Shown one piece after another: positions 1 to 64,000 of a stretch of DNA of 64,000 nucleotides. The notes below the pieces were generated by a model. That model did no database searches. It saw only the letters and a program-made list of their open reading frames with translations, and had not been told where the DNA came from. The first letter of the stretch is position 1, and every line of letters starts with the position of its first letter. The position numbers were made by a program, and so were the translations under genes. Location of the stretch: positions 1-64,000 of the forward strand of contig MWYZ01000054.1 in NCBI GenBank assembly GCA_002050365.1. The letters run 5' to 3'. The DNA comes from Acidobacteria bacterium 28-1 (lineage in GTDB: Bacteria; Acidobacteriota; Blastocatellia; Pyrinomonadales; Pyrinomonadaceae).

Positions 1-111
1 AAGTATGAGTGGCTGCCGATGGATATTTACGGGAGTTTCAAAACAATGAGTGAGGGATTGTTTGAGGTCTTGAAAGGAATCGGCTCTAAATACCGCATTA
101 CTTTTGTCTAG
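1..111 (+). CDS. 3' end of an unidentified protein (partial)
   Basis: The window opens inside an open frame whose last 36 residues begin KYEWLPMDIY and end KYRITFV, closed by TAG at 109-111. No family could be recognised from this tail. A strong hairpin follows 12 bases after the stop and probably separates it from the convergent gene block on the minus strand. The frame has codon use like the neighbouring genes and no internal stop, so it is likely a real C-terminus, but its function is unknown. Confidence 0.5.
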   Translation, partial: KYEWLPMDIYGSFKTMSEGLFEVLKGIGSKYRITFV

Positions 112-120
112 GTGCTTAGT

Positions 121-220
121 TATTTGAGTTCCGTAGGAACGACATAAAATATGTCGTTCCTACGGAACTCAAGCCATTTATTTCGATGATTACTATAATT
201 ATCAAGCTCCTATGGAGCTA
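121..220. repeat. palindromic intergenic repeat (23-bp arms) plus a small palindrome
   Basis: Positions 124-146 and 150-172 are perfect reverse complements (arms starting TTGAGTTCCGTAGGAACG) around a 3-nt AAA loop. A second short palindrome, AGCTCC-TAT-GGAGCT, lies at 205-219. The pair looks like a dispersed REP/MITE-type unit rather than a plain terminator because no T-tract follows. It lies between convergent genes, where such elements are tolerated; it could still end transcription from both sides. That it is a multicopy family is inferred. Confidence 0.7.
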
Positions 221-292
221 AGTTCAGAGTTCTCAAACAGCTTTTAAGAAGTAAATAATGAAAAGTTTTCGTTTTTCACTTTTCACTTTTAG

Positions 293-1201
293 TTATTCAC
301 TATCCACTTTCTTCGGCACAATCACTCGCAAAGCGTTCGGGCGAATGCGATAGTGAAGCGGCGTTTCCATCGGTTTTACTTCGCCGTCAAAAGCGACGAG
401 CAATTTTTTGTGGTGTGTTTCGATGGTTATTTTATCCGTGCAGTATGTTTCAAAATCCGTTGCCTGTCGCAACATACCGAAAATTGAGCGCAAGACGAGC
501 CGCACAAGTCCCATTCTGCCTGTGCGGTGCAGAACATAAACGCTCAAGTTGCCCGCGTCCAGACATTTGCGCCCGCCAATATTAAAACTATCCATTTCGT
601 ATTCGTTATTGCCGATGAAAACGAAAGGCGTTTTGCGCGTAAATTCTTTGCCGTCAATTGTCAGTTTGATTAGCAAAAACGGGTAACGGCGCAAAACCGC
701 GATTGCCGCCCAAAACGCCGCCGACCATTTTCCGCGTCCTAATCTTTCCTGCTGCCGCTCGCGCCGCCGGACGATTTGCGGATATAAACCGATGCTCGAA
801 TTATTGATAAAAATTTGTCCGTTGACTTCTGCCGCATCAATCTCTTCGATGTAATTTTCAGCAATTACGCGTACGGCTTCTTCAGGTTCAGCCGAGATAT
901 TTAAATCTTTTGAAAAATGATTGAGCGTTCCGAGCGGCAGCACGCCGAGCGTTTTATCGGTTTCAGCAATTGCCGCCGCAACCGCGCTGATGGTACCGTC
1001 GCCGCCCGCCGCGACAATTGTTTGATAATCACTCTTTGCCGCTTCTTTTGCCATTTCGAGAAGCTGTTCGCCGCTTTCCGCAAACGAAAAATGCGCATCG
1101 AGATTATTGAAGCGAAACGCTTCCGCCAATCGGTTTTTGGTTGCGTTTTTATCTTCGTCCTTGCCCGAACCAGCGTTTATTATGACTTTGATTGTTGGCA
1201 T
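293..1201 (-). CDS. diacylglycerol kinase family lipid kinase
   Basis: Predicted cytosolic or membrane-associated lipid kinase of the DAGK catalytic family (YegS/BmrU/DgkB-like), which phosphorylates diacylglycerol or a related lipid. Counted from the ATG at 1201, the nucleotide-binding GGDGT motif is at residues 66-70, followed by PLGTLNHF, the family's usual second glycine motif. The N-terminus (IKVIINAGSG) matches the usual beta1-loop of the fold, and about 302 residues is normal. A TTG at 1228 would add nine residues and would overlap the stop of the upstream 72-aa gene, but the ATG fits the family better. It is the last gene of a minus-strand run that begins with the dap genes. The exact lipid substrate cannot be told from sequence. 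Confidence 0.88.
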   Translation of the reverse strand: MPTIKVIINAGSGKDEDKNATKNRLAEAFRFNNLDAHFSFAESGEQLLEMAKEAAKSDYQTIVAAGGDGTISAVAAAIAETDKTLGVLPLGTLNHFSKDLNISAEPEEAVRVIAENYIEEIDAAEVNGQIFINNSSIGLYPQIVRRRERQQERLGRGKWSAAFWAAIAVLRRYPFLLIKLTIDGKEFTRKTPFVFIGNNEYEMDSFNIGGRKCLDAGNLSVYVLHRTGRMGLVRLVLRSIFGMLRQATDFETYCTDKITIETHHKKLLVAFDGEVKPMETPLHYRIRPNALRVIVPKKVDSE

Positions 1202-1224
1202 AATCGAAAAAACTACCAGTTGCC

Positions 1225-1443
1225 TCAAACTCTTTCGTGCAAAGCAACCGCCAAATCCGATGGCAAAACAAGCGGATAAAATATCTTCGCTTCAAACAAA
1301 TAATCTTCGCCGTCCTCGTCAATCACGCGAATCATATCGTCGCTTTCGGCTTCTGCATCTGCGACAATTTCGTATAATTTCCCGACTTCAAGCGACGCTT
1401 CAAAACCTTTATTATTTATGCAAACCGCAAATTTTGTATTCAT
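1225..1443 (-). CDS. small conserved hypothetical protein (72 aa)
   Basis: An acidic 72-residue protein beginning MNTKFAVCINNKGFEASLEVG with a central IRVIDEDGEDYLF segment. I recognise the general pattern of small conserved bacterial proteins of this type but know no function. The fold is probably an SH3-like beta barrel, judging from alternating hydrophobics and a Gly/Asp turn; this is inference. It sits 2 bases from the 80-aa gene upstream and touches the lipid kinase frame downstream, so the three are likely co-transcribed. Confidence 0.6.
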   Translation of the reverse strand: MNTKFAVCINNKGFEASLEVGKLYEIVADAEAESDDMIRVIDEDGEDYLFEAKIFYPLVLPSDLAVALHERV

Positions 1444-1445
1444 AA

Positions 1446-1688
1446 TTAATCAAGCCAACGCTTTATTTTTCCGTTTCTTTTACCGATGCCGTGCGCTTCG
1501 TACCAATGAACTTCGGCAAGTCTTACACGACCGTTTGAAATTCTCTCAACCATTGCCACACCTTTTAATTTTCGCCAACGACCTTTGCCGAACTGTTTAT
1601 TCAAAAATGGAAAAATTCGGATTGAGCTTCCAACGGCGATAATTTCAATTTGCTCAATTTTACCAATGATTTTGAATCCTTCCAACAT
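1446..1688 (-). CDS. small basic conserved hypothetical protein (80 aa)
   Basis: An 80-residue basic protein ending in HWYEAHGIGKRNGKIKRWLD. This C-terminal signature (AEVHWYEAHGIGK) is typical of a small family in diverse bacteria often encoded beside, or as a pair with, the neighbouring SH3-like small protein. The central KQFGKGRWRKLKG stretch is strongly basic and could bind nucleic acid, but no function is known to me. It begins with ATG and runs to 3 bases before the next gene, suggesting a two-gene unit. Confidence 0.62.
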   Translation of the reverse strand: MLEGFKIIGKIEQIEIIAVGSSIRIFPFLNKQFGKGRWRKLKGVAMVERISNGRVRLAEVHWYEAHGIGKRNGKIKRWLD

Positions 1689-1733
1689 TCAATTTTCGTT
1701 ATTTTATTGTTTTGGTTTGCGTTCACAGAAAAC

Positions 1734-2090
1734 TTATTCTTGTGATTTTAAAGATGAGAAATAAGTTGTCCATTTATCGACAACACCACCGTAAAAACTT
1801 GCTGCAGGCGTTGTCGTTCCGTCATTTTCAACATTTTCAGCCTCCAAATCTGTGAAAACATCAATAATTATTTCGGTGTCTGATTCAGAGAACGTAATCA
1901 AAAAATAATCTGCGAATTTATCACCTTTGTGCATTGCAGGTTTTGTTATTGGAGAAGTTTGTAAAGTTTCGGATAAATGTAAAGCAACAGAAAGGTTTTT
2001 TTCACGCAAAGTTTTTTCGGTAATTTCTAAATGACTACGTGAAAAAACATTTGGTTGATTACATAATTTTTTGTATTCATCAGCGTTCAT
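1734..2090 (-). CDS. hypothetical protein (118 aa)
   Basis: A 118-residue soluble protein with no signal peptide or membrane segment. It begins MNADEYKKLC and has a central hydrophobic beta-rich stretch (DYFLITFSESDTEIIIDVF) followed by a Thr/Ala-rich turn. No family recognised. It lies 25 bases after the dapD stop and points the same way. A lower GC content than dapD suggests it may be a later arrival in the run. Confidence 0.5.
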   Translation of the reverse strand: MNADEYKKLCNQPNVFSRSHLEITEKTLREKNLSVALHLSETLQTSPITKPAMHKGDKFADYFLITFSESDTEIIIDVFTDLEAENVENDGTTTPAASFYGGVVDKWTTYFSSLKSQE

Positions 2091-2115
2091 CTATGTAAAT
2101 CTATAGTTTCAAATC

Positions 2116-2946
2116 CTATCTCAAATAATCTTCCAACTTTGTCGAAGCATCAGTCTTCTCGTCGCGGTATTTGACGATAATCGGCGCGTAGATTGACAAA
2201 CCCCAAGATTTTCCCTGTTCGCTCGTTACCGCACGCGAGCCTTGCACGACGACTGCACCTGCCGGAATTTCCAGCGGCTTATCAGAGCCGGATTTATAAA
2301 TTACGCCTTTGACCAAATCGAAAACCGGCGTCGAGCGCGTCAAAATCACGCCCGAAGCAAGAACGCATTTTTCGCGGACAATCACGCCTTCATAAACGCC
2401 CGTGTTACCGCCGATTAAACAATCGTCTTCAATCACGATCGGATTCGCATTGATTGGTTCGAGAACGCCGCCGATTTGTGCTGCCGCCGAGATGTGAACG
2501 CGCTTGCCGATTTGAGCGCAGCTTCCAACGAGCGCGTGCGAATCAATCAGCGTGCCTTCGTCAATATATGCGCCGACGTTGACGTAAGACGGCGGCATCA
2601 AGACAACGTTTTCGCCGACAAACGAGCCGTCTCGAATCGTCGTGCCGCCGGGAACGACGCGGATTTTATCGTCCAGATTCATCGGGCGCAGCGGATAAGT
2701 ATTTTTGTCGAAGAATTGAAAAGTTTCACCGCTGAACGACATCGTAACCATTTCACCCATCTTGAAACCGAGCAGAATTCCCTGTTTCACCCAAGCGTTG
2801 GTTTGCCACGTTCCGTTTTCGTCTCGTTCCGCCGCGCGAACTCTGCCCGTCCGCAATTCGGTTTTGAAATCATTGAATACTTCGCGGTCAGGCGCGTCGA
2901 ATTCTGATTTAGTGAATAATTGTTCAATTTTTTCTTGTAATGTCAT
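2116..2946 (-). CDS. dapD: 2,3,4,5-tetrahydropyridine-2,6-dicarboxylate N-succinyltransferase
   Basis: Cytosolic enzyme of the succinylase branch of lysine/meso-diaminopimelate synthesis; it transfers succinyl from succinyl-CoA to tetrahydrodipicolinate. At 276 residues it has the exact family length. A helical N-terminal domain is followed by left-handed beta-helix hexapeptide repeats (roughly residues 100-225) with the typical VNVGAYIDEGTLIDSHALVG and IGGVLEP segments. Its ATG overlaps the last 23 bases of the P1 peptidase gene, implying translational coupling. It shares the strand with dapA and dapB upstream. Together these indicate a diaminopimelate pathway using succinylated intermediates, which then needs DapC and DapE activities. 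Confidence 0.95.
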   Translation of the reverse strand: MTLQEKIEQLFTKSEFDAPDREVFNDFKTELRTGRVRAAERDENGTWQTNAWVKQGILLGFKMGEMVTMSFSGETFQFFDKNTYPLRPMNLDDKIRVVPGGTTIRDGSFVGENVVLMPPSYVNVGAYIDEGTLIDSHALVGSCAQIGKRVHISAAAQIGGVLEPINANPIVIEDDCLIGGNTGVYEGVIVREKCVLASGVILTRSTPVFDLVKGVIYKSGSDKPLEIPAGAVVVQGSRAVTSEQGKSWGLSIYAPIIVKYRDEKTDASTKLEDYLR

Positions 2947-4138
2947 TTTTAGTTTCCAGAAGACGGTTATATTTTTTCAAAATCGCTTTTAATCTGTCAT
3001 GCGGCAAAGCATTAACTGTGTTGCCATTGTAGCCTTTCATTGTTTCCGCCGCGACCATTGCATTTAAGATCGCTTCTTCGGTTGCTTGCGCCGTCGCCCA
3101 AAACAGATGATTGATTTGCTCGTTCGGGAGCATTGTCAGATTTGCCAATCCTTTGTCTTTGCTGATCTCCAAGGCGTTGGCAGTCGAGAAAGCGATAAAA
3201 ATATCGCCCGACGAATTTTCGCCGCGACCGCCGACGTTGCCGATACCGAGCGAAACTCTTCGCGTGAGTCGTTTAAGTTGATGCGGAAGCAGCGGCGCGT
3301 CCGTCGCCACGACGACGATTATCGAGCCTTGCCCTTCGTCGCCGATTTTCCTTTCAAACGGTATCAAATTGGCAGACTCTTTTGAACCTACGGTCGGCAG
3401 TAAATCCGTAATTTCTTTTCCGACCGGAACGCCCGCGACCGAAAAAAACTGACGCGTTCCATAATTCGCCTGCACGAGAACGCCGACCGTATAACCGCCG
3501 AATTTGGCTTCAAGCATGCGCGAAGCGGTTCCCGTTCCGCCTTTGAAACGATGCGCGACCATTCCGGTTCCGCCGCCGACGTTGCCTTCCGCTATCGCGC
3601 CCGATCTTGCCGCGTCCAAAGCCTGAAAAACATGATTTTTATTAATGTGAAAGCCGTTGATGTCGTTCAAAAATCCGTCCCAAGTTTCGGCGACGACCGG
3701 CAAGCTGAAATCGCCCGAATAACCTTCGCTTGTGCCGCGTTTCGCCGCCCATTCAATTACGGCATCGCGGACAACGCCGACGCTGTGTGTATTGGTTATC
3801 AAAATGGGCGTTCCCAAGCTGCCTGATTCTTCAACCCAAGTTGTGCCGGTCATTTCGCCGTTGCCGTTAAGCGTGTGCCAAGCGGCGAAAACTCGTCCGT
3901 TGAAATTTTTTCCCTGCGGCAGAATTGCCGTTACGCCTGTGCGAATCGCTTTTTCACCGTCGCCTGAAATCAGAGTTGTGTAACCGACTTCGACACCTTT
4001 GACATCCGTAATCGTGTTGAATTGCCCGGTCGCGCCTTCAAACGGAACGCCTAAATCACGCGCTCGCGGTTTGGTTTGCGCGGCGATTGATAAAACAAAA
4101 AGCGACGATGCTAGAAAAACAGAAAGTATTTTTTTCAT
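2924..4138 (-). CDS. P1 family (S58, DmpA-type) self-cleaving aminopeptidase/esterase, exported
   Basis: A 404-residue member of the DmpA/BapA N-terminal nucleophile family (L-aminopeptidase/D-esterase). Residues 1-20 form a signal peptide ending SIAAQ, so a periplasmic location is likely. The conserved EGNVGGGTGM loop lies at about 184-193 and FKGGTGTASR at 198-207. By comparison with DmpA, autoproteolysis would occur between Gly271 and Ser272 in GQGSIIVVVATD, freeing Ser272 as the nucleophile. It sits between an ABM-domain gene and dapD and overlaps dapD by 23 bases. The physiological peptide substrate is unknown; the dap neighbourhood allows a role with D-amino-acid or wall-derived peptides, which is speculation. 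Confidence 0.9.
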   Translation of the reverse strand: MKKILSVFLASSLFVLSIAAQTKPRARDLGVPFEGATGQFNTITDVKGVEVGYTTLISGDGEKAIRTGVTAILPQGKNFNGRVFAAWHTLNGNGEMTGTTWVEESGSLGTPILITNTHSVGVVRDAVIEWAAKRGTSEGYSGDFSLPVVAETWDGFLNDINGFHINKNHVFQALDAARSGAIAEGNVGGGTGMVAHRFKGGTGTASRMLEAKFGGYTVGVLVQANYGTRQFFSVAGVPVGKEITDLLPTVGSKESANLIPFERKIGDEGQGSIIVVVATDAPLLPHQLKRLTRRVSLGIGNVGGRGENSSGDIFIAFSTANALEISKDKGLANLTMLPNEQINHLFWATAQATEEAILNAMVAAETMKGYNGNTVNALPHDRLKAILKKYNRLLETKNDITRKN

Positions 4139-4234
4139 TAATTTATTTTCGCATTTCTTTCAAAATTTTGTGTAATTTCTTGTGCGGTAGTTCGGCAATA
4201 AACACAAGCGACACGCCGTATATTTTCTTGCAGC

Positions 4235-4552
4235 TTAAAAAAATTCAAATGTTTCGCAATGAATGACGTTCGGTTCAAATTCGAGCAGATATTTTTTGTC
4301 TTCTTGATAATATCTGGCTTTCTCGTAATCTTCACCCGCGAATTTCTCGATACTTTCAAAGCCGTCCCATCTGGTTACCGTCCAGAAATGACATTTATCA
4401 TTTTCGATGCGCCGCAAGATTGACGCGCTTAAATTTCCCTCTGTCTTTTTGTAATCTTCGATTCCCGTTTTCTTTAAATATTGCAGGTAAACTTCACTGT
4501 CTTCCGCTTTTGTTACGCCGTGCCAAATTCTCGTAATTATTTTGTTTTCCAT
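4235..4552 (-). CDS. antibiotic biosynthesis monooxygenase (ABM)-like small protein
   Basis: A 105-residue single-domain protein beginning ENKIITRIWHGVTKAED and containing FWTVTRWDGFESIEKFAGEDYEKARYY. This is the pattern of the ferredoxin-like ABM fold (TRW...W.s.es.kaF). Such proteins act as small oxygenases or as stress and quality-control factors, often dimeric; the substrate cannot be predicted. It lies 11 bases downstream of dapA on the same strand. A 73-aa frame overlapping its 3' half shows no coding character and was discarded. Confidence 0.72.
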   Translation of the reverse strand: MENKIITRIWHGVTKAEDSEVYLQYLKKTGIEDYKKTEGNLSASILRRIENDKCHFWTVTRWDGFESIEKFAGEDYEKARYYQEDKKYLLEFEPNVIHCETFEFF

Positions 4553-4563
4553 AACTTCTCAAA

Positions 4564-5457
4564 TCATCCCAACTCTTTCAAAATTTCTCGCAATTTCTTC
4601 CGCGTCGGCTCGGTAACAGGCACAAGCGGCTGACGCAAATTCTCTTCGAGCAAATTCATCTCCTTCATTACAAACTTACACGGCGCGGGCGAGGCTTCAA
4701 TAAAATTCGCTTCCATCAGCGCGAGAATTTTGTAATGAATCTTTCGCGCCGATGTCCACGCGCCGCTTAAAGCCTTTTCAACCATAGCGGAAGTTTCTTT
4801 CGGAATCTCGTTTGAGCAAACCGAAACAAGTCCGTCCGCGCCGACGGCGATTAAAGGTAGAGTCGTCGCGTCGTCGCCCGAAAACACTTTAAAATTTTTC
4901 GGACGCTTTGCCAAGATTTCCATAATCTGTGAAAAATTGCCCGACGCTTCTTTAATCGCCGCAATGTTTTCAAACCTTTCGGCTAATCGTAAAGTCGTCT
5001 CGCTGGAGATATTGGAACAAGTTCTGCCCGGCACGTTGTAGAGCATAATGGGAAATTTCTTGACCGATTTGGCGATTTCCGAAAAATGCGCTAGCAACCC
5101 TTCCTGCGTCGGTTTGTTGTAATACGGCGCGACGATGAACGCTGCATCGGCACCGAGTTCGCGGGCTTTTCTGGTGAAATCAATGGTTGCGGCAGTGTTG
5201 TTGCTTCCTGTTCCGGCAATGACTTTCGCTTTTTTATATGCGACTTCGACCGTCATTTTAATAACGTGCAAGCGTTCGGCTTCGTCCATCGTCGCGCTTT
5301 CGCCCGTCGTGCCGCACGGAACCAAAATCTTCACACCGTTTTTGATTTGCCTCTCAACTAACGCTTTGAAACATTCGTCGTCAATCGAGCCGTCCGCTCG
5401 AAACGGCGTAACAAGAGCAGTTCCGCAACCGCGCATCCAATAAATTCGCATCGTCAT
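4564..5457 (-). CDS. dapA: 4-hydroxy-tetrahydrodipicolinate synthase
   Basis: Cytosolic TIM-barrel enzyme condensing pyruvate with aspartate semialdehyde in the first committed step of diaminopimelate/lysine synthesis. The 297 residues show GTTGE at 49-53, the proton-relay Tyr140 in LYNVPGRT and the Schiff-base Lys169 in AAIKEASGN. A GGTGA ribosome-binding site lies about 6 bases before the ATG at 5457; Met3 and Met8 are alternative starts. The 5' end is 16 bases from one end of the GxxExxY-gene element, which separates it from dapB. Confidence 0.96.
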   Translation of the reverse strand: MTMRIYWMRGCGTALVTPFRADGSIDDECFKALVERQIKNGVKILVPCGTTGESATMDEAERLHVIKMTVEVAYKKAKVIAGTGSNNTAATIDFTRKARELGADAAFIVAPYYNKPTQEGLLAHFSEIAKSVKKFPIMLYNVPGRTCSNISSETTLRLAERFENIAAIKEASGNFSQIMEILAKRPKNFKVFSGDDATTLPLIAVGADGLVSVCSNEIPKETSAMVEKALSGAWTSARKIHYKILALMEANFIEASPAPCKFVMKEMNLLEENLRQPLVPVTEPTRKKLREILKELG

Positions 5458-5473
5458 AATTTTTCACCAAAAG

Positions 5474-5991
5474 AAAATGAAACCACAGATACACACAGAT
5501 ACACACAGATAATTTTTTTATTATAAAACGATTCTTTTGATTTCAACTCGCGGATTACCGAAATTGATTAAAAGGCAAATTTTAAGCCTGTCGCTTTTAG
5601 GTAATTCAGACATTGTGCTTTGTTAATGTCATTTATTTCCCTAACGGCTTTCAATTCAACCAGAATCAAATTTTCAACCAGCAAATCTGCTTCATAATAT
5701 CCGACTTCTACATTGTCGTAAAAAACCTTGATTTCTTCCTGTTGCTTTACATTTAAAGCAGATTTTCTTAACTCGTGAGTCAAAGCATTTTCATACACCT
5801 TTTCCAAGAATCCGCAGCCAAGCGTATTTCCAACTTTATACGCGCTGCCGATTATATTTTCGGTTATCTGATTTGGCTCAAGTTTTTCTTTTACAATTTC
5901 AGAAAAATTATTATCTTCTGATTCAAAAAGTGCTTGCAGCAATTTCGATTTATTATCTGTGTCCATCTGTGTTTATCTGTGGTTTCATTTT
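5474..5991. mobile_element. GxxExxY-gene element bounded by 40-bp terminal inverted repeats
   Basis: Positions 5474-5513 read AAAATGAAACCACAGATA... on the plus strand, and the reverse complement of 5952-5991 reads the same with 3 differences in 40. Each repeat holds three degenerate ACACAGAT units. The 518-bp interval encloses one gene (GxxExxY). The right repeat forms the last codons and stop of dapB, and the left one ends 16 bases before the dapA start, so the unit seems to have inserted between two adjacent genes. No transposase is present. Mobility is inferred from the repeat structure and placement. Confidence 0.6.
5521..5966 (-). pseudogene. GxxExxY protein, 3' frameshifted (PD-(D/E)XK-like)
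   Basis: A small protein of the GxxExxY family, thought to have a PD-(D/E)XK nuclease-like fold. The naming motif is present as GCGFLEKVYENAL and the catalytic-like YYEADLLVENLILVELKA follows. The open frame stops early at 5568 after GLKFAF. In the next frame the missing family ending (INFGNPRVEIKRIVL) continues to a stop at 5521. Restoring one T in the TTTT run (minus strand, near 5571-5574) gives an unbroken protein of about 147 residues. This is either a real 1-base deletion or a consensus error. The gene lies inside inverted repeats and its 5' end overlaps the end of dapB. Confidence 0.78.
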
Positions 5992-6684
5992 ACTTATAAT
6001 TTCTTCCATCACATCGGTAAATTCATAAAAGCCTTTTTTTCCGACAATCCATTCCGCCGCTAAAATTGCGCCCGCAGCAAAACCTTCGCGTGAACGCGCC
6101 ACGTGTTCGAGTAAAATTTGGTCGGCGTTTCCGTCAAAACCGACGCGGTGCGTTCCGGGAATGTTTCCGGCGCGAGTAGCGGAAACGCTAAAATCTTTTC
6201 CGATATTTACAGCGACGATTTCTTTTAATTTCAAAGCCGTGCCGCTCGGCGCGTCCCTTTTGCGCGAGTGATGCTGCTCTTCGATAAACGCTTCGTAGTC
6301 TTCAAACTTACTGATAAGTTCCGAAGCGTAATTTGTAATTTTATAAAATAAATTCACGCCGATTGAGAAATTCGCGCCGAAGACGAACGCGCCGTTTTTT
6401 TCCGCGACTAATTTTTTAATCGTTTCCCTTTCAGCGTTCCAACCGGTCGTGCCTTCGACAAGCGGAATGTTTGCCATCAAACACGCCTCGATGTTTCTTT
6501 GGACTGCTTCCGCAACCGAAAAATCAATTACTACATCAATGTTCTTTAGCTTTTCCGATAATTCTTCGGCAGAAAGTCCAGCATCTGATTCATCAATGAC
6601 GACCGCAAGTTCGTGATTTTTATTTTCGGCTAAGTCTGCGATAAGCCTGCCCATCGCGCCGTAGCCGATTAAAGCTATTTCCAT
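5953..6684 (-). CDS. dapB: 4-hydroxy-tetrahydrodipicolinate reductase
   Basis: NAD(P)H-dependent cytosolic reductase, second step after DapA in diaminopimelate synthesis. The N-terminal dinucleotide fold has GYGAMGR at residues 7-13. EGTTGW and the signature EQHHSRKRDAPSGTALKL (substrate His/Lys, PSGTA) are intact. At 243 residues it is slightly short, as in many non-enteric DapB proteins. The last ten residues (KPQINTDGHR) are encoded by the terminal inverted repeat of the adjoining GxxExxY element, so the native C-terminus has apparently been replaced without harming the fold. It is the first gene of the minus-strand run. Confidence 0.95.
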   Translation of the reverse strand: MEIALIGYGAMGRLIADLAENKNHELAVVIDESDAGLSAEELSEKLKNIDVVIDFSVAEAVQRNIEACLMANIPLVEGTTGWNAERETIKKLVAEKNGAFVFGANFSIGVNLFYKITNYASELISKFEDYEAFIEEQHHSRKRDAPSGTALKLKEIVAVNIGKDFSVSATRAGNIPGTHRVGFDGNADQILLEHVARSREGFAAGAILAAEWIVGKKGFYEFTDVMEEIISKMKPQINTDGHR

Positions 6685-6802
6685 AGTTTTTTTTGATAAA
6701 ATTTGTTATAATGCAAAAACGATATTATTTTTTAACCGTTTTATTACTGCAAATCTGCAAACTCTTCGAGAGCATCGTCATTATAATTCTACGAGGCAAA
6801 CT

Positions 6803-7531
6803 ATGAAAATCGGCAAACTCATTTTACTCGTGATTTTTTGTATCGTCGCGCTTTCGACAAGCGTTTTTGCTCAGACGACTTTGGTTGCTCGCGGCTCGGC
6901 TTGGAAATATCTCGACAACGGCTCGAATCAAGGCGCGGCTTGGATGGCTACGACATTTGATGATTCGACTTGGGCGGCGGGAAACGCGCAGCTCGGTTAC
7001 GGCGACGGCGACGAAGCGACAATTGTCGGTTACGGTGGAAATCCGAATGCTAAATTTATTACGACTTACTTTCGTAAGGCTTTCACCGTCGCGAATCCGG
7101 CTGATTTTACTAGTTTAAATTTAGGAATTCTGCGTGACGACGGCGCGGTTGTTTATCTGAATGGCACGGAAGTTTACCGGACGAATATGCCGACGGGCGC
7201 AGTAGGTTATCAAACTTTGGCTTCCGTAGCTGTCAGCGGCGCGGAAGAAACTACCACTTTTCTGCAAACAACCGTCAGTCCAAATTTGCTCGTTGCGGGA
7301 ACAAATGTATTATCTGTCGAGATTCATCAGGCAAATGCAACGAGCAGCGACATTAGTTTTGATTTCGATTTAACCGGACAAACCGGAACGCCGACCGCTA
7401 ATGTCACGCGAGCAGATTATTGCCGTTACGAAAGAGATTGCGAAAGAGCCGAACAATGCGAATTTGTATCTGAAACGCGCCGAGCTTTACCGTCTGCACG
7501 AAGAATGGAAAAACTCGGAAAAAGACTTTAA
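6803..7531 (+). CDS. secreted protein with jelly-roll N-domain, 3' part frameshifted into TPR gene
   Basis: The signal peptide covers residues 1-23 (cleavage after VFA). Residues 25-198 match the beta-sandwich domain often found at the N-terminus of secreted metallophosphoesterases and lamin-tail-type proteins (WKYLDNGSNQG, YGDGDEATIVGYGG, YFRKAFTV, LRDDGAVVYLNGTEV, SVEIHQANATSSDISFDFDL). After residue about 200 the frame turns into Arg/Glu-rich sequence with no family character (from ADYCRYERDCERAEQ), because it overlaps the TPR gene in another frame. The phosphatase domain expected after this N-domain is absent. The gene is therefore a truncated or fused remnant, or needs a frameshift to join the TPR part. 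Confidence 0.65.
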   Translation: MKIGKLILLVIFCIVALSTSVFAQTTLVARGSAWKYLDNGSNQGAAWMATTFDDSTWAAGNAQLGYGDGDEATIVGYGGNPNAKFITTYFRKAFTVANPADFTSLNLGILRDDGAVVYLNGTEVYRTNMPTGAVGYQTLASVAVSGAEETTTFLQTTVSPNLLVAGTNVLSVEIHQANATSSDISFDFDLTGQTGTPTANVTRADYCRYERDCERAEQCEFVSETRRALPSARRMEKLGKRL

Positions 7532-8165
7532 CCGAGCGGAAAAATTAAATCCGAATTTGGCTGTAGTTGATCTGGGACGCGGAAAGTTGTGGCTTGACGC
7601 AAAGCGTTTTTCTTCGGCTAAATCCGCGCTCGAACGATTTTTGACGAAAGAGCCGAACAGTTTTGAAGCGGTTCTGACGCTTGCCCGCGTTTCATCTAAA
7701 CTCAACCAGACGGAAAACGCCGTCAAATATTTCACGCAGGCAATCGCTCTTTCGCCGAAAGATTCAGCCGAGATTTATCTTGAGCGTTCGCTGTTGCTTG
7801 GCGAGCGCGGGCGTTTTGACGAGGCTTTACGCGGGTTGGACGAAGGCATCGAACGTTTTGGCGGGCTTGTTGTCTTGCAAAATGCGGCAATCGATTTAGA
7901 AGTAAAACGCAAGCGTTACGATGCGGCTTTGACGCGTTTAGAAAAACTGGCGGCAACAATGCCGCGCAAAGAAAGTTTTTTGCTAAAGCGCGGCGAAATT
8001 CTACTCACAGCCGGTAAAAAATGCGAAGCGCGAAAGGCTTTTATCGAATCTCTAAACGCCATCGAGACTTTATCCGATTTTCGGAAAAATGTTCGCGCCC
8101 TTCAAACAATGAAAACTCATTTGCAAAAGTTCTTAAAGCAAACGCCGTCTAAAAATTGCGAGTAA
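7401..8165 (+). CDS. TPR-repeat protein, N-terminus lost or joined by frameshift
   Basis: A 254-residue protein made almost entirely of tetratricopeptide repeats, about six units (for example NANLYLKRAELYRLHEEWKNS at 19-39 and DSAEIYLERSLLLGERGRFDEAL). The opening REQIIAVTKEIAKEPNN resembles the start of the mature part of an exported TPR family, but no signal peptide is present in this frame. The ATG at 7401 lies inside the preceding secreted gene. The two frames could be joined by a +1 shift or a 2-base loss at 7401-7410 (ACGCGAGCAG). TPR proteins act as protein-protein scaffolds; no specific role can be given. Confidence 0.68.
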   Translation: MSREQIIAVTKEIAKEPNNANLYLKRAELYRLHEEWKNSEKDFNRAEKLNPNLAVVDLGRGKLWLDAKRFSSAKSALERFLTKEPNSFEAVLTLARVSSKLNQTENAVKYFTQAIALSPKDSAEIYLERSLLLGERGRFDEALRGLDEGIERFGGLVVLQNAAIDLEVKRKRYDAALTRLEKLAATMPRKESFLLKRGEILLTAGKKCEARKAFIESLNAIETLSDFRKNVRALQTMKTHLQKFLKQTPSKNCE

Positions 8166-8195
8166 CTCAATTTACGCGAAACTCTTTTACGTTAT

Positions 8196-11100
8196 CTATT
8201 CAAAATTCATTCGTTTGATAATTTCGATAAATCGCGGCGCGGCGCGAAACTCGTCCCAGCGTGTATCAATTTTGATAAACGTTATTTGCACTTCGCGTTC
8301 CTCGAAAGATTTTTCGAGATATTTTAACGCTTCTTCTTTCTCGCCCAAACCGTTGTAAACCATAGCGAAATTATATGCCGGAACGTAACTTTCTGCAGCA
8401 AGCGATTTTAATTCTTCGAGAGTAGCTTGCGCTTTTTCGCGGTTTCCCGACTTTGCCAGCGCATAGCCCAATTGCGTGATGGGTTCAGTGCTTCCGCCGG
8501 ACAGTTCGATGGCTTTATTCAACGCGGTGACGGCTTCCGCAAAGCGTTTTTGACGAATATAAATCCGCGCCAAACCGTTGTGCGCAACCCAAAAATTTGG
8601 CTCGATTTCCAGCGTTTTGTGGTATCTGGCAAATGCTTCCAGTTCGCGTCCGGCGTAAAATAAAAATTGACCTTCTAGCGAGTTGGTAATCAGCGAAAGC
8701 GGGTCGAGTTCTCTTGCGAGTTTGCTTTCGGCGATGGCTTCCACGTGTCGTCCCGTATTTGATAATAGATGGGCGTAAGCGCGATGAGCATCCGCGTTAT
8801 TCGGGGCAAGTTCGATGGCTCGTTTTAGCTCGCTTTCCGCCGCTTGCCAATCCCATTCAAACCAGAATGCAATCCAGCCCAAAACGATGTGCGCTTCAGC
8901 CAAGTTTGCATCAATTTCCAAAGCCTTTATGGCAGCGGCTTTGGCTTGCGGAAAACTTTCTTTGGACGACGTGCCGTAAGCGATTGGCAAAGTCCGGTAA
9001 GCGTCCGCTATTCCCGCGTAAGCGAGCGCGTAAGTCGGGTCAAGCTCGATTGCTTGCTCGTAAAATTCAATTGATTTGCGGATTTCCGCCTGAGTTATTT
9101 TGAAATAGTGAAAACGCCCGCGCAAATAAAGTTCGTACGCCTCGGCGTTTTTCGTATAACTTTTACCGAGTTGCCGCTGTTCGGAATTGGTTAATCTCAA
9201 GCGCAGATTTTGCGCGACGGCTTGCGCGATTTCCGTTTGCGCGGCGATGACATCGGCGGTCGTTTTGACATACTGATTTCCCCAAATTTGCGAATCATCG
9301 CTTGGGTCAATCAAGCGGACATTGATAATAAGTTTATCGCCGAGTTGTTTGATGTCGCCCGTTACCAAACTTTCTACGCCGAGTTGTGAAGCGATATTTT
9401 TAGTGTCGGTTTGATTGTTCTTAAAACGAAACGCCGAATTTCTCGACATCACTTTCAAACCCGCAAGCTGCGATAAATTGTTAATAATGCTTTCGGTAAT
9501 GCCGTCCGACAGATATTCGGCGTTCGCATCCTGGCTGGCATTGACGAACGGCAGAACGGCAAGCGATTTTTTGCCACCCGCGCTCGAATCCGATTTTTTT
9601 GCCGATAAAAACCAATAGCCGAATCCGACAGCCGCTAAGAGAAAAACAACAAGCGTGATGAGATAGCCGCGTTTGATGTTTGAAGTAAAATTTGGAGTTC
9701 CGCCTTCAGGCGGCTGTTTTTCGCCTGCGGATGAAGTTGATTGATTGTTTAGATTGCCGCCTGAAGGCGGAACTCCAAACTCTTTTGCTTCGGTGGCGGC
9801 GGGCGAAAGTCTTGCCGTCTGTGTTTCGCTCGCTTCATTTGTCGTTCTGCCCGGCGCGTTTTCGTCCGTCGGAAAACCGACGCGCCGAAGTAAATCTTGA
9901 AAGCGCGAATCGGAGCGCACGCGGTCATAGAACGGGTCGCTATTCATCAATAGCGGAAAGACGTTGCGCTCGTCAACCGCTTTTTCCAGCCAATAAAATG
10001 TTTGGTCTTCGTCGCCGAGCATCAGATATGCGCGGGCGAGGTTTATCGCCAAAACGAATTCGCCCGAAGCGGTCTTGGCGTTCATTCGTTCGATTCGCTT
10101 TTGCGCGATGGCTTGCGCGGCATTGGCGAAATTGTCTTTATCGCGGTCGAGAACGGCGGCGAGTTCGTCGTCGCCTTCGAGCGTCATCGCCCTTTGCCAC
10201 GCGGCAGCGGCTTCGGCGAACATTCCTTTTTGCACATAAACTCCGCCGAGAATTTCGTAAACCGAAGGATTATTCGGCTCCAGTTCGAGCGCCTGATTAA
10301 GTTGCCCGATTGCTTCGTCGTGACGCCGCGCGAAAAAGAAACAAATGCCCAGGAAACGGCTGTAATTGAGCGAAAGCGGGTCGAGTTCCAGCGCACGTTT
10401 GGCTTCGGAAACAGCATCGTCAAATCGTCCGACTGCCAGCAGATAAAAGCTGTAAAGATGATGAATTTCAGGAAATTTAGGATTCGCTTCGGCGGCGCGT
10501 TCGATGCCCGTTCCGGCTTCGTCCCATTCGCGGTAATGAACCAGCTTGAAGGCGTTTCCGATGAGAACTTCCGGCAGTGTCGCGTCCAACTCCAAAACCT
10601 TTTCCATCGCCGCTTCCGCCTTCGCCCAGCCTTCTTCGGGCGGTGTCGGCAAAAGCCCCCAAGCCGTGCCGTAGCCGTAATAAGAAGCCAGCCCGAAATA
10701 GGCGAGCGCGAAATTCGGGTCGGCTGCAGTCGCTTGCTCGAAGTATTTGAGGCTTTTCCCGAATTCCTCCGGCGTGAGTTTCCAGCGATAATAAATTCCT
10801 TTGAGATAAAATTCGTAAGCCTGCGGATTGTCGGTGTAACGCTTCAAAACCGCCGCTCTTTCTTCGCCGAAAAGTTTAACTTTCAGCGCGCCAACCACGG
10901 CGAGCGTAATTTCGTCCTGCACGTCGAAAATGTCGCGCATCTCGCGGTCGTAGCGTTCCGACCACAAATGATAACCGTTCGATGCCTTGACAAGCTGAAC
11001 TGTAATTCGCAGACGATTGCCCGACTTTCTGACGCTGCCTTCTAAAATCGTATTGACATTTAAGGCATTTCCGATTTCGCTGACATTCGCCCCTTTGCCT

Positions 11101-11234
11101 TTGAACGAAAAGGCGGAAGTCCGCGCCGCGACATTCAAATCATCAATCTTTGCCAGCGCGTTCAAGAGTTCTTCCGCTAATCCGTCGCAGAAGTATTCGT
11201 TCTCCGCGTCGTTGCTCATATTCGCAAATGGCAA
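8196..11234 (-). CDS. double TolB/FlgO-like plus TPR sensor protein (detached C-terminal half of a Ser/Thr kinase)
   Basis: A 1012-residue protein with two successive modules. Module 1 (residues 1 to about 470) starts inside a TolB/FlgO-like domain (LPFANMSN...CDGL) and continues as TPRs. A Pro/Gly linker (about 486-514) is encoded by a palindromic repeat. One membrane helix follows (GYLITLVVFLLAAVGFGYWFL, about 520-540). Module 2 is a complete TolB-like domain (SLAVLPFVNASQDANAEYL) and about ten TPRs ending KRMNFE. Upstream of its first ATG the same frame reads NSVAILPFANMSN, the usual start of the domain, and is then closed by TAG within a GGGAGA-type repeat. It was therefore probably one reading frame with the upstream kinase. 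It overlaps that gene by 19 bases, and such kinases act in membrane signalling. Confidence 0.85.
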   Translation of the reverse strand: MPFANMSNDAENEYFCDGLAEELLNALAKIDDLNVAARTSAFSFKGKGANVSEIGNALNVNTILEGSVRKSGNRLRITVQLVKASNGYHLWSERYDREMRDIFDVQDEITLAVVGALKVKLFGEERAAVLKRYTDNPQAYEFYLKGIYYRWKLTPEEFGKSLKYFEQATAADPNFALAYFGLASYYGYGTAWGLLPTPPEEGWAKAEAAMEKVLELDATLPEVLIGNAFKLVHYREWDEAGTGIERAAEANPKFPEIHHLYSFYLLAVGRFDDAVSEAKRALELDPLSLNYSRFLGICFFFARRHDEAIGQLNQALELEPNNPSVYEILGGVYVQKGMFAEAAAAWQRAMTLEGDDELAAVLDRDKDNFANAAQAIAQKRIERMNAKTASGEFVLAINLARAYLMLGDEDQTFYWLEKAVDERNVFPLLMNSDPFYDRVRSDSRFQDLLRRVGFPTDENAPGRTTNEASETQTARLSPAATEAKEFGVPPSGGNLNNQSTSSAGEKQPPEGGTPNFTSNIKRGYLITLVVFLLAAVGFGYWFLSAKKSDSSAGGKKSLAVLPFVNASQDANAEYLSDGITESIINNLSQLAGLKVMSRNSAFRFKNNQTDTKNIASQLGVESLVTGDIKQLGDKLIINVRLIDPSDDSQIWGNQYVKTTADVIAAQTEIAQAVAQNLRLRLTNSEQRQLGKSYTKNAEAYELYLRGRFHYFKITQAEIRKSIEFYEQAIELDPTYALAYAGIADAYRTLPIAYGTSSKESFPQAKAAAIKALEIDANLAEAHIVLGWIAFWFEWDWQAAESELKRAIELAPNNADAHRAYAHLLSNTGRHVEAIAESKLARELDPLSLITNSLEGQFLFYAGRELEAFARYHKTLEIEPNFWVAHNGLARIYIRQKRFAEAVTALNKAIELSGGSTEPITQLGYALAKSGNREKAQATLEELKSLAAESYVPAYNFAMVYNGLGEKEEALKYLEKSFEEREVQITFIKIDTRWDEFRAAPRFIEIIKRMNFE
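9691..9779. repeat. palindromic repeat inserted in-frame in a linker
   Basis: Arms of 23 bp at 9691-9713 and 9757-9779 are perfect reverse complements (TTTGGAGTTCCGCCTTCAGG...), separated by 43 bases. Read in the minus-strand coding frame they give FGVPPSGGN and PPEGGTPNF. They lie exactly between a TPR module and a membrane helix of the large sensor protein. This hairpin looks like a dispersed palindromic repeat that the coding frame has absorbed. Confidence 0.8.
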
Positions 11235-12442
11235 GATGGCGACTGAATTGAGATAGGGAGACGCGGAGACGATTGAAGTTTCGTAACATTCTCCTCTTCT
11301 CCTTTTCTCCCTGTCTCCCTATCTCCCCGTCTCCCCGTCTCCCCTTCTCGATGAAGTTCCGTTTCAAAATCCAGACGTTTTTGCAGACTTTTCAAATCAA
11401 TCAGCAAATCTTTTGCCGTTTGATAACGCTCGTCCTTGTTTTTCTTGAGCATTTTGGCAACAATTCGTTGCAATTCGTCGGGTGCGTTTGCCGCAAAGCG
11501 CGAAAGCGGCTGCGGTTCTGAATTTATCAAGTTGGCGAAAGTTTCCGACATCGAGTCACTCGCAAAGGGCGTTCTACCCGCAATTATTTCGTAAAGAAGA
11601 ACGCCGAAACTAAAAATATCCGTTCGCTCGTCAACCCGTTCGCCTTTCGCCTGTTCGGGCGACATATAGTTGACCGTTCCCAAAATCATGCCTTTCGCCG
11701 TTTCGTTTTGCTTGACGGTTAATGCTTCAAAACCGACGGCTTTCTGCTCGAGGAGTTTTGCTAAACCAAAATCGAGAATTTTCACAAAACCGTCCGGGCG
11801 CACGATAATATTCTCCGGCTTGATGTCGCGGTGAACGATGCGCGCCGCGTGTGCAGCGACGAGAGCATTAGCAATTTGGATTGAAATTTCCAAAACTTCT
11901 GACAATCTCATCGGCAATTTTTCAATAACCTCTCGTAAGGTTTTGCCTTCGATAAACTCGCTGACGATGAAATTTGCTTCTTCGGTTTCGCCAATTTCGT
12001 GAATGACGAGAATATTCGGATGGTTTAAAGCAGATGCGGCTTTGGCTTCTTGGATAAATCTTTGGAGATTCGATTCGTGGCGACTGAACTTTTCGTTGAG
12101 AATTTTGACGGCGACTCGTCGTTCGAGTTTTTTGTCCTGCGCGAGATAAACCTCGCCCATTCCGCCTGCACCAATTTGCCGGACGATTTCATAATGACCG
12201 AAACACTTTCCCGCTTCGAGATTCTTCGTCTCGGCTTTGATAATGACGCTGGCGACTTCACGGGCGGCGGGCTGTTCCATAAAACTGTCTTCAGCAAACG
12301 AATCAAGCAGTTTTTCGACTTCACGGCGCAATCCATCGTCATTGCCGCACGATTTATCAAGAAACCATTTGCGTTGATTAGGCGCAAGTTCTAGTGCCGC
12401 ATCGAATAATCCTTTAACTTTTCGCCAGCGTTCTGAGTTCAT
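11216..12442 (-). CDS. serine/threonine protein kinase, sensor half split off by a frameshift in a repeat
   Basis: A Hanks-type kinase of 408 residues. An N-terminal helical region (1-75; MNSERWRKVKGLFDAALELA) common in acidobacterial kinases is followed by the kinase domain: glycine loop GAGGMG 91-96, Lys113 in VAVKIL, catalytic HRDIKPEN 204-211, DFG 224-226 and GTVNYMSPEQAKGE. All catalytic residues are present. After about residue 350 the sequence becomes GETGRRGDRETGRKGEEE, encoded by a purine-rich repeat, and ends within 50 residues. The membrane helix and TolB-like domain found in its paralog are missing here and continue in another frame as the 1012-aa gene. It starts 10 bases after the preceding TPR fragment, in line with the ECF sigma factor. 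Confidence 0.88.
   Translation of the reverse strand: MNSERWRKVKGLFDAALELAPNQRKWFLDKSCGNDDGLRREVEKLLDSFAEDSFMEQPAAREVASVIIKAETKNLEAGKCFGHYEIVRQIGAGGMGEVYLAQDKKLERRVAVKILNEKFSRHESNLQRFIQEAKAASALNHPNILVIHEIGETEEANFIVSEFIEGKTLREVIEKLPMRLSEVLEISIQIANALVAAHAARIVHRDIKPENIIVRPDGFVKILDFGLAKLLEQKAVGFEALTVKQNETAKGMILGTVNYMSPEQAKGERVDERTDIFSFGVLLYEIIAGRTPFASDSMSETFANLINSEPQPLSRFAANAPDELQRIVAKMLKKNKDERYQTAKDLLIDLKSLQKRLDFETELHREGETGRRGDRETGRKGEEENVTKLQSSPRLPISIQSPSCHLRI
11250..11348. repeat. GTCTCCCC-type low-complexity repeat with inverted ends in kinase linker
   Basis: From 11290 to 11348 the plus strand is a run of CTCCTTTT/GTCTCCCT/ATCTCCCC/GTCTCCCC units. The 13-mer at 11250-11262 (GAGATAGGGAGAC) is the reverse complement of 11313-11325. 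This short direct-repeat tract lies at the junction where kinase and sensor frames part. Slippage here would shift the frame between them. It may be a dispersed repeat insertion; phase variation is a hypothesis only. Confidence 0.7.
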
Positions 12443-12451
12443 TTCTTAATC

Positions 12452-13405
12452 TCATTGCGGCAAACCGACGCGCCGCAGCAAATCCTGAAAGCGCGGGTCT
12501 GTGCTTAACCCATCGAAAGCGAATTCGGCTTTGATGCTAACCAAACCTACTTCGTGAGCGGCGAAGGACTTTTCCAGCCACTCAAAAGAGCGGTCTTTGT
12601 CGCCGAGTCGTGCATAGATTAAGGCGATATCATAAGCCGTCTCATACCCCTGTTCGTACTCCTTCAGGCTTAACTCAAGATGCTTTCGCCAGTAGCCTTG
12701 CGCCCCGCCGGTTCTAAGTGCCTGCGTGAAAGCGGCGGCTTTGCGTTCGGAGCTTTCGGCGGAACCTTTTTCCAACAGAATGTCCGCAATGCGAGTTTCC
12801 GCGATTGCCTCCGAGTACATACCCTTTGCTTCGTAGACATGTGCGAGACCGCCGTGAACACTTGGATAGTTAGGCTCCATCTCAATGACTTTCTTATATT
12901 GCGCGATAGCTTCGTCGAAACGACGCGCCTCATATAGTCGTGCGCCGATGTTGCCGCTGATGACACGAGAAAACGGGTCGATTTCGTGGGCTTTATTTAT
13001 CTCGGCTAAGGCTTCTTCGTATCGTCCAATGTGCGAAAGAAATTCAGAATACCATTGCCGTGCCGTCGCGTAATTCGGATTTAACTCGATGGCTCGTTTA
13101 TATTCGTTTTCGGCAGTGACGGAATCCCAATCAATTTCATGTTTGATAGCGGCTAAGTCGGCGTGAACTTCAGGTAGCGAGTCGTCTAACTCTTGAGCCT
13201 TACTTAATGCGGCACGTTCTTTGAGTTGAGCCTCTTTTGTATCTTGCTTCGTCATATTACTGTTGGAAGGAAGAACAGCGTAGGCTAAAGCCAAGCCAGC
13301 GTAAGCCTGCGCGTATGACGGGTCTTTTTCAGTTGCCTGTTGGAAAAGCAAAATACTCTTACGGATGTCTTCAGGTGTTCGCTTGTGCCAATGATAAAGA
13401 CCTTG
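12452..13405 (-). pseudogene. TPR half of a kinase/TolB/TPR protein, detached by an internal deletion
   Basis: Open frame of TPR repeats (first Met at 13351; readable upstream from about 13405 as QGLYHWHKRTPEDIRKSILLF) ending DPRFQDLLRRVGLPQ. That upstream stretch is the normal bridge that follows a TolB-like domain. The preceding kinase gene stops its TolB-like domain about 45 residues in, at VKARSSV, and the sequence jumps directly into this bridge out of frame. About 90-100 residues of the TolB-like domain are therefore missing relative to the paralogs in this window. The TPR part (about 299 residues) looks intact but has no clear start of its own. It is followed at 10 bases by the second kinase. 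Confidence 0.75.
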
Positions 13406-14880
13406 ACGGAACTTCGCGCTTTAACGGAAAGGCGCGAAAGCTGCGATAAACTGCTAATCAAAGTTTCGGTCATTCCGTCCGACAGATATTCGGCATCCGA
13501 GTTGCCGCTTTCGTTGACAAACGGCAAGACGGCGATTGAGTTAATCACTGCCGAGTGCGTGGCGAAAAAGCGAAAGTAACCAATGGCGGCAAGCGCGACA
13601 ACCAAAGCCGCCAACAATCCAAGCGAAACGAATTTATATCTCCTGACTTCGCCGACCACATATTCTACGCTTGAAGGCTGTTGAGTAACGTTGTTTCGTG
13701 TAGAAACCGCCGCCGGTTGAATTGCCGTTGCGTTTTCGTCCGACTGCGCCGTGCCGACATCTGCCAGTTTTGCGAAAGACGGAATGTGCGAGCGTTCGGG
13801 TTCTTCGGAAAACTCCAATTGGCGCTTCAAATTCTTGAGGTCGAGCAGTAAATCTCTGACGGTTTGATAACGCTCATCCGCGTTCTTTTGCAGCGCCTTT
13901 CGCATAATTCGATTCAATTCCGGCGGCGTGTTTTCGCCCGTCGGCGCAGGTTCGCTTTTAAGAATTGCGGCAATCGTGTCGCTCATTGTTTCACCTGCAA
14001 AGGGTACTTTTCCGGCAAGCATTTCATACAAAACAACACCGAGACTCCAAATATCAGTTCTGGCGTCGGTTTCTTTTCCACGCGCTTGCTCCGGCGACAT
14101 ATAAGCGACAGTTCCCAGAATCATTCCTGCCTGCGTGTTCACTTGGGCGAATGTTTCGGCTTCGGCATCTGAATCTATCCCTTTTTTCCCAGTCAGTTTT
14201 GCTAAACCGAAATCTAAAACCTTAACGATGCCGTCCGCGCGGAGCATAATGTTTTCCGGCTTAATGTCGCGGTGAACGATTCCCGCCGCGTGTGCCGCCG
14301 AGAGAGCGAAAGCCGTCTGCCCGGCAATGTCGAGAATTTCTTTGAGGTTCATTTCATCTCGTTCTAATTTGTCGCGCAGAGTTTCGCCTTCAATAAATTC
14401 GGTGGCAATGTAGCGCGTCTTGGCAGTCTCGCCAATTTCGTAAATCGTCAAAATGTTCGGGTGATTAAGCGCCGAAGCCGCACACGCTTCCTGCTCGAAA
14501 CGCCGCAAGCGGTCTTGGTCGTTACTCAAAGCGGCAGGCAAAATCTTGAGCGCGATTTTTCGGTGCAGGCGCGTATCTTTTGCCAGATAAACTTCACCCA
14601 TACCGCCCGCGCCGATTTGCGAAAGAATTTGGTAATGCGCAATTTGTTCGCCATCTGTGAGTTTGCTGTTTCTTTCGACGATAAGGCTGGCGAGTTCCGT
14701 TGCAGCGGGCTGTTCCATAAAACTATCGTCGTTAAACGAAGCGAGCAGATTTTCGACTTCTCGACGCAAGGTTTTATTTTCATCGCAGTTTTCATCAAGA
14801 AATTTTCCGCGTTCATCCGGCGCGAGTTTCAGCGCGGCATCGAAAATTTTCTTCACTTTTTGCCACTCATTGCGGTTCAT
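13285..14880 (-). CDS. serine/threonine protein kinase with truncated TolB-like domain
   Basis: 531 residues. Helical N-domain 1-75; kinase domain with GAGGMG at 90-95, Lys112, HRDIKPEN 203-210, DFG 223-225 and MSPEQARG; one membrane helix (LGLLAALVVALAAIGYF, near 435-455); then the start of an extracytoplasmic TolB/FlgO-like domain (INSIAVLPFVNESGNSDAEYLSDG). After VKARSSV the frame continues as unrelated sequence for about 40 residues because of an internal deletion that joins out of frame to the TPR region. The catalytic part is intact, so it may still be active, but it has lost its TPR output or sensor. It lies 20 bases downstream of the ECF sigma gene, a common arrangement for this sigma group. 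Confidence 0.87.
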   Translation of the reverse strand: MNRNEWQKVKKIFDAALKLAPDERGKFLDENCDENKTLRREVENLLASFNDDSFMEQPAATELASLIVERNSKLTDGEQIAHYQILSQIGAGGMGEVYLAKDTRLHRKIALKILPAALSNDQDRLRRFEQEACAASALNHPNILTIYEIGETAKTRYIATEFIEGETLRDKLERDEMNLKEILDIAGQTAFALSAAHAAGIVHRDIKPENIMLRADGIVKVLDFGLAKLTGKKGIDSDAEAETFAQVNTQAGMILGTVAYMSPEQARGKETDARTDIWSLGVVLYEMLAGKVPFAGETMSDTIAAILKSEPAPTGENTPPELNRIMRKALQKNADERYQTVRDLLLDLKNLKRQLEFSEEPERSHIPSFAKLADVGTAQSDENATAIQPAAVSTRNNVTQQPSSVEYVVGEVRRYKFVSLGLLAALVVALAAIGYFRFFATHSAVINSIAVLPFVNESGNSDAEYLSDGMTETLISSLSQLSRLSVKARSSVKVFIIGTSEHLKTSVRVFCFSNRQLKKTRHTRRLTLAWL

Positions 14881-14900
14881 TGCTCAATTAAAAATTGTTT

Positions 14901-15482
14901 TTACGCTACCCGCGTAATTTCATGACGCAGCCAAGCCTTTGCCACATTCCAATCACTTTTTACGGTCGCGGGCGAAATGCGAAGAACTTCGGCGGTTTCT
15001 TCAATCGTCAAACCGCTAAAGTAACGCAACTCGACAATTCGCGCTTGTCGTTCGTCAAACTCGGCAAGGCGCGTCAACGCTTCGTCGAGCGCGACTAAAT
15101 CAACGCTTCTTTCTTCTGACACAACCAGCGCGGCTTCTTCAAGCGGTAAATCCTCAGCGATTCCGCCGCGTTTCGCGCGGTGCCTCTGTCGTGCATAATC
15201 AACCAGAATCCGGCGCATCATCTGTGCAGCAATGCCGAAAAAATGGGTGCGGTTCTGCCAGTTGACTTCGCGCTGGTCAACGAGTTTCATATACGCCTCG
15301 TGGATTAACGCGGTGGTTTGAAGCGTGTGGTCAGGTCGTTCGCGGCGCAGGTAGCGCGAGGCTTGCCGATGCAGTTCCGCATAAACGAGTGGCAAAAGCG
15401 CGTCTAAGGCTTCTTGTTTGCCACCGCTCCATTCTTGCAGCATTCGTGTAATCTCTTTTGATTTATTGACAGCTTGCTCCAT
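14901..15482 (-). CDS. ECF-type RNA polymerase sigma factor (kinase-linked group)
   Basis: A 193-residue sigma-70 family regulator of the extracytoplasmic-function class. The sigma2 region spans about 20-95 (LVYAELHRQASRYLRRER, TALIHEAYMKLVDQ, FFGIAAQMMRRILVDYARQ) and sigma4 about 125-190 (VELRYFSGLTIEETAEVLRISPATVKSDW). The pattern matches the group found in Acidobacteria and Planctomycetes whose genes sit beside Ser/Thr kinases, and here two kinase genes follow directly. No anti-sigma gene is seen, which fits control by phosphorylation as known for related groups. It is divergent from the secreted ScyD-like gene at 15916, a possible target. Confidence 0.92.
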   Translation of the reverse strand: MEQAVNKSKEITRMLQEWSGGKQEALDALLPLVYAELHRQASRYLRRERPDHTLQTTALIHEAYMKLVDQREVNWQNRTHFFGIAAQMMRRILVDYARQRHRAKRGGIAEDLPLEEAALVVSEERSVDLVALDEALTRLAEFDERQARIVELRYFSGLTIEETAEVLRISPATVKSDWNVAKAWLRHEITRVA

Positions 15483-15915
15483 TTATACCGCACTTTTTGG
15501 CTACAAGAATATGATTGTTCAATGCGGCAAGTCAATATGTTTTCCGAAAGGTGAAAAATTTCCGGAAAAATTATTTAGCCTTCTTTGACTTTTTTGTCGC
15601 GTTAGTATATGAAGGTAGAAATTAAATTCGACATTAAGTGAATTTAGCATTCAAGAGGATTCCAAGATTTTTTCAAGAAATTTACAAGGACTTTTGCCGC
15701 CGGTCTACGCGAAGATAATGACGTTCGATATTTTCGATGTCGGCGACCAGTTGGCGCAAACCAGAGGCGCGCCGGCAATTGCCAAGTTCTTTTAGACTGG
15801 CAAACGGAGCCTCGGTTTTGTTGCAACAAAATTGAACGGGCAAAGAACGGGCATCAATCAAAAATAAAAATGTCCAATCTTCGCATAAATCAACCAAATT
15901 CAATAAGGAGCTACT
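15483..15915. other. 433-bp intergenic region between ECF operon and ScyD-like gene
   Basis: No convincing gene. Short open frames on the minus strand (for example FASLKELGNCRR...YLRVDRRQK) resemble a coding remnant, but I could not assign them. A TTGACT at about 15587 followed by TATATG after about 17 bases could be a promoter for the plus-strand gene; confidence is low. The region must carry the promoters of both divergent units. Confidence 0.4.
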
Positions 15916-17082
15916 ATGAAACAAATAAAACAAATCACATTTATCTTAACGATTGTTGCGTTGTGCGGCTTGGCTTTGAGTGTTCAAGCCCAAACGACTT
16001 CTGTTTTCACCGCCGGTTTGGAAAAACCGACAAAAATAATCTCTGCCGGACATAATGCTTTGCTTGTCGCTGAAGCCGGAATAGCTGTGGCAAATAATGG
16101 GCGCGTGTCTCTGGTCAATCGCACAACCGGCGCACGACAAACGCTTGTCGGCGGTCTTCCGTCGGGTGTTAATAATCTAGGCGGTCAGCCGGAACCGTCG
16201 GGTCCGTCGGGTTTGATTATGCACGGGAATACGCTTTATCTGACAATCGGCACGGGCGACGCTGTGATGAATGTCGGTCCCGGTCTTGAATCACTGAATC
16301 CACATCCGTCATCGCCGATTCTCGATTCAGTTTTGGAATTAAATCTGCCGGGAAATTACGAGGGAATAACGAGCCAGTTCACGCTTTCGACGGCAAATCA
16401 AACAACGCTCGCAGGCGGCGGAGTAGTCGCATTGACCAACGCCAACGGGCAACAAATGACGATTCGCATGGTTGCCAATTTACCGGATTCTGCGCCTAAT
16501 CCGCGCCCCGGTTTTCCGCACAATATACGTGCATCGAATGTTTTCGGCGTGGAGATTTTCCAAAACAATCTGTATGTCGTGGACGCAAGTTTTAATTTAA
16601 TCTATCGAGTCAACATCGGCAATGGTCAATTTTCGACCTTTGTGACATTTCCGAACAAACCAAATCCGTTGTTTCCGACACTCGGACCGCCGACGGTAGA
16701 AGCTGTTCCGGACAATATTCGACTCGTCGGACATCATCTGCTCGTGCCGCTTTTGACGGGCTTTCCGTTTGTACAGAATTTCTCGGAAGTCCAAATTGTC
16801 AATTTGCCAAGCGGCGAGCGCGGAACTTTCATTCCTAACTTAACTTCGGCGATTGACGTTCTGCGCGTCGGAGGAAATATGTATTTCACGCTTGAATTCT
16901 CGGCAAATCAACTTGCCAATCAGCCCGGTCGCTTGAAATTTTTCACCTCGCCCAACGCCGCGCCGGTCGTCGTGGTTTCAAATTTGATTTCGCCGACTTC
17001 GATGGCGCGTGATGAAACGACCGGAAATATTTTCGTGACGGAAATTTTTCCGGGCAGAATCATCCGCGTTCAAATCTTGTAA
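15916..17082 (+). CDS. secreted ScyD/ScyE-like beta-propeller protein
   Basis: A 388-residue exported protein. The signal peptide spans 1-25 (VQAQ). The rest shows repeated propeller blades (TAGLEKPTKIISAGHNALLVAEAG, SGPSGLIMHGNTLYLTIG, GVEIFQNNLYVVDASFNLIYRVN, SPTSMARDETTGNIFVTE), matching the ScyD/ScyE family, whose name comes from the cyanobacterial scytonemin cluster. In heterotrophs the role is unknown; propeller proteins usually bind ligands or form lactonase-like scaffolds. An AGGAG ribosome-binding site (AATAAGGAGCTACT) precedes the ATG. It is divergent from the ECF sigma operon and is closed by a strong hairpin at 17190-17231. Confidence 0.85.
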   Translation: MKQIKQITFILTIVALCGLALSVQAQTTSVFTAGLEKPTKIISAGHNALLVAEAGIAVANNGRVSLVNRTTGARQTLVGGLPSGVNNLGGQPEPSGPSGLIMHGNTLYLTIGTGDAVMNVGPGLESLNPHPSSPILDSVLELNLPGNYEGITSQFTLSTANQTTLAGGGVVALTNANGQQMTIRMVANLPDSAPNPRPGFPHNIRASNVFGVEIFQNNLYVVDASFNLIYRVNIGNGQFSTFVTFPNKPNPLFPTLGPPTVEAVPDNIRLVGHHLLVPLLTGFPFVQNFSEVQIVNLPSGERGTFIPNLTSAIDVLRVGGNMYFTLEFSANQLANQPGRLKFFTSPNAAPVVVVSNLISPTSMARDETTGNIFVTEIFPGRIIRVQIL

Positions 17083-17189
17083 AATACAAAACAGCGGGCG
17101 AGAGGCAACCCTTCCTGACTTGAACGGCAATTTATTATTTGCTGATTGCTCAACTACAACAGCCACATGGTTTGAATAAAACTTAAAGC

Positions 17190-17231
17190 AAAGCGTGAAT
17201 TTAAGCAATATTGCTCAAATTCACGCTTTTT
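17190..17231. terminator. strong hairpin terminator between convergent genes
   Basis: Inverted repeat AAAGCGTGAATTTAAGCAATA with its complement, one mismatch in 21 bp and almost no loop, followed by TTTTTCTC. It stands between the ScyD-like gene and the convergent minus-strand regulator and probably works in both directions. Confidence 0.75.
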
Positions 17232-17331
17232 CTCATTACTTTGCAGAAGCCCGCATGATAGTCGAGGGCGCAAATCACACTCGACTATTGTGCGTGTTTC
17301 CACATTTTGAGAAGTCCTAATTTCAAGTGTT

Positions 17332-17391
17332 TTATTCAAAATTCATCCGCCGCATCAAATCAATAAACGCGGCTCGTTGCGCCGGTTGTTC
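17332..17391 (-). pseudogene. 3' remnant of a TolB/TPR regulator
   Basis: About 20 codons reading AAFIDLMRRMNFE followed by TAA. This is the characteristic C-terminus of the winged-helix/TPR regulators in this window (compare FIDLMRRMNF at the end of the 642-aa protein). The frame cannot be followed further upstream because the intact 686-aa gene ends at 17409. It shows that an additional regulator copy once lay here, or that the 3' ends were exchanged by recombination. Confidence 0.65.
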
Positions 17392-17408
17392 TATTTCATT
17401 GCTTAATC

Positions 17409-19469
17409 TTATTGCGGCAAACCGACGCGCCGCTGTAAATCCTGAAAACGCGCGTCGTCGCGCAGAGAATCAAACGCCGGATCAACTTTGAGAAACTGCA
17501 GTTGTGAATCGCGCGCGGCGTAGGCTTTTTCAAACGACGCAAATGCCTTCTCGCGCTCGCCCAACGCAGCATAGAGAACTGTCAACTCGCCGGGCGAAAC
17601 ATATTCCTTGCTCGTTTCCAACTGCTTGAGAATGTCCAACGCTTTTTCGCGTTCGCCCGAGCGGGCGTATGCCGCGCCGAGATAAATCTGCCCGCTCATG
17701 GAGTTGCCGCCGCGCCGCGTTGCTTCCTGATAATTGGCAATGGCTTCTCCATACATTCCCTTCGCGGCATAACTAAAGCCGAGCGTGTAATACGCGCCTC
17801 TATAATTTTCATTCAGTTCGAGCAATTTCTCACTTTCAGCAATTGCTTCGTCAAACCGACGCGCAAAGAGAAATGCGTCGGCAACGCTCATGCTGTTGAT
17901 AAGTGACATCGGGTCAAGTTCTCTGGCGCGTTTAACTTCAATGATGGATTCGTCGTGCCGCCCGATAACGCCGAGATAAAATGCGTATATGCGACGCGCA
18001 TCGGCAAGATTCGGGTTTAATTCAATGGCGCGTTTGTATGCGGCTTCGGCAGCCGCCCAATCCCAAGCCATCTGATAGAGATGCCCCGTCGCCAGATGCG
18101 CGTCCGCCAGATTCTCGTCTAATTCCAATGCTTTTCGCGCCGCCGCTTGTGCTTTGGGTATGAACTCTTTCGGGTCACCCAGGCTGTTACCGGCAAAATT
18201 TGCATATGCGCCGGAGAGTTTGGCGTAGGCAAGCGCGTAATCAGGATCTACGGCTATCGCCTGTTCGTAATATTCGATGCCTTTCTTCTGATCTTCCTTC
18301 CCGATTTTGAGCGCGTAAAAGCGTCCTTTGAGCAGTAATTCGTAAGCCTGCGGATTTGTCGTTTCTTGTTTGGCAAGCTGCCGCGTCTGCGCTCCCGATA
18401 AGCGCAGATACAGATTTTCCGTAATCTCACGCGAGATGTCCGTTTGCAGTTTCTGCGCGTCTGACAGCTTGCGGGTAAAATTATCGCTCCAAAGCTGCCG
18501 GTTATCGCGCGTGTCAATCATCTCGACTCTGATAATCAAACTGTCGCCGCGCTGCGCGACTCGCCCGGTTACAATCGCCTGCACGCCCAGTTTTGCCGCC
18601 GCGTCCTGCAAATCAATATTCTGCCCGCGATATTTGAAGCTCGAACTGCGGGCGATGACTTTCAGTTGCGACAATTGCGCGAGGCGGTCTATCAAGCTCT
18701 CGCTCAAACCGTCTGACAGATAATCAAGATTCGCATCGCCGCTTCCGTTTTCAAATGGCAAAACGGCGATGGTTGAAATCGGCGCGTCTGCCGTCGGTGT
18801 TTCCGAATGAAAGCGGATGAACGCAAAAAAGCCCAAAGCCAAAATCAGCAAGCCGAAAACAATTGCACCGATAAGCGGAAATGTTTTGCGTTTGGCAACG
18901 GGAAATTTCGTTACTTGTGCGGGGGGTGAAATTGCTTCGGGCAATTTTTCAACTTCTTCCGCGTCGTGCCGCCAATCAGCCAGCGCAACGACTTTGCCCG
19001 ATGTCGCTTCTCTAATTGCTTTGCCGTTGGTCGGCGCGTGAATCGGCACAAATTTTTGATTCGTATTTTCCTGTTTTATTTTCGATGAAAAAGCGCCGAC
19101 GTGGACTTCGCCGTTAAAACGATAGCCGCGCCGTCGGAAAGTTTCGATAAACGATTTGCCGTCTTTTGTTTTGCCGAGAGTTTTTCGCAAGATGTGAAGA
19201 TATTGGGCAAGATTCGATTCTTCTACTATCGAATCCGTCCAGATGGTTTTCATCAATTCGTCTTTGCTCAAGATTTCGCCGCGTTTTTCCACCAATGCCA
19301 GAAGCGTTTCAACCGCTTTCGGAGCAAGCGGAATTTCTTCATACTTTTGATAAAGCATCAGATGAACGGCATCGAGCCGAAATTCTTCAAACTCATAAAT
19401 CTTGTTTTTGTCTGATTTATCCACCTTAAAGTTAAATTGAGAATAAATTAAATCTAAATCCAAAGACAT
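17409..19469 (-). CDS. winged-helix (CadC/ToxR-like) transcriptional regulator with TolB-like and TPR domains
   Basis: 686 residues. The N-terminal OmpR/CadC-type winged helix (about 24-120) has PKAVETLLALVEKRGEILSKDELM and ESNLAQYLHILRKTLG followed by FIETFRRRGYRFNGEV. A cytoplasmic linker leads to one membrane helix (GAIVFGLLILALGFFAFI, about 198-218). The periplasmic part is a TolB/FlgO-like domain (STIAVLPFENGSGDANLDYLSDGL) and about eight TPRs ending RRVGLPQ. Such proteins are one-component membrane-bound regulators: the outer part senses and the N-domain binds DNA. It is divergent from the secreted 160-aa gene at 19714, probably its target, as in the second module at 21112-23700. Confidence 0.88.
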   Translation of the reverse strand: MSLDLDLIYSQFNFKVDKSDKNKIYEFEEFRLDAVHLMLYQKYEEIPLAPKAVETLLALVEKRGEILSKDELMKTIWTDSIVEESNLAQYLHILRKTLGKTKDGKSFIETFRRRGYRFNGEVHVGAFSSKIKQENTNQKFVPIHAPTNGKAIREATSGKVVALADWRHDAEEVEKLPEAISPPAQVTKFPVAKRKTFPLIGAIVFGLLILALGFFAFIRFHSETPTADAPISTIAVLPFENGSGDANLDYLSDGLSESLIDRLAQLSQLKVIARSSSFKYRGQNIDLQDAAAKLGVQAIVTGRVAQRGDSLIIRVEMIDTRDNRQLWSDNFTRKLSDAQKLQTDISREITENLYLRLSGAQTRQLAKQETTNPQAYELLLKGRFYALKIGKEDQKKGIEYYEQAIAVDPDYALAYAKLSGAYANFAGNSLGDPKEFIPKAQAAARKALELDENLADAHLATGHLYQMAWDWAAAEAAYKRAIELNPNLADARRIYAFYLGVIGRHDESIIEVKRARELDPMSLINSMSVADAFLFARRFDEAIAESEKLLELNENYRGAYYTLGFSYAAKGMYGEAIANYQEATRRGGNSMSGQIYLGAAYARSGEREKALDILKQLETSKEYVSPGELTVLYAALGEREKAFASFEKAYAARDSQLQFLKVDPAFDSLRDDARFQDLQRRVGLPQ

Positions 19470-19713
19470 CTTTGCACCTCTCTGATTAAATCAACTACGG
19501 AGCCGAAAAATCAGGAAAGCGCGGGCGTGCCGAATTTGCAAAAGACAGAGGCATTGTAACGCAAAGTTGCAGAGAAGGAAAGATTTTTTGCGACAAAGAT
19601 TTTGACGCTCCAAGCCTGTCAAAAGCGGAAAATCTTTTTTGGAAAAGACGAATTCTCCGCAGAAAAGAGCAGGCAGAAAAAATAAATAAATCACAAAATA
19701 GAGGAGAAATAAA
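19470..19713. promoter_or_regulatory. divergent intergenic region of regulator module 1
   Basis: 244 bases between the start of the winged-helix/TPR regulator and the small secreted gene. Only overlapping frames without coding character are found. AGAGGAG precedes the secreted gene's ATG. The region must hold both promoters and, if the regulator acts locally, its binding site; no clear motif shared with the equivalent region 23041-23175 could be picked out by eye. Confidence 0.4.
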
Positions 19714-20196
19714 ATGAAAAATAAAATGACGCAAATAGTAGTCGGAATATTCCTGGGCTTTTTAATGTTGATTGTCGGCGGACAAACTCGTGTGTTCGGT
19801 CAACAAGCATTTAAACTTGTCGGTGTGTGGCAAGCAGTAGTTACGCAGCGCAACTGTCAAACGGGCGACCCGACCGGACCTGCTTTTCAAAGTCTGTTCA
19901 CTTTTAATGAAGGCGGCACAATGGCGGAAGATTCCGCCGGTTTTCCGCCTCCTTTACGCGGTTCGGGTCACGGAATTTGGTCGGCGAATAATATGTTTCA
20001 TCCCACCTATGCCTACACATTTTTCCGCTTTAATGCCGACGGCACGCTTGCCGGCAGTAACATTTCCAGACACAATGCCACATTCGGACTAAGCGGAAAT
20101 GATTTTACCGCAAACGCCACCGTCGAAGTTCGTGCCGCGAACGGTAATTTAATCACCACCGTTTGTCTAGCTCTAACGGCAGCGCGATTTCAATAA
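19714..20196 (+). CDS. small secreted protein, TQRNCQTG family (copy 1)
   Basis: A 160-residue exported protein with a signal peptide of about 30 residues ending RVFGQQ. The mature part is a beta-rich, probably lipocalin- or barrel-like fold with signature VGVWQAVVTQRNCQTGDP, FTFNEGGTMAE, GIWSANNMFHPTYAYTFFRFNADG and a C-terminal ARFQ. Two Cys (in NCQTG and in VCLALTA) could form a disulfide. It is clearly paralogous to the 174-aa protein at 23176; no function is known. Both copies stand divergent from a winged-helix/TPR regulator, and both end in a family-type hairpin. Confidence 0.75.
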   Translation: MKNKMTQIVVGIFLGFLMLIVGGQTRVFGQQAFKLVGVWQAVVTQRNCQTGDPTGPAFQSLFTFNEGGTMAEDSAGFPPPLRGSGHGIWSANNMFHPTYAYTFFRFNADGTLAGSNISRHNATFGLSGNDFTANATVEVRAANGNLITTVCLALTAARFQ

Positions 20197-20205
20197 CCGG
20201 CAAAC

Positions 20206-20250
20206 AAAAGCGGTTTCGGCGCAATTGTTTTTCGCGTCGAAACCACTTTT
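20206..20250 (+). terminator. hairpin downstream of secreted protein gene (copy 1)
   Basis: Arms AAAAGCGGTTTCG and CGAAACCACTTTT (one mismatch in 13) at 20206-20218 and 20238-20250, ending in T4 A3. A probable terminator; the equivalent hairpin follows copy 2 at 23711-23753. Confidence 0.65.
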
Positions 20251-20265
20251 AAATTTACACCTGTT

Positions 20266-20403
20266 TTATTCAAAATTCATCCGCCGCATCAACTCGACAA
20301 AACGCGGCTCGTTTCGGAGGTTGTTCCACTTCGGCTCGACTTTCAGAAAAACCATTCGCACGTCTTTTTCCGCGAAACCTTTTTCCAGATAATCGAGGGC
20401 TTG
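20266..20403 (-). pseudogene. 3' remnant of a winged-helix/TPR regulator
   Basis: 45 codons without a start read QALDYLEKGFAEKDVRM, then VFLKVEPKWNNLRNEPRF and VELMRRMNFE, followed by TAA. This is the C-terminal end of a regulator closely like the intact 642-aa protein (FLKVDPKWNNLRSEPRFIDLMRRMNF). Directly upstream the frame is closed by TAA, and 17 bases further lies the stop of the HigA antitoxin. The simplest reading is a second regulator copy whose body was lost, with the HigBA pair now in its place. Confidence 0.8.
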
Positions 20404-20419
20404 TTACATTTTGCTCGCT

Positions 20420-20698
20420 TCAAGCGGCAATTCTTTCAAGCCCGCTGAATGCGGTTTCATCTATCTGGCTTAGTTCCCAGTTATTTTGTAGATTCATCCA
20501 AAAAAGAGGACTTGCGCCGATGGCTTTTGAAAGTTTCCAAGCCATTTCGGTGCTGATTCCGCGCCTTCCGTTACAAATTTCATTGATTGTTTTCGGCAGA
20601 ACCCCGATATGCGCCGCAAACTGCGACTGGCTAATTCCGATTTCCTCGAGTTCATCTTGCAAAATTTTGCCCGGATGAATCGGTGTTATATGATTCAT
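20420..20698 (-). CDS. higA: HigA-family antitoxin (XRE-type helix-turn-helix)
   Basis: A 92-residue DNA-binding antitoxin. It begins ITPIHPGKILQDELEEIGISQSQFAAHIGV and continues through the helix-turn-helix (TINEICNGRRGISTEMAWKLSKAIGASPLFWMNLQNNWEL), a textbook HigA/VapI pattern. It neutralises the HigB toxin encoded 9 bases upstream and should repress the pair's promoter. Toxin-before-antitoxin order is typical for higBA. Confidence 0.93.
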   Translation of the reverse strand: MNHITPIHPGKILQDELEEIGISQSQFAAHIGVLPKTINEICNGRRGISTEMAWKLSKAIGASPLFWMNLQNNWELSQIDETAFSGLERIAA

Positions 20699-20707
20699 AT
20701 TATTCTC

Positions 20708-21004
20708 CTAATGATAATCAATAATTTCCACATTATAGGCATCATTTTCGCGCCACTCAAAACAAATCCTATATTGGTCGTTAATTCTTATACTATATTT
20801 GCCTGCGCGCCTCCCTTTTAACGCCTCAAGTCTATTTCCTCTGAGTTCCGACAGGTCATTCAGACTTGTTGCCGCACCCAAGACAGCAAGTTTAATCTGC
20901 GCTTTCTGATGAAGTTCGATAGGCAAGAGTTTTTGTGTTTGTTTAGTCGTTTGACCGTAATTTACGGCTTCAGTTATTTTATCTTTGAAACTCTTGATTG
21001 CCAT
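20708..21004 (-). CDS. higB: HigB-family toxin (RelE/ParE superfamily mRNA interferase)
   Basis: A 98-residue basic toxin. Residues 38-98 (LGAATSLNDLSELRGNRLEALKGRRAGKYSIRINDQYRICFEW) carry the HigB/RelE core: the beta-hairpin Lys/Arg set and the RINDQYRICF strand. The N-terminal 30 residues are a little longer than in many HigB proteins. Such toxins cleave ribosome-bound mRNA. It is followed by higA and preceded by the 3' end of the 642-aa regulator in the same direction, with a CATATTT/TACCGCGATGTGGTAT stretch upstream that may hold the promoter and operator. Confidence 0.9.
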   Translation of the reverse strand: MAIKSFKDKITEAVNYGQTTKQTQKLLPIELHQKAQIKLAVLGAATSLNDLSELRGNRLEALKGRRAGKYSIRINDQYRICFEWRENDAYNVEIIDYH

Positions 21005-21111
21005 ATTTCTACCATACCGCGATGTGGTATAAAGACAAGCTGAGAATAAAGTATTTTCTTATTCGGAATAAAAAAAGACTGCCTTACTGATTAAGATTTG
21101 CAGTCTTTTTA

Positions 21112-23040
21112 TTAAAAATTCATCCGCCGCATCAAATCAATAAAACGCGGTTCGGAGCGCAGATTGTTCCATTTCGGGTCAACTTTCAAAAAAGTCATTT
21201 TCGGGTCGCGCTGCTGAAACCCGCGTTCCAGCCACGCAAAAGTTTCGTCCTGTTCGCCAAGCCCGTTATAAACGAGCGCGATGTGGGAAGGCGACACGAA
21301 ACGCCCGGTTGATAGTTTCAGCAGTTCGTTCAGCACGACTCGCGCCTCGTCGCGCTTTCCCGATTTCGCCAAAGCGTAACCGTCAAACGAGATTGCAGTA
21401 GTTTGAACCGGTGAAAGTTTTCGCGCCCGGCGCGCTTCATTGATGGCTTCCGCATACATTTCTTTCTCGATGTAGGCCCACGAAGCAAATAAATAAGGCA
21501 TCCAAAAATTCGGTTCCAGTTCAACAGTTTTCTGCACTCGGGCTAACGCTTCATCGGTTTGTCCGGCGTGAATCAGAAATAGCCCTTCGAGCGCGTTGGC
21601 AAACGGAAAAAGCGGGTCGAGTTCTCTGGCAAGTTTTATCTCAAAGAGCGCTTCGGCGTGTCGTCCCGTGTTGGAAAGTAAATGCGCGTAAAACAGATGA
21701 GCCTCCGCGCTGTTCGGATTGAGTTCCAAGGCTCGCCGAAACTGATTTTCGGCTTCGTTCCAATCCCAGTCATACCAAAATATGGTCATACCGAGAGCGG
21801 TATGAGCTTCGGAGAGAGTTTCGTCAATTTCGATTGCCTTTTGTGCCGCCGCTTTCGATTTTGGAAGAAACTCGGTTGGAAGCATCTCGCCGCCGAGCGC
21901 GAGCGAACGATATGCGTCCGCGATTCCGGCATATGCAAGCGCGTAGTTCGGGTCAATCGCAATCGCCTGTTGGAAATATGAAATACCCTTGTTCATTTCC
22001 GGCGGCGTTAATTTGAAAATGTGAAAACGTCCCCTCAGATAAAGCTGATAAGCCTCGACATTTTCGGTATAGCGTTTGGTCAGACGCATTTTCTCATCGC
22101 CGCCCAACCGCAACGCTAATGCCGCCGCGACCCGGTTTGAAATCACGTCCTGCACGACGAAAATATCGGTGAATTTCTCGTCGAAAGTTCCCGTCCAAAG
22201 CAAAGTTCCGTCGAAGACTTTGACCAGACGGATGTTGACGCGGATTTTATCGCCCCAACGCTGAATACTGCCGTCTAAAATCGCATCAACGCCGAGTTCG
22301 CGTCCCGCGCTGTTTGCATCTTGTTCGAGATTGCCGAATTTGCGAACCGAACTCAACGGACGCACGATGATTTCCCGATTATTACCGAGTTGTGAAATTA
22401 AAGTGTCCGCCATTCCTATTTCCAACGCTTCGTCCCGATTTACCGCAACAAGCGGTTTGAACGGCAGAACGGCGACGGTTTTAATTGGCGACGAAACAGA
22501 TTTGGTTTGTGCCTGCCAAAAATATACAGCCGCACCGACGGCAATTAATAAAACCAACGCGGCAAAAGCAAAAATCTTTTGACTTCGGTTTTGGTTGGTT
22601 TCAGGTTTCAAGTTTCTGCTTTCAGGTTTGTTATTATTTTCGGGTTCATTTTGTAATTTCAAATGTTCAATCTCGGATTCAACCAAACTTGGAACTTGAA
22701 ACTTGGAACTTGAAACTTCAACAGAAGCGACAAACTTAAAACCTTGTCCCGGAATCGTGGCGATAAAGCGATGTTCGCCGCGTTTTTCGCCAAGAACGCG
22801 CCGCAAAATCGAGATGTTTTGACTGAGATTGTTTTCCTCGACAACCGTATCCGTCCAGATTTCCCGCATCAATTCGTCTTTTTCGATAATTTTCCCCGCG
22901 TTCTGCACGAGATAAAGAAGCGTGTCAAAAACTTTCGGCGTAAGCGGCACAGACTCGCCGTTGTCCCGTAATAACAAGCGTTTCGTCGCATCAAGGCGAA
23001 ATTTGCCAAACTCGTAAATCTGTATTTGAGGTTCGTTCAT
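21112..23040 (-). CDS. winged-helix (CadC/ToxR-like) transcriptional regulator with TolB-like and TPR domains
   Basis: 642 residues, paralog of the 686-aa regulator. The winged helix (about 8-108) shows LTPKVFDTLLYLVQNAGKIIEKDELM and ENNLSQNISILRRVLGE then FIATIPGQGFKFVASVEV. A linker of about 45 residues (SSSKFQVPSLVESE, ESRNLKPETNQNRSQ) is encoded by short TTCAAGTTCCAAG-type repeats. A membrane helix (FAFAALVLLIAVGAAVYFW) precedes a TolB-like domain (TVAVLPFKPLVAVNRDEALEIG) and about eight TPRs ending FIDLMRRMNF. It is divergent from the 174-aa secreted gene at 23176. As with its paralog, local control of that gene is an inference from layout. Confidence 0.88.
   Translation of the reverse strand: MNEPQIQIYEFGKFRLDATKRLLLRDNGESVPLTPKVFDTLLYLVQNAGKIIEKDELMREIWTDTVVEENNLSQNISILRRVLGEKRGEHRFIATIPGQGFKFVASVEVSSSKFQVPSLVESEIEHLKLQNEPENNNKPESRNLKPETNQNRSQKIFAFAALVLLIAVGAAVYFWQAQTKSVSSPIKTVAVLPFKPLVAVNRDEALEIGMADTLISQLGNNREIIVRPLSSVRKFGNLEQDANSAGRELGVDAILDGSIQRWGDKIRVNIRLVKVFDGTLLWTGTFDEKFTDIFVVQDVISNRVAAALALRLGGDEKMRLTKRYTENVEAYQLYLRGRFHIFKLTPPEMNKGISYFQQAIAIDPNYALAYAGIADAYRSLALGGEMLPTEFLPKSKAAAQKAIEIDETLSEAHTALGMTIFWYDWDWNEAENQFRRALELNPNSAEAHLFYAHLLSNTGRHAEALFEIKLARELDPLFPFANALEGLFLIHAGQTDEALARVQKTVELEPNFWMPYLFASWAYIEKEMYAEAINEARRARKLSPVQTTAISFDGYALAKSGKRDEARVVLNELLKLSTGRFVSPSHIALVYNGLGEQDETFAWLERGFQQRDPKMTFLKVDPKWNNLRSEPRFIDLMRRMNF
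22605..22735. repeat. TTCAAGTTCCAAG-type short repeats in a regulator linker
   Basis: Interspersed copies of GGAACTTGAAACTT and GGTTTCAAGTTT-like words, in both orientations, inside the coding sequence of the 642-aa regulator between winged helix and membrane helix. They encode the low-complexity linker (KFQVPS, NLKPET). They look like absorbed intergenic repeats. Confidence 0.55.
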
Positions 23041-23175
23041 CGTCGTTTTCAGAAATTTTCAGAAACTTTCAACCCGTTTCTAAAGATTTTCAGAACTGAT
23101 TTTTGTGATTATGACACGCATCAGCCAATCCTTTAAAGTTTTTGGCTGAAATAATCAAAATTAAAGAGGAAAAAA

Positions 23176-23700
23176 ATGAAAAATACATTCTTAAAACCAA
23201 TTTTCGTTATCGCGCTGGCGATGATGACGGCTTTCACTATCACATTTTCCGTCGTCGCCGGTCAGGAAGCGACAGACACACAATCGCCCGATTTTTCGCT
23301 AAACGCCCCCGACAGAACAATCGTCGGCGTATGGCTAACAACGGTTACACAGCGCAATTGTCAAACGGGCGAGCCGGTCTCGCCGCCTGTTCAAGGCACA
23401 TCCACTTTTAACCAAGGCGGCACAATGGTGGAATTTGCCGCCAGTTCGAGTCCCGCCTTACGCAGTCCGGGTCAGGGAATTTGGGAAGCGAGCAATCCGT
23501 TTCATCCGACCTTCGCGTTCACCCTCCTCCGCTTTAACGCGGACGGCACATTTGGCGGCAGAACCGTCGTCAGACAAACTGTCAGCCTCGCGCAAAGCGG
23601 CAACAATTATACCACGACCGGCACAGTGGAAATTTTTGCCCCCAACGGTATGTTAGTCGGAATGGGCTGCGCGACTGCAACGGCAACGCGATTTCAATAA
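23176..23700 (+). CDS. small secreted protein, TQRNCQTG family (copy 2)
   Basis: 174 residues with a signal peptide (about 1-29, SVVAGQ) and the same signature blocks as copy 1: VGVWLTTVTQRNCQTGEP, STFNQGGTMVE, GQGIWEASNPFHPTFAFTLLRFNADG, GTVEIF and a terminal TRFQ. It shares roughly half its residues with copy 1 by eye. AGAGGAAAAAA precedes the ATG. A paired regulator (642 aa) is transcribed away from it, repeating module 1. Function unknown; secretion and Cys conservation suggest an extracytoplasmic, disulfide-stabilised beta protein. Confidence 0.75.
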   Translation: MKNTFLKPIFVIALAMMTAFTITFSVVAGQEATDTQSPDFSLNAPDRTIVGVWLTTVTQRNCQTGEPVSPPVQGTSTFNQGGTMVEFAASSSPALRSPGQGIWEASNPFHPTFAFTLLRFNADGTFGGRTVVRQTVSLAQSGNNYTTTGTVEIFAPNGMLVGMGCATATATRFQ

Positions 23701-23710
23701 TCGGTAAACA

Positions 23711-23753
23711 AAAGCGAGTTCGATACAATCATTTCTCGCGTCGAACTCGCTTT
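23711..23753 (+). terminator. hairpin terminator after secreted protein gene (copy 2)
   Basis: Perfect 13-bp arms AAAGCGAGTTCGA and TCGAACTCGCTTT with a 17-nt loop, ten bases after the stop codon. Probable terminator, equivalent to the hairpin after copy 1. Confidence 0.7.
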
Positions 23754-23776
23754 AAATCCGCTGCTTTACTCAAAAT

Positions 23777-23854
23777 GCCGGAAACTCTCGACGGGAAAAC
23801 TACTGACACCGTTTTCAGCTCAACATTTAACCCAAGAGTTAGCAGGAGAAAATT
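23777..23854 (+). promoter_or_regulatory. repeated leader (copy 1) of the delta-60/FG-GAP genes
   Basis: A block beginning GCCGGAAACT..GACGGGAAAAC, then GTTTTCAGCTCAAC and AGTTAGCAGGAGAAAATT just before the ATG. A nearly identical block precedes the next gene (26038-26115), and a more diverged one stands at 28275-28354. AGCCGGAAA and TTTCCGGCT-type arms can form a hairpin about 35 bases before the ribosome-binding site (GGAG). Function could be terminator/antiterminator or mRNA stabiliser. Confidence 0.55.
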
Positions 23855-25993
23855 ATGCAAACCAAGTATAAACTCAATCATTCACTTTTCATTTTCGGAC
23901 TAATGATTTTATTTTTCATCGCGGCTTTCCCGCTCGTTCAAGCACAGACCGCCGCGCCGGGCGATTTGGACACGACCTTTGGCAACGGCGGCAAGGTTAT
24001 AACACGTATTACTTCGCAAGAAGACAGACCGATCAGGGTCAGAATTCAACCGGACGGAAAAATCGTCACGGTCGGTATTGTCCTCGAAGGCGGTTTTGGT
24101 TGTCCAGTCAATGCATTTCTTGTCCGGCATAACGCCAACGGGACGGTTGATAATTCATTCGGCACAAACGGTTCGGTAGTCGTAACTTCTAACAGCTATG
24201 AAATAATCGAAATAATCTTTACGGATTTCGTGATTTTACCGGACGGCAAACTTCTCGTGATCGCACATAAATATATAAACTGCTCTACACCATCAACAGA
24301 CCTGCTTATTTACCGATACACGGCTAACGGCACGCTGGACGCTGCTTTTGGAACAAACGGAGTTATCACAACACCGTTGGGCAATGAAACGTATGCTCAA
24401 AGAATTGTCTTACAGCCCGACGGGAAATTTGTCGTCGCCAGTCGAACTAGGAGTAATGAAGTCGCAGTCGTTCGTTACAATCCCAATGGAACTCTGGACA
24501 CCACTTTTGGAACAGGCGGGATATCGAAAACATCAGTCGGAAACAGTAATTTTTATGCCAGTGAAATATTAGTGCAGACTGACGGTAAACTGCTGGTTGC
24601 CGGAGACGCCCATTTCGGCAGTAATCAAGATATTTTCGTTCTGCGATACAACCCGAACGGAACGCTCGACAACAGTTTCGGCGCGAACGGAATTGTTCAG
24701 ACGGACATTGACAATCAAACTAATTACGCTGGCGGAATGGCTCTGCAGCCGGACGGCAAAATAATCGTTAACAGCTCGAATTTTACTTCAGCAAATTTAA
24801 CTTCTCTATTGTCGTCATCAATTGTGCGTTATAACGCGAATGGAACGCTCGACAACACTTTCGGCGCAAACGGTATCGTCAGAATTACCGAAGCGCCAAG
24901 CCAATACTCAGAAGGCATTGCCTTTGCTTTAGCGATACAGCAAAACGGTAAAATTTTAACGGCTGGACGGCGAAACGGAACTTTCGCCATTTCCCGCTAC
25001 AACTCGGACGGGACAATTGACACATCTTTCGGGACAAACGGTGTTGTTATTACCCCTATCGAAGACAGTATTACTTCGATTGCCCTGCAGACTGATGGAA
25101 AAATTATTGCTGTCGGCTTCACATACGGTGATGGTGGGGGTGTCGCATTGGTGCGCTATCACGGCGATTCACTCAATGCGTCCCGGACGCGGTTTGATTT
25201 TGACGGCGATGGCAAAGCAGACGTTTCAGTTTTTCGCCCATCAAACGGAACGTGGTATTTGCAGCAGTCAACCAACGGTTTTACCGGACTTCCGTTCGGT
25301 ATTCCAGGCGACAAACTCGTGCCGGCAGATTACGACGGCGACGGTAAAACCGATGTCGCCGTTTATCGAGACGGAATCTGGTATCTGCAAAGAAGTTCGC
25401 AAGGCTTTACCGACATCGCTTTCGGCACGGCAACCGACATTCCCGCGCCCGCCGATTACGACGGCGACGGCAAAGCTGAACTCGCCGTGTTCCGTCCGTC
25501 AAACGGCACGTGGTATCTGTATAACTTAACGAACAATCAGAACACATCAGTCACTTTCGGCACGAGCGGCGACATTCCTACAGCAGCAGATTACGACGGC
25601 GACGGCAAAGCCGATGTTGCAGTCTATCGCCCGTCAGATGGCACTTGGTATCTGCAACGCTCGCAATTAGGATTTACGGGCATCCGGTTCGGCGAGGCAA
25701 ACGATAAAACTGTTCCGGCAGATTATGACGGCGACGGGAAAGCTGATGTTGCAGTATTTAGACCATCGAGCGGCACGTGGTATTTGCAAAGAAGCCAACT
25801 TGGATTTACCGGAATTGCATTTGGATTTGGAACTGATTTGCCTGTTCCGGCTGATTACGACGGCGACGGGAAAGCGGACATTGCGGTTTTCCGTGACGGA
25901 ACCTGGTATCTGCTGCAAAGCACGGCGGGATTTACCGGTATCGCGTTCGGCTTGGCAACCGATAAACCAGTTCCAAACGCTTTCGTGCCGTAA
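23855..25993 (+). CDS. secreted delta-60 repeat / FG-GAP repeat protein (copy 1)
   Basis: A 712-residue exported protein. Signal peptide 1-30 (PLVQAQ). Residues about 35-430 hold about eight delta-60 repeats of the form GDLDTTFGNGGKV..(Q)PDGKIVTVG, which probably form a beta-propeller-like array. Residues about 443-712 hold six FG-GAP/VCBS-like repeats with the calcium-loop pattern DYDGDGKADVAVFRPSNGTW. Such proteins are surface or secreted adhesion or structural proteins; no enzymatic motif is seen. It is in tandem with a 705-aa paralog, and the FG-GAP halves are nearly identical at DNA level (25200-25600 against 27460-27860), suggesting recent duplication or gene conversion. Confidence 0.85.
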   Translation: MQTKYKLNHSLFIFGLMILFFIAAFPLVQAQTAAPGDLDTTFGNGGKVITRITSQEDRPIRVRIQPDGKIVTVGIVLEGGFGCPVNAFLVRHNANGTVDNSFGTNGSVVVTSNSYEIIEIIFTDFVILPDGKLLVIAHKYINCSTPSTDLLIYRYTANGTLDAAFGTNGVITTPLGNETYAQRIVLQPDGKFVVASRTRSNEVAVVRYNPNGTLDTTFGTGGISKTSVGNSNFYASEILVQTDGKLLVAGDAHFGSNQDIFVLRYNPNGTLDNSFGANGIVQTDIDNQTNYAGGMALQPDGKIIVNSSNFTSANLTSLLSSSIVRYNANGTLDNTFGANGIVRITEAPSQYSEGIAFALAIQQNGKILTAGRRNGTFAISRYNSDGTIDTSFGTNGVVITPIEDSITSIALQTDGKIIAVGFTYGDGGGVALVRYHGDSLNASRTRFDFDGDGKADVSVFRPSNGTWYLQQSTNGFTGLPFGIPGDKLVPADYDGDGKTDVAVYRDGIWYLQRSSQGFTDIAFGTATDIPAPADYDGDGKAELAVFRPSNGTWYLYNLTNNQNTSVTFGTSGDIPTAADYDGDGKADVAVYRPSDGTWYLQRSQLGFTGIRFGEANDKTVPADYDGDGKADVAVFRPSSGTWYLQRSQLGFTGIAFGFGTDLPVPADYDGDGKADIAVFRDGTWYLLQSTAGFTGIAFGLATDKPVPNAFVP

Positions 25994-26037
25994 GACAAAA
26001 CGGCGAAAAGTGAAGAACAGATCGTTTGAAGAAAAAA

Positions 26038-26115
26038 GCCGGAAACTGTCGACGGGAAAACTACTCACGCCGTTTTCGGCTCAACATTTAACCCAAAAGT
26101 TAGCAGGAGAAAATT
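26038..26115 (+). promoter_or_regulatory. repeated leader (copy 2)
   Basis: GCCGGAAACTGTCGACGG..., CGTTTTCGGCTCAAC and AGCAGGAGAAAATT, matching copy 1 at nearly every position. AGCCGGAAAC and GTTTTCGGCT pair with one mismatch. It lies between the two tandem paralogs. Confidence 0.55.
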
Positions 26116-28233
26116 ATGCAAACCAAACACAAACTCAATCACTCAGTTTTCATTTTCGGACTAATGATTTTATTTTTCATCGCGGCTTTCCCGCTCGTTC
26201 AAGCACAGACCGGCGCGCCGGGCGATTTGGACACGACCTTTGGCAGCGGCGGCAAGGTTCTTACTGACTCTGGGCTTGTCACTGCCGATGTTGCCGTGCA
26301 AGCGGACGGCAAAATTGTTGTCGCCGGTCGTGACCTGTTTACATCGATCATCTTTGTTGCCCGGTATCACGCTAACGGCTCGCGTGACAACTCTTTTGGT
26401 AATAACGGCATAGTTGTTACTTCTATTGGAAATCGCAATTGGGCTTCGGGCATCGCCATTCAAGCGGACGGGAAAATTGTAATTGCCGGTTTCTCAGGCA
26501 GTAGTCGTTCCGCCGGTACTTTTGCTGTCGTTCGATACGAAACTACGGGCGCGCTCGACACTTCGTTTGATGGCGACGGCAAAGTAATTATTGATATGGG
26601 CAATTTCAATTCTGCCAACGATCTTGTCATTCAGCCGGACGGCAAGATTGTTGTCGTCGGCGCAAGCGGGATATTCGACCGTAGAGATTTTGCCTTTGCC
26701 GTCGCCCGGCTAAATTCGGACGGCTCGCTCGACGCTTCGTTTGACGGAGACGGTCGGGTAATTACATCTTTAGGGTCTTATTCTTATACCGGAGCGGTGG
26801 CGGTAGCTCTTCAAACGGACGGCAAAATTATTACCGCCGGTCACAGCGGCAGTTCCTATTCGACTGCCGATTTCGCGCTTGTCCGCTATAACGCGGACGG
26901 CTCGCTCGACACTTCATTCGACGGCGACGGTAAAGTGATCACCGCCGTGAGCAGCAGTTTTGACGGTGCATTTGCGGTTGCCGTTCAAACGGATGGCAAG
27001 ATTGTTGCGACTGGCAGCAGCCAAGGTAGTATGATGGCGGTTGTTCGGTATAACATTAACGGCTCGCTCGACACTTCATTTGACGGCGACGGTATCGTCC
27101 TCACGCCCGGCATTGATATGGCTGATGATAGTGATTATGGTCCTTCCGTTGTCATTCAATCAAATGGCAAGATCGTCGTTTCCGGAACTATTCAGCTTGA
27201 CTTTGCACTCGTCAGATATAATCCGAACGGCTCGCTCGACACTTCATTCGGCGGCGACGGTATAGTAACGACCAATTTCAACCAACCCAGCTGGGGAGCC
27301 GTTGTCGGTGGTCTTGCTATCCAGCCGGACGGCAAAATTATCGCTGCCGGTTCCTTGGGAGATCCCTTTAAATCTTTCTTCATTGCGGTTGCTCGATATA
27401 TCGGCGATACGGTCGTCTCAAACCGGAAACAGTTTGATTTTGACGGCGACGGACGCGCTGATATTTCCGTCTTTCGCCCGTCGAACGGAACGTGGTACTT
27501 ACAGCAGTCAACCAACGGTTTTACCGGACTTCCGTTCGGTATTCCAAGCGACAAACTCGTGCCGGCAGATTACGACGGCGACGGTAAAACCGATATCGCC
27601 GTTTATCGAGACGGAACGTGGTATCTGCAAAGAAGCACGCAAGGCTTTACCGGCATCGCTTTCGGCGCGGCAACCGACATTCCCGCGCCCGCCGATTACG
27701 ACGGCGACGGCAAAGCTGAACTCGCCGTGTTCCGTCCGTCAAACGGCACGTGGTATCTGTATAACTTAACGAACAATCAGAACACATCAGTCACTTTCGG
27801 CACGAGCGGCGACATTCCTACAGCAGCAGATTACGACGGCGACGGCAAAGCCGATGTCGCTGTCTTCAGACCGTCGGACAGCACGTGGCATTTGCAAAGA
27901 AGCCAAGCCGGATTTACCGGATTTGCATTCGGAACAAATGAAGATAAACCTGTTCCGGCAGATTATGACGGCGACGGTAAAGCGGATGTCGCCGTGTTCC
28001 GTCCATCAAACGGAGTCTGGTATTTATTGGGCAGCACGACGGGTTTTAACGCCGTCCAGTTCGGCATTTCAAGCGACGTTCCGGCGGCAGCAGATTACGA
28101 CGGCGACGGGAAAGCGGACATTGCGGTTTTCCGTGACGGAACCTGGTATCTGCTGCAAAGCACGGCGGGATTTACCGGTATCGCGTTCGGCTTGGCAACC
28201 GATAAACCAGTTCCAAGCGCTTTCGTGCCGTAA
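26116..28233 (+). CDS. secreted delta-60 repeat / FG-GAP repeat protein (copy 2)
   Basis: 705 residues with the same plan as the upstream gene: a nearly identical signal peptide, about eight delta-60 repeats (DTSFDGDGKVI..(Q)TDGKIVATG form), then six FG-GAP repeats with DFDGDGRADISVFRPSNGTW and DYDGDGKADVAVF calcium-loop motifs, ending ATDKPVPSAFVP. The delta-60 part has diverged more than the FG-GAP part. The same leader precedes both genes. Likely role: large extracellular repeat protein, possibly calcium-stabilised, for surface interactions; this is inference from repeat type. Confidence 0.85.
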   Translation: MQTKHKLNHSVFIFGLMILFFIAAFPLVQAQTGAPGDLDTTFGSGGKVLTDSGLVTADVAVQADGKIVVAGRDLFTSIIFVARYHANGSRDNSFGNNGIVVTSIGNRNWASGIAIQADGKIVIAGFSGSSRSAGTFAVVRYETTGALDTSFDGDGKVIIDMGNFNSANDLVIQPDGKIVVVGASGIFDRRDFAFAVARLNSDGSLDASFDGDGRVITSLGSYSYTGAVAVALQTDGKIITAGHSGSSYSTADFALVRYNADGSLDTSFDGDGKVITAVSSSFDGAFAVAVQTDGKIVATGSSQGSMMAVVRYNINGSLDTSFDGDGIVLTPGIDMADDSDYGPSVVIQSNGKIVVSGTIQLDFALVRYNPNGSLDTSFGGDGIVTTNFNQPSWGAVVGGLAIQPDGKIIAAGSLGDPFKSFFIAVARYIGDTVVSNRKQFDFDGDGRADISVFRPSNGTWYLQQSTNGFTGLPFGIPSDKLVPADYDGDGKTDIAVYRDGTWYLQRSTQGFTGIAFGAATDIPAPADYDGDGKAELAVFRPSNGTWYLYNLTNNQNTSVTFGTSGDIPTAADYDGDGKADVAVFRPSDSTWHLQRSQAGFTGFAFGTNEDKPVPADYDGDGKADVAVFRPSNGVWYLLGSTTGFNAVQFGISSDVPAAADYDGDGKADIAVFRDGTWYLLQSTAGFTGIAFGLATDKPVPSAFVP

Positions 28234-28274
28234 AACAGATTAGTGAAAATGAAGAATGGATCGTTTGAAAAAAA

Positions 28275-28354
28275 GCCGGAAATCTTTGACGGGTAAAGCA
28301 AATTCGCGTGGTTTCCGGCTCAACGCCTACTATAAAATATAAGAGCAGAAGATT
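28275..28354 (+). promoter_or_regulatory. repeated leader (copy 3), now without its gene
   Basis: A third, diverged copy: GCCGGAAATCTTTGACGGG, GGTTTCCGGCTCAAC and AGAGCAGAAGATT followed by an ATG at 28355. AGCCGGAAA and TTTCCGGCT pair perfectly over 9 bp. The frame after the ATG closes after four codons, just before a MITE. This suggests that a third tandem copy was deleted. Confidence 0.5.
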
Positions 28355-28365
28355 ATGTGGACAAA

Positions 28366-28534
28366 TTAGTTCTACTTTGTCAGATTAAAAATTAGCCGCG
28401 GATTTGCGCGGATGACGCGGATTTTCTCTCGATTTTTCAATTTTGAAGGCTTTTTATCAGCGTCATCCGCGCAAATCCGCGGCGAAAATTTCTTTTTCTT
28501 CAAATTTCGTTTTAATCTGACAAAGTAGAATTAG
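28366..28534. mobile_element. 161-bp MITE with 21-bp terminal inverted repeats and TTAG duplication
   Basis: 28370-28390 and 28510-28530 are perfect 21-bp inverted repeats (TTCTACTTTGTCAGATTAAA...). Both ends are bordered by TTAG (28366-28369, 28531-28534), a 4-bp target duplication that fits the YTAR target of IS5-group elements. Inside, 28396-28418 and 28460-28482 form a second perfect 23-bp inverted repeat (CCGCGGATTTGCGCGGATGA...). It has no coding capacity. It lies between the orphan third leader and a 5'-truncated TPR gene. Confidence 0.75.
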
Positions 28535-28878
28535 GTTGTGTTTATATCGGGCAGAAAAAATTCAAAGCCGCAATCGTCGCGCTCGAACGCGCCGCGCAGA
28601 TTGAGCCGAAAAATGTGGAAACGCTTTTCATTCTCAGCTTTGCTTACGCCAAACAAAATCGTTACCGCGAAGCGATTGCCGAAATGCAAAAAGTCGTTCG
28701 CGTCAATCCGAAAGACGAGCAAGCGCAGTTGTTTTTGTGCGACTTTTATTTGCTGGCAAAGGAGAAACAATCGGCGTTGGCACAGTATGAAGCGGTCAAA
28801 TTGCTCAATCCGTTGTTGGCGCAAAAATTATATACCGCGATTTATGCTAATCTACTCATTAGCGCGGCTGAAAAATAA
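28535..28878 (+). pseudogene. 5'-truncated TPR protein fragment
   Basis: An open frame without its own start begins directly after the MITE (GCVYIGQKKFKAAIVALERA) and continues as clear TPR sequence (VETLFILSFAYAKQNRYREAIAEM, DEQAQLFLCDFYLLAKEKQSAL) to TAA at 28876-28878. The first in-frame start (GTG at 28615) would cut a TPR in half. The missing 5' part is not upstream of the MITE, so a deletion accompanied or preceded the insertion. A hairpin terminator follows. Confidence 0.7.
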
Positions 28879-28889
28879 AAAAGATAAAA

Positions 28890-28934
28890 CAATGCGGGTT
28901 CAACGCGGAAAATCAGCGAACTCGCATTGAATTT
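28890..28934. terminator. hairpin between convergent TPR fragment and M20 deacylase
   Basis: Arms CAATGCGGGTTC (28890-28901) and GAACTCGCATTG (28918-28929), one mismatch, followed by AATTTT. It serves the 3' ends of both convergent genes. Confidence 0.6.
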
Positions 28935-29945
28935 TCAAACTTTATCGTCGGCTAAAAGTTTTTTTACCAAATTTACATAAAGCCGGACTGCCTCTTCCAA
29001 ATCTCTTTTCAATACAAATTCATCTTTCGTGTGCGCGACGAGAATTGAACCCGCGCCCAAAAGAAGTGGCGTTCCCCAATTTGAAAGATGCGGAATGTCG
29101 GTTGTAAAGCGCACAACTTTTTGCCGGAAACCTTCAACGGCGAGCATTTTCACGGGCAAAGCAACGGATGAAATTTCGATTTCGCCGCGCCCGTCAATCG
29201 CTTTTTCCAAAATTTCCAAAATCGGTTTATCGTCCGTCGTCAAGCGAATGTGCAAGCCCGCTTCGGCGTCCGGCGGAATAATATTGGTTTTCAAACCGCC
29301 GGAAATTGTGCCGATGTTATTTGTTGTTTCGCCAAAAAACCCGTCGTTCGGAAATTCGATTTTTCTGACATCAGCTAAAATATCGAGCAGTTTTTCAATC
29401 GCCGATTCGCCCATTTCCGGATATGCCGAATGCGCGGCTTTGCCCGTCGTTTTGACAAATAAGCGCAGCGAACCTTTCGAGCCGATTGCCAAATCGTTGT
29501 CGGTCGGCTCGCCGTTAATCATAAACTCGCATTTTGCTGCAATCGAATGTTTATTAGCCATTCTCGCGCCCGAACTTCCCTGTTCTTCGTCAACCGTGAA
29601 CAGCAAACCGATGTCGCTCACGCCCTGTTTTCGCAATTCTTCCGCCGCCGTTATTTGCAAAGCAATTATGCCTTTCGCATCACACGCGCCGCGCCCGTAA
29701 ATTTTTTCGTCGTCCTCGCTCGCTTCTATAAACGGCGGCACGGTGTCCATATGCGTCGAAAGAAAAACTCGCGGCGTGTCGTTCAAGTGAGCGATGACGT
29801 TGTTTTGATTTTCGGATACTGGCTGAAGTTCAACCGTCCAGCCGAGATTTTCGAGATAATCGCGCAGAAAAAATCCGACTTCTTTTTCATTGTCCGAAAT
29901 TGATGGAATATTGATTAAAGTTTTTGTAAGTTCAAAAAGGTTCAT
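28935..29945 (-). CDS. M20 family deacylase (ArgE/DapE/LysK-like)
   Basis: A 336-residue metal-dependent amidohydrolase, cytosolic. The zinc-site motifs are complete: THMDTVP (His65, Asp67), GRGACDAKG (Asp89), VDEEQGSSG (Glu120/121), INGEPT (Glu146) and, near the C-terminus, LVAHTKDEF (His). A dimerisation insert (GSLRLFVKTTGKAAHSAYPEMG) is present. The family includes N-succinyl-diaminopimelate desuccinylase, acetylornithine deacetylase and LysK. Because dapD and lysC are in the same window, DapE activity is attractive, but the sequence alone does not decide the acyl substrate. Confidence 0.85.
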   Translation of the reverse strand: MNLFELTKTLINIPSISDNEKEVGFFLRDYLENLGWTVELQPVSENQNNVIAHLNDTPRVFLSTHMDTVPPFIEASEDDEKIYGRGACDAKGIIALQITAAEELRKQGVSDIGLLFTVDEEQGSSGARMANKHSIAAKCEFMINGEPTDNDLAIGSKGSLRLFVKTTGKAAHSAYPEMGESAIEKLLDILADVRKIEFPNDGFFGETTNNIGTISGGLKTNIIPPDAEAGLHIRLTTDDKPILEILEKAIDGRGEIEISSVALPVKMLAVEGFRQKVVRFTTDIPHLSNWGTPLLLGAGSILVAHTKDEFVLKRDLEEAVRLYVNLVKKLLADDKV

Positions 29946-30016
29946 AGGAAATTGAAACCATCACGCTTCGCGTTTATATAGATGAACACGGGATATAAAA
30001 GACGGAAGGTTAAATT

Positions 30017-30412
30017 TTACGATTCGGAAATGATTTTCAAATTTTCGACGTTTTCAAAATGTTTGCGATTATGCGTAATAAGCGGGACGTCAAACATTAG
30101 CGCAGCGGCGGCAACCCAAGCGTCAGCCGTTTCAATCGGTCTGCCTTTTTTTTGAGCATTAATGGTAATTCTCGCCCATAAATTACAAAGTTCTTCATCG
30201 GCATAAACTACACCATAATCCGACAAAAGTTTTTCAAATTTTTTGTTTTTTATTTCGCTCCAATTGCTTTGAAACTTCCAACGTCGGAGTTCCGCAAAAG
30301 TCATAAAAGAAATAAACTTTGGAACTTGAATCAAATGCGGTTCGTAGAGTTCGCTTCGCGTGTCTTTTTTGAAAATATACGAAACAATGTCCGTATCAAC
30401 GACAATCGCCAT
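30017..30412 (-). CDS. PIN-domain ribonuclease toxin (VapC-type)
   Basis: A 131-residue PIN-domain toxin counted from the ATG at 30412 (a TTG at 30415 is less likely). Acidic catalytic residues are in place: Asp6 and Asp8 in VVDTDIVSYIF, Glu in TFAELRRW, Asp in ETADAWVAAAAL and the late NRKHF region after PLITHN. It overlaps its antitoxin gene by the TGATG stop/start arrangement. It is closely similar in plan to the toxin at 58139 (both have DT(D/N)I(V/I)SYIFKKDTR). Predicted to cleave a specific RNA; the target is unknown. Confidence 0.9.
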   Translation of the reverse strand: MAIVVDTDIVSYIFKKDTRSELYEPHLIQVPKFISFMTFAELRRWKFQSNWSEIKNKKFEKLLSDYGVVYADEELCNLWARITINAQKKGRPIETADAWVAAAALMFDVPLITHNRKHFENVENLKIISES

Positions 30413-30615
30413 CAATTAATCTCCCGATGCGAATCATCTTCCTTGCGCCATTCTTCGCGCAAACGCATAAATTCGTCAACTTCTTCGCCGTCGTCGTCTT
30501 TTATCGAATGAGCATACAGTTCTTCGATTGTGTTAGCGATTTTTATTTTGTGTGTCGCCAGAAATTGCTCCAACCTTTCTCTCGCCAAATCTTTTTCAAT
30601 TAATATTTCTGCCAT
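30412..30615 (-). CDS. antitoxin for the adjacent PIN toxin
   Basis: A 67-residue acidic protein (MAEILIEKDLARERLEQFLATH...) with a C-terminal acidic/aromatic tail (DGEEVDEFMRLREEWRKEDD) of the kind that wraps around PIN toxins. Position, size and the overlapping stop/start with the toxin support the role; no specific DNA-binding motif can be named. Confidence 0.7.
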   Translation of the reverse strand: MAEILIEKDLARERLEQFLATHKIKIANTIEELYAHSIKDDDGEEVDEFMRLREEWRKEDDSHREIN

Positions 30616-30670
30616 CTTTCACACGCTCCTTTTTGAATGAGTTAGATTATTTAATGTCCAGGATTGGAAA

Positions 30671-31095
30671 TTACAAAATATGTGCGGTGAAACCAACCGC
30701 TACGGCGACTTTGACTAGCTTTTCATCGCCCGAAACAAATCCTTGCCTTTCGGATTTTCTCTGCACCAAACAAGTGCCGCCGCGAGTTGCAGACTGTCCG
30801 CCGCCTTCAAACCGTGAAGCGCGGGGAAAGTGCGGGCGAGTTCTTTCACTCTTGCGCCCGGCTGGATTTCTTCCCAAATTTTCTCAAGCGTTGCCAGACG
30901 TTTTTCAGCTTTTAATCTTTGCGCGAGTGAAATTTTATTTTCGCGTTTGAGGCGTGCTAATGCCGAAGAAATTTCTACGCTCGTTTCCCACCAAACGAAT
31001 TTCGTCGGAAACCGTTTCCAAAACTTACCTGCCAAGATTGAGCGCGGCTCGTTTGTGCAAAGCGGCACTAATCCACTGCTGTCCCAAAAAGACAT
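30671..31095 (-). pseudogene. PIN-domain toxin (VapC-type), 3' frameshifted
   Basis: Begins MSFWDSSGLVPLC with the first PIN Asp and continues with TSVEISSAL and LKAADSLQLAAALVWCRENP. The open frame ends early at 30715 (GKDLFRAMKS). Adding one T to the TTT run near 30735 restores the family ending FVSGDEKLVKVAVAVGF with a stop at 30671, including the fourth acidic residue of the active site (SGDEK). As written the toxin lacks this residue and is probably inactive; a consensus indel is the alternative. It follows its antitoxin with a TGATG overlap. Confidence 0.78.
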
Positions 31096-31352
31096 CAGAA
31101 GGTTGACTCCTCACGTTCTTTGACTATTGCCTGAACGGCTTCTCCGTCAGACAAGTTCGTTTTTTCCGCAAATAAATCTTCAAAAAAATCATCGGATAAA
31201 TCTTTGTTGGGTGAAGCTGATTGTTTAGACTCAAACTCTTCGATAATTTTTTCAAGCGCAAGGTCAATCGTTTCACTTTCGGTTCTCGCGCCTAGCAAAC
31301 TTTGGGCTTTTTTAAGATTGGCTTGATTCGACACAGTTACAACTACTGACAT
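31095..31352 (-). CDS. VapB-type antitoxin
   Basis: An 85-residue protein with an N-terminal ribbon-helix-helix-like segment (TVSNQANLKKAQSLLGARTESETIDLALEKIIEEF), typical of VapB antitoxins, and a disordered acidic C-terminus. It overlaps the start of the frameshifted PIN toxin gene. If the toxin is dead, the antitoxin could persist as an orphan DNA-binding protein. Confidence 0.75.
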   Translation of the reverse strand: MSVVVTVSNQANLKKAQSLLGARTESETIDLALEKIIEEFESKQSASPNKDLSDDFFEDLFAEKTNLSDGEAVQAIVKEREESTF

Positions 31353-31380
31353 ATTTTCACCTCAAGAAAATTTTATCACA

Positions 31381-32745
31381 TCAGAAAAATTCATTATGCA
31401 ATCTTTTAATCACTTCGCCTACTTTCTCCTCTTTCACGACAAACGTCATATTCACGCTCGATGCGCCGTGCGAGATGAGTGAGATGTTAATGTCTGAAAT
31501 AGTCGAGAAAATATTAGACGCTAAACCCGATGTCGCTCGCAAACCTTCGCCGACGACGCAAATTACGGCATTGTTGTGTTCGATTTCGACATCGCCCAAG
31601 CGTTTCAATTCACCCACAATCGGCTCAATCGAAGCCGTGTCGTCGAGCGTCAAAGCCACCGAAACTTCCGATGTCGAGATTACGTCAATCACTGTGCGGT
31701 AGCGTTCAAAGACTTGAAAAAGCGCGGACATAAAACCGTAACTGCCTAACATTCGAGCCGACGAAACGCGCAAAATTGTGATGCCGGTTTTGTGCGCGAT
31801 TGATTTGACTTTTTTCTTTGTTGATTCGGAACTCGGCAGAATCATTGTGCCGAGTTTATCAGACTCGTGCGAATTGCAGACTCTCACGGGAATCGAAAAA
31901 TCTACGGCGGGTTGAATTGTTTTCGGATGCAGAACCTTCGCGCCGAAATAGGCAAGTTCCGATGCTTCTTCGTAAGACAAAGTTCCGATTGTTCTGGCTT
32001 CCGGGCAAATGCGCGGGTCGCAGGTTAAAACGCCCGTTACGTCCGTCCAAATCTGAATTTCTCGCGCCCGCAATGCCGCGCCGACGAGTGCCGCCGAGTA
32101 ATCCGAACCGCCGCGCCCCAAAACGGTTGTTTCGCCGCCGCGACTGGCAGCGATAAACCCGCCGAGAACGGGAATCTCGCCCGCATCAATTAACGGTTGC
32201 AGTTCTAATTGAACGAGATTTTCGGTTTCATTCCAAATCGGCATCGCCGCGCCGTATTCATCGTCTGTAACAATCAAACGGCGCGAATCCATCTGTCTGG
32301 CATTTAAATTTTTCGCGCGGCAGACTTCCGTTAAAAGTCTGGATGAAAGTTGCTCGCCGTAGGAAACAATCGCGTCTTTGAGCATTGATAAAGGCAGCGA
32401 ACGACGCGACGCGCGCGTTAAAAGGTCGGTCAATTCTCTTCTTGCAAAATCGAGTTCGGTTTGGAAGGATTTTTGTTGCGCCTCATTGGTTAATGCGTCG
32501 GAAACTCGCGCGTGCCTTTCAAAATGCGGTTCGAGTGAAGTTATTGCGCTGTCGGAATCGCCTTTTTTTGCCGTTTCAAACGCCGACAAAAGCGCATCGG
32601 TAACTTTTGACATCGCGGAAGTTATGACGACGGGCGAATTTTCTTTTTCGCCTGTAACAATCTCCGCGACCCGCGCAAATGCTTTCGCATCCTGCACGCT
32701 CGTTCCGCCAAATTTCATTACGGTTGGAATTTTTCTCTCGCTCAT
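31381..32745 (-). CDS. lysC: aspartate kinase
   Basis: Cytosolic ATP-dependent kinase making aspartyl phosphate, the entry to lysine, threonine and methionine synthesis. The amino-acid kinase domain has MKFGGTSVQDA at the N-terminus, FIAASRGGETTVLGRGGSDYSA in the middle and two C-terminal ACT domains (about 300-455; TGITILRVSSARMLGS, SNIFSTISDINISLISHGAS) that bind feedback inhibitors. The ATG at 32745 puts the kinase motif at the usual distance from the start; a TTG 18 bases upstream is less likely. With dapA, dapB and dapD it supplies diaminopimelate, but it is 25 kb away and separately expressed. Confidence 0.93.
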   Translation of the reverse strand: MSERKIPTVMKFGGTSVQDAKAFARVAEIVTGEKENSPVVITSAMSKVTDALLSAFETAKKGDSDSAITSLEPHFERHARVSDALTNEAQQKSFQTELDFARRELTDLLTRASRRSLPLSMLKDAIVSYGEQLSSRLLTEVCRAKNLNARQMDSRRLIVTDDEYGAAMPIWNETENLVQLELQPLIDAGEIPVLGGFIAASRGGETTVLGRGGSDYSAALVGAALRAREIQIWTDVTGVLTCDPRICPEARTIGTLSYEEASELAYFGAKVLHPKTIQPAVDFSIPVRVCNSHESDKLGTMILPSSESTKKKVKSIAHKTGITILRVSSARMLGSYGFMSALFQVFERYRTVIDVISTSEVSVALTLDDTASIEPIVGELKRLGDVEIEHNNAVICVVGEGLRATSGLASNIFSTISDINISLISHGASSVNMTFVVKEEKVGEVIKRLHNEFF

Positions 32746-32787
32746 TTTCAATAGAGAGTTCAATCGAAACCGATTTTTTTGTCAAGC

Positions 32788-32816
32788 AAAAAGCCGACCT
32801 ATGAAAGACCGGCTTT
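32788..32816 (-). terminator. terminator of the Gly/Ser-rich gene
   Basis: On the minus strand AAAGCCGGTC pairs with GGTCGGCTTT (two G-U pairs), followed by TTTTG. It lies between the Gly-rich gene and lysC. Confidence 0.6.
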
Positions 32817-32847
32817 AAATTTAAATTTTTAATTTTAATAGCAGAAG

Positions 32848-33399
32848 TTATTTACTTCCGCCTTTTCCACCAGAGCCAGAACCGCCGCCACTGCCGCTTC
32901 CGCCGCCGCTTCCACCGCTACCGCCGGAACCGCCACTGGAACCACCCTGACCGCCACCAGAACCGGAACCGCCGCCTTGTCCGCCGCTTCCGCTTCCGCC
33001 GCCCTGACTGCCGCCGCCTTGGCTACCACCTTGTCCGCCTTGACTGCCGCCGCCTTTTCCACCGCCGCTTCCAGAGCCGGAACCGCCGCCACTGCCGCCG
33101 CTGCCGCCGCCTTGTCCGCCGCTGCCGCCGCCCTGGCTGCCACCACCGCCTTGGCTACCGCCTCCGCCTTTGCCGCCGCCACCTTGACTGCCGCCAGAAC
33201 CGGAACCGCCGCCACTGCCGCTTCCGCCGCTACCGCCGGAACCGCCACTGGAACCACCCTGACCGCCACCAGAACCGGAACCGCCGCCTTGTCCGCCGCT
33301 TCCGCTTCCGCCGCCAGATCCAGAACCGCCGCTGCCACCTTGACCGCCGCCAGAACTACCGGAGCCGCCCGATGAACCACCTTTTTGTTGATCTTCCAT
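32848..33399 (-). CDS. Gly/Ser/Gln-rich low-complexity protein (183 aa)
   Basis: Starts MEDQQKGGSSGG at 33399 with a good AAGGAGG site 11-12 bases upstream; an upstream in-frame Met at 33459 is rejected on that ground. After MEDQQK almost every residue is Gly, Ser, Gln or Lys, in GSGGGSGSGGQGGG-like repeats, and it ends GGKGGSK. There is no signal peptide or hydrophobic segment, so it is predicted disordered and cytosolic unless exported by an unusual route. At DNA level a block of about 95 bp is repeated almost exactly (32904-33002 and 33218-33315), showing growth by duplication. Strand choice rests on the ribosome-binding site and terminator. Function unknown. Confidence 0.6.
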   Translation of the reverse strand: MEDQQKGGSSGGSGSSGGGQGGSGGSGSGGGSGSGGQGGGSGSGGGQGGSSGGSGGSGGSGSGGGSGSGGSQGGGGKGGGGSQGGGGSQGGGSGGQGGGSGGSGGGSGSGSGGGKGGGSQGGQGGSQGGGSQGGGSGSGGQGGGSGSGGGQGGSSGGSGGSGGSGGGSGSGGGSGSGGKGGSK

Positions 33400-33632
33400 G
33401 ACTTTAAGTCCTCCTTGTATTTTCTGGTTACTTGTAAACCAAGGATTTATATTTAGCAATTACATAGTTATTTTTCTGTAAGGTAGCTAACATAAGCCGC
33501 TAAAACTTGTAGAAATTTTCAGCCCCTTTAACCTTAGATCAAAAAAATCATCTTTGGTATCTAACTTAAAAAGTCGTTTTTTAAAAACATTCGGCAAAGA
33601 TGTTACAGTATGAGTTTCGGAAATCACAACAA

Positions 33633-35162
33633 ATGAAAACGCAAAAACTCGCCGCCATTGACATCGGCTCGAATTCCCTGAAACTCGTTATCGTCGAAGC
33701 CGCCGCCGCCGATTCGTTCACCGTTCTTCTGCAAGATCGCGAGCGCGTTCGGCTCGGACATGAAACGCTGAAGAATCATTTTCTCTCCGCCGAAGCAATC
33801 AATTTGTCAGTTGATGCTATCGCCAAATTTCGCTCGATTGCCGAGAGCCGCGAAGTTGATTCGATAATCGCCGTCGCCACCGCTTCCGTAAGAGAAGCCA
33901 AGAACGCAAACGAATTTGTGCAGGAAATCGAACGGCGCACGGGCGTTCATATTGACGTGCTTTCTTCGGTCGAAGAAGCGCGGCTAATCGGCGTGGCGGT
34001 TGCGCAGTTTTTCGACGCGAAAAAGGAAACGCTTCTCAACATAGACATCGGCGGCGGTTCAACCGAACTCTCCTTGATGAAAAATGGCGAGCCGCACAAA
34101 CTTTTTTCGATGAAGCTCGGCGCGGTCGGTTTGACGGAAAAATTTATTTTTTCTAATCCGCCGAAAGTAAAGGAACTCGAAAATCTGCGGGCGGAAATCG
34201 CTTTTGCGCTCATCCGCCCGCTGAAAAAAACGAAAAACACGACGTGGCAATTTTCGACGGGAACTTCCGGCACAATTCTTAATATCGCCTTGCTTCTCAA
34301 TTTCCAAACCGCCGAAAATTCAACGACAAAATTAGAGATTCAATTTAAAAAATTGGCTGCGCTCAACAAAATGATGGCACGAATTTCATTGGAAGAACGG
34401 ACCAAACTTCCCGTCATCAGTCCGCAGCGCGCGGAAGTTATCGTCGCGGGCGGACAAATTTTGGAAGGCGTGATGCGGGCATTTAAGATTCAAACCATTC
34501 AGCCTTGCTATTACGCTCTGCGCGAAGGCGTAATTATTGATTATCTGCGCGAGATTGAATCAGAATCGCTGCCGCCGGTTCCCGATGTCGAAGATAAAAA
34601 GTTGCGCGACGTTTTCGCCATCGGTCGGCGTTACGGTTATGAAGAATCACACGCTTTGCAGGTGGCGGATTTAGCGGAAAAAATCTTCGATGCGCTCGCC
34701 CCGATTTATAAACTCTCCAGACACGGACGAACTTTGCTTTCCGCCGCCGCGCTGCTGCACGATGTCGGCTATCACATCTCGCACGAATCACACCATAAAC
34801 ACTCGCTTTACCTCATTAAACATTCAGAGATGACCGGTTTTTCCGAATCCGAAAAAACGATTATCGCCAACATTGCGCGTTATCATCGCGGCTCGCTGCC
34901 AAAGGAAAAACATCTCGATTTTATGCTGTTGAGCGAACGAGACCGCCAAACGGTTGCGCGTTTGGGAGCGATTCTGCGGCTTGCCGAAGCTCTCGACCGG
35001 GGACACGAAAATCACGTTCAAGATATGAAATTCAAACGCGAGAAACAAAATCTTTTTCTCAAACTTATCAGCAATCAAGATTGCACCATCGAACGGCAAG
35101 CTATCCAACTGAAAAAAGATTTGTTTGAAATGGCTTTCGATTGCAACTTGATAGCGGCATAA
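33633..35162 (+). CDS. Ppx/GppA family phosphatase (exopolyphosphatase) with HD domain
   Basis: About 509 residues counted from the ATG at 33633; an upstream Met at 33600 would add 11 residues outside the family start (KLAAIDIGSNSLKLVIVE). The two actin-fold halves carry DIGSNS and DIGGGSTEL phosphate loops, and SGTSGTILNIALL closes the core. The C-terminal third is an HD-type domain (LLSAAALLHDVGYHISHESHHKHS). The family hydrolyses polyphosphate and/or pppGpp, linking phosphate stores and the stringent response; which substrate dominates here is not predictable. Confidence 0.92.
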   Translation: MKTQKLAAIDIGSNSLKLVIVEAAAADSFTVLLQDRERVRLGHETLKNHFLSAEAINLSVDAIAKFRSIAESREVDSIIAVATASVREAKNANEFVQEIERRTGVHIDVLSSVEEARLIGVAVAQFFDAKKETLLNIDIGGGSTELSLMKNGEPHKLFSMKLGAVGLTEKFIFSNPPKVKELENLRAEIAFALIRPLKKTKNTTWQFSTGTSGTILNIALLLNFQTAENSTTKLEIQFKKLAALNKMMARISLEERTKLPVISPQRAEVIVAGGQILEGVMRAFKIQTIQPCYYALREGVIIDYLREIESESLPPVPDVEDKKLRDVFAIGRRYGYEESHALQVADLAEKIFDALAPIYKLSRHGRTLLSAAALLHDVGYHISHESHHKHSLYLIKHSEMTGFSESEKTIIANIARYHRGSLPKEKHLDFMLLSERDRQTVARLGAILRLAEALDRGHENHVQDMKFKREKQNLFLKLISNQDCTIERQAIQLKKDLFEMAFDCNLIAA

Positions 35163-35216
35163 AACGTTAGTTCTTTATGGAACGGCAACATCTTGTCGGC
35201 GTTCCATATTCAAAAT

Positions 35217-35537
35217 ATGTCGCTCGAAAAATCTGTCGAGGAAAAAATCAGACAAGCGATTGCCAATGGCGAATTCGACAATCTCGCAGGCGCGGGCAAA
35301 CCGCTGAATTTTGACGACTATTTCAACACGCCGGAAGACGTGCGAATGGGTTATTCGGTTTTGAAAAGTAACAATTTCGTGCCTGAAGAAGCGGATAGAT
35401 TTAAAGAAATCAGCGAGCTAAAAGAGAAAATAAAATCCTGCACCGATGAAGACGAAAAACGGAAACTCACAAAAATCCTCAACGAAAGAAATCTCGCCTT
35501 GACGTTTTTGATGGAAAGAAACAAACGGAAAAAATAA
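35217..35537 (+). CDS. DUF1992 (DnaJ-homologue C28-like) domain protein
   Basis: About 106 residues, beginning SLEKSVEEKIRQAIANGEFDNLAGAGKPL, the hallmark of DUF1992 (YhdN/DNAJC28-like). The remainder is helical and highly charged, ending RNKRKK. Function unknown; bacterial members often stand alone, without a J domain. An upstream TTG would add eight residues (SAFHIQN) without family support. Confidence 0.85.
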   Translation: MSLEKSVEEKIRQAIANGEFDNLAGAGKPLNFDDYFNTPEDVRMGYSVLKSNNFVPEEADRFKEISELKEKIKSCTDEDEKRKLTKILNERNLALTFLMERNKRKK

Positions 35538-35541
35538 TTTT

Positions 35542-36837
35542 ATGCCTCCACAATCGAAAAGTCTCTGGCGACATCAAGATTTTCTAAAATTGTGGAGCGC
35601 ACAGGCGACTTCTGTTTTCGGCTCGGAATTGGCTTCGCTCGCCTATCCGCTGACCGCAATCATTGTTCTTCAAGCAACCACTTTTCAAATTGGATTTCTG
35701 CAAGCCAGCGGCACGGCGGCGGCGGCATTAGTCGGACTTTTCGCTGGCGTAATTGCCGACCGCGTGCGCCGCAAACCGCTTTTAATAACGGCGGATTTGG
35801 GACGCGCACTGCTGGCTTTTTCAATTCCGCTCGCCGCTTTTTTCGGCGTTTTAAGAATCGAACAACTTTATCTGGTCGCATTTTTTTCAGGTGCGCTGTC
35901 AATTCTTTCAATGGTGGCAGGCGCGGCTTTTCTGCCGTCGCTGCTGGAAAAAGAACAACTCGTCGAAGGCAACAGCAAATTCGGCACGACCGAATCAGCG
36001 GCGATGATTGCCGGACCGAGTTTGTCGGGCGCGTTGGTGCAAATATTGACCGCGCCGATTGCAATTGTGATTGACGCGGTTTCCTTTTTCGTTTCAGCCC
36101 TTTTCGTCTGGCAAATCCGCGCTCCCGAAAATGTCAGAAGCGTCGGCGTGAGCGGGCGGATAGCTGTTGCGGAAAACCCGCCCGCTCACGCCGACGCTTC
36201 TGACACCAAAAGCATTTGGACGGAAATCGGCGAAGGTCTGCGCTTTGTTTACGGCAACGAGATTTTGCGCCCGCTTGCCGAATCAATCGCGGCATATTTT
36301 CTCTTTCGGCAAATCGTTTTAGCTCTCTTTACGCTTTACGCGATTCGTGAACTTCATCTCGAACCGTTTCTGCTTGGCGTAATTTTTTCGGCTCTTGGTT
36401 TCGGCTTTTTGGTCGGCGCACTGACCGTCAAATTGATTACGAATCGTTTCGGTATCGGGCGCACAATGATTAGCGCAAATCTCATCAATATCTTTGCGCT
36501 TGCGCTCGTCCCGCTGGCAAGCGGCTCGACCGCTTTCATTGTCGCCCTTTTGATAACATCTCATTTTCTCCACGCTTTCGGAGTTCAAGTCAACGGCATA
36601 AATCTGATGAGTTTGCGGCAGGCGATAACGCCAAATCATCTGCAAGGTCGAATGACCGCGAGTTTTCGTTTCGTCAACGTCGGAATGATGATGTTCGGCT
36701 CGCTGATTGCGGGCGCGTTGGGCGAATTGATTGGCTTGCGTGAAACTTTGGTCATCGGCGCAGTCGGAATGCTTGTGCCATTTTTGCGATTGCTTTTCTC
36801 GCCCGTGCGTCACCTCAACGAACAACCATCGGCATAA
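35542..36837 (+). CDS. MFS transporter (EntS-like, 12 TM) with repeat-encoded central loop
   Basis: A 431-residue inner-membrane protein of the major facilitator superfamily, closest in pattern to the MFS_3/EntS exporters. TM2-3 carry the signature loop GVIADRVRRKPLLI. The N- and C-terminal six-helix bundles are separated by a cytoplasmic loop. Residues about 197-222 of this loop (VRSVGVSGR..AHADASD) are encoded by a 28-bp-stem palindromic repeat inserted in-frame. The stop codon lies within the next hairpin (36829-36850), at the border of the cassette locus. Exported substrate unknown. Confidence 0.9.
   Translation: MPPQSKSLWRHQDFLKLWSAQATSVFGSELASLAYPLTAIIVLQATTFQIGFLQASGTAAAALVGLFAGVIADRVRRKPLLITADLGRALLAFSIPLAAFFGVLRIEQLYLVAFFSGALSILSMVAGAAFLPSLLEKEQLVEGNSKFGTTESAAMIAGPSLSGALVQILTAPIAIVIDAVSFFVSALFVWQIRAPENVRSVGVSGRIAVAENPPAHADASDTKSIWTEIGEGLRFVYGNEILRPLAESIAAYFLFRQIVLALFTLYAIRELHLEPFLLGVIFSALGFGFLVGALTVKLITNRFGIGRTMISANLINIFALALVPLASGSTAFIVALLITSHFLHAFGVQVNGINLMSLRQAITPNHLQGRMTASFRFVNVGMMMFGSLIAGALGELIGLRETLVIGAVGMLVPFLRLLFSPVRHLNEQPSA
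36132..36205. repeat. 28-bp-stem palindromic repeat inside the MFS coding sequence
   Basis: 36132-36159 and 36178-36205 are perfect reverse complements (arm starts TGTCAGAAGCGTCGGCGTGA), with an 18-nt loop. It falls exactly in the TM6-TM7 loop codons. It looks like a dispersed REP/MITE unit captured in-frame. Confidence 0.85.
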
Positions 36838-36977
36838 ATTTTTATGCCGAATTATGATTTGGCAATATAAAACAAAATGAAACCGCGATAAAATCCCTTC
36901 ATCGTTGACTTTCTTTCCAAATGTGCAGTATAAACCATTCGGTATAACACAGAAATAGTTCGGTATAATACAAAGTT
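36829..36977 (+). promoter_or_regulatory. cassette-locus leader A (attI/Pc-like)
   Basis: Components in order: hairpin TCGGCATAAA-TT-TTTATGCCGA (36829-36850), AATTATG, TTGACT (36905-36910) with an 18-bp spacer to TATAAA (36929-36934), direct repeats TTCGGTATAA at 36938 and 36959 (21 bp apart), then ATACAAAGTT ending at the cassette junction G^TT (36975). The same components at the same spacing stand before the other cassette array (59449-59595). Such a promoter plus repeats next to a cassette junction is the layout of an integron attI/Pc region; no integrase gene is adjacent. Confidence 0.65.
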
Positions 36978-37036
36978 AGAGGGCTTCAGAGTAAGGTGAA
37001 TTTAAGAGCCAAGATAAACAAGTTTAAGGAGCATTT

Positions 37037-37399
37037 ATGGACAAAAAGGCTTTGATTCGAGAGTATAAGGAGACTCGCCGCCTGATAGGTGTTTATTGCA
37101 TTAGAAATACCGTTAACGGGAAGTTGCTCGTCGGTAAGAGTATCGACCTTCCATCTATACTTAATCGTCAGCGAGCGCAACTCCGTTCAGGATCTCATCC
37201 CAATCCAACTCTACAGAAAGACCTAGTTGAATACGGAGCTGAAGCCTTTGAAGTTGAAGTGCTGGATACCCTTGAAGTGCCAGATCAGGCTGATTATGAT
37301 CCTTCAGCAGACCTGCGAACTCTTGAGCAGATGTGGTTGGACAAGCTGTCGCCATTTGGGAATCGTGGGTACAATCCAGAACCGAAGCGCGCCGTCTAA
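37037..37399 (+). CDS. GIY-YIG nuclease domain protein (cassette gene)
   Basis: 120 residues. GVYCIRNTVNGKLLVGKS (19-36) is the GIY-YIG core (GVY...LVG), with an Arg in LNRQRAQL and a Glu in RTLEQMWLDKL as further catalytic candidates. A single small nuclease domain; its partner or target is unknown. TTTAAGGAGC gives a good ribosome-binding site. Its stop TAA lies inside the R'' box of the attC site that follows, and the gene starts 60 bases after the cassette junction, as expected for a mobile gene cassette. Confidence 0.85.
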   Translation: MDKKALIREYKETRRLIGVYCIRNTVNGKLLVGKSIDLPSILNRQRAQLRSGSHPNPTLQKDLVEYGAEAFEVEVLDTLEVPDQADYDPSADLRTLEQMWLDKLSPFGNRGYNPEPKRAV

Positions 37400-37496
37400 T
37401 AACTCATTGAACCGGAGCGCGAATAGCGTTGCCTTCATTCGCAAGGTTGAATGCCTGATACGTTGAATGCGCGCCCGGTTAATTCGGGCGTTATGC
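37394..37496 (+). repeat. attC site A (integron cassette recombination site)
   Basis: R'' box GTCTAAT (37394-37400; degenerate AAC), L'' segment TTGAACCGG, R' box GTTATGC (37490-37496). The inner stem AACCGG-A-GCGCG pairs with CGCGC-CCGGTT, leaving one unpaired A, the extrahelical base that sets strand choice in attC recombination. Length 103 bp. Sequence and spacing match the three attC sites at 59.8-61.9 kb. Confidence 0.8.
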
Positions 37497-37562
37497 TTCT
37501 AGTCGTTTGTGTTACAGTAGGGAAACTCGCCGCGCAGAATACCAGAACAGGGAGAAATTTAT

Positions 37563-38288
37563 ATGTGTTTTCAAAGCAAACTACAAATTGCCGCGCTGTG
37601 CGGAGCTTTACTTATCACTACAGCCTGCGGTTCATTACCTAAGAAAGATGAAAATACGCCGTCGTCCTCATCGTCAACTTCAACGGCGGATGCACCGATA
37701 CTCGCAGCCAGTGCCGACCCGCGTGCAGATGTGGTTAAAGCGATGAAAGCCAGTCTCGACGCCAAATCGTTTCGGAAACGAATGACAACGACGAACTCCA
37801 GCGGAAGTAATATAAATTCGACGATTGAGTTTGTCGCTCCAAACCGCGCGCACATCACGCAGGATATGAATTTATCCAGCGGCAGCATAGTTAAAAAAGA
37901 AATGATTATCACCGATAAAGATTCTTACGTAAAAAATGGAGACGCGTCTTGGCAAAAGAGTCCGATGGATTTGGGCGACCTGCTCGCTCAATTCCGCGAC
38001 CCCAAAATTATTGATTCGCTAACAGAAAAGGCTGAGGTGAAGTATCTAGGCGCAGATACATTAGACGGAGGTCTGATGTTAGTTTACCAATATACAATAA
38101 AAGATTTGCTTGGAAAGGGGAATAATATGGTAACAAAGGCTTGGATTGGAACCACAGATAGTCTGCCGCACCAAACTGAATCCGAGACCGATATGGACTT
38201 GGGCACGGGTAAAATGATTCACAGCAAATCTACCGTAACTTATTACGACTATAATGCTGATATTAAAATTGAACCGCCAACGTTGTAA
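37563..38288 (+). CDS. predicted lipoprotein (241 aa)
   Basis: The lipobox LLITTACGS places the lipidated Cys at residue 22; a Ser-rich spacer follows (PSSSSSTSTADAP). The mature domain is beta-rich (STIEFVAPNRAHITQDM, EKAEVKYLGADTL, YQYTIKDLL, TKAWIGTTDSLPHQTESE) and recalls LolA/LppX-like lipid-binding half-barrels, but the family cannot be named with confidence. GGGAGAAATTT precedes the ATG. It starts 67 bases after attC A but has no attC downstream, so it is probably chromosomal rather than a cassette gene. Confidence 0.72.
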   Translation: MCFQSKLQIAALCGALLITTACGSLPKKDENTPSSSSSTSTADAPILAASADPRADVVKAMKASLDAKSFRKRMTTTNSSGSNINSTIEFVAPNRAHITQDMNLSSGSIVKKEMIITDKDSYVKNGDASWQKSPMDLGDLLAQFRDPKIIDSLTEKAEVKYLGADTLDGGLMLVYQYTIKDLLGKGNNMVTKAWIGTTDSLPHQTESETDMDLGTGKMIHSKSTVTYYDYNADIKIEPPTL

Positions 38289-38450
38289 AATGGTTTTAGA
38301 AAATGTGAAAAAGTGCCATAAGCGACATTGAAGCAAAATTTAGAAGCTTAACCCTTTTTAGCTTTATGAATGTATTGATGCTTTCATCGACATTTTAATA
38401 TCTGCATTTTTGAATTTTCCAGTCCGCTTGCTGCAAGGAGACAATTTTAT

Positions 38451-39151
38451 ATGTCGAAGCAGGAATTCCGATTACCTTTCTCAGGTCAGGTCAGGCAACA
38501 GGCTGAGACTTCGCCTGCTCGAAATGGCGTGTCTTCATCAAATCTTATTGAACCGAAATTTGTCGCCGCAAATGAAAGCGGAGAGTTGACCGCAGAGCAG
38601 CGCGCGAAATTCAAATCAATGCTGCCGGGTTTGAGAAGCGTGCTTTCAAGCCTTTCAATATTTTGCTTGATAGGAACGGTAGCTGCGTTTTTTGCTTACG
38701 TCATCATCGTTTCTCCGGCACTCCGCAACTGGCGCAATCCCGCCAAGGCTGTTGCTGCCGTCGCAAACACCTCGTCCATTTTTCTTATTATAGTAGCCGT
38801 TTTTGCATTCATGGCGGCGGTATTAGGTCTCAGTTTTCTCAAATCATTCTCGTTTACCTACGCGCGCGCTCAATTTTAAAGCCCGGCGCAGTTCGCCAAG
38901 CCGAAGGAACAATTCTCTGGAGCGGCAAAAAATATGTTGCTTCATTTCCCGAAAACAAAGCTACTTTACAAACTTGGAACGACTGCGAAATTGATGTCGT
39001 TATTCCAGGCAGACATAAATTTTTCTATCTTCCCTTTGAAAAAACAAACTGGCTCTTATCAATCAAGCGGTATCGGTTTAACTATTTTCATCGCGGGAGC
39101 TTGCGTCTCTTGGCGTTGTTCCCGCCCGCGTTAATTCGGTCGTTGGATTAA
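38451..39151 (+). pseudogene. membrane protein, frameshifted in the middle
   Basis: The first frame (38451-38879, 142 residues) has a hydrophilic N-terminus (SGELTAEQRAKFKSMLPGLR) and two membrane helices (IFCLIGTVAAFFAYVIIVS, SSIFLIIVAVFAFMAAVLGLSF), and stops after TYARAQF. Adding one T to the TTTT run at 38874-38877 continues as FLKPGAVRQAEGTILWSGKK and YVASFPENKATLQTWNDCEI without a stop to 39151. Near 39040 a hydrophobic stretch (GIGLTIFIAGACVSW) in a third frame hints at one more shift. Function unknown. This is either a decayed gene or consensus indels. Confidence 0.6.
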
Positions 39152-39199
39152 TGTCCTGCAAGAAAATCTAAATCAACCCACTATTATAAACTTCTCATC

Positions 39200-39229
39200 T
39201 TGCTGAATGAATACTCATTCAGTTATAAT
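39200..39229 (+). promoter_or_regulatory. FadR-type operator within a sigma70 promoter
   Basis: TGAATGAATACTCATTCA (39204-39221) is an 18-bp perfect palindrome identical to the TGAATGANTANTCATTCA consensus bound by TetR-family FadR of Bacillus and Thermus. It fills the spacer between a TTGCTG (39200-39205) and TATAAT (39224-39229). Binding would block polymerase until long-chain acyl-CoA releases the repressor. It stands 41 bases before the fadN-like gene. Confidence 0.8.
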
Positions 39230-39270
39230 CCACAAAACAAAAATCCAATTCAAAAAGGTAAAATACAAAA

Positions 39271-41679
39271 ATGTTACAAATCGGAAAAGCTGCCGTGCTG
39301 GGCGCGGGAACAATGGGAGCGGCGATCGCCGCACATCTTTCAAATGCCGGAATTCCAACTCTGCTGCTCGACATCGCGCCGAAAGAGTTGAGCGAAGACG
39401 AAACGAAAAAAGGTTTGCCGCTCGACGCGCCGCAGGTTCGTTACCGCATCGTTAATTCGTTGTTTGAGGCGGCAAAGAAGTTAAAGCCCGCGCCGTTTAT
39501 GCTCGGCGACAATGCAAATTTGATTTCTTTGGGGAATTTTGAAGATGATTTGCACAAAATCAAAGATTGCGATTTCGTCATCGAAGCCGTTGTTGAAAAT
39601 CTCGACATCAAACACAAACTTTTCGCCGAAGTCGAAAAGCATAAAAAAGACGGTGCGATTATCGCTTCCAACACGAGTGGCATTCCAATTGAATCAATCG
39701 CCGAGCCTTTTTCAGACGATTTCAAAAAGAATTTTCTCGGCATTCACTTTTTCAATCCGCCGCGTTATATGAAACTCGTTGAAGTGATTCCGACGAAAGA
39801 GACGAGCGGCGAAGTCGCCTGCGCGGTTTCCGGTTTTCTCAATGAAAGACTTGGCAAAGGCGTTGTTCCGGCGAAAGACCGTCCGAATTTTATCGCTAAT
39901 CGCATCGGCGTTTTTTCGATGATGGCAACCATCAAAGAGATGATTGACATGGGCTTGACTCCGACCGAAGTCGACCAAATTACGGGCAAGGCAATCGGAC
40001 ACGCCTCAAGCGCGACGTTTCGCACATCGGATTTAGTCGGCTTGGACGTAACGGCGCACGTCGTGGGCAATCTTTATCCAGCGATTCCCGACGACGAAGA
40101 CCGCGAAGTTTTTCAAACGCCCGAATTGATAAAGACTTTGATGGAAAAGAAAGTTTTGGGCGACAAAACAAAGGGCGGATTTTTCAAAAAATCAACGAAC
40201 GCCGAAGGCAAGCGCGAGATTTTAGAACTGGATTTAGAGACTTTTGAATACAAGCCGCAAACGAAAACAAAATTTCTCTCTTTAGATGCGGCGAAACAAA
40301 TCGAAGATTTGCCGAAGCGCATAAAAACTCTGGTTTGGGGCAAAGATAACGTCGGCGAATTTCTTTGGAAAACAACTTCACGCATTTCCCGTTACGCGGC
40401 AAACCGCATTCCTGAAATCGCTGACACGATTGTTGAAATTGACAACGCCATAAAATGGGGTTTCGGATGGGAAATCGGCGTTTTTGAAACGTGGGATGCA
40501 ATCGGCGTTCGTGAATCGGTCGAGCGAATGCGAGCCGAAAATCAGGCGATTCCCGCAAACGTCGAAAAGATGTTGGAACGCGGCGCGGAAACATTTTACA
40601 AATACGAAAACGGACAAAAATCATTTTTTGATTTTGCGACGAATGATTACAAACCAATTCCCGACCAACAAGGCATTATCTTTTTGAAATCGGTCAAGGA
40701 CCGCTCGGGCGTTATCAAGAAAAACGCGGGCGCATCCTTGATTGATATTGGCGACGGCGTAGCGTGTCTGGAGTTTCATTCAAAAATGAATTCCATCGGC
40801 GGCGATACAGTGCAGATGATGAACTACGCGATTGATGAAGTCGAGAAAAATCACATCGGTTTGGTAGTGGGCAATCAGGGCGGAAATTTCTCGGCGGGCG
40901 CGAACATTATGCTTCTTCTGCTTGCAGCGCAAGAGGAAGAATGGGACGACATCAATCAGATGATTCGCGCTCTGCAAAATGCGGTAATGCGCCTGCGCTA
41001 TTCGGCGAAACCGGTCGTGACTGCGCCTTATGGTTTAACTTTGGGCGGCGGCTGCGAAATTGCGATGCACGGCAACAAAGTCCGCGCGGCGGGCGAAACT
41101 TATATCGGTCTAGTCGAAGTCGGAGTCGGTTTGATTCCGGCGGGCGGCGGAACAAAAGAACTCACGATGCGGGCGATGGACGCGGCTAAAGCGACGCCCG
41201 ATGCTGACCCGCTCGCGTTTTTGAAAAAGACGTTTGAAACCATTGCGATGGGCAAAGTCGCAAGTTCGGCGCAGGAAGCGAGAAGCTGGGGAATTATTCG
41301 CCCGTCCGACGCGATTTCGATGAACGGCGATAGATTAATCGCTGATGCGAAACAGGAAGTTTTAGCTTTGGCGGAAACAGGCTATGTCTCACCCGTCGAG
41401 CGAACTGATATTTTAGCTCTGGGCGAGCAGGCGCAAGCCGCCATCAAACTCGCTCTGCATGTGATGAGAAGCGGCGGCTTCATCTCCGACCACGACCAGC
41501 TTATCGGCAAGAAGCTGGCGAAAATTATGAGCGGCGGCGATTTAAATCATCAAACCTTCGTGTCCGAAAGATATTTACTTGATTTAGAGCGTGAAGCTTT
41601 TTTATCTTTGTGCGGCGAGCGCAAAACGCAGGAACGTATCGCGGGAATGTTGAAAACGGGCAAGCCGTTGAGAAACTAA
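39271..41679 (+). CDS. 3-hydroxyacyl-CoA dehydrogenase / enoyl-CoA hydratase fusion (FadN/FadB-like)
   Basis: 802 residues. The N-terminal NAD-binding dehydrogenase part has AVLGAGTMGAAIAAHLSNAG, DFVIEAVVENLDIKHK and NTSGIPIESIA, with the dehydrogenase C-domain to about residue 430 (GIHFFNPPRYMKLVEVIPTK, DRPNFIANRIG). The crotonase part (about 490-720) has the oxyanion-hole segments NQGGNFSAGANI and PYGLTLGGGCEIAMHG. The order (dehydrogenase first) is that of Bacillus FadN. It performs steps two and three of fatty-acid beta-oxidation. Thiolase and acyl-CoA dehydrogenase genes lie 8-11 kb downstream on the same strand. Predicted control: the FadR-type operator upstream. Confidence 0.93.
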   Translation: MLQIGKAAVLGAGTMGAAIAAHLSNAGIPTLLLDIAPKELSEDETKKGLPLDAPQVRYRIVNSLFEAAKKLKPAPFMLGDNANLISLGNFEDDLHKIKDCDFVIEAVVENLDIKHKLFAEVEKHKKDGAIIASNTSGIPIESIAEPFSDDFKKNFLGIHFFNPPRYMKLVEVIPTKETSGEVACAVSGFLNERLGKGVVPAKDRPNFIANRIGVFSMMATIKEMIDMGLTPTEVDQITGKAIGHASSATFRTSDLVGLDVTAHVVGNLYPAIPDDEDREVFQTPELIKTLMEKKVLGDKTKGGFFKKSTNAEGKREILELDLETFEYKPQTKTKFLSLDAAKQIEDLPKRIKTLVWGKDNVGEFLWKTTSRISRYAANRIPEIADTIVEIDNAIKWGFGWEIGVFETWDAIGVRESVERMRAENQAIPANVEKMLERGAETFYKYENGQKSFFDFATNDYKPIPDQQGIIFLKSVKDRSGVIKKNAGASLIDIGDGVACLEFHSKMNSIGGDTVQMMNYAIDEVEKNHIGLVVGNQGGNFSAGANIMLLLLAAQEEEWDDINQMIRALQNAVMRLRYSAKPVVTAPYGLTLGGGCEIAMHGNKVRAAGETYIGLVEVGVGLIPAGGGTKELTMRAMDAAKATPDADPLAFLKKTFETIAMGKVASSAQEARSWGIIRPSDAISMNGDRLIADAKQEVLALAETGYVSPVERTDILALGEQAQAAIKLALHVMRSGGFISDHDQLIGKKLAKIMSGGDLNHQTFVSERYLLDLEREAFLSLCGERKTQERIAGMLKTGKPLRN

Positions 41680-41783
41680 AGAGAATTTAGTCACGAAGAT
41701 AACTCAAAGAAAAACCTTCGTGTTATCTTCGTAAAACGCGCGTGGTTATAATTCCAATAAAATTGATTTATCAAGGAGTAAAA

Positions 41784-41999
41784 ATGACCGTAACAGAACT
41801 TCTTCCAACTCTTAAAGCGTTGAATCATAAAGAAAAAATTCGTGCGATTCAATTTTTAGCAAACGAAGTAGCCAAAGAAGAAAATGTTGTGTTTGTCGAA
41901 AATCAAGAACACGAATTTATTTCGCAAACCAATTCTTTTGAAGCGAGCCGGGTTTTACAAAAATTATTGGACGAACGTAAAGCCGATGCAATCAAATAA
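41784..41999 (+). CDS. small hypothetical protein (71 aa) paired with a retropepsin-like gene
   Basis: Starts at the ATG after AAGGAGTAAAA (MTVTELLPTLKALNHKEKIR...). It is helical and acidic, with a tail SFEASRVLQKLLDERKADAIK. Its 3' end overlaps the next gene by 14 bases, so translation is probably coupled. Size and layout recall an antitoxin or chaperone partner, but no family can be named. Confidence 0.65.
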   Translation: MTVTELLPTLKALNHKEKIRAIQFLANEVAKEENVVFVENQEHEFISQTNSFEASRVLQKLLDERKADAIK

Positions 42000-42396
42000 G
42001 TTTCCATATTTACGAGTTTTACCTGAAAGACATTTGACTGAACCGATGCCGTACTTGCCGCTTACACTTGAGCGAAAAGGCAACATAAAAGAAGTTTTCG
42101 GACTTTTGGATTCGGGTTCTACCGTCAATGTCTTGCCTTACAACATCGGCTTAGAACTTGGAGCAATGTGGGAAGAGCAGCGAATTTCGTTAAATCTAAC
42201 GGGAAATTTGGCTAATTTTGAAGCCAGAGCCTTATTCGTAAATGCTCAAATACAAGACTTCCCATCGGTAGAACTGGCGTTTGCCTGGACAAAATCGGAA
42301 TATGCAACTTTGATTTTGGGACAAACAAATTTCTTTTCAGAATTTGATGTTTGTTTTTACCGTTCGCAAAACGAATTTGAGATAAAGGCGAGATAA
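41986..42396 (+). CDS. retropepsin-like aspartic protease domain protein
   Basis: 136 residues from the ATG at 41986. LERKGNIKEVFGLLDSGSTVNVLP contains the D-S-G-S catalytic triplet (single-copy, retropepsin type, active as dimer), followed by beta strands (VNAQIQDFPSVELAFAW) and an ILGQTNFFSEFDVCFY segment equivalent to the usual hLGRndFf motif. Cytosolic; no signal peptide. It is encoded with the small 71-aa protein, an arrangement seen for such stand-alone bacterial aspartic proteases. Substrate unknown. Confidence 0.78.
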   Translation: MQSNKFPYLRVLPERHLTEPMPYLPLTLERKGNIKEVFGLLDSGSTVNVLPYNIGLELGAMWEEQRISLNLTGNLANFEARALFVNAQIQDFPSVELAFAWTKSEYATLILGQTNFFSEFDVCFYRSQNEFEIKAR

Positions 42397-42409
42397 AAAT
42401 AATTTCAAC

Positions 42410-43210
42410 ATGACGATACAAACCGAAGAATCAAGAATTTCAATCGAGCAGCGCGGGCAGATTTTGCTTATCGGCTTAAACCGTCCCGCGAAACGCAACG
42501 CTTTTGACCGTCAGATGCTTGACGAATTAGCAGTGGCTTACGCGCAACTGGAAGATACCGAAGACGTGCGATGCGGCGTTTTGTATGCGGAAGGCGAGAT
42601 GTTCACCGCCGGATTAGACCTTGCCGCGCTTGCGCCGACCATTGCGGCGAGCGGTGAATTTACCTATCCCGAAAATTCGATTGACCCACTTAATTTATAC
42701 GGCGCACGGACGCGCACAAAGCCGCTGGTTGCCGCCGTGCAGGGAAAATGTTTGACCGTCGGCATCGAATTGCTGCTGGCAACCGACGTTCGCATCGCTT
42801 CCGCAAATGCGACGTTCGCGCAAATTGAAATTAAACGCGGAATTTTTCCGTTCGGGGGCGCAACCTTGCGTTTCCCGGAAATTGCGGGTTGGGGAAATGC
42901 GATGCGCTGGCTGCTCACGGGCGACGAATTTGATGCAACCGAAGCATTAAGAATCGGACTTGTGCAGGAAGTTGTCGCGCACGGAAAACAAATTGATAAA
43001 GCCATCGAAATCGCCGAAAGAATTTCCGCGCAAGCACCTTTAGGCGTGAAAGCGACAATTGAATCGGCAAGAAAATTACAGCGCGAAGGTTTCGACGCGG
43101 CGGTGCGGGATTTGATGCCGCAGGTTTTGAAATTATTCCGCACCGAAGACGCGCGGGAAGGCGTTCAATCTTTTATCGAACGGCGCGACGGAAATTTTTC
43201 GGGACGCTGA
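42410..43210 (+). CDS. enoyl-CoA hydratase/isomerase family protein (crotonase)
   Basis: A 266-residue crotonase-fold enzyme. First oxyanion-hole segment GEMFTAGLDLAALA; second QGKCLTVGIELLLATDVRIASANATFAQIE; GIFPFGGATLRFP follows. The Glu usually contributed after the G-G/E segment appears as IKRGIFPFGG, without the exact ExxxG-L-P pattern of true hydratases, so an isomerase or other acyl-CoA reaction is possible. It lies between the fadN-like gene and the other beta-oxidation genes on the same strand. Confidence 0.88.
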   Translation: MTIQTEESRISIEQRGQILLIGLNRPAKRNAFDRQMLDELAVAYAQLEDTEDVRCGVLYAEGEMFTAGLDLAALAPTIAASGEFTYPENSIDPLNLYGARTRTKPLVAAVQGKCLTVGIELLLATDVRIASANATFAQIEIKRGIFPFGGATLRFPEIAGWGNAMRWLLTGDEFDATEALRIGLVQEVVAHGKQIDKAIEIAERISAQAPLGVKATIESARKLQREGFDAAVRDLMPQVLKLFRTEDAREGVQSFIERRDGNFSGR

Positions 43211-43417
43211 TGTTTTAACGGCTTCATATAATTTAAGCGGCGGGCGCATTATCAATTTTTAATTATCAAATCACTATCATTCATTCGGGTAGAAACGGTT
43301 ACTTACTGCGCAATAATGGATAGTTGATAATTGATAATGCCGCTAGCGTCGCCTTGGAGTGTAAATTAACGGTTATAAAATTTGAAACGCGGCTAATTTT
43401 TGTTTGGAGGTTTTACT
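43211..43417. repeat. intergenic region with inverted repeat
   Basis: No gene. GCATTATCAATT (43247-43258) recurs inverted as AATTGATAATGC (43331-43342), with further partly complementary sequence inward (ATCACTATC, GATAGTTGAT). A MITE-like hairpin is likely. TTTGGAGGTTTTACT just before 43418 is the ribosome-binding site of the DinB gene. Confidence 0.45.
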
Positions 43418-43972
43418 GTGAACAATGAAATTTCAAAACTCGTTTCCGAACTCGAAGAAATTTCCGGGAGTGCAAAAAACACCTTCGGAGACTTGAACGG
43501 TGAACAAATAAACTGGAAACCGAGCGCGGACGGTTGGAGCGTCGGGCAATGCTTCGACCATTTGATAAAAGCTAATTTACTTTTCTTCCCCGAACTCGAA
43601 AAAATTGCGTCCGAGAAGCGCCAAAGTTCTTTTTTGGAAAATTATTCGCCGCTTAGTTCTTTTTTCGGAAATTTGCTGGTGAAATCTTTGCAAAAAGACG
43701 GGCGCAAATTCAAAGCACCGTCGCAGGCGATTGTGCCGCCGAGCGAAATTGACGCGCACATTGTCGAGCAGTTTGCCGCACATCAACGGGAAGTGATCGA
43801 ACAAGTTAAATCAACCGAAAAAGCCGATTGGCAGCGGACGATTATCACTTCGCCGTTTATGAAATTGATAACGTATAAACTCGCGGACGGTTTTCGCGTC
43901 GTCGTCGAACACGAGCGGCGGCATTTTCGCCAAGCCGAGCGAGTTTTGCAAGCGGACGGATTTCCGAAATGA
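43418..43972 (+). CDS. DinB family protein
   Basis: About 184 residues from a GTG start placed 8 bases after TGGAGG; an upstream TTG in the same frame lacks a ribosome-binding site. Four-helix DinB/YfiT-type fold with SADGWSVGQCFDHLIKANLLF (first metal His) and RVVVEHERRHFRQAERVL (HxxxH region). Such proteins are putative metal-dependent thiol transferases or hydrolases. Its stop overlaps the next ATG (ATGA). Confidence 0.82.
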   Translation: MNNEISKLVSELEEISGSAKNTFGDLNGEQINWKPSADGWSVGQCFDHLIKANLLFFPELEKIASEKRQSSFLENYSPLSSFFGNLLVKSLQKDGRKFKAPSQAIVPPSEIDAHIVEQFAAHQREVIEQVKSTEKADWQRTIITSPFMKLITYKLADGFRVVVEHERRHFRQAERVLQADGFPK

Positions 43973-44628
43973 AGTTGACAGAAAGTTCACAGAAAGTTGC
44001 AGATAGTTCCAGCGTTTCAAACTCTCCGAAACTATCTGCAACTGTCCGCAACTCTGAAAACTTTCGATGCGGCTGGGCGACGAACGATTTATCAATTTCT
44101 TATCACGACGCGGAATGGGGCGTTCCCGTGCGCGATGATAGAAAGCTGTTTGAATTTTTAATTCTCGAAGGCGCACAGGCGGGACTTAGCTGGGATACGA
44201 TTTTGCGGAAGCGCGAAAATTATCGGGTCGCGTTTGACGATTTCGACGCGGAAAAAATTGCCCTCTACAATGAGAAAAAATTCAGCGAGCTTTTAACGAA
44301 TGAAGGCATCGTCCGCAATCGTTTGAAAATCGCTTCGGCTGTTTCAAACGCGAAAAGTTATTTGAAAATCGCCGACGAGTTCGGCTCGTTCGATTCTTAT
44401 ATTTGGAGTTTTGTGGACGGCAAGCCGATTAAAAATGCTTGGCAAAGTTTGTCGGAAGTTCCCGCGAAAACTTCAGTTTCAGATGCGATGAGCAAAGGTT
44501 TGAAACGACGCGGTTTTAATTTTGTCGGCTCGACGATTATGTATGCGTTTATGCAGGCGACGGGAATGGTGAATGACCATCTGGTTTCGTGTTTTCGGTA
44601 TCGGCAAATTTCAGGACGCGTCTTATGA
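43969..44628 (+). CDS. tag: DNA-3-methyladenine glycosylase I
   Basis: Base-excision repair enzyme removing 3-methyladenine. The family begins at about residue 33 with RCGWATNDLSISYHDAEWGVP and shows FEFLILEGAQAGLSWDTILRKRENYR (catalytic region), NRLKIASAVSNAKS and FVGSTIMYAFMQATGMVNDH with the zinc-site His/Cys toward the end. The first 31 residues (KLTESSQKVADSSSVS...) are not part of the family and are encoded by an inverted repeat (AGTTGCAGATAGTT ... AACTATCTGCAACT, about 43996-44043). The ATG overlaps the DinB stop. Confidence 0.9.
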   Translation: MKLTESSQKVADSSSVSNSPKLSATVRNSENFRCGWATNDLSISYHDAEWGVPVRDDRKLFEFLILEGAQAGLSWDTILRKRENYRVAFDDFDAEKIALYNEKKFSELLTNEGIVRNRLKIASAVSNAKSYLKIADEFGSFDSYIWSFVDGKPIKNAWQSLSEVPAKTSVSDAMSKGLKRRGFNFVGSTIMYAFMQATGMVNDHLVSCFRYRQISGRVL

Positions 44629-44957
44629 AGCTGCGGCACATTTATTTTCTTCTTTTCGTTTTGGGAATAATACTTCCTTACTCGCAGTTTATACCTTGGT
44701 TTTTGAAAAACGGCTTGGATTTGGCATTGTTTTTCTCCGAGCTTTTTTCATCAAAAATCGGCGGTATGTTTGGAATGGATTTGTTCGTTTCGGCTGTGGT
44801 TCTTTTCGTTTTTACAGCGTTTGAAACCGCGAGATTGAAAATGCGCGGCATTTGGCTAATTTTAACGGCGGTCTTTTTGGCTACATTTTTGGCTGGTGTT
44901 TCATGCGGCTTTCCGCTTTTTCTTTATCTTAGACAAAAGCACATTGATAATTTATAG
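44625..44957 (+). CDS. DUF2834-like small membrane protein
   Basis: 110 residues from an ATG overlapping the tag stop (ATGA). Three membrane helices (IYFLLFVLGIILPYSQFIPWF; MDLFVSAVVLFVFTAF; IWLILTAVFLATFLAGVSCGFPLFLYL). The first, with LPYSQFIPWFLKNGLD, fits DUF2834. Inner membrane, function unknown. It is followed without a gap by the YbaK gene. Confidence 0.78.
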   Translation: MKLRHIYFLLFVLGIILPYSQFIPWFLKNGLDLALFFSELFSSKIGGMFGMDLFVSAVVLFVFTAFETARLKMRGIWLILTAVFLATFLAGVSCGFPLFLYLRQKHIDNL

Positions 44958-45440
44958 ATGGATTATCCAATTACGCCGGCGATTCGCGTTTTGCGCGAGC
45001 GGAAAATTGAATTTACGCCGCACATTTACCAATACGTCGAAAAAAGTGGAACGCGGCATTCGGCGGAAGTCTTAAAAGTTGACGAACACAGCGTTATCAA
45101 AACTTTGATATTTGAAACGAATGAGAAAAAGCCTTTGATTATTTTAATGCACGGCGACCTTCAAGTTTCGGCGAAAAATCTTGCGCGAATTTTAAATGTC
45201 AAAACGGTTGCGCCCGCCAATTCTGAAAAGGCGAATAAATTAACCGGTTATCTAGTCGGCGGCACGTCGCCGTTCGGCACGAAAACAAAGATGCCGATTT
45301 ACGCCGAAAAGACGATTTTCGATTTAGAAAAAATTTACATTAACGGCGGCAAGCGCGGATTTTTGATTGCGATTGAGCCGCAGGTGTTGCGTGGTGTTTT
45401 GGAAATCGAAGCGGTTGAGGTCAGACAAAATGTTGATTGA
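44958..45440 (+). CDS. ybaK: Cys-tRNA(Pro) deacylase (YbaK/EbsC family)
   Basis: 160-residue trans-editing enzyme that clears mischarged Cys-tRNA(Pro). The fold signature ITPAIRVLRERKIEFTPHIY, SVIKTLIFETNEKKPLIILMHGDLQVS, the GGTSPFGTKTKMP loop and FLIAIEP are all present. Cytosolic. Length is normal for the family. It overlaps the next gene by 11 bases. Confidence 0.92.
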   Translation: MDYPITPAIRVLRERKIEFTPHIYQYVEKSGTRHSAEVLKVDEHSVIKTLIFETNEKKPLIILMHGDLQVSAKNLARILNVKTVAPANSEKANKLTGYLVGGTSPFGTKTKMPIYAEKTIFDLEKIYINGGKRGFLIAIEPQVLRGVLEIEAVEVRQNVD

Positions 45441-45948
45441 TTTGTTTTTGCCCGAATACGATTTTACCGAAACGCACGACCTCAAAATTAGGGCGACGGC
45501 AGAAAACGTTTTTCGCGCTTTGAACGCGGTTGATTTGTGCGAATCGGCGGTGGTTCGCTGGCTGTTTCGACTGCGCGGGTTACCGACGCGAGGAATGACT
45601 TTGCGCGAGATGCAAAGGCTTCGGTTTGAAGTGTTGGGCGAAAGCGAAAATCGAGAACTCGTGCTCGGTTTGGCGGGAAGGTTTTGGACGATTAATGGTG
45701 ATTTGCGAAAAATCAATTCACAAAATTTTCGAGAATTTAACGAAAAAGGTTTTGCTAAAGCCGCCTGGAATTTTCTGCTTGACGAAGCGGAGGGCGAAAC
45801 TTGCCTTACAACCGAAACGCGCGTCAAGTGTCTTGACGCGGAAAGCCGAAAAAAATTTGGATTCTACTGGACTTTAATTCAGCCGTTCAGCGCTTTGATT
45901 AGAAAAGAAATTTTGAAAGCAATTAAACAAAGGGCGGAAAAGTTTTAG
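45430..45948 (+). CDS. hypothetical SRPBCC-like protein (172 aa)
   Basis: Starts at the ATG inside the end of ybaK (MLIDLFLPEYDFTETHDLKI). The layout (EYDFTETHDLKIRATAENVFRAL, a central FWTINGDL, GFAKAAWNFLLDEAEGETCLTTETRVKC, and FYWTLIQPFSALIRKEILKAIK) resembles START/SRPBCC-type ligand-binding proteins, with a final amphipathic helix. No function can be given. Confidence 0.65.
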   Translation: MLIDLFLPEYDFTETHDLKIRATAENVFRALNAVDLCESAVVRWLFRLRGLPTRGMTLREMQRLRFEVLGESENRELVLGLAGRFWTINGDLRKINSQNFREFNEKGFAKAAWNFLLDEAEGETCLTTETRVKCLDAESRKKFGFYWTLIQPFSALIRKEILKAIKQRAEKF

Positions 45949-46024
45949 CGAGTGTCAGAATAAAAACAATTGCAGGTTTGAACAAGGTTGCTGCGGCGAC
46001 GGAAGAAGGATAGATTGTCTGGCT

Positions 46025-47980
46025 ATGAAAACCGAAAATAATCACCATCAGAATCTGAATAAAATTTCGTTCGCGGGCTTGCTCGTCGCGCTCGGCATTG
46101 TGTTCGGCGACATCGGCACGTCGCCGCTTTATACTTTTTCGGCAATCGTCGGCGAGCGCGAGATTACCGAAACGCTCGCGCTCGGCGCATTGTCCGCCGT
46201 TTTCTGGACGCTGACGCTGCAAACGACGATTAAATACATCACCATTGTTCTGAGCGCGGACAACAACGGCGAAGGCGGCGTTTTCTCGCTCTACACGCTG
46301 ATTTACGAGAAAGCGGGCAAATGGATTATGTATCCGACGATTATCGGCGGCTCGTTTATCCTTGCCGAAGGCATTATCACGCCCCCGATTTCCGTTTCGT
46401 CAGCGGTCGAAGGTTTGCGTATTTACGCGCCGAATTTGCCGACCGTGCCGATTGTGCTTTTCATCTTGCTGCTGATTTTTTTTGCGCAGCAATTCGGCAC
46501 GCAGATTATCGGAAAATTTTTCGGTCCCGTAATGCTTCTCTGGTTCACATTTATCGGCGCCATCGGTTTGCTGTCACTGGCAACGGATTTTTCGATTTTG
46601 CAAGCGTTAAATCCCGTTTGGGTTTATCGTTTTCTGGTTGAATATCCGGGCGGTTTCTGGCTTTTGGGCGCGGTATTTTTATGCACGACGGGAGCGGAAG
46701 CGCTTTATTCGGATATGGGTCATGTCGGGCGCACGAATATTCGTTACAGTTGGATTTACGTCAAGATTTGTTTGATTTTGTCATACGCCGGACAGACCGC
46801 TTTTTTGATGCACCATCTCGGCTCGAAAATGGAAGGCGCGACTCCGTTTTATTCGATTGTGCCGCGAGCAATTTTGCCGCTTGCCATCGCCATCGCCACC
46901 GCCGCCGCGATTATCGCCAGTCAAGCCTTGATTTCCGGCGCGTTCACGCTTATCGGCGAAGCGATTCGGCTTCATTTCTGGTATCGGCAGAAAATAGTTT
47001 ATCCGACCGATTTTAAAGGTCAGCTTTATATTCCGCAGGTCAACTGGCTGCTGTTTGCCGGCTGCGTCGTCGTCGTGCTTTATTTTCACGAATCGAAATA
47101 TATGGAAGCCGCTTACGGTTTGTCCGTCACGCTGACGATGATGATGACGACGATTCTGCTGTCGGTTTATCTGCGTCAGAAAGGTTTTTCAAAAGTTGCG
47201 TCGTTTCTGGTTCCGGCTTTCTTTTTTGTGATTGAAACGGCGTTTCTCATCGCTAATTTGATTAAGTTTCCTCAAGGCGGCTGGATTACGATTCTCGGCG
47301 GACTCGTGCTGATTTCGATTATGTGGCTCTGGTATCAGGGCAGAACGCTGCGCCGCAGTTTAACGGTAATGGAAAAAACCGCGCCGTTTTTCGACACATT
47401 GCAAGAATTGAGTGATGATAAAACCCTGCCGCAATACGCGACGCACCTGGTTTATCTGACGGGTTCGGAAACGCCCGACAAACTCGAACAGGAAACGATG
47501 CGCTCAATTTTAGAGAAAACGCCGAAACGCGCCGACGTTTACTGGTTCGTCCACGTCAAAACCGACAACGAACCGTTCACGATGAAATACTGCGTCAAGA
47601 CGATTGCCAAAGAAGACGTTTATCATCTGACGTTCACGCTCGGCTTTCGCATCGAGACGCGCCTGAATTACTTTTTTAAACTCGCGCTCAAAGATATGCA
47701 GGCGAGCAGGGAAGTTGACATCACGAGCCGTCATCCGGCACTGGAGAAATACAATATTGACGGCGACATTCGCTTCGTGCTGCACAGTTCGTTTTTGAGC
47801 CACGAAAACGATTTGCCGTTCAAGCAGAATTTCATAATGCGCTCGTATTATTTCCTGCGTCGCTGGTTCAGCATCCGTGAAGACGCGGCTTACGGCTTAG
47901 ACGCGAGCAACGTCGAAATCGAACACGAGCCGATTGTCGTCGCCGTGCCGCAAGGTATGAAGCTGACGCGCGAGACATAA
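46025..47980 (+). CDS. kup: KUP/HAK/KT family potassium transporter
   Basis: A 651-residue inner-membrane K+/H+ symporter. The signature GIVFGDIGTSPLYTFSAIVG lies in TM1. About 12 membrane helices run to about residue 440, including the EGGVFSLYTLI and TTGAEALYSDMGHVG motifs. A cytosolic C-terminal domain follows (VYLTGSETPDKLEQETM, DVYWFVHVKTDNEPFTM), typical of the family. Low-affinity constitutive uptake is the usual role. Confidence 0.94.
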   Translation: MKTENNHHQNLNKISFAGLLVALGIVFGDIGTSPLYTFSAIVGEREITETLALGALSAVFWTLTLQTTIKYITIVLSADNNGEGGVFSLYTLIYEKAGKWIMYPTIIGGSFILAEGIITPPISVSSAVEGLRIYAPNLPTVPIVLFILLLIFFAQQFGTQIIGKFFGPVMLLWFTFIGAIGLLSLATDFSILQALNPVWVYRFLVEYPGGFWLLGAVFLCTTGAEALYSDMGHVGRTNIRYSWIYVKICLILSYAGQTAFLMHHLGSKMEGATPFYSIVPRAILPLAIAIATAAAIIASQALISGAFTLIGEAIRLHFWYRQKIVYPTDFKGQLYIPQVNWLLFAGCVVVVLYFHESKYMEAAYGLSVTLTMMMTTILLSVYLRQKGFSKVASFLVPAFFFVIETAFLIANLIKFPQGGWITILGGLVLISIMWLWYQGRTLRRSLTVMEKTAPFFDTLQELSDDKTLPQYATHLVYLTGSETPDKLEQETMRSILEKTPKRADVYWFVHVKTDNEPFTMKYCVKTIAKEDVYHLTFTLGFRIETRLNYFFKLALKDMQASREVDITSRHPALEKYNIDGDIRFVLHSSFLSHENDLPFKQNFIMRSYYFLRRWFSIREDAAYGLDASNVEIEHEPIVVAVPQGMKLTRET

Positions 47981-48016
47981 TTTGCATCTAAAAATCAGAA
48001 TTTTTGTTTTCTAAAA

Positions 48017-48627
48017 ATGAGCGATAACGAGATAATCGAAAGAGTTCAAAAAATGTGGAAAGCCCGACAATTTCCACCGACACGGGACTCGAGGCGGCTG
48101 AAAAAATCGGAGCGATTGCCGCCGCCGAAAAAATAGAATGGGCGTTAATCGGCGGAATTGCGATGTATCTTTACGGCAACCCGCGCCTGACTAAAGGCGT
48201 TGATATTATCGCTTCAAATTATGTTTCGCTCGAAGCAAATGCGCCGCTTACTTTTGGCGGAAACAATTACACGGTCGAAGTCGGCAAATATAAAGTCGCG
48301 GTTGATTGGATCGTCCGCAATGACGGTTACGCCAAATATTACCGAAAGGCGTTGGAAGAAGCCGTGGTTTTTCCGAACAGAATGCGGCTGATTTCGCCCG
48401 AATGGTTACTGATTTTGAAAATGTTCGCGGGCAGACAAAAAGATTACGATGACGCGGTGTTCTTACTCAAGGAGAAAGATTTGGTGAATCGTTCAAAGGT
48501 GAAAAAGAACATCGTCCGCGTCGGCAGCGAAGACGCTTGGGTGGCGACGCTCGCGGGTTTTAGAAGATTGTGCAGTCTGGCGGACGGCACAACTACAGAA
48601 CCGAGCAAGTATTACAATGAAGAATAA
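48017..48627 (+). pseudogene. nucleotidyltransferase-like protein with N-terminal frameshift
   Basis: The main frame, from a GTG at 48055, encodes LEAAEKIGAIAAAEKIEWALIGGIAMYLYGNPRLTKGVDIIA, the GG-x(n)-D pattern of minimal nucleotidyltransferases of the AbiEii/MNT type (LIGGIAMYLYG; the second Asp of a D-x-D pair is replaced: VDIIA). A better start, ATG 48017 (SDNEIIERVQKMWK), is in another frame and meets it around 48056-48062; one extra A in the AAA run would join them. The gene is either frameshifted or has an unusual GTG start. Its 3' end overlaps the next gene by 11 bases. No toxin partner is recognised. Confidence 0.6.
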
Positions 48628-48937
48628 TTTCGCTTTCACGCATTGGGGCTGTTTCGATTGCCGCAAAAGTTTCGCCAAAGACGCGAGCGACGAGCCGCGC
48701 AAATGTCCAGAATGTGCGAACCTGATGATTGATATGGGCGCGTATTTCGAGCCGCCACGCCGTTTGAATAAAAAGCGTTGGGCGGTGATGAAAGTTTTGG
48801 CGGATTACGATTATAGATTCAACACGAAAGACAGCAAGGTTTACATTCAAAACCGAATTTTGCAGGCGAAAAATCCGCGCGTGGCTGACGTGATTGAGAG
48901 GATTGAGTTGGAAAGACAACGAAAACAAGATTCGTAG
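48617..48937 (+). CDS. small zinc-ribbon protein (106 aa)
   Basis: Residues 9-38 form a zinc ribbon: two CxxC pairs (WGCFDCRKSF, RKCPECANLM). The rest is charged and helical (KKRWAVMKVLADYDYRFNTKDS, ADVIERIELERQRKQDS). It is probably translationally coupled to the nucleotidyltransferase-like gene by the 11-base overlap. Function unknown. Confidence 0.65.
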   Translation: MKNNFAFTHWGCFDCRKSFAKDASDEPRKCPECANLMIDMGAYFEPPRRLNKKRWAVMKVLADYDYRFNTKDSKVYIQNRILQAKNPRVADVIERIELERQRKQDS

Positions 48938-48961
48938 TTAAAAAGTTTAAGTAATTGTTTT

Positions 48962-49381
48962 ATGAAATTAAATAAACTTAGTTATCAAGTTGAAGAAGAA
49001 AAAAATGCTCGTCGTTCTATTCTCTGGTTTGAATTATTAATTGATGATGAAACGGTTGATAAATTGATTGGAGATGAAAAAGCAATTCCTTATTATTTCT
49101 TTGAGGATAACGATGTTGATTTACCTACGTTTTTTGATTACGAGAACAAAAAATTTCATGTAATTGGAGTTTGTACTTGCAGAGACATTGGATGTGGAAG
49201 CACGAATTGTGAAATAGAAAAGAATGAAAATTCGGTAAATCTTCAAGTGATTTTTCCTGCTGGTTATAAACCTCAGAAAGATTTTAAGTTCAAATTTTTG
49301 CGTGAAAATTATGACTCTATAATTGATGAAATTAAAAAACGAGCGAAAGAATACAAAGAAGCTAAAGAGAAAAAACCTTGA
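48962..49381 (+). CDS. hypothetical protein (139 aa), AT-rich
   Basis: A soluble 139-residue protein (MKLNKLSYQVEEEKNARRSI...) with a four-Cys cluster (GVCTCRDIGCGSTNCEIE) and a Lys-rich C-terminal helix (EIKKRAKEYKEAKEKKP). Base composition is clearly more AT-rich than neighbouring metabolic genes, suggesting recent arrival. No family recognised. Confidence 0.5.
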   Translation: MKLNKLSYQVEEEKNARRSILWFELLIDDETVDKLIGDEKAIPYYFFEDNDVDLPTFFDYENKKFHVIGVCTCRDIGCGSTNCEIEKNENSVNLQVIFPAGYKPQKDFKFKFLRENYDSIIDEIKKRAKEYKEAKEKKP

Positions 49382-49394
49382 AGTGATAAAAATT

Positions 49395-49667
49395 ATGAAA
49401 GAAGCAGTTACGGAAAACATCTACCGCTTGCCGCTTGTTTTAGAGCCGCAGCCCGAAGGCGGCTGGACGATTACTTGTCCGATTTTGCGCGGACTAATAA
49501 CCGAAGCCGACACGGTTGATGAAATTGTTCTAAACGTTACGGACGCGCTTGAGGCTTTGATTGAAGGTTACGAAGAAATGAATTTGCCTTTGCCGGAAGT
49601 GTTGCAGCCGATGAACAAAAACTCGCCGTTTTTGACCGATACGATAATACAGTTGAGAGCGGCGTGA
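49395..49667 (+). CDS. hicB: HicB-family antitoxin (apparently orphan)
   Basis: A 90-residue HicB-type partial-RNase-H-fold protein from the ATG at 49395: YRLPLVLEPQPEGGWTITCPILRGLITEADTVDEIVLNVTDALEALIEGYEEMN is the typical pattern (PDLPGxxTeGdTleEAxxnaxeAl). No C-terminal DNA-binding domain is present. Its TGA overlaps a GTG that opens the first 15 codons of a hicA-like toxin gene, which then breaks off. Confidence 0.82.
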   Translation: MKEAVTENIYRLPLVLEPQPEGGWTITCPILRGLITEADTVDEIVLNVTDALEALIEGYEEMNLPLPEVLQPMNKNSPFLTDTIIQLRAA

Positions 49668-49711
49668 AATATCGAGAAGCTACGAAGAAAAGTAAAATAT
49701 GTCTCGCGTAA
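49664..49711 (+). pseudogene. hicA toxin relic
   Basis: GTG-initiated frame VKYREATKKSKICLA followed by TAA. KYREATKK is the usual HicA start, and the GTGA overlap with hicB is the usual hicBA junction. The remaining 45-50 residues, including the catalytic His, are missing: the sequence runs straight into the next gene (ATG 49699). The toxin seems to have been deleted, leaving the antitoxin. Confidence 0.6.
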
Positions 49712-49989
49712 AAATTCAAATTTTTCACGAAAACGGAAGCGCAGCGAAAACAGAAAGAAAATTAGTTCGAACGGTTTGGGTTGAGCGAGATTCTGATAAA
49801 AAGATGACTGGCAAGCAAGCCAAACAAATCTTAGCTAGAGAGTTTCCCGAACTCATTCAAGTTTACGGGATTTTGCTGACAAAAGGTGAGGAAGGTTGGT
49901 GGACGACTCGAACAATTAAACCAAAGGACAAATGTGAATATCATTATATTTGGGAAAAAACAGTAATTACGGAAGAAGATTCAGAATAA
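49699..49989 (+). CDS. hypothetical protein (96 aa)
   Basis: 96 residues beginning SRVKIQIFHENGSAAKTERK and ending EKTVITEEDSE. The aromatic-rich centre (GEEGWWTTRTIKPKDKCEYHYIWEK) suggests a small beta fold. No family known to me. It overlaps the hicA relic in a different frame. Confidence 0.5.
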   Translation: MSRVKIQIFHENGSAAKTERKLVRTVWVERDSDKKMTGKQAKQILAREFPELIQVYGILLTKGEEGWWTTRTIKPKDKCEYHYIWEKTVITEEDSE

Positions 49990-50001
49990 AAGAGAAAAAT
50001 T

Positions 50002-51183
50002 ATGAAAGAAGCAGTTATCGTATCAGCCGTGCGGACGGCTGTCGGAAAAGCACCGAAAGGGACTTTGAAAAATACTCGCCCTGATGATTTGGGCGCGGCG
50101 GCGATTAAGGAAGCGGTTAATCGCGCCGAAGGTTTGGACGCGTCTGAGATTGACGATGTGATTATGGGCTGCGCGTTTCCCGAAGCCGAGCAAGGAATGA
50201 ACGTGGCGCGGACGGCGGCGATTGAAGCCGGTTTGCCGGTCGAAGTCTCGGCGATGACGGTTAATCGTTATTGCTCGTCGGGTTTGCAGACAATTGCAAT
50301 CGCGGCGGACAGAATCCGAACGGGCGGCGCGGAGATTATCGTCGCCGGCGGCTTGGAAACGATGTCAATGATTCCGATGGGCGGCAACGTCGTGCGTCCG
50401 AATCCGAAGATTGTTGATAATTACCCGGATTATTATTTGAATATGGGTTTGACCGCCGAAAATCTGGCGCGGAAATACGAAATCACGCGCGAACAGGCGG
50501 ATGAATTTTCTTTGCAGTCGCATCAGAAAGCGGCGGAAGCAATTAAGTCTGGAAAATTCAAAGACGAAATCGTGCCGTTCACGGTCGTGGTTGACGAACT
50601 CGACGAGAACGGTCGCGTGCGCCGCAAAGAAGTCGTTTTTGAAACGGACGAAGGCGTGCGTTACGACGCTTCGATGGAAGGGTTTGCCAAACTTAAACCT
50701 GTCTTTCACGTCAAAGGAACAGTGACGGCGGGAAATTCTTCTCAAATGTCGGATGGCGCGGCGGCGGTTGTAATTATGTCGGCAGAAAAAGCGGAAGAGT
50801 TGGGCTTGAAACCGTTGGCGCGTTTTGTCGCCTACGCGACGAGCGGATGTTTGCCCGAAGAAATGGGCATCGGTCCGGTTTACGCGATTCCGAAGGCGTT
50901 GAAAATGGCTGGCTTGAATTTGGAAGACATTGACATTATCGAACTCAACGAGGCGTTTGCCGCGCAAGGTTTATCGGTGATGAAAGCGTTGGAAATGAAT
51001 CCAGCAAAAGTCAACCTCAACGGCGGCGCGGTTGCCTTAGGTCATCCTTTGGGTTGCACCGGCGCGAAGCTGACGGCGACGATTTTGCAGGAAATGAAAC
51101 GCCGCGGAGCGCGTTACGGAATGGTGACGATGTGCGTCGGCGGCGGAATGGGCGCGGCGGGAATTTTCGAGAGATTGGACTAA
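50002..51183 (+). CDS. fadA: acetyl-CoA acyltransferase (3-ketoacyl-CoA thiolase)
   Basis: 393-residue thiolase completing each beta-oxidation round. Nucleophile Cys91 in [11 protein letters not shown], His348 in [16 protein letters not shown] and the second Cys378 in [12 protein letters not shown]. Cytosolic, homotetramer in the family. Together with the fadN-like fusion and fadE it makes a complete fatty-acid degradation set like the Bacillus fadNAE group, here spread over 15 kb with unrelated genes between. Confidence 0.94.
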
Positions 51184-51230
51184 AATTTTCTTAGTTGAAA
51201 TTCGTCTTTGTTTTTCGGAGAATTCCTATT

Positions 51231-51677
51231 ATGAAAAACAGTATTTTAAAGTTGTCTTTGATTGGACTTGTTTCTCTCGGTTTATTTTCTGCCGCAATTG
51301 GGCAGACGAAAAAAATCGAAACAAAAATAATCGAGCCAACCGCGAAGGAAGCCGTCAAACAGATTTTTTTGAACAGCGACATTCTTTTGTCTGCCGGTAA
51401 AAATTGTGAAAGCGTCGGCACTTCAAAAGACGACCGAACGATTCTCGATTTTTTAAGCGGCGTCTTGTCTTTTCAAACTGAGCCGAATACGAAAAGCGCA
51501 ATCGAATTTTCTTTCAAACAGGAAAAGGGAAAAAAAAACGAACCGGTCTGGATTTGCGATTTATTATTTAGAGCAGACGATGAGGATAGCCCTTCGAGCA
51601 ACGGCATCAGATTTAAGATGCGAAATTCGGACAGACGTTTGATGCGCGAATCGGTGATGTGTATTGGAACAGGTTGA
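51231..51677 (+). CDS. hypothetical secreted protein (148 aa)
   Basis: Signal peptide 1-25 (LGLFSAAIGQ) from the ATG at 51231; an upstream in-frame start (51195) would put 12 charged residues before it. The mature part contains three Cys (KNCESVG, WICDLLF, VMCIGTG) and mixed alpha/beta character. No family recognised. It lies between fadA and an AhpD-like gene. Confidence 0.6.
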   Translation: MKNSILKLSLIGLVSLGLFSAAIGQTKKIETKIIEPTAKEAVKQIFLNSDILLSAGKNCESVGTSKDDRTILDFLSGVLSFQTEPNTKSAIEFSFKQEKGKKNEPVWICDLLFRADDEDSPSSNGIRFKMRNSDRRLMRESVMCIGTG

Positions 51678-51756
51678 AATTTACTTTTTCTATAAATAGA
51701 AAATCTCAGAGTGATTATGGAATGAGCGCATCGGAGATTTTGAAGGGTTAGATTAA

Positions 51757-52299
51757 ATGACACAGCGAATCAAAGGAATTGAAGAAGCTGATGCGCCGAT
51801 TATTCTGAAACCGCTTTATATCGGTTTCAAACGAATCGCGGGCAAAGTCGGCACTTCGTTGAAAGTGTCGGCGCATCGTCCTTCAATTGCGTGGTTTGGA
51901 AATCTTTTCGGCATTGCAATTGAAAAATCGGGTAAAGTCGAACAGCGAATTCATCTTTTAGCGCAACTGCGGGCGGCGCAGATTATCGAATGCCCGTTTT
52001 GCATTGATATTATTCCCGCGCTCGGCAGAAAGAGCGGCGTTTTAAACGACGAAGAAATAAGGGCGGTGTCGCATTATTTCGACACCGCTTTGTTTTCAAT
52101 CCGCGAGAAAGTCGCTTTGGAATATGCGGAGGCGATGTCGAAAACGCCGGTGAAAATTTCCGACGAGATGTTTGGACGGTTGAAAAATTATTTCGATGAA
52201 AAACAAATTGTCGAATTGACGGCGAGCATTGCGTTTGAAAACTACCGGGCGAGATTTAATCACGCGCTCGGAATTGGAAGCGATAATTTTTACAAATAA
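51757..52299 (+). CDS. carboxymuconolactone decarboxylase / AhpD-like protein
   Basis: 180-residue all-helical protein. IHLLAQLRAAQIIECPFCIDIIPALGRKSGVLNDEEI holds the CxxC (CPFC) redox pair of the AhpD-like fold. The second half (EKVALEYAEAMSKTPVKISDEMFGRLKNYFDEKQIVELTASIAFENY) is typical of the group. Probable peroxidase-linked or unknown oxidoreductase role. It lies 15 bases before fadE and is probably co-transcribed with it. Confidence 0.85.
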   Translation: MTQRIKGIEEADAPIILKPLYIGFKRIAGKVGTSLKVSAHRPSIAWFGNLFGIAIEKSGKVEQRIHLLAQLRAAQIIECPFCIDIIPALGRKSGVLNDEEIRAVSHYFDTALFSIREKVALEYAEAMSKTPVKISDEMFGRLKNYFDEKQIVELTASIAFENYRARFNHALGIGSDNFYK

Positions 52300-52314
52300 A
52301 TAAGGAGCAAATTT

Positions 52315-54090
52315 ATGGATGCACAGATGGAAAAAGACTTTATCAAAGGCGGCGCGTTTTTGATTGAAAACAGAAATGCGAGCGAGATTTTCACGCCCGA
52401 AGATTTGTCGGAAGAGCAGCGTATGATTGGCGAAACGACGAGGGATTTCATTGACAACGAAGTAATTCCGAATCTCGAAGCGATGGAAAATCACGATTGG
52501 GAATTGGCGCGGCAGCTTGTTCACAAAGCGGGCGAACTCGGACTTTTGGGCGCGAACATTCCCGAAGAATACGGCGGTTTGGATTTAGACCAGACGACCG
52601 GCGTGGTCGTCGCCGAAAATATGGGACGAGCAAGCGGTTTCGGAGTAACATTCGGCTCGCAAACTTCAATCGGGCTGCTGCCGATTCTTTACTTCGGCTC
52701 GGATTTTTTGAAAGAAAAATATATTCCCGGCATCGTGTCGGGCGAGAAAGTTACGGCTTATTGTTTGTCGGAATCGGGTTCCGGCTCGGACGCGCTCGGC
52801 GCGAAGGCAAACGCGAAACTATCTGAAGACGGCACGCATTACGTTTTGAACGGCGAAAAGATGTGGATTTCCAACGGTAGCTTTTCCGATTATTTTATCG
52901 TTTTCGCCAAAGTTGACGGCGAGAAGAAAAAGTTTTCGGCGTTCGTCGTCGAGCGTTCGGAAACGTGTCGTCCGGGCGCGGAAGAACACAAAATGGGAAT
53001 TAAATCTTCTTCGACTACGCCTTTGATTCTTTCCGATTGCAAAGTGCCGGTTGAAAACTTAATCGGCGAAGTCGGCGACGGCGCGAAAATCGCTTTTAAT
53101 ATTCTGAACGTCGGACGATTTAAATTAGGCGCGAGCGCGACCGGCGGAATGAAACTCGCCGTGCATCAATCAATTCGTTATGCCAACGAACGCGAACAAT
53201 TTAATGTGCCGATTTCAAGTTTCGGCGCGATGAAACATAAACTCGCGGAGATGGCGATTCAAACCTGGGTTGCCGAAGCGATGTCGTATCGCACGGTCGG
53301 AATGATTGACGCGCTGATTGGCGAAGACGGCGGAGATAAAGAGAAAAAGCTGCGCTCGATTGAAGAATATTCGGTCGAATCTTCCATCAACAAAGTCTGG
53401 TGTTCGGAAGCACTCGATTACGTCGTTGACGAGATGGTTCAAATTTACGGCGGCGCAGGGTATTCGGCGGATTATCCGGCGGAAAAAGCGTATCGAGATG
53501 CCAGAATTAACCGCATCTTTGAAGGCACGAACGAAATTAATCGACTTTTAATTCCGGGACAACTTCTGAAAAAAGCGGTGAAAGGCGAACTCGGACTTCT
53601 GAAAGCGGCGAAGGATTTGCAAGGCGAACTTCTCAATCCGCAAATGTCGTTTGACGAAGAAACGGGAATGCTCGCCGCCGAAATGAAACTGGCGCAAAAC
53701 GCCAAGAAAGTCGCACTGATGGTGGTCGGCACGGCGGCGCAAAAATATATGACCGAGTTGCAAAGTCAGCAGGAAATTCTGATGAACGCGGCGGATATTA
53801 TTATGAATGCTTACGCGATGGAAACAGCGATTTTGCGGGCGCAAAAGTTAGCCGAAAAGGGCAACGCCGAAAATCAGCTTGATATGGCGAAGGTTTTCTG
53901 CAACGACGCTATGCAGCGGATTGAAATGGCGGCGCGTAATACGATTGCGGCAATGAGCGAAGGCGACGAAGGCAAAATGCTACTTGTTGCGCTCAAGCGT
54001 TTTACGAAAAACAATTCGCCTGTGAACACGATTGCGGCGCGGCAGCGAATTGCCAATACGCTAATTGCGGCGAACAAATACGTCTTTTGA
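52315..54090 (+). CDS. fadE: acyl-CoA dehydrogenase
   Basis: A 591-residue FAD enzyme of the long acyl-CoA dehydrogenase type (Bacillus FadE/VLCAD-like, with a C-terminal extension). N-terminal helical domain, then YCLSESGSGSDALGAKANAKL (FAD/substrate loop), KMWISNGSFSDYFIVFAKV, VGRFKLGASATGGMKLA, QIYGGAGYSADYPAEKAYRDARINRIFEGTNEINR with the flavin-binding end. The last about 170 residues form the extra helical domain. An AAGGAG site precedes the ATG. A terminator closes it at 54115-54142. Confidence 0.94.
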   Translation: MDAQMEKDFIKGGAFLIENRNASEIFTPEDLSEEQRMIGETTRDFIDNEVIPNLEAMENHDWELARQLVHKAGELGLLGANIPEEYGGLDLDQTTGVVVAENMGRASGFGVTFGSQTSIGLLPILYFGSDFLKEKYIPGIVSGEKVTAYCLSESGSGSDALGAKANAKLSEDGTHYVLNGEKMWISNGSFSDYFIVFAKVDGEKKKFSAFVVERSETCRPGAEEHKMGIKSSSTTPLILSDCKVPVENLIGEVGDGAKIAFNILNVGRFKLGASATGGMKLAVHQSIRYANEREQFNVPISSFGAMKHKLAEMAIQTWVAEAMSYRTVGMIDALIGEDGGDKEKKLRSIEEYSVESSINKVWCSEALDYVVDEMVQIYGGAGYSADYPAEKAYRDARINRIFEGTNEINRLLIPGQLLKKAVKGELGLLKAAKDLQGELLNPQMSFDEETGMLAAEMKLAQNAKKVALMVVGTAAQKYMTELQSQQEILMNAADIIMNAYAMETAILRAQKLAEKGNAENQLDMAKVFCNDAMQRIEMAARNTIAAMSEGDEGKMLLVALKRFTKNNSPVNTIAARQRIANTLIAANKYVF

Positions 54091-54114
54091 TTTTGGATTT
54101 TAGATTTTGGATTT

Positions 54115-54142
54115 GTCCGAAGTTAAACGCTTCGGACTTTTT
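54115..54142 (+). terminator. Rho-independent terminator after fadE
   Basis: GTCCGAAG (54115-54122), 7-nt loop, CTTCGGAC (54130-54137), then TTTTTC. Classic structure. Confidence 0.85.
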
Positions 54143-54349
54143 CTTTTGGCGCGAAAGATGGAAAATGTTCAAACCGAAAATTAAAAGCTGATTAATTCGG
54201 AATAGCTGAAACTGATAGCTGTAGCTGCGATTTTCTCTGTCATCTTTTATCTGTTATCTGTCATCTATTACGAAGAGAAAATCTTTTCCAAATCGTTTGC
54301 GTATTACATTCGATACCAATTACAAAATTTCTTGTTTAGGATAAAAATT
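54143..54349. other. intergenic region upstream of M2 peptidase
   Basis: About 200 bases without a gene. GATTTTCTCT (54231-54240) is the reverse complement of AGAGAAAATC near 54275-54284, bracketing a CATCTTTTATCTGTTATCTGTCATCTATTA stretch of degenerate ATCTGTT words. It looks like another hairpin-type repeat. The promoter for the peptidase must be here but is not evident. Confidence 0.4.
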
Positions 54350-56191
54350 ATGTTCAAAAAAATATGTCATAAATTTGTGACGAGCCTGTTGCTTGCACTG
54401 TTTGTTTTCAGTTTCGTTGCCGCGCCCGCGACGCTGGCAATTTCAAAAGATGATGTTCGCATTGAGGCGCAAAAGTTTATTAACGAGTATTCGGCGATGT
54501 GGACTAAACTGCGTTACGAATCGTCGGAAGCCGAATGGAAATCAAATACGATGATTGTCGAAGGCGACGACACTAACGCAAAAGCGACCGTCGCGGCGGC
54601 TGAAAAACTCGCCGCTTTTACGGGCAGCAAAAAGAACATTGACGGCGCAACCAAATTTCTGAATCAAAAAGAAAAATTAACCACGATTCAAGTCAAACAA
54701 CTCAAGGCGATTCTTTATATTGCGGCGGCAAATCCGGAAATCGCTAAGGAATTAGTCAAGGAACGCATCGCCGCCGAAACCGCGCAGACGGAAAAACTCT
54801 TCGGGTTTGATTTTAAGATTGACGGCAAATCGGTAACGACGAACCAGATTGATAAAATTTTAAAAGAGTCGAACGATTTAGTTGAACGACGCAAGGCTTG
54901 GGACGCTTCTAAGCAAGTCGGCATCGGGTTGAAAGATGGTTTGGCAAATTTACAGCGATTGAGAAACGGAACGGTCAAACCGCTCGGCTACAAATCTTTT
55001 TACAGCTATCAGGTTTCCGATTATGGAATGACGGCGGAAGAAATGCAGGGGTTGATGAATCAGATTAACCGCGAGCTGCGCCCTCTTTACCGCGAATTGC
55101 ACACTTGGGCGCGTTACGAATTAGCGAAAAAATATAACAGAGAAGTTCCCGACCAATTGCCCGCCGATTGGATAACGAATCGTTGGGGACAGGATTGGAG
55201 CGAAATGGTGACGGTTGAAGGAATGGATGTCAACGCCGCGCTCAAAGACAAATCGGCGGAGTGGATTGTCAAAGAAGGCGAAAACTTTTACGTCTCTTTG
55301 GGTTTTCCGCGCCTGCCGCAATCGTTTTGGGATAAATCGTCGCTTTATCCGCTTCCCGCCGATGCAAAATATAAAAAGAATAATCACGCTTCGGCTTGGC
55401 ATTTAAATTTGGAAAACGATGTTCGCTCCTTGATGTCGGTTGAGCCAAACGCCGAATGGTTCGAAACTTCGCATCACGAACTCGGACACATTTATTATTA
55501 CATCAGCTATACAAATAAAGACGTGCCTTTATTGCTGCGCGAAGGCGCAAACCGCGCTTATCACGAAGCCATCGGTTCGATGATGGGACTCGCGGCGTTG
55601 CAGAAACCGTTTCTCGAAGGACGCGGATTAGTTTCAAAAGATGCGAAAGTTGACCAAACGCAACTGCTTCTGCGCGAGGCGTTGAGCAATGTTGTGTTTA
55701 TACCTTTTTCCGCCGGAACGATGCCCGGATTTGAATACGACCTGTACGAAAAAAATCTGCCGAAAGACCAATACAATAAACGCTGGTGGGAACTCGTCAA
55801 ACAATATCAAGGAATCGTTCCGCCGTCCGAACGTGGCGAGCAATTTTGCGATGCCTGCACGAAAACGCACATCAACGACGATGCGGCGCAGTATTACGAT
55901 TACGCGCTTTCCTACGTTCTGCTGTTTCAGATGCACGACCACATCGCCACGAAAATCTTAAAACAAGACCCGCGGGCGACGAATTATTACGGCAATAAGG
56001 CGGTCGGCGACTTTTTGAAAAAAATTATGAGTCCGGGCGCATCGCGCGATTGGCGCGTCGTGCTAAAGGAAACGACCGGCGAAGATTTGAGCGCGAAAGC
56101 GATGCTTCGCTACTTCGAGCCTTTAACGGAATATTTGAAAAAACAAAATGCCGGACGCAAACATACTTTGCCTGAATTGCCAGCTCAATAA
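54350..56191 (+). CDS. M2 family peptidyl-dipeptidase (ACE-like), exported
   Basis: About 613 residues from the ATG at 54350 (MFKKICHKF...), with a signal peptide ending around SFVAAPATLA. Zinc motif HELGH at 376-380 in ETSHHELGHIYYY, followed by EAIGSMMGLAAL carrying the third zinc ligand Glu. The remainder is all-helical as in angiotensin-converting enzyme. It cleaves dipeptides from peptide C-termini, probably in the periplasm for nutrition. A TTG-type upstream start adds six residues without support. Confidence 0.92.
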   Translation: MFKKICHKFVTSLLLALFVFSFVAAPATLAISKDDVRIEAQKFINEYSAMWTKLRYESSEAEWKSNTMIVEGDDTNAKATVAAAEKLAAFTGSKKNIDGATKFLNQKEKLTTIQVKQLKAILYIAAANPEIAKELVKERIAAETAQTEKLFGFDFKIDGKSVTTNQIDKILKESNDLVERRKAWDASKQVGIGLKDGLANLQRLRNGTVKPLGYKSFYSYQVSDYGMTAEEMQGLMNQINRELRPLYRELHTWARYELAKKYNREVPDQLPADWITNRWGQDWSEMVTVEGMDVNAALKDKSAEWIVKEGENFYVSLGFPRLPQSFWDKSSLYPLPADAKYKKNNHASAWHLNLENDVRSLMSVEPNAEWFETSHHELGHIYYYISYTNKDVPLLLREGANRAYHEAIGSMMGLAALQKPFLEGRGLVSKDAKVDQTQLLLREALSNVVFIPFSAGTMPGFEYDLYEKNLPKDQYNKRWWELVKQYQGIVPPSERGEQFCDACTKTHINDDAAQYYDYALSYVLLFQMHDHIATKILKQDPRATNYYGNKAVGDFLKKIMSPGASRDWRVVLKETTGEDLSAKAMLRYFEPLTEYLKKQNAGRKHTLPELPAQ

Positions 56192-56254
56192 ACAGGCAAA
56201 CAAATACGTTTCTTAAGAATTTTGCTGCAAAGTTCAAGAGAATACAAAGAGTTT

Positions 56255-56328
56255 TTTGTCACGAATAACACGAATAGCACGAATAAAAATTAAAAATAAT
56301 TCGTGCTATTCGTGTTATTCGTGACAAA
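56255..56328. repeat. 30-bp-stem inverted repeat (CGAATAACACGAATAGCACG family)
   Basis: 56255-56284 and 56299-56328 are perfect reverse complements over 30 bp with a 14-nt A/T loop. The arm is made of (A/C)ACGAATA-type units. It is followed by TTTTG and so could end the peptidase transcript, but the length and internal periodicity point to a dispersed palindromic element like those at 5474 and 28370. Confidence 0.8.
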
Positions 56329-56454
56329 TTTTGTTTTCATCCGTAACCTGTGTGGCAGAATAAATTTATAAGTCAGAGTGTAAAAATAAATAAGCTAAAT
56401 AGCGGTAGTTTATTTAGTCGGTGAAAAAGTTTAAAATACGAACAAAGGGAAATT

Positions 56455-57927
56455 ATGAATAAAGCAAAAACAGTGGGCGAATTAAAAGCGAGTAAATACC
56501 AAACGCGTTCCGTCAAAGACGAAATGCGGGCGAATTTAATAAAAAAACTTCAATCAGGCGAGAAACTGTTCAAAGGCGTTTTGGGTTATGAAGAATCGGT
56601 TGTGCCGCAAATTGTGAATGCGATTTTGGCGAAACACAATATTATTCTTTTAGGATTGCGCGGACAAGCCAAAAGTCGAATCATCAGGCAACTAACGGAA
56701 TTACTCGACGAAGAAATTCCGATTATCGCTGGTTCGGAAATCAGCGACAATCCGTTCGAGCCGCTCTCGGCTTACGGCAGACAGCAAATTCAAGAAAATG
56801 GCGAGAACACAAAGATTGATTGGGTTAAACGCGACTCCCGGTTTGTCGAAAAACTCGCTACACCGGACGTAACGATTGCCGACATTATCGGCGACATTGA
56901 CCCGATAAAAGCGGCGAAAGGCGGACATTTGTTGTCGGACGAATTGACGATTTTTTACGGCTTGCTGCCGAGAGCTAATCGCGGAATTTTTGCAATTAAT
57001 GAATTGCCGGATTTAGCGGGAAAAATCCAAGTCGGACTTTTCAATATTATGCAGGAAGGCGACGTGCAGATAAAAGGTTTTCCCGTCCGTTTGCCGCTTG
57101 ATGTGATGCTCGTTTTCTCGGCAAACCCGGAAGATTACACGGCTCGCGGAAAAATTATCACGCCGCTCAAAGACCGAATCGGCGCGGAAATTCAAACGCA
57201 TTATCCAAAAGACATCGGACTCGGAACGGCAATTACGAAACAGGAAGCGTGGACGGAAAGAGATTTGGGCGACGGCTTCAAATTAGAAATACCAGAATTT
57301 ATTTCCGAGATTGTCGAACAAATTGCGTTTGAAGCCCGCGACGACCAACGGATTGACAAGCGTTCGGGCGTGTCGCAGCGTTTTCCGATTTCCGCGCTTG
57401 AAGCCGCCGTTTCAAATGCCGAAAGACGCGCTTTGATAACCGACGAATCGGATATCGTGCCGCGCATCTCTGATGTTTATTCGGCATTGCCTTCGATGAC
57501 GGGAAAGATGGAACTCGAATATGAAGGCGAGCAAATCGGCGCACAACGGCTGGCGAAAGATTTAATCAAACGCGCTTGCGGCGTAATTTTTGAAGGCTTC
57601 TTTTTGGGAATTGATTTTGAGCCGACGGTTCGATGGTTTGACGAAGGCAACAAATTACTTTTATCCGAAACGGTTTCGGCGGAAGAAGGCGCGATGCTGC
57701 TCAATGCCGTTCCCGAATTGATTGAATCAACGACGACGACTTTGGACATCGGGCGCAAAGACCGTGCAAAACTCGTTTCGGCGTGCGAATTCGTGCTTGA
57801 AGGTCTCTACGCGCAAAACAAAATCTCGCGCAACGAAGAAGGCGGTTATGAAGCCGTTACCAAAGCCAAACGCGACCGGCGCGGAATGATTTACGAAGAT
57901 TTGACCGATTTGGAAGGTTATAACTAA
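56455..57927 (+). CDS. AAA+ ATPase, MoxR / magnesium-chelatase ChlI-like
   Basis: A 490-residue cytosolic ATPase. Walker A-like GLRGQAKSRIIRQL (about 69-82), Walker B and sensor region GGHLLSDELTIF and GIFAINELPDL. FNIMQEGDVQIKGFPVRLPLDVMLVFSANPEDYTARGKIITPLKDRIG is the typical ChlI/MoxR segment. The C-terminal third is helical (ACGVIFEGFFLGIDFEPTVRWFDEG). Such ATPases usually work with a VWA-domain partner; none follows here (a toxin-antitoxin pair does), so the partner gene may lie elsewhere. Confidence 0.85.
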   Translation: MNKAKTVGELKASKYQTRSVKDEMRANLIKKLQSGEKLFKGVLGYEESVVPQIVNAILAKHNIILLGLRGQAKSRIIRQLTELLDEEIPIIAGSEISDNPFEPLSAYGRQQIQENGENTKIDWVKRDSRFVEKLATPDVTIADIIGDIDPIKAAKGGHLLSDELTIFYGLLPRANRGIFAINELPDLAGKIQVGLFNIMQEGDVQIKGFPVRLPLDVMLVFSANPEDYTARGKIITPLKDRIGAEIQTHYPKDIGLGTAITKQEAWTERDLGDGFKLEIPEFISEIVEQIAFEARDDQRIDKRSGVSQRFPISALEAAVSNAERRALITDESDIVPRISDVYSALPSMTGKMELEYEGEQIGAQRLAKDLIKRACGVIFEGFFLGIDFEPTVRWFDEGNKLLLSETVSAEEGAMLLNAVPELIESTTTTLDIGRKDRAKLVSACEFVLEGLYAQNKISRNEEGGYEAVTKAKRDRRGMIYEDLTDLEGYN

Positions 57928-57945
57928 AAATGGAGGTAAAAGAAA

Positions 57946-58146
57946 ATGAATCAAACTTTATTAGAAAAAACCGTCGAAGAACGCCACGCCGAACTGCGCG
58001 AAAAGGCGCGGAAACAAGGTGTCAAGCCAATTCAGCGAATCGAGGATTTATATGGAGACTTTGCCGACGACGTGGACATTGACGAATTTTTAGAAATGGT
58101 GCGCGAAATCCGAAACGAGGGTAAAAACGGGGCATCGAATGAATGA
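57946..58146 (+). CDS. antitoxin for PIN toxin (66 aa)
   Basis: A 66-residue charged protein. The tail (DLYGDFADDVDIDEFLEMVREIRNE) is acidic with aromatic and Leu anchors that fit a PIN-toxin groove. Its end overlaps the toxin start by 8 bases. AATGGAGGTAAAAGAAA precedes the ATG. Confidence 0.72.
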   Translation: MNQTLLEKTVEERHAELREKARKQGVKPIQRIEDLYGDFADDVDIDEFLEMVREIRNEGKNGASNE

Positions 58147-58540
58147 TTTTGTGATAGCCGATACGAACATCATTTCTTACATATTCAAAAAAGATACGCG
58201 CGGCAATTTGTATAAACCGCATCTTGAAGGCAAAGTGGCGATAATTGCGGCGCAAACTCTCGCCGAACTTGAATTGCTTCCGCTACAAAATAATTGGAGT
58301 AAAAAGCGGCACGACGAACTCCGGGAAAACTTAAAAAATTACACCTTTATCGAAGCCAATCAGGAAATTTGTCTGAAATGGGCGAAAATTCGATTTGAAG
58401 CAAAGAGAAATGGAATGCCTGTATCGGTTGGCGATGCATGGATTGCCGCGACCGCTTTGGCTTATTCGATTCCGCTCGTTACACATAATTACAGCGATTT
58501 CAAAAACATATCAGGCTTGCAAATTATTACTGAGAAATAA
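58139..58540 (+). CDS. PIN-domain ribonuclease toxin (VapC-type)
   Basis: 133 residues. FVIADTNIISYIFKKDTRGNLY (first Asp), TLAELELL (Glu), PVSVGDAWIAATALAYSIPLVTHNYSDFKNI (third and fourth acidic residues, all present). It is strongly similar to the toxin at 30017-30412, so the two pairs are paralogous systems within 28 kb. Overlapping start with the antitoxin gene supports co-translation. Confidence 0.9.
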   Translation: MNDFVIADTNIISYIFKKDTRGNLYKPHLEGKVAIIAAQTLAELELLPLQNNWSKKRHDELRENLKNYTFIEANQEICLKWAKIRFEAKRNGMPVSVGDAWIAATALAYSIPLVTHNYSDFKNISGLQIITEK

Positions 58541-58545
58541 ATTTT

Positions 58546-59421
58546 ATGCGTTATTTATTATTGATTTTGTTTTCAGCTTTACTTTTCACAGCTTGCCAAA
58601 AAGCCGAAACCCAAACTGCTTCGACCGATGCTAAACGCTACAAACTGAAAGGCAAAATCGTCGCGGTTGATAAAGCGAAAAAAAAAGCGACCGTCGCGCA
58701 CGAAGAAATTCCGGGTTATATGGCGGCGATGACAATGGATTTTCCGATTCGGGAAGATTGGGTTTGGGAAGATTTAACCAAAGACGCAGAAATTTTCGCC
58801 GAATTAGTGGTTGACGCGGACGGTTATTGGCTGGAGAAAATCGGGATTATCGCCGCGCCGAACCCAAATCAAACCCCTTTACCGGTTCGTGAAGATGTCG
58901 CGCAAATCGGCAATGAAGTTCCGAATTTTACGCTGACCAACCAAGACGGTAAGCGCATCAATCTGAAAGATTATCGCGGCAAAGCGTTGGCGATTACGTT
59001 TATTTATTCGCGCTGTCCGCTGCCGGAATACTGTATTTTGATGTCGAAACATTTTTCCGATTTGGCAAATCAATTAAATGAATCGGAGTCGAAAGATAAA
59101 ATTCGCCTTTTGAGCATTTCGTTTGATCCGCAAACCGACACGCCCGCTCGCCTTAAAGAATACGGTCGCGGTTATTTAGGAAAAGACTCAAAAACTGATT
59201 TCACCGTTTGGCAATTGGCGACCGGAACGGACAAAGAAATAAAAGCCGTCGCCGATTTTTTCGGCTTGCGCTATGAAGTTGACGCTCAGGATAAAACTCA
59301 ATTTGCTCATTCGCTTCGCACAATTGTTATCACGCCCGACGGCAAAGTGCGACGAGTTTTTTCAGGCAACGAATGGACACCGAATGATTTGCTGAAAGAA
59401 TTGCAAGCGACGATAAAATAA
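58546..59421 (+). CDS. lipoprotein with CusF-like copper-binding domain fused to SCO1/SenC domain
   Basis: 291 residues. Lipobox LLFTACQK (Cys17). Residues about 30-107 are the CusF/copper-binding domain (YKLKGKIVAVDKAKKKATVAHEEIPGYMAAMTMDFPI, with the Met/His copper site GYMAAMTM). Residues about 120-290 are the thioredoxin-fold SCO domain with the copper/redox pair in YSRCPLPEYC (CX5C rather than the usual CX3C) and the distal His in FAHSLRTIVI. Predicted role: copper delivery to cytochrome oxidase CuA or copper homeostasis at the outer face of the membrane. Confidence 0.9.
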   Translation: MRYLLLILFSALLFTACQKAETQTASTDAKRYKLKGKIVAVDKAKKKATVAHEEIPGYMAAMTMDFPIREDWVWEDLTKDAEIFAELVVDADGYWLEKIGIIAAPNPNQTPLPVREDVAQIGNEVPNFTLTNQDGKRINLKDYRGKALAITFIYSRCPLPEYCILMSKHFSDLANQLNESESKDKIRLLSISFDPQTDTPARLKEYGRGYLGKDSKTDFTVWQLATGTDKEIKAVADFFGLRYEVDAQDKTQFAHSLRTIVITPDGKVRRVFSGNEWTPNDLLKELQATIK

Positions 59422-59448
59422 TTTGGCTCGATTTTTGAAAATTATAAC

Positions 59449-59595
59449 TCCGCATAATTATTTATGCAGAATTATGTTTCCACAGAAAAATGACAGCAAA
59501 AATCAGACAAACCAAATTATTTGTTGACTTAACTTTTAATACGGAATATAAATAATTCCGTATAATGCAAGTTTAATTCAGTAGAATACAAAGTT
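59449..59595 (+). promoter_or_regulatory. cassette-locus leader B (attI/Pc-like)
   Basis: Hairpin CGCATAA-TTAT-TTATGC (about 59450-59469), GAATTATG, TTGACT (59524-59529), 17-bp spacer, TATAAA (59547-59552), repeats TTCCGTATAA (59556) and TTCAGTAGAA (59577) 21 bp apart, then TACAAAG and the first cassette junction GTT (59593-59595). Element order and distances equal leader A to within 1-2 bases, though the sequences have diverged. It is therefore a functional, mobile or duplicated unit rather than chance. No integrase gene is present in the window. Confidence 0.65.
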
Positions 59596-59934
59596 CGCCG
59601 CCTCGCGGTGGCAAAGCGGAAATTTCACTTTACTTGAATCGAATCGAACGATTCGATTTGGCTCGCTGGCAACGGCACTTTTGAAAATCAAAAAACTTCG
59701 GTGGCGAAGTTCTCGCGCCATTCGGCGTGAACTCGAACTTGTCTGTCAGCAAACTTGGGTGTGGTAAAAATCACGTTGACCGAAGGCAAAGTTCTGGCGG
59801 CAGCCGCCGTTTCAGTGAACGGCGGCGGCGAACAAGTCAATGGACGTGAGCGCGGGACAGCGACTTTGTTATCACGTTGCGCGTTTAACTCGGAGTTGCG
59901 TGGTTGCCTGTCCCGCGCCACGTCATCTCCGCCG
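59594..59934 (+). other. integron-type cassette 1, no convincing gene
   Basis: Runs from the junction G^TTCGCC to the R' box of attC 1. The R'' box at its end (GGCGAAC) is the exact complement of its first bases (GTTCGCC), as required for a cassette excised by recombination. Several short frames overlap it but none has coding character or a ribosome-binding site. It may be a non-coding cassette, or may carry a regulatory RNA or promoter. Confidence 0.65.
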
Positions 59935-59940
59935 TTATGC
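59827..59940 (+). repeat. attC site 1
   Basis: R'' GGCGAAC (59827-59833), L'' TGGACGTG, R' GTTATGC (59934-59940), 114 bp. The stem GACGTG-A-GCGCGGGACAG pairs with CTGTCCCGCG-CCACGTC over 17 bp, with a single extrahelical A. Confidence 0.88.
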
Positions 59941-59970
59941 GGCTACTTGTTATTTTGAGAAAGGTGTAAG

Positions 59971-60741
59971 ATGAACGCTGATGAATTAGCCAGACTTCAA
60001 ATTATAATGACAATTATCGTTACTGTAGCCAACGTCTTTTTGGTGATTTTAACGTCAATTTATGTTTATTTAACACGCCAGATGGTTAACGAAACGAAAG
60101 CCAATCGTGACCCGACAGTTTTTGTTGACCTTGAGTTTCCTGAAAGAGAGGCGCGTGTTGCAATCGGAAATTCAGGTCAAACACCTGCTGTAAACATAAA
60201 GTTTGATGTTCAGGAAGATGTTCCTTGGCGTGGGTTAGGTAAATATTCTGAGGGACTAAAAGGATTAGAAGTTATAAAAAATGGCGTTTCTTACCTTCCG
60301 TCAAATCGCATATTAAAGTATTCAGCAGGAATTCCCGAATGGGACAAAGTTGATGAGGAAAAAAGACTTCTTAAAATAAATGTAAGCTACTACAACGAGA
60401 GTGGTAAAAAGTTTGAGCGTGAATACTTTATTGATTTATTACAGTATAAAGGCATTTTGTTTGAATCATTCCGTGACTCTAATATGGCAATAGCAAAAGC
60501 TATTCGGGACACGGAGCAATCACAGCGTTCTCGTGAGCGCGGCGACGATATGTTAAGAGATATGGGTTCTCACAGAGTAAGCGAGAAACGTTGTTCAATG
60601 TGTGCAGAACTAATACCAAGAGAAGCTAAAATATGTTCTCATTGTGGAGAAGTTCTTGACTCCAAAGTCCGCCGCATAACAAATCAATGGACGCGAGGCG
60701 GAAACAGTTGCTCTCATCGAAGGTATCGTTTGAAACCTTAA
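59971..60741 (+). CDS. cassette 2 gene: membrane-anchored protein with C-terminal zinc ribbon
   Basis: 256 residues. One N-terminal membrane helix (IIMTIIVTVANVFLVILTSIYVYL), a soluble middle domain (DPTVFVDLEFPEREARVAIGNSGQTPAVNIKF) and a zinc ribbon near the end (CSMCAELIPREAKICSHCGE). AGAAAGGTGTAAG supplies the ribosome-binding site. The final about 30 codons run into attC 2, so the last residues (NQWTRGGNSC...) are site-derived, a usual trait of cassette genes. It may be a membrane-bound regulator or phage/stress response protein; function unknown. Confidence 0.75.
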   Translation: MNADELARLQIIMTIIVTVANVFLVILTSIYVYLTRQMVNETKANRDPTVFVDLEFPEREARVAIGNSGQTPAVNIKFDVQEDVPWRGLGKYSEGLKGLEVIKNGVSYLPSNRILKYSAGIPEWDKVDEEKRLLKINVSYYNESGKKFEREYFIDLLQYKGILFESFRDSNMAIAKAIRDTEQSQRSRERGDDMLRDMGSHRVSEKRCSMCAELIPREAKICSHCGEVLDSKVRRITNQWTRGGNSCSHRRYRLKP

Positions 60742-60786
60742 CGTGCGCGTAGCTGGTTTCCGCCCGCGTCATCTCAATCGTTAGAT
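60674..60786 (+). repeat. attC site 2
   Basis: R'' GCATAAC (60674-60680) complements the cassette start GTTATGC; R' GTTAGAT (60780-60786) matches GTTRRRY. The stem GACGCG-A-GGCGGAAAC pairs with GTTTCCGCC-CGCGTC with one extrahelical A. 113 bp. Confidence 0.9.
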
Positions 60787-60820
60787 GCTTCTTTTTTCCG
60801 AACGTAAGAGTTAAGTTTAA

Positions 60821-61765
60821 ATGATGGATGGATTCTCACAACCGCATCACGTTAAAGGGCGCGCCTCGATTGCAGACTTATTCTCGTTAGGTAAGCGTTG
60901 CGGTCTCTATATTCTTCAATTCTCTGATGGTGAGATTTATGCGGGTCAGGCGTTGGATGTAACTCGCCGTTATGTTCAGCATCGTAAGGTTCACTGTGAC
61001 ATTGAGAAGATAAGATTTAAGCGTGTAGCTAAAAAGACCTTGAATGAGGAAGAACGCACCCTAATATGGATGCTCGAACATGAAGGTTATCGCTTACGAA
61101 ATATCACGTTCACAAGCATTCCGAGAGGCGAATCTGATTTCGACCTTATTATGTCTGCGGAGGAGCAAGAGCGATGGCTGAAAGACACAAGCTATGTTGA
61201 CCTTAGCGGTAGCAGAGTTGTTGACCCAGAGTTGCGACGGAAGTACAGCAGAAAGTTCCAGCGTTTTGCTGCTTTGCCTTATTCTAATGAGATTATGAAT
61301 GTTTTGCGTAAGTACATTCATGCGGGCATACCAGCACCTTTGCGAAGCGAACTATCTTTCTGGGCTTGTTCATGCTTGCCGAGTTACTCATATCCTAACG
61401 AAACTGTTTATTCACGCATAAACATACATTGGCAGGAAGTCTTTACCGCTTCGGTGTACAAAGGTGATATTGTGTTTTCATTTCACCTTGCGCTATCACC
61501 TCTTGAAGAAGCATTTGGAGAATCGCTGTCGCCGCTTCTGGAGAAATTTCCTTCTTTGGAGGCAACGGAGCATTTTTATGAACCGGGCGGGCAGAATCAA
61601 ATCAATCTCGTGATTGAAGGAGCAGAATCGGCAGAGGTATTTATGCGGCAAAAGGAAATCGTTTCAGCTATGCGGTTATTCAACTTGCGCTTAATGAAGA
61701 AAGGAGCTTGCGCCTACAGCCGCTATCACTGTATGGATTTAGCTGATAGGATAACCCGCATCTAA
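60821..61765 (+). CDS. cassette 3 gene: GIY-YIG nuclease domain protein
   Basis: 314 residues. CGLYILQFSDGEIYAGQALDVTRRYVQHRK (30-59) is a GIY-YIG core (LYI...YAG, Arg in TRRY). EEERTLIWMLEHEGYRLRNIT follows with a Glu as metal-ligand candidate. The C-terminal 170 residues are a separate, unrecognised domain (SYPNETVYSRINIHWQEVF, LVIEGAESAEVFMRQKEIV). The stop TAA falls inside the R'' box of attC 3. The upstream locus A cassette also encodes a GIY-YIG protein, of a different, shorter type. Confidence 0.82.
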   Translation: MMDGFSQPHHVKGRASIADLFSLGKRCGLYILQFSDGEIYAGQALDVTRRYVQHRKVHCDIEKIRFKRVAKKTLNEEERTLIWMLEHEGYRLRNITFTSIPRGESDFDLIMSAEEQERWLKDTSYVDLSGSRVVDPELRRKYSRKFQRFAALPYSNEIMNVLRKYIHAGIPAPLRSELSFWACSCLPSYSYPNETVYSRINIHWQEVFTASVYKGDIVFSFHLALSPLEEAFGESLSPLLEKFPSLEATEHFYEPGGQNQINLVIEGAESAEVFMRQKEIVSAMRLFNLRLMKKGACAYSRYHCMDLADRITRI

Positions 61766-61871
61766 CAATTCATTGGACGTGAGGGCGAAACAGCTTCTCT
61801 TTAAAAACTTGCGTGGTTACTTTTACGTTGTCTGTATTCGGTTTCGCCCCACGTCAACTCAATCGTTCGGT
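61760..61871 (+). repeat. attC site 3 (last of the array)
   Basis: R'' ATCTAAC (61760-61766) complements the cassette start GTTAGAT. R' reads GTTCGGT (61865-61871), the same core as in the leader A repeat (GTTCGGTATAA). The stem GACGTG-A-GGGCGAAAC pairs with GTTTCGCCC-CACGTC with an extrahelical A. 112 bp. No further cassette or attC follows. Confidence 0.9.
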
Positions 61872-62000
61872 ATGTGCTTTTGAATATAACGCATTTGATT
61901 TGTTCGGGTTGTTTATAATCAAAACTGAAATCGCTTCGGGTTTTCAATTAAAATTTTTTCGTAACTTTCTGTTGTATCCAAAAAATTAGGAGCTACCTGT
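61872..62000. other. right flank of cassette array and upstream region of S9 peptidase
   Basis: 129 bases without a gene. TATAAT at 61914-61919 may be the -10 of the peptidase promoter, but no good -35 stands 16-18 bases upstream. AAAATTAGGAGCTACCT is the ribosome-binding site. Confidence 0.4.
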
Positions 62001-63893
62001 ATGAAACACTTTTTGTCGGTTACCGTTGCACTGCTCTTTTTAATTTCACTTTGTTTTTCCGTCAACGCTTCGCTTGGACAAGACGACCTGGAGCGTTCGG
62101 TTGCATTGATGGGGAAAATTGGTTCTGCCAATTCTCCGAGTTTTTCGCCGGACGGAAAAAGCATCGCTTTTATTTCAAACTTAAACGGCATTCCGCAAGT
62201 GTGGACGATGCCCGCCAGTGGTGGTTTTCCAAAACTTGTTACAGCTTTTGATGATCCGGTCGGGTTTGTTACTTGGTCGCCTGACGGCAATTGGCTGGCT
62301 TTTAACGTCGCGCCGGGCGGCGGCTTGAACGAGCAGATTTACATCGCTCGTCCCGACGGCAGCGAGTTACGGCGGTTGACCGAAGGCGGCAAGGAAAATA
62401 ATTTTCTCGGCGATTGGACGCACGACGGAAAATATATTTTCTTCTCGTCAAATCGGCGCAATCCGGCTTCGACCGACTCTTACTTGCTTGATATTAAGAG
62501 CGGCGAAATGCGAATGGTCGCCGAAAACAAAGGCACCGGCGGTATTAACGAGGTCAGCCGCGACGGTCGGCGAGCAGTTGTCAGCCGTCTTCTTAATCGA
62601 GGCGACAACAATCTTTATTTGATTGATGTAGAAGGCGGCAAAGAAGCGCTGCTCACGCCGCACGAAGGACCAGGCAGTTTTTTCGGAGCGCAGTTCTCGC
62701 CCGACGGACGCACAATTTATTTTGCTTCAAACAAAGACCGCGATTTGCTGGCGCTTGCCCGCGTCAAAATTGATGAAGCCGGACAACCCGGCGCGATTGA
62801 GATTATCGCCGCCAGAGAAAACGGCGAACTTTCGGGCGGATTGATGAATGACGACGGGACGATGATGGTTTTGATTTGGAACATCGCCGGACGAAGCGAA
62901 CTCGCGTTTTACGATGTGAAAAATAACCGGATGACGGCTGGACAGAAACTGCCCGCAGAAATCGTCGGCGGTCTCGATTTCACAGATGACGGCGGGCGGC
63001 TTGCGATGGTTCTGTCCGGCGCGGCGTCGCCCGCAGACATCTGGACGCTCGACTTAAAAACCCGGCAACTCGCGCAACTGACCGACAGCCCGCACGCCGG
63101 AGTTGATTTGACAAAAATGGTGCGCCCGGAACTCGTCGAATACGCGGCGCACGACGGTCTCAAATTGAGCGGTTGGTTATACAAACCACACGGCGCGACG
63201 GGTGCGATGCCCGTTGTTCTCAGCTTTCACGGCGGACCCGAAGGTCAGGAGCGACCCGGTTTTAACGGCACTTATCAAGCATTGCTGATGCGCGGCATTG
63301 CTGTTTTTGCGCCGAACGTGCGTGGCTCGTCCGGCTTCGGCAAAAAATTTGTCAACCTCGACAATGGCGCATTGCGTGAAAACGGAGTCAAAGATATCAA
63401 AGCGACGGTGGATTATGTGGTGAAAAGCGGAGTTGCCGACCCAAAACGAATCGGAATTATGGGCGGCAGTTATGGCGGTTATATGGTGATGGCGGGACTG
63501 ACCGAGTACCCTGAGCTTTTCGCCGCCGGAGCGAATCTTTTCGGCATCACGAACTTTGAAACATTTTTCAAACACACTCAACCGTGGATGGCGGCAATCT
63601 CGAAAATCGAATACGGTAATCCTGAAACCGAAGTTGAGATGTTACGCAAACTATCGCCGATTCATCGCATTGACCGCATCAAAGCTCCAACCATTGTTCT
63701 GCATGGCGCGAACGACACGAATGTGCCGGTCATCGAAGCCGAACAAGTCGTGGATAATCTGAAACGACGCAATGTGCCGGTCGAATATGTTTTGTTCGCC
63801 GATGAAGGACACGGCTGGCGGAAAACGCCGAATCGAATTCGCTCGGCGGTGTCAATCGTCAAATTTTTTGAGAAATATCTCAAGGGCGTTTAA
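62001..63893 (+). CDS. S9 family prolyl-oligopeptidase-type peptidase, exported
   Basis: 630 residues with a signal peptide (about 1-28, SVNASLGQ). Residues about 35-370 form a WD40/TolB-like propeller (SPSFSPDGKSIAFISNLNG, VTWSPDGNWLAFNV, GAQFSPDGRTIYFASN). The alpha/beta-hydrolase domain follows, with Ser490 in GGSYGGYM, Asp572 in HGANDTNVP and His604 in DEGHGW. The pattern fits acylaminoacyl-peptidase/DPP-like S9 enzymes acting on short peptides in the periplasm. The protein is complete in the window. Confidence 0.93.
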   Translation: MKHFLSVTVALLFLISLCFSVNASLGQDDLERSVALMGKIGSANSPSFSPDGKSIAFISNLNGIPQVWTMPASGGFPKLVTAFDDPVGFVTWSPDGNWLAFNVAPGGGLNEQIYIARPDGSELRRLTEGGKENNFLGDWTHDGKYIFFSSNRRNPASTDSYLLDIKSGEMRMVAENKGTGGINEVSRDGRRAVVSRLLNRGDNNLYLIDVEGGKEALLTPHEGPGSFFGAQFSPDGRTIYFASNKDRDLLALARVKIDEAGQPGAIEIIAARENGELSGGLMNDDGTMMVLIWNIAGRSELAFYDVKNNRMTAGQKLPAEIVGGLDFTDDGGRLAMVLSGAASPADIWTLDLKTRQLAQLTDSPHAGVDLTKMVRPELVEYAAHDGLKLSGWLYKPHGATGAMPVVLSFHGGPEGQERPGFNGTYQALLMRGIAVFAPNVRGSSGFGKKFVNLDNGALRENGVKDIKATVDYVVKSGVADPKRIGIMGGSYGGYMVMAGLTEYPELFAAGANLFGITNFETFFKHTQPWMAAISKIEYGNPETEVEMLRKLSPIHRIDRIKAPTIVLHGANDTNVPVIEAEQVVDNLKRRNVPVEYVLFADEGHGWRKTPNRIRSAVSIVKFFEKYLKGV

Positions 63894-63943
63894 ACTGCAA
63901 AACGACATTTGCGGCACTTTGTAATTAAAATAATCTGGTTCAA

Positions 63944-63999
63944 TTCCCGCAATTTTAATTTGCACAAATTTCAAATAGCTTTTGGTAAAATTGCGGGAA
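63944..63999. repeat. inverted repeat after the S9 peptidase
   Basis: TTCCCGCAATTTTA (63944-63957) and TAAAATTGCGGGAA (63986-63999) are perfect 14-bp inverted repeats with a 28-nt spacer. Terminator or dispersed palindrome; it continues to the window edge. Confidence 0.6.
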
Positions 64000-64000
64000 A

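Follow-up and report, generated by a model that had tools for sequence, protein, structure and literature searches.

Two arrays of integron-type gene cassettes lie on the forward strand of the window – that is, the whole 64,000-nucleotide stretch of contig MWYZ01000054.1 of Acidobacteria bacterium 28-1 that was analysed – and each of them is headed by a leader in which a palindrome, a putative cassette promoter (Pc) and an attI site follow one another without an integrase. Leader A (36829-36977, + strand) has an E-value of 1.5e-26 in the search of its own genome with R2, a sequence-only model made from seven leaders (alignment A2), of which leader A is itself one. Its left palindrome (TCGGCATAA/TTATGCCGA, 36829-36850) has a DNA fold of -8.8 kcal/mol (z -4.35) and contains the stop codon (36835-36837) of the MFS transporter gene on its left. 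The putative Pc (36905-36934, +) has both hexamers exactly, TTGACT-18-TATAAA, and the attI part (36938-36977, +) consists of two TTCGGTATAA repeats 21 bp apart (TTC-GTA-AA at 36938 and 36959) and the crossover sequence ATACAAAG^TT; to judge from the cassette junctions, the crossover would fall between G 36975 and T 36976. Leader B (59447-59595, +; R2 E 7.8e-29, this leader too being one of the seven in the model) is built in the same way, with a palindrome (GCATAA/TTATGC, 59452-59467; DNA fold -4.0 kcal/mol, z -3.49), a putative Pc with the hexamers TTGACT-17-TATAAA (59524-59552, +) and an attI part (59556-59595, +) whose repeats at 59556 and 59577 are followed by ATACAAAG^TT, with an inferred crossover between G 59593 and T 59594. 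Once both stretches had been read and aligned, the hairpin, promoter, repeats and junction that the initial annotation had ascribed to the two leaders in common were all found, the repeat distance being 21 bp in each, and the left-hand genes, an MFS transporter (A) and a SCO1-type protein (B), are as unrelated to each other as it had stated. It had allowed that the similarity might lie within random expectation for AT-rich promoters; the local alignment of A with B scores 50, a value reached by none of 2000 dinucleotide shuffles of B (maximum 37).

The attC sites were sought with R1, a covariance model built from 20 attC of the same genome (alignment A1). Cassette 1 of array A (36976-37490, +; ORF 37037-37399, without Pfam match) begins at the attI TT and ends in an attC at 37394-37498 (+; 44.9 bits, E 7e-10 in 4 kb with the filters off), a site missing from the genome-wide attC search and given by the unfiltered 4-kb search. 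The remainder of this array (37491-39142, +) is drawn tentatively, up to a weak and probably degenerate attC at 39076-39150 (R1 13.1 bits, E 0.026). Array B has three cassettes, all on the + strand: cassette 1 (59594-59934, attC 59827-59942), cassette 2 (59935-60780, attC 60674-60788; ORF 59971-60741, with a zinc-ribbon match below the Pfam cut-off) and cassette 3 (60781-61864, attC 61760-61873; ORF 60821-61765, without Pfam match). As in an integron, attI is followed by attC cassettes. Consensus hexamers of a putative Pc stand before attI in most leaders. The intI beside attI that marks a complete integron is absent, none of the genome's 13 PF00589 matches falling on the window's contig. With respect to the CALIN class, which takes at least two attC without a proximal intI, array B has three attC, array A a clear one and a weak one. 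To the right of array B (window 61858-63526) is an S9 peptidase region that recurs to the right of a solo leader, i.e. one without intI, in a relative (L147 in G004); in this relative SCO is to the left of a different leader, L112; the arrays may have been involved in rearrangements.

The leader family and its integrase loci

The whole-genome leader search that the initial annotation had proposed was run with R2 and also with single leaders. In the host genome (G000) the family, about 150 bp long, has eight copies at E<=1e-6 (two on C50 and one each on C17, C23, C67, C63, C52 and C73) and a ninth, partial copy on C11 (R2 E 0.012), in which the promoter part is lost and the palindrome joined directly to the attI core. 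Seven of the eight are in the model; the C73 copy, outside it, still scores E 1.3e-20. Leader A as a query gave five short matches (27-38 bp), four of which overlap other leaders while the fifth (C106) hits a different part of the query, so a dispersed palindrome or MITE as the origin of the family was rejected. Two leaders (L033:651-786 and L037:6628-6679) have one of the two attI repeats.

The C17 leader, with which leader A aligns, sits between a broken integron integrase gene and the first cassette. The intI is directly to the left and divergent; stops interrupt it, leaving its first 203 residues (256.6 bits against TIGR02249) and, apart from them, a C-terminal piece (85.4 bits). To the right there are cassettes with attC, which makes the leader an integron's intI-attI intergenic region. 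No integrase-type gene is found on the contigs that carry the other leaders, all 13 PF00589 matches genome-wide lying elsewhere. The sole intact integron integrase found in this genome, on C72, has a short, different attI and no leader; since the genome is 91% complete, an intact intI could have been missed. Farther along C17 (about 72.5-73.7 kb; L059:4468-5703), a tyrosine recombinase with weak XerA/XerD-type matches lies directly upstream of a leaderless cassette array with six strong attC matches. In G002 a partial integrase (L226:3108-3775, contig C43) is accompanied by a short attI (TAATAACTAGTT) nearly the same as the C72 attI of G000, and to go by these two short sites a second platform type in the genus is possible.

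A search of relatives had likewise been proposed, and it found leaders in 15 of 119 family genomes at E<=1e-6 (7 of 29 genera, own genome included); at E<=0.01 R2 matches 15 of 97 genomes, again with the own genome counted. All nine genomes searched in the genus carry the leader, with one to twelve strong matches each, and none of 37 genomes from other families of the class does under stricter filters. The best E-values in relatives reach 1.3e-25. All the genomes compared are drafts. From 48 fetched regions 51 leaders were kept of 58 matches, seven weaker overlapping or adjoining ones being dropped; counted over the matches in relatives, 17 of 68 were dropped as weak or as shadows of a stronger match. 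In a tblastn search with two integrases, six of the 51 (L106, L113, L115, L120, L122 and L146) have a full-length, divergent intI starting 9-13 bp away, in each case above the TIGR02249 cut-off and without stops. The other 45 have no adjacent full-length intI by the same search (for five of them the upstream DNA is shorter than 1 kb, and for three shorter than 0.4 kb). That the leader is the intI-attI region at six full-length-intI loci and at the broken C17 locus upholds the original reading of it as an attI site with a cassette promoter. Each of G001 and G003-G008 has one intact integrase (TIGR02249 above cut-off, no stops), and G000 has the intact C72 and the broken C17 genes. G002, an 86% complete genome, has nine strong leaders and intI that is broken or partial throughout, so its platforms may be dormant. 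The integrase of G005, G007 and G008 belongs to a sister clade (66-68% identity), in which the attI side ends ...TTCAAAGTT or ...TACAAAGTT and matches R2 weakly (E 0.008-0.5).

The initial annotation had named as damaging to its proposal a scatter of leaders without cassettes or attC, and this is not the pattern found. Of the relatives' leaders with 2 kb of DNA, 29 of 39 (26 of 36 solo ones) have an attC on their own strand no more than 2 kb downstream, as against two of 46 within 2 kb upstream, both touching the leader, and none of 39 on the opposite strand downstream (five of 39 if reverse-strand shadows are counted; 12 of 80 attC matches, reverse-strand and lying on stronger attC matches, had been dropped as such). 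Within 2.5 kb, 32 of the 45 solo leaders of relatives are followed by attC. Of the 13 that are not, two are at contig ends and eleven have 1.6-6.1 kb of DNA, in which a permissive search gave nothing significant on the leader strand; L114 and L125 look decayed or emptied by eye. In the own genome, R1, applied to 150 of 2335 first-look candidates, gives 97 attC matches at E<=0.1 on 23 contigs, with E below 1e-6 for 85 of the matches, and attC follows six of the nine leaders (A, B, C17, C23, C67 and C11), those on C63, C52 and C73 reaching contig ends after 1.2, 0.65 and 0.16 kb. The 19 other attC-bearing regions of this genome have no leader, several of them being cut by contig ends and the weaker attC regions on C49, C14 and C61 being excluded from the count. 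Leaderless arrays therefore exist too, and the idea of a leader before every array was rejected.

Scanned for their best -35/-10 pair, 60 leaders include 37 with TTGACT/TATAAA exactly and 52 that deviate from it by no more than one base. Where the deviation is two bases at most (55 leaders), 36 have a spacer of 18 and 17 a spacer of 17. Over 44 chosen leaders the AATTCGGTATAA and AATTCAGTAGAATACAAAGTT stretches stand out in the conservation profile, from which C52, C73, C11 and 13 relatives' leaders with a truncated or diverged attI end were left out, so that conservation at that end is overstated; moreover, the model that finds the leaders includes the promoter and attI positions, and their conservation is thus not independent evidence. 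Over 30 aligned rows, 84% of the cells of the left palindrome are paired; its covariation score is reached by 22 of 500 shuffles, and as a covarying hairpin it was rejected for the weakness of that signal. In our own reading its arms resemble the R''/R' boxes of attC.

Orthologous platforms and changing cassettes

Comparison of the upstream flanks shows that leader sites are common to different species. There are 19 pairs at 11 orthologous sites, three with too little DNA, and 13 of the 16 testable pairs (one of them, L142/L148, from a single genome) have no downstream tblastx homology within 5 kb. The three pairs with homology are L111/L104, where cassette-region homology is common to both sites, and those at S7 and S9, where the homology falls past the mapped attC. 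The arrays of the SCO site (leader B in G000, L112 in G004 and L129 in G006) share nothing in any of the three pairs, and at S7 the leader and both flanks are common to two genera, with four mapped attC in one and one in the other. Cassettes, for their part, recur behind different leaders. Cassette 1 of array B heads the array of the solo C11 leader as well (83% over 344 bp from GTT) and is found again inside the C36 array (78%). In the intI-bearing C72 array of G000 there is a cassette that corresponds to the one standing first after a solo leader in G004 (85.5% over 1079 bp, from 189 bp behind GTT to attC). With the same cassettes behind different leaders, the integrase-free leaders appear to be fed from a shared pool.

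Two of these sites also occur without a leader. The SCO site of G005, G008 and G046 lacks it and has a different downstream gene common to the three; the S7 site is present in 15 of 16 genomes, and two of these, with both flanks in view, have no leader. In 13 other genomes a search for the MFS site of leader A did not find it. At another site, where the gene on the right was read by eye as lon, cassette arrays of three species (L182, L183 and L187) stop directly beside this gene at three different right junctions, as if it were a repeated insertion target. The MFS, SCO, lon and S7 sites are all too diverged for base-exact junctions.

Proposed movement of the leader and loss of the integrase

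Two leaders of G003 lie in direct tandem (L104:3024-3319), and the second is identical to the intI-adjacent leader L106 of the same genome over 146 bases and the TT preceding them; the two share 148 identical bases, including TT at both ends, and none beyond, either to the left or to the right. This second leader follows directly on the G of ACAAAG^TT in the first one, its exact point of insertion. N^TT is thus found at either end of the copy, which fits the G^TT cleavage described for integron integrases (PMC12901181). Two more leaders, the second one of L115 (G004) and L133 (G008), are joined directly to an attC G^TT, with the joints in the right palindrome arm. The initial annotation had imagined an attI site copied or moved without its integrase, and the exact copy and these two fusions speak for it. 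One solo leader is 100% identical to the intI-adjacent one of the same genome in G003, and in G000 two are close to theirs (C73, 96%, and C23, 94.7%); among the 18 pairs listed, G001, G004, G006, G020 and G026 have no close solo copy (at least 88%) of their intI-adjacent leader.

The identity of the leader with the intI-attI region, the solo copies, the attC behind them and the exact copy together mark the leaders as integrase-free attI/Pc platforms. By sequence comparison such platforms are real, multicopy and kept in the genus, where a genome as a rule appears to have one intact intI together with one to twelve strong platforms, so that one enzyme may serve many collection points. We put at roughly 80% the probability that A and B are stand-alone integron platforms (palindrome, Pc and attI) of a kind that occupies many sites without intI, in other words parts of a distributed integron, and this would probably be served in trans: an IntI encoded elsewhere would insert and remove cassettes at the solo attI, and Pc would transcribe the first cassette.

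It is less certain how the platforms came to their sites, whether by movement of the leader through IntI or, at a few sites, by loss of intI in place. The copy and the fusions suggest an IntI that mobilises or duplicates the leader in one piece. It would do so by recombining the attI G^TT with the direct N^TT in the left palindrome arm, the leader being released or copied as an attI-type cassette that bears a promoter and no ORF, and a minority of platforms would derive from in-place intI loss. Stated in full – the attI/Pc module is itself mobile, a leader of 146 bp leaves without intI via the palindrome N^TT, inserts at attI, attC or genomic sites and there founds expressed arrays served in trans by one integrase – this proposal is tentative, and we rate its chances at somewhat under even. 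The TTC has an A before it in 28 of 30 aligned leaders, among them five intI-adjacent ones, and insertion at TT would therefore need some choice of target.

Perhaps, instead, every solo leader is the scar of a formerly complete integron that lost its intI on the spot by deletion or decay, and the arrays are static, ordinary CALINs. For some leaders this is a plausible history. At S10 the solo leader L126 (G002) still has beside it about 45 bp from the 3' end of intI, a gene that is complete at this site in G006; at S1, G004 has an intI that G000 and G002 lack; fragments of intI occur close to L134, L138 and L142; and significant similarity to the intI 5' end is found upstream of three of 53 solo leaders (C73, L130 and L134) by a test that flags six of the seven intI-adjacent leaders and misses L122 (p 0.02). 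These traces suggest that L126, L130, L134 and C73 arose by in-place loss. Beyond intI, the roughly 0.5 kb examined at the intI-bearing loci has no DNA in common from one locus to the next; complete integrons must then be mobile as well, which also suits the scar explanation. Nevertheless, most solo leaders end at the palindrome with no detectable intI, and neither the exact G^TT-joined duplicate nor the attC-fused leaders follow from deletion in place; static arrays, moreover, leave unexplained both the one cassette behind two solo leaders and the unrelated arrays at orthologous leaders. As an account of every solo leader we consider it unlikely.

It is considerably less likely that a transposase moved leader and array as one unit with the palindrome as its left end. 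The left end at the palindrome, the varied flanks and the transposase-like sequence seen by eye at some contig ends would suit such a unit, but no common right end is seen, the flanks after the last attC differing by eye; no palindrome copies are found apart from leaders at E<=0.001 in the own genome; and the exact copy comprises one leader alone, with its end at G^TT. Finally, chance-similar AT-rich promoters beside cassettes inserted at attG-like genomic sites, to which the use of non-classical attG sites by IntI (PMC12901181, PMC12444791) and the leaderless arrays of the own genome could lend some colour, are refuted by the shuffles, the model E-values (for C73 and for relatives alike) and the solo leader that exactly matches an intI-adjacent one.

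Relation to known systems and meaning

The sedentary chromosomal integron, with its divergent intI and attI/Pc, homogeneous attC, cassette arrays and TIGR02249 integrase, resembles what we find here. It is usually described with one platform per intI; here, unlike that arrangement, the platform is multiplied and scattered and intI is not. The CALINs too are attC arrays away from intI, as here, and off-target insertion, intI loss and rearrangement have been proposed as their origins (PMC12444791, PMC8618304); the arrays are said to be mobilisable in trans (PMC12444791). The class is defined by attC alone and, in the accessible passages of these sources, no attI/Pc of its own is described, whereas the arrays here have a leader that equals the attI of intI loci. 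An array with no attI beside it, which is our own reading of the class and not a stated part of its definition, is not what is seen here. The accessible part of PMC9024848 has it that attI sites beyond class 1 are poorly described and not detected.

By analogy, the nearest precedent for a mobile attI is the Delta-attI-type cassette of class 1 and 2 integrons, a mobile gene-bearing unit that has attI instead of attC as its 3' site and is recombined by IntI1 (PMC12901181). Its core, AAACAAAGTTRRRY, resembles the leader core ATACAAAGTT, and the one exact, N^TT-bounded leader copy found here is consistent with mobility of this kind. Such cassettes have a gene and, in most cases, a short remnant of attI, according to the available portion of that account; the leader, in contrast, has no ORF, is about 148 bp long, brings its own promoter and heads arrays of its own. 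IntI is likewise known to act beyond attI x attC, recombination of attI with attI and with attI-like sites having been shown or cited (PMC4792948, PMC10127599), but attG and secondary sites are weak or scattered, and here there is a conserved, complete attI/Pc module. In titles and abstracts of the open literature, with subscription journals mostly outside its reach, we found no description of multicopy, integrase-free attI/Pc platforms, which agrees with the remark in the initial annotation that it knew of no such class of attI-like leaders.

Integrons have usually been treated as one platform per integrase, and an attI away from intI is not routinely sought. If platforms multiply by themselves, many of the CALINs in environmental phyla may be working, expressed loci. 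The founding of arrays at new chromosomal sites becomes testable, as does the purpose that attI x secondary-site recombination serves, and the orthologous platforms with their swapped cassettes offer a ready natural experiment. Should the proposal be true, cassette expression would not be confined to the first few positions of one array, and the host could run many first positions simultaneously.
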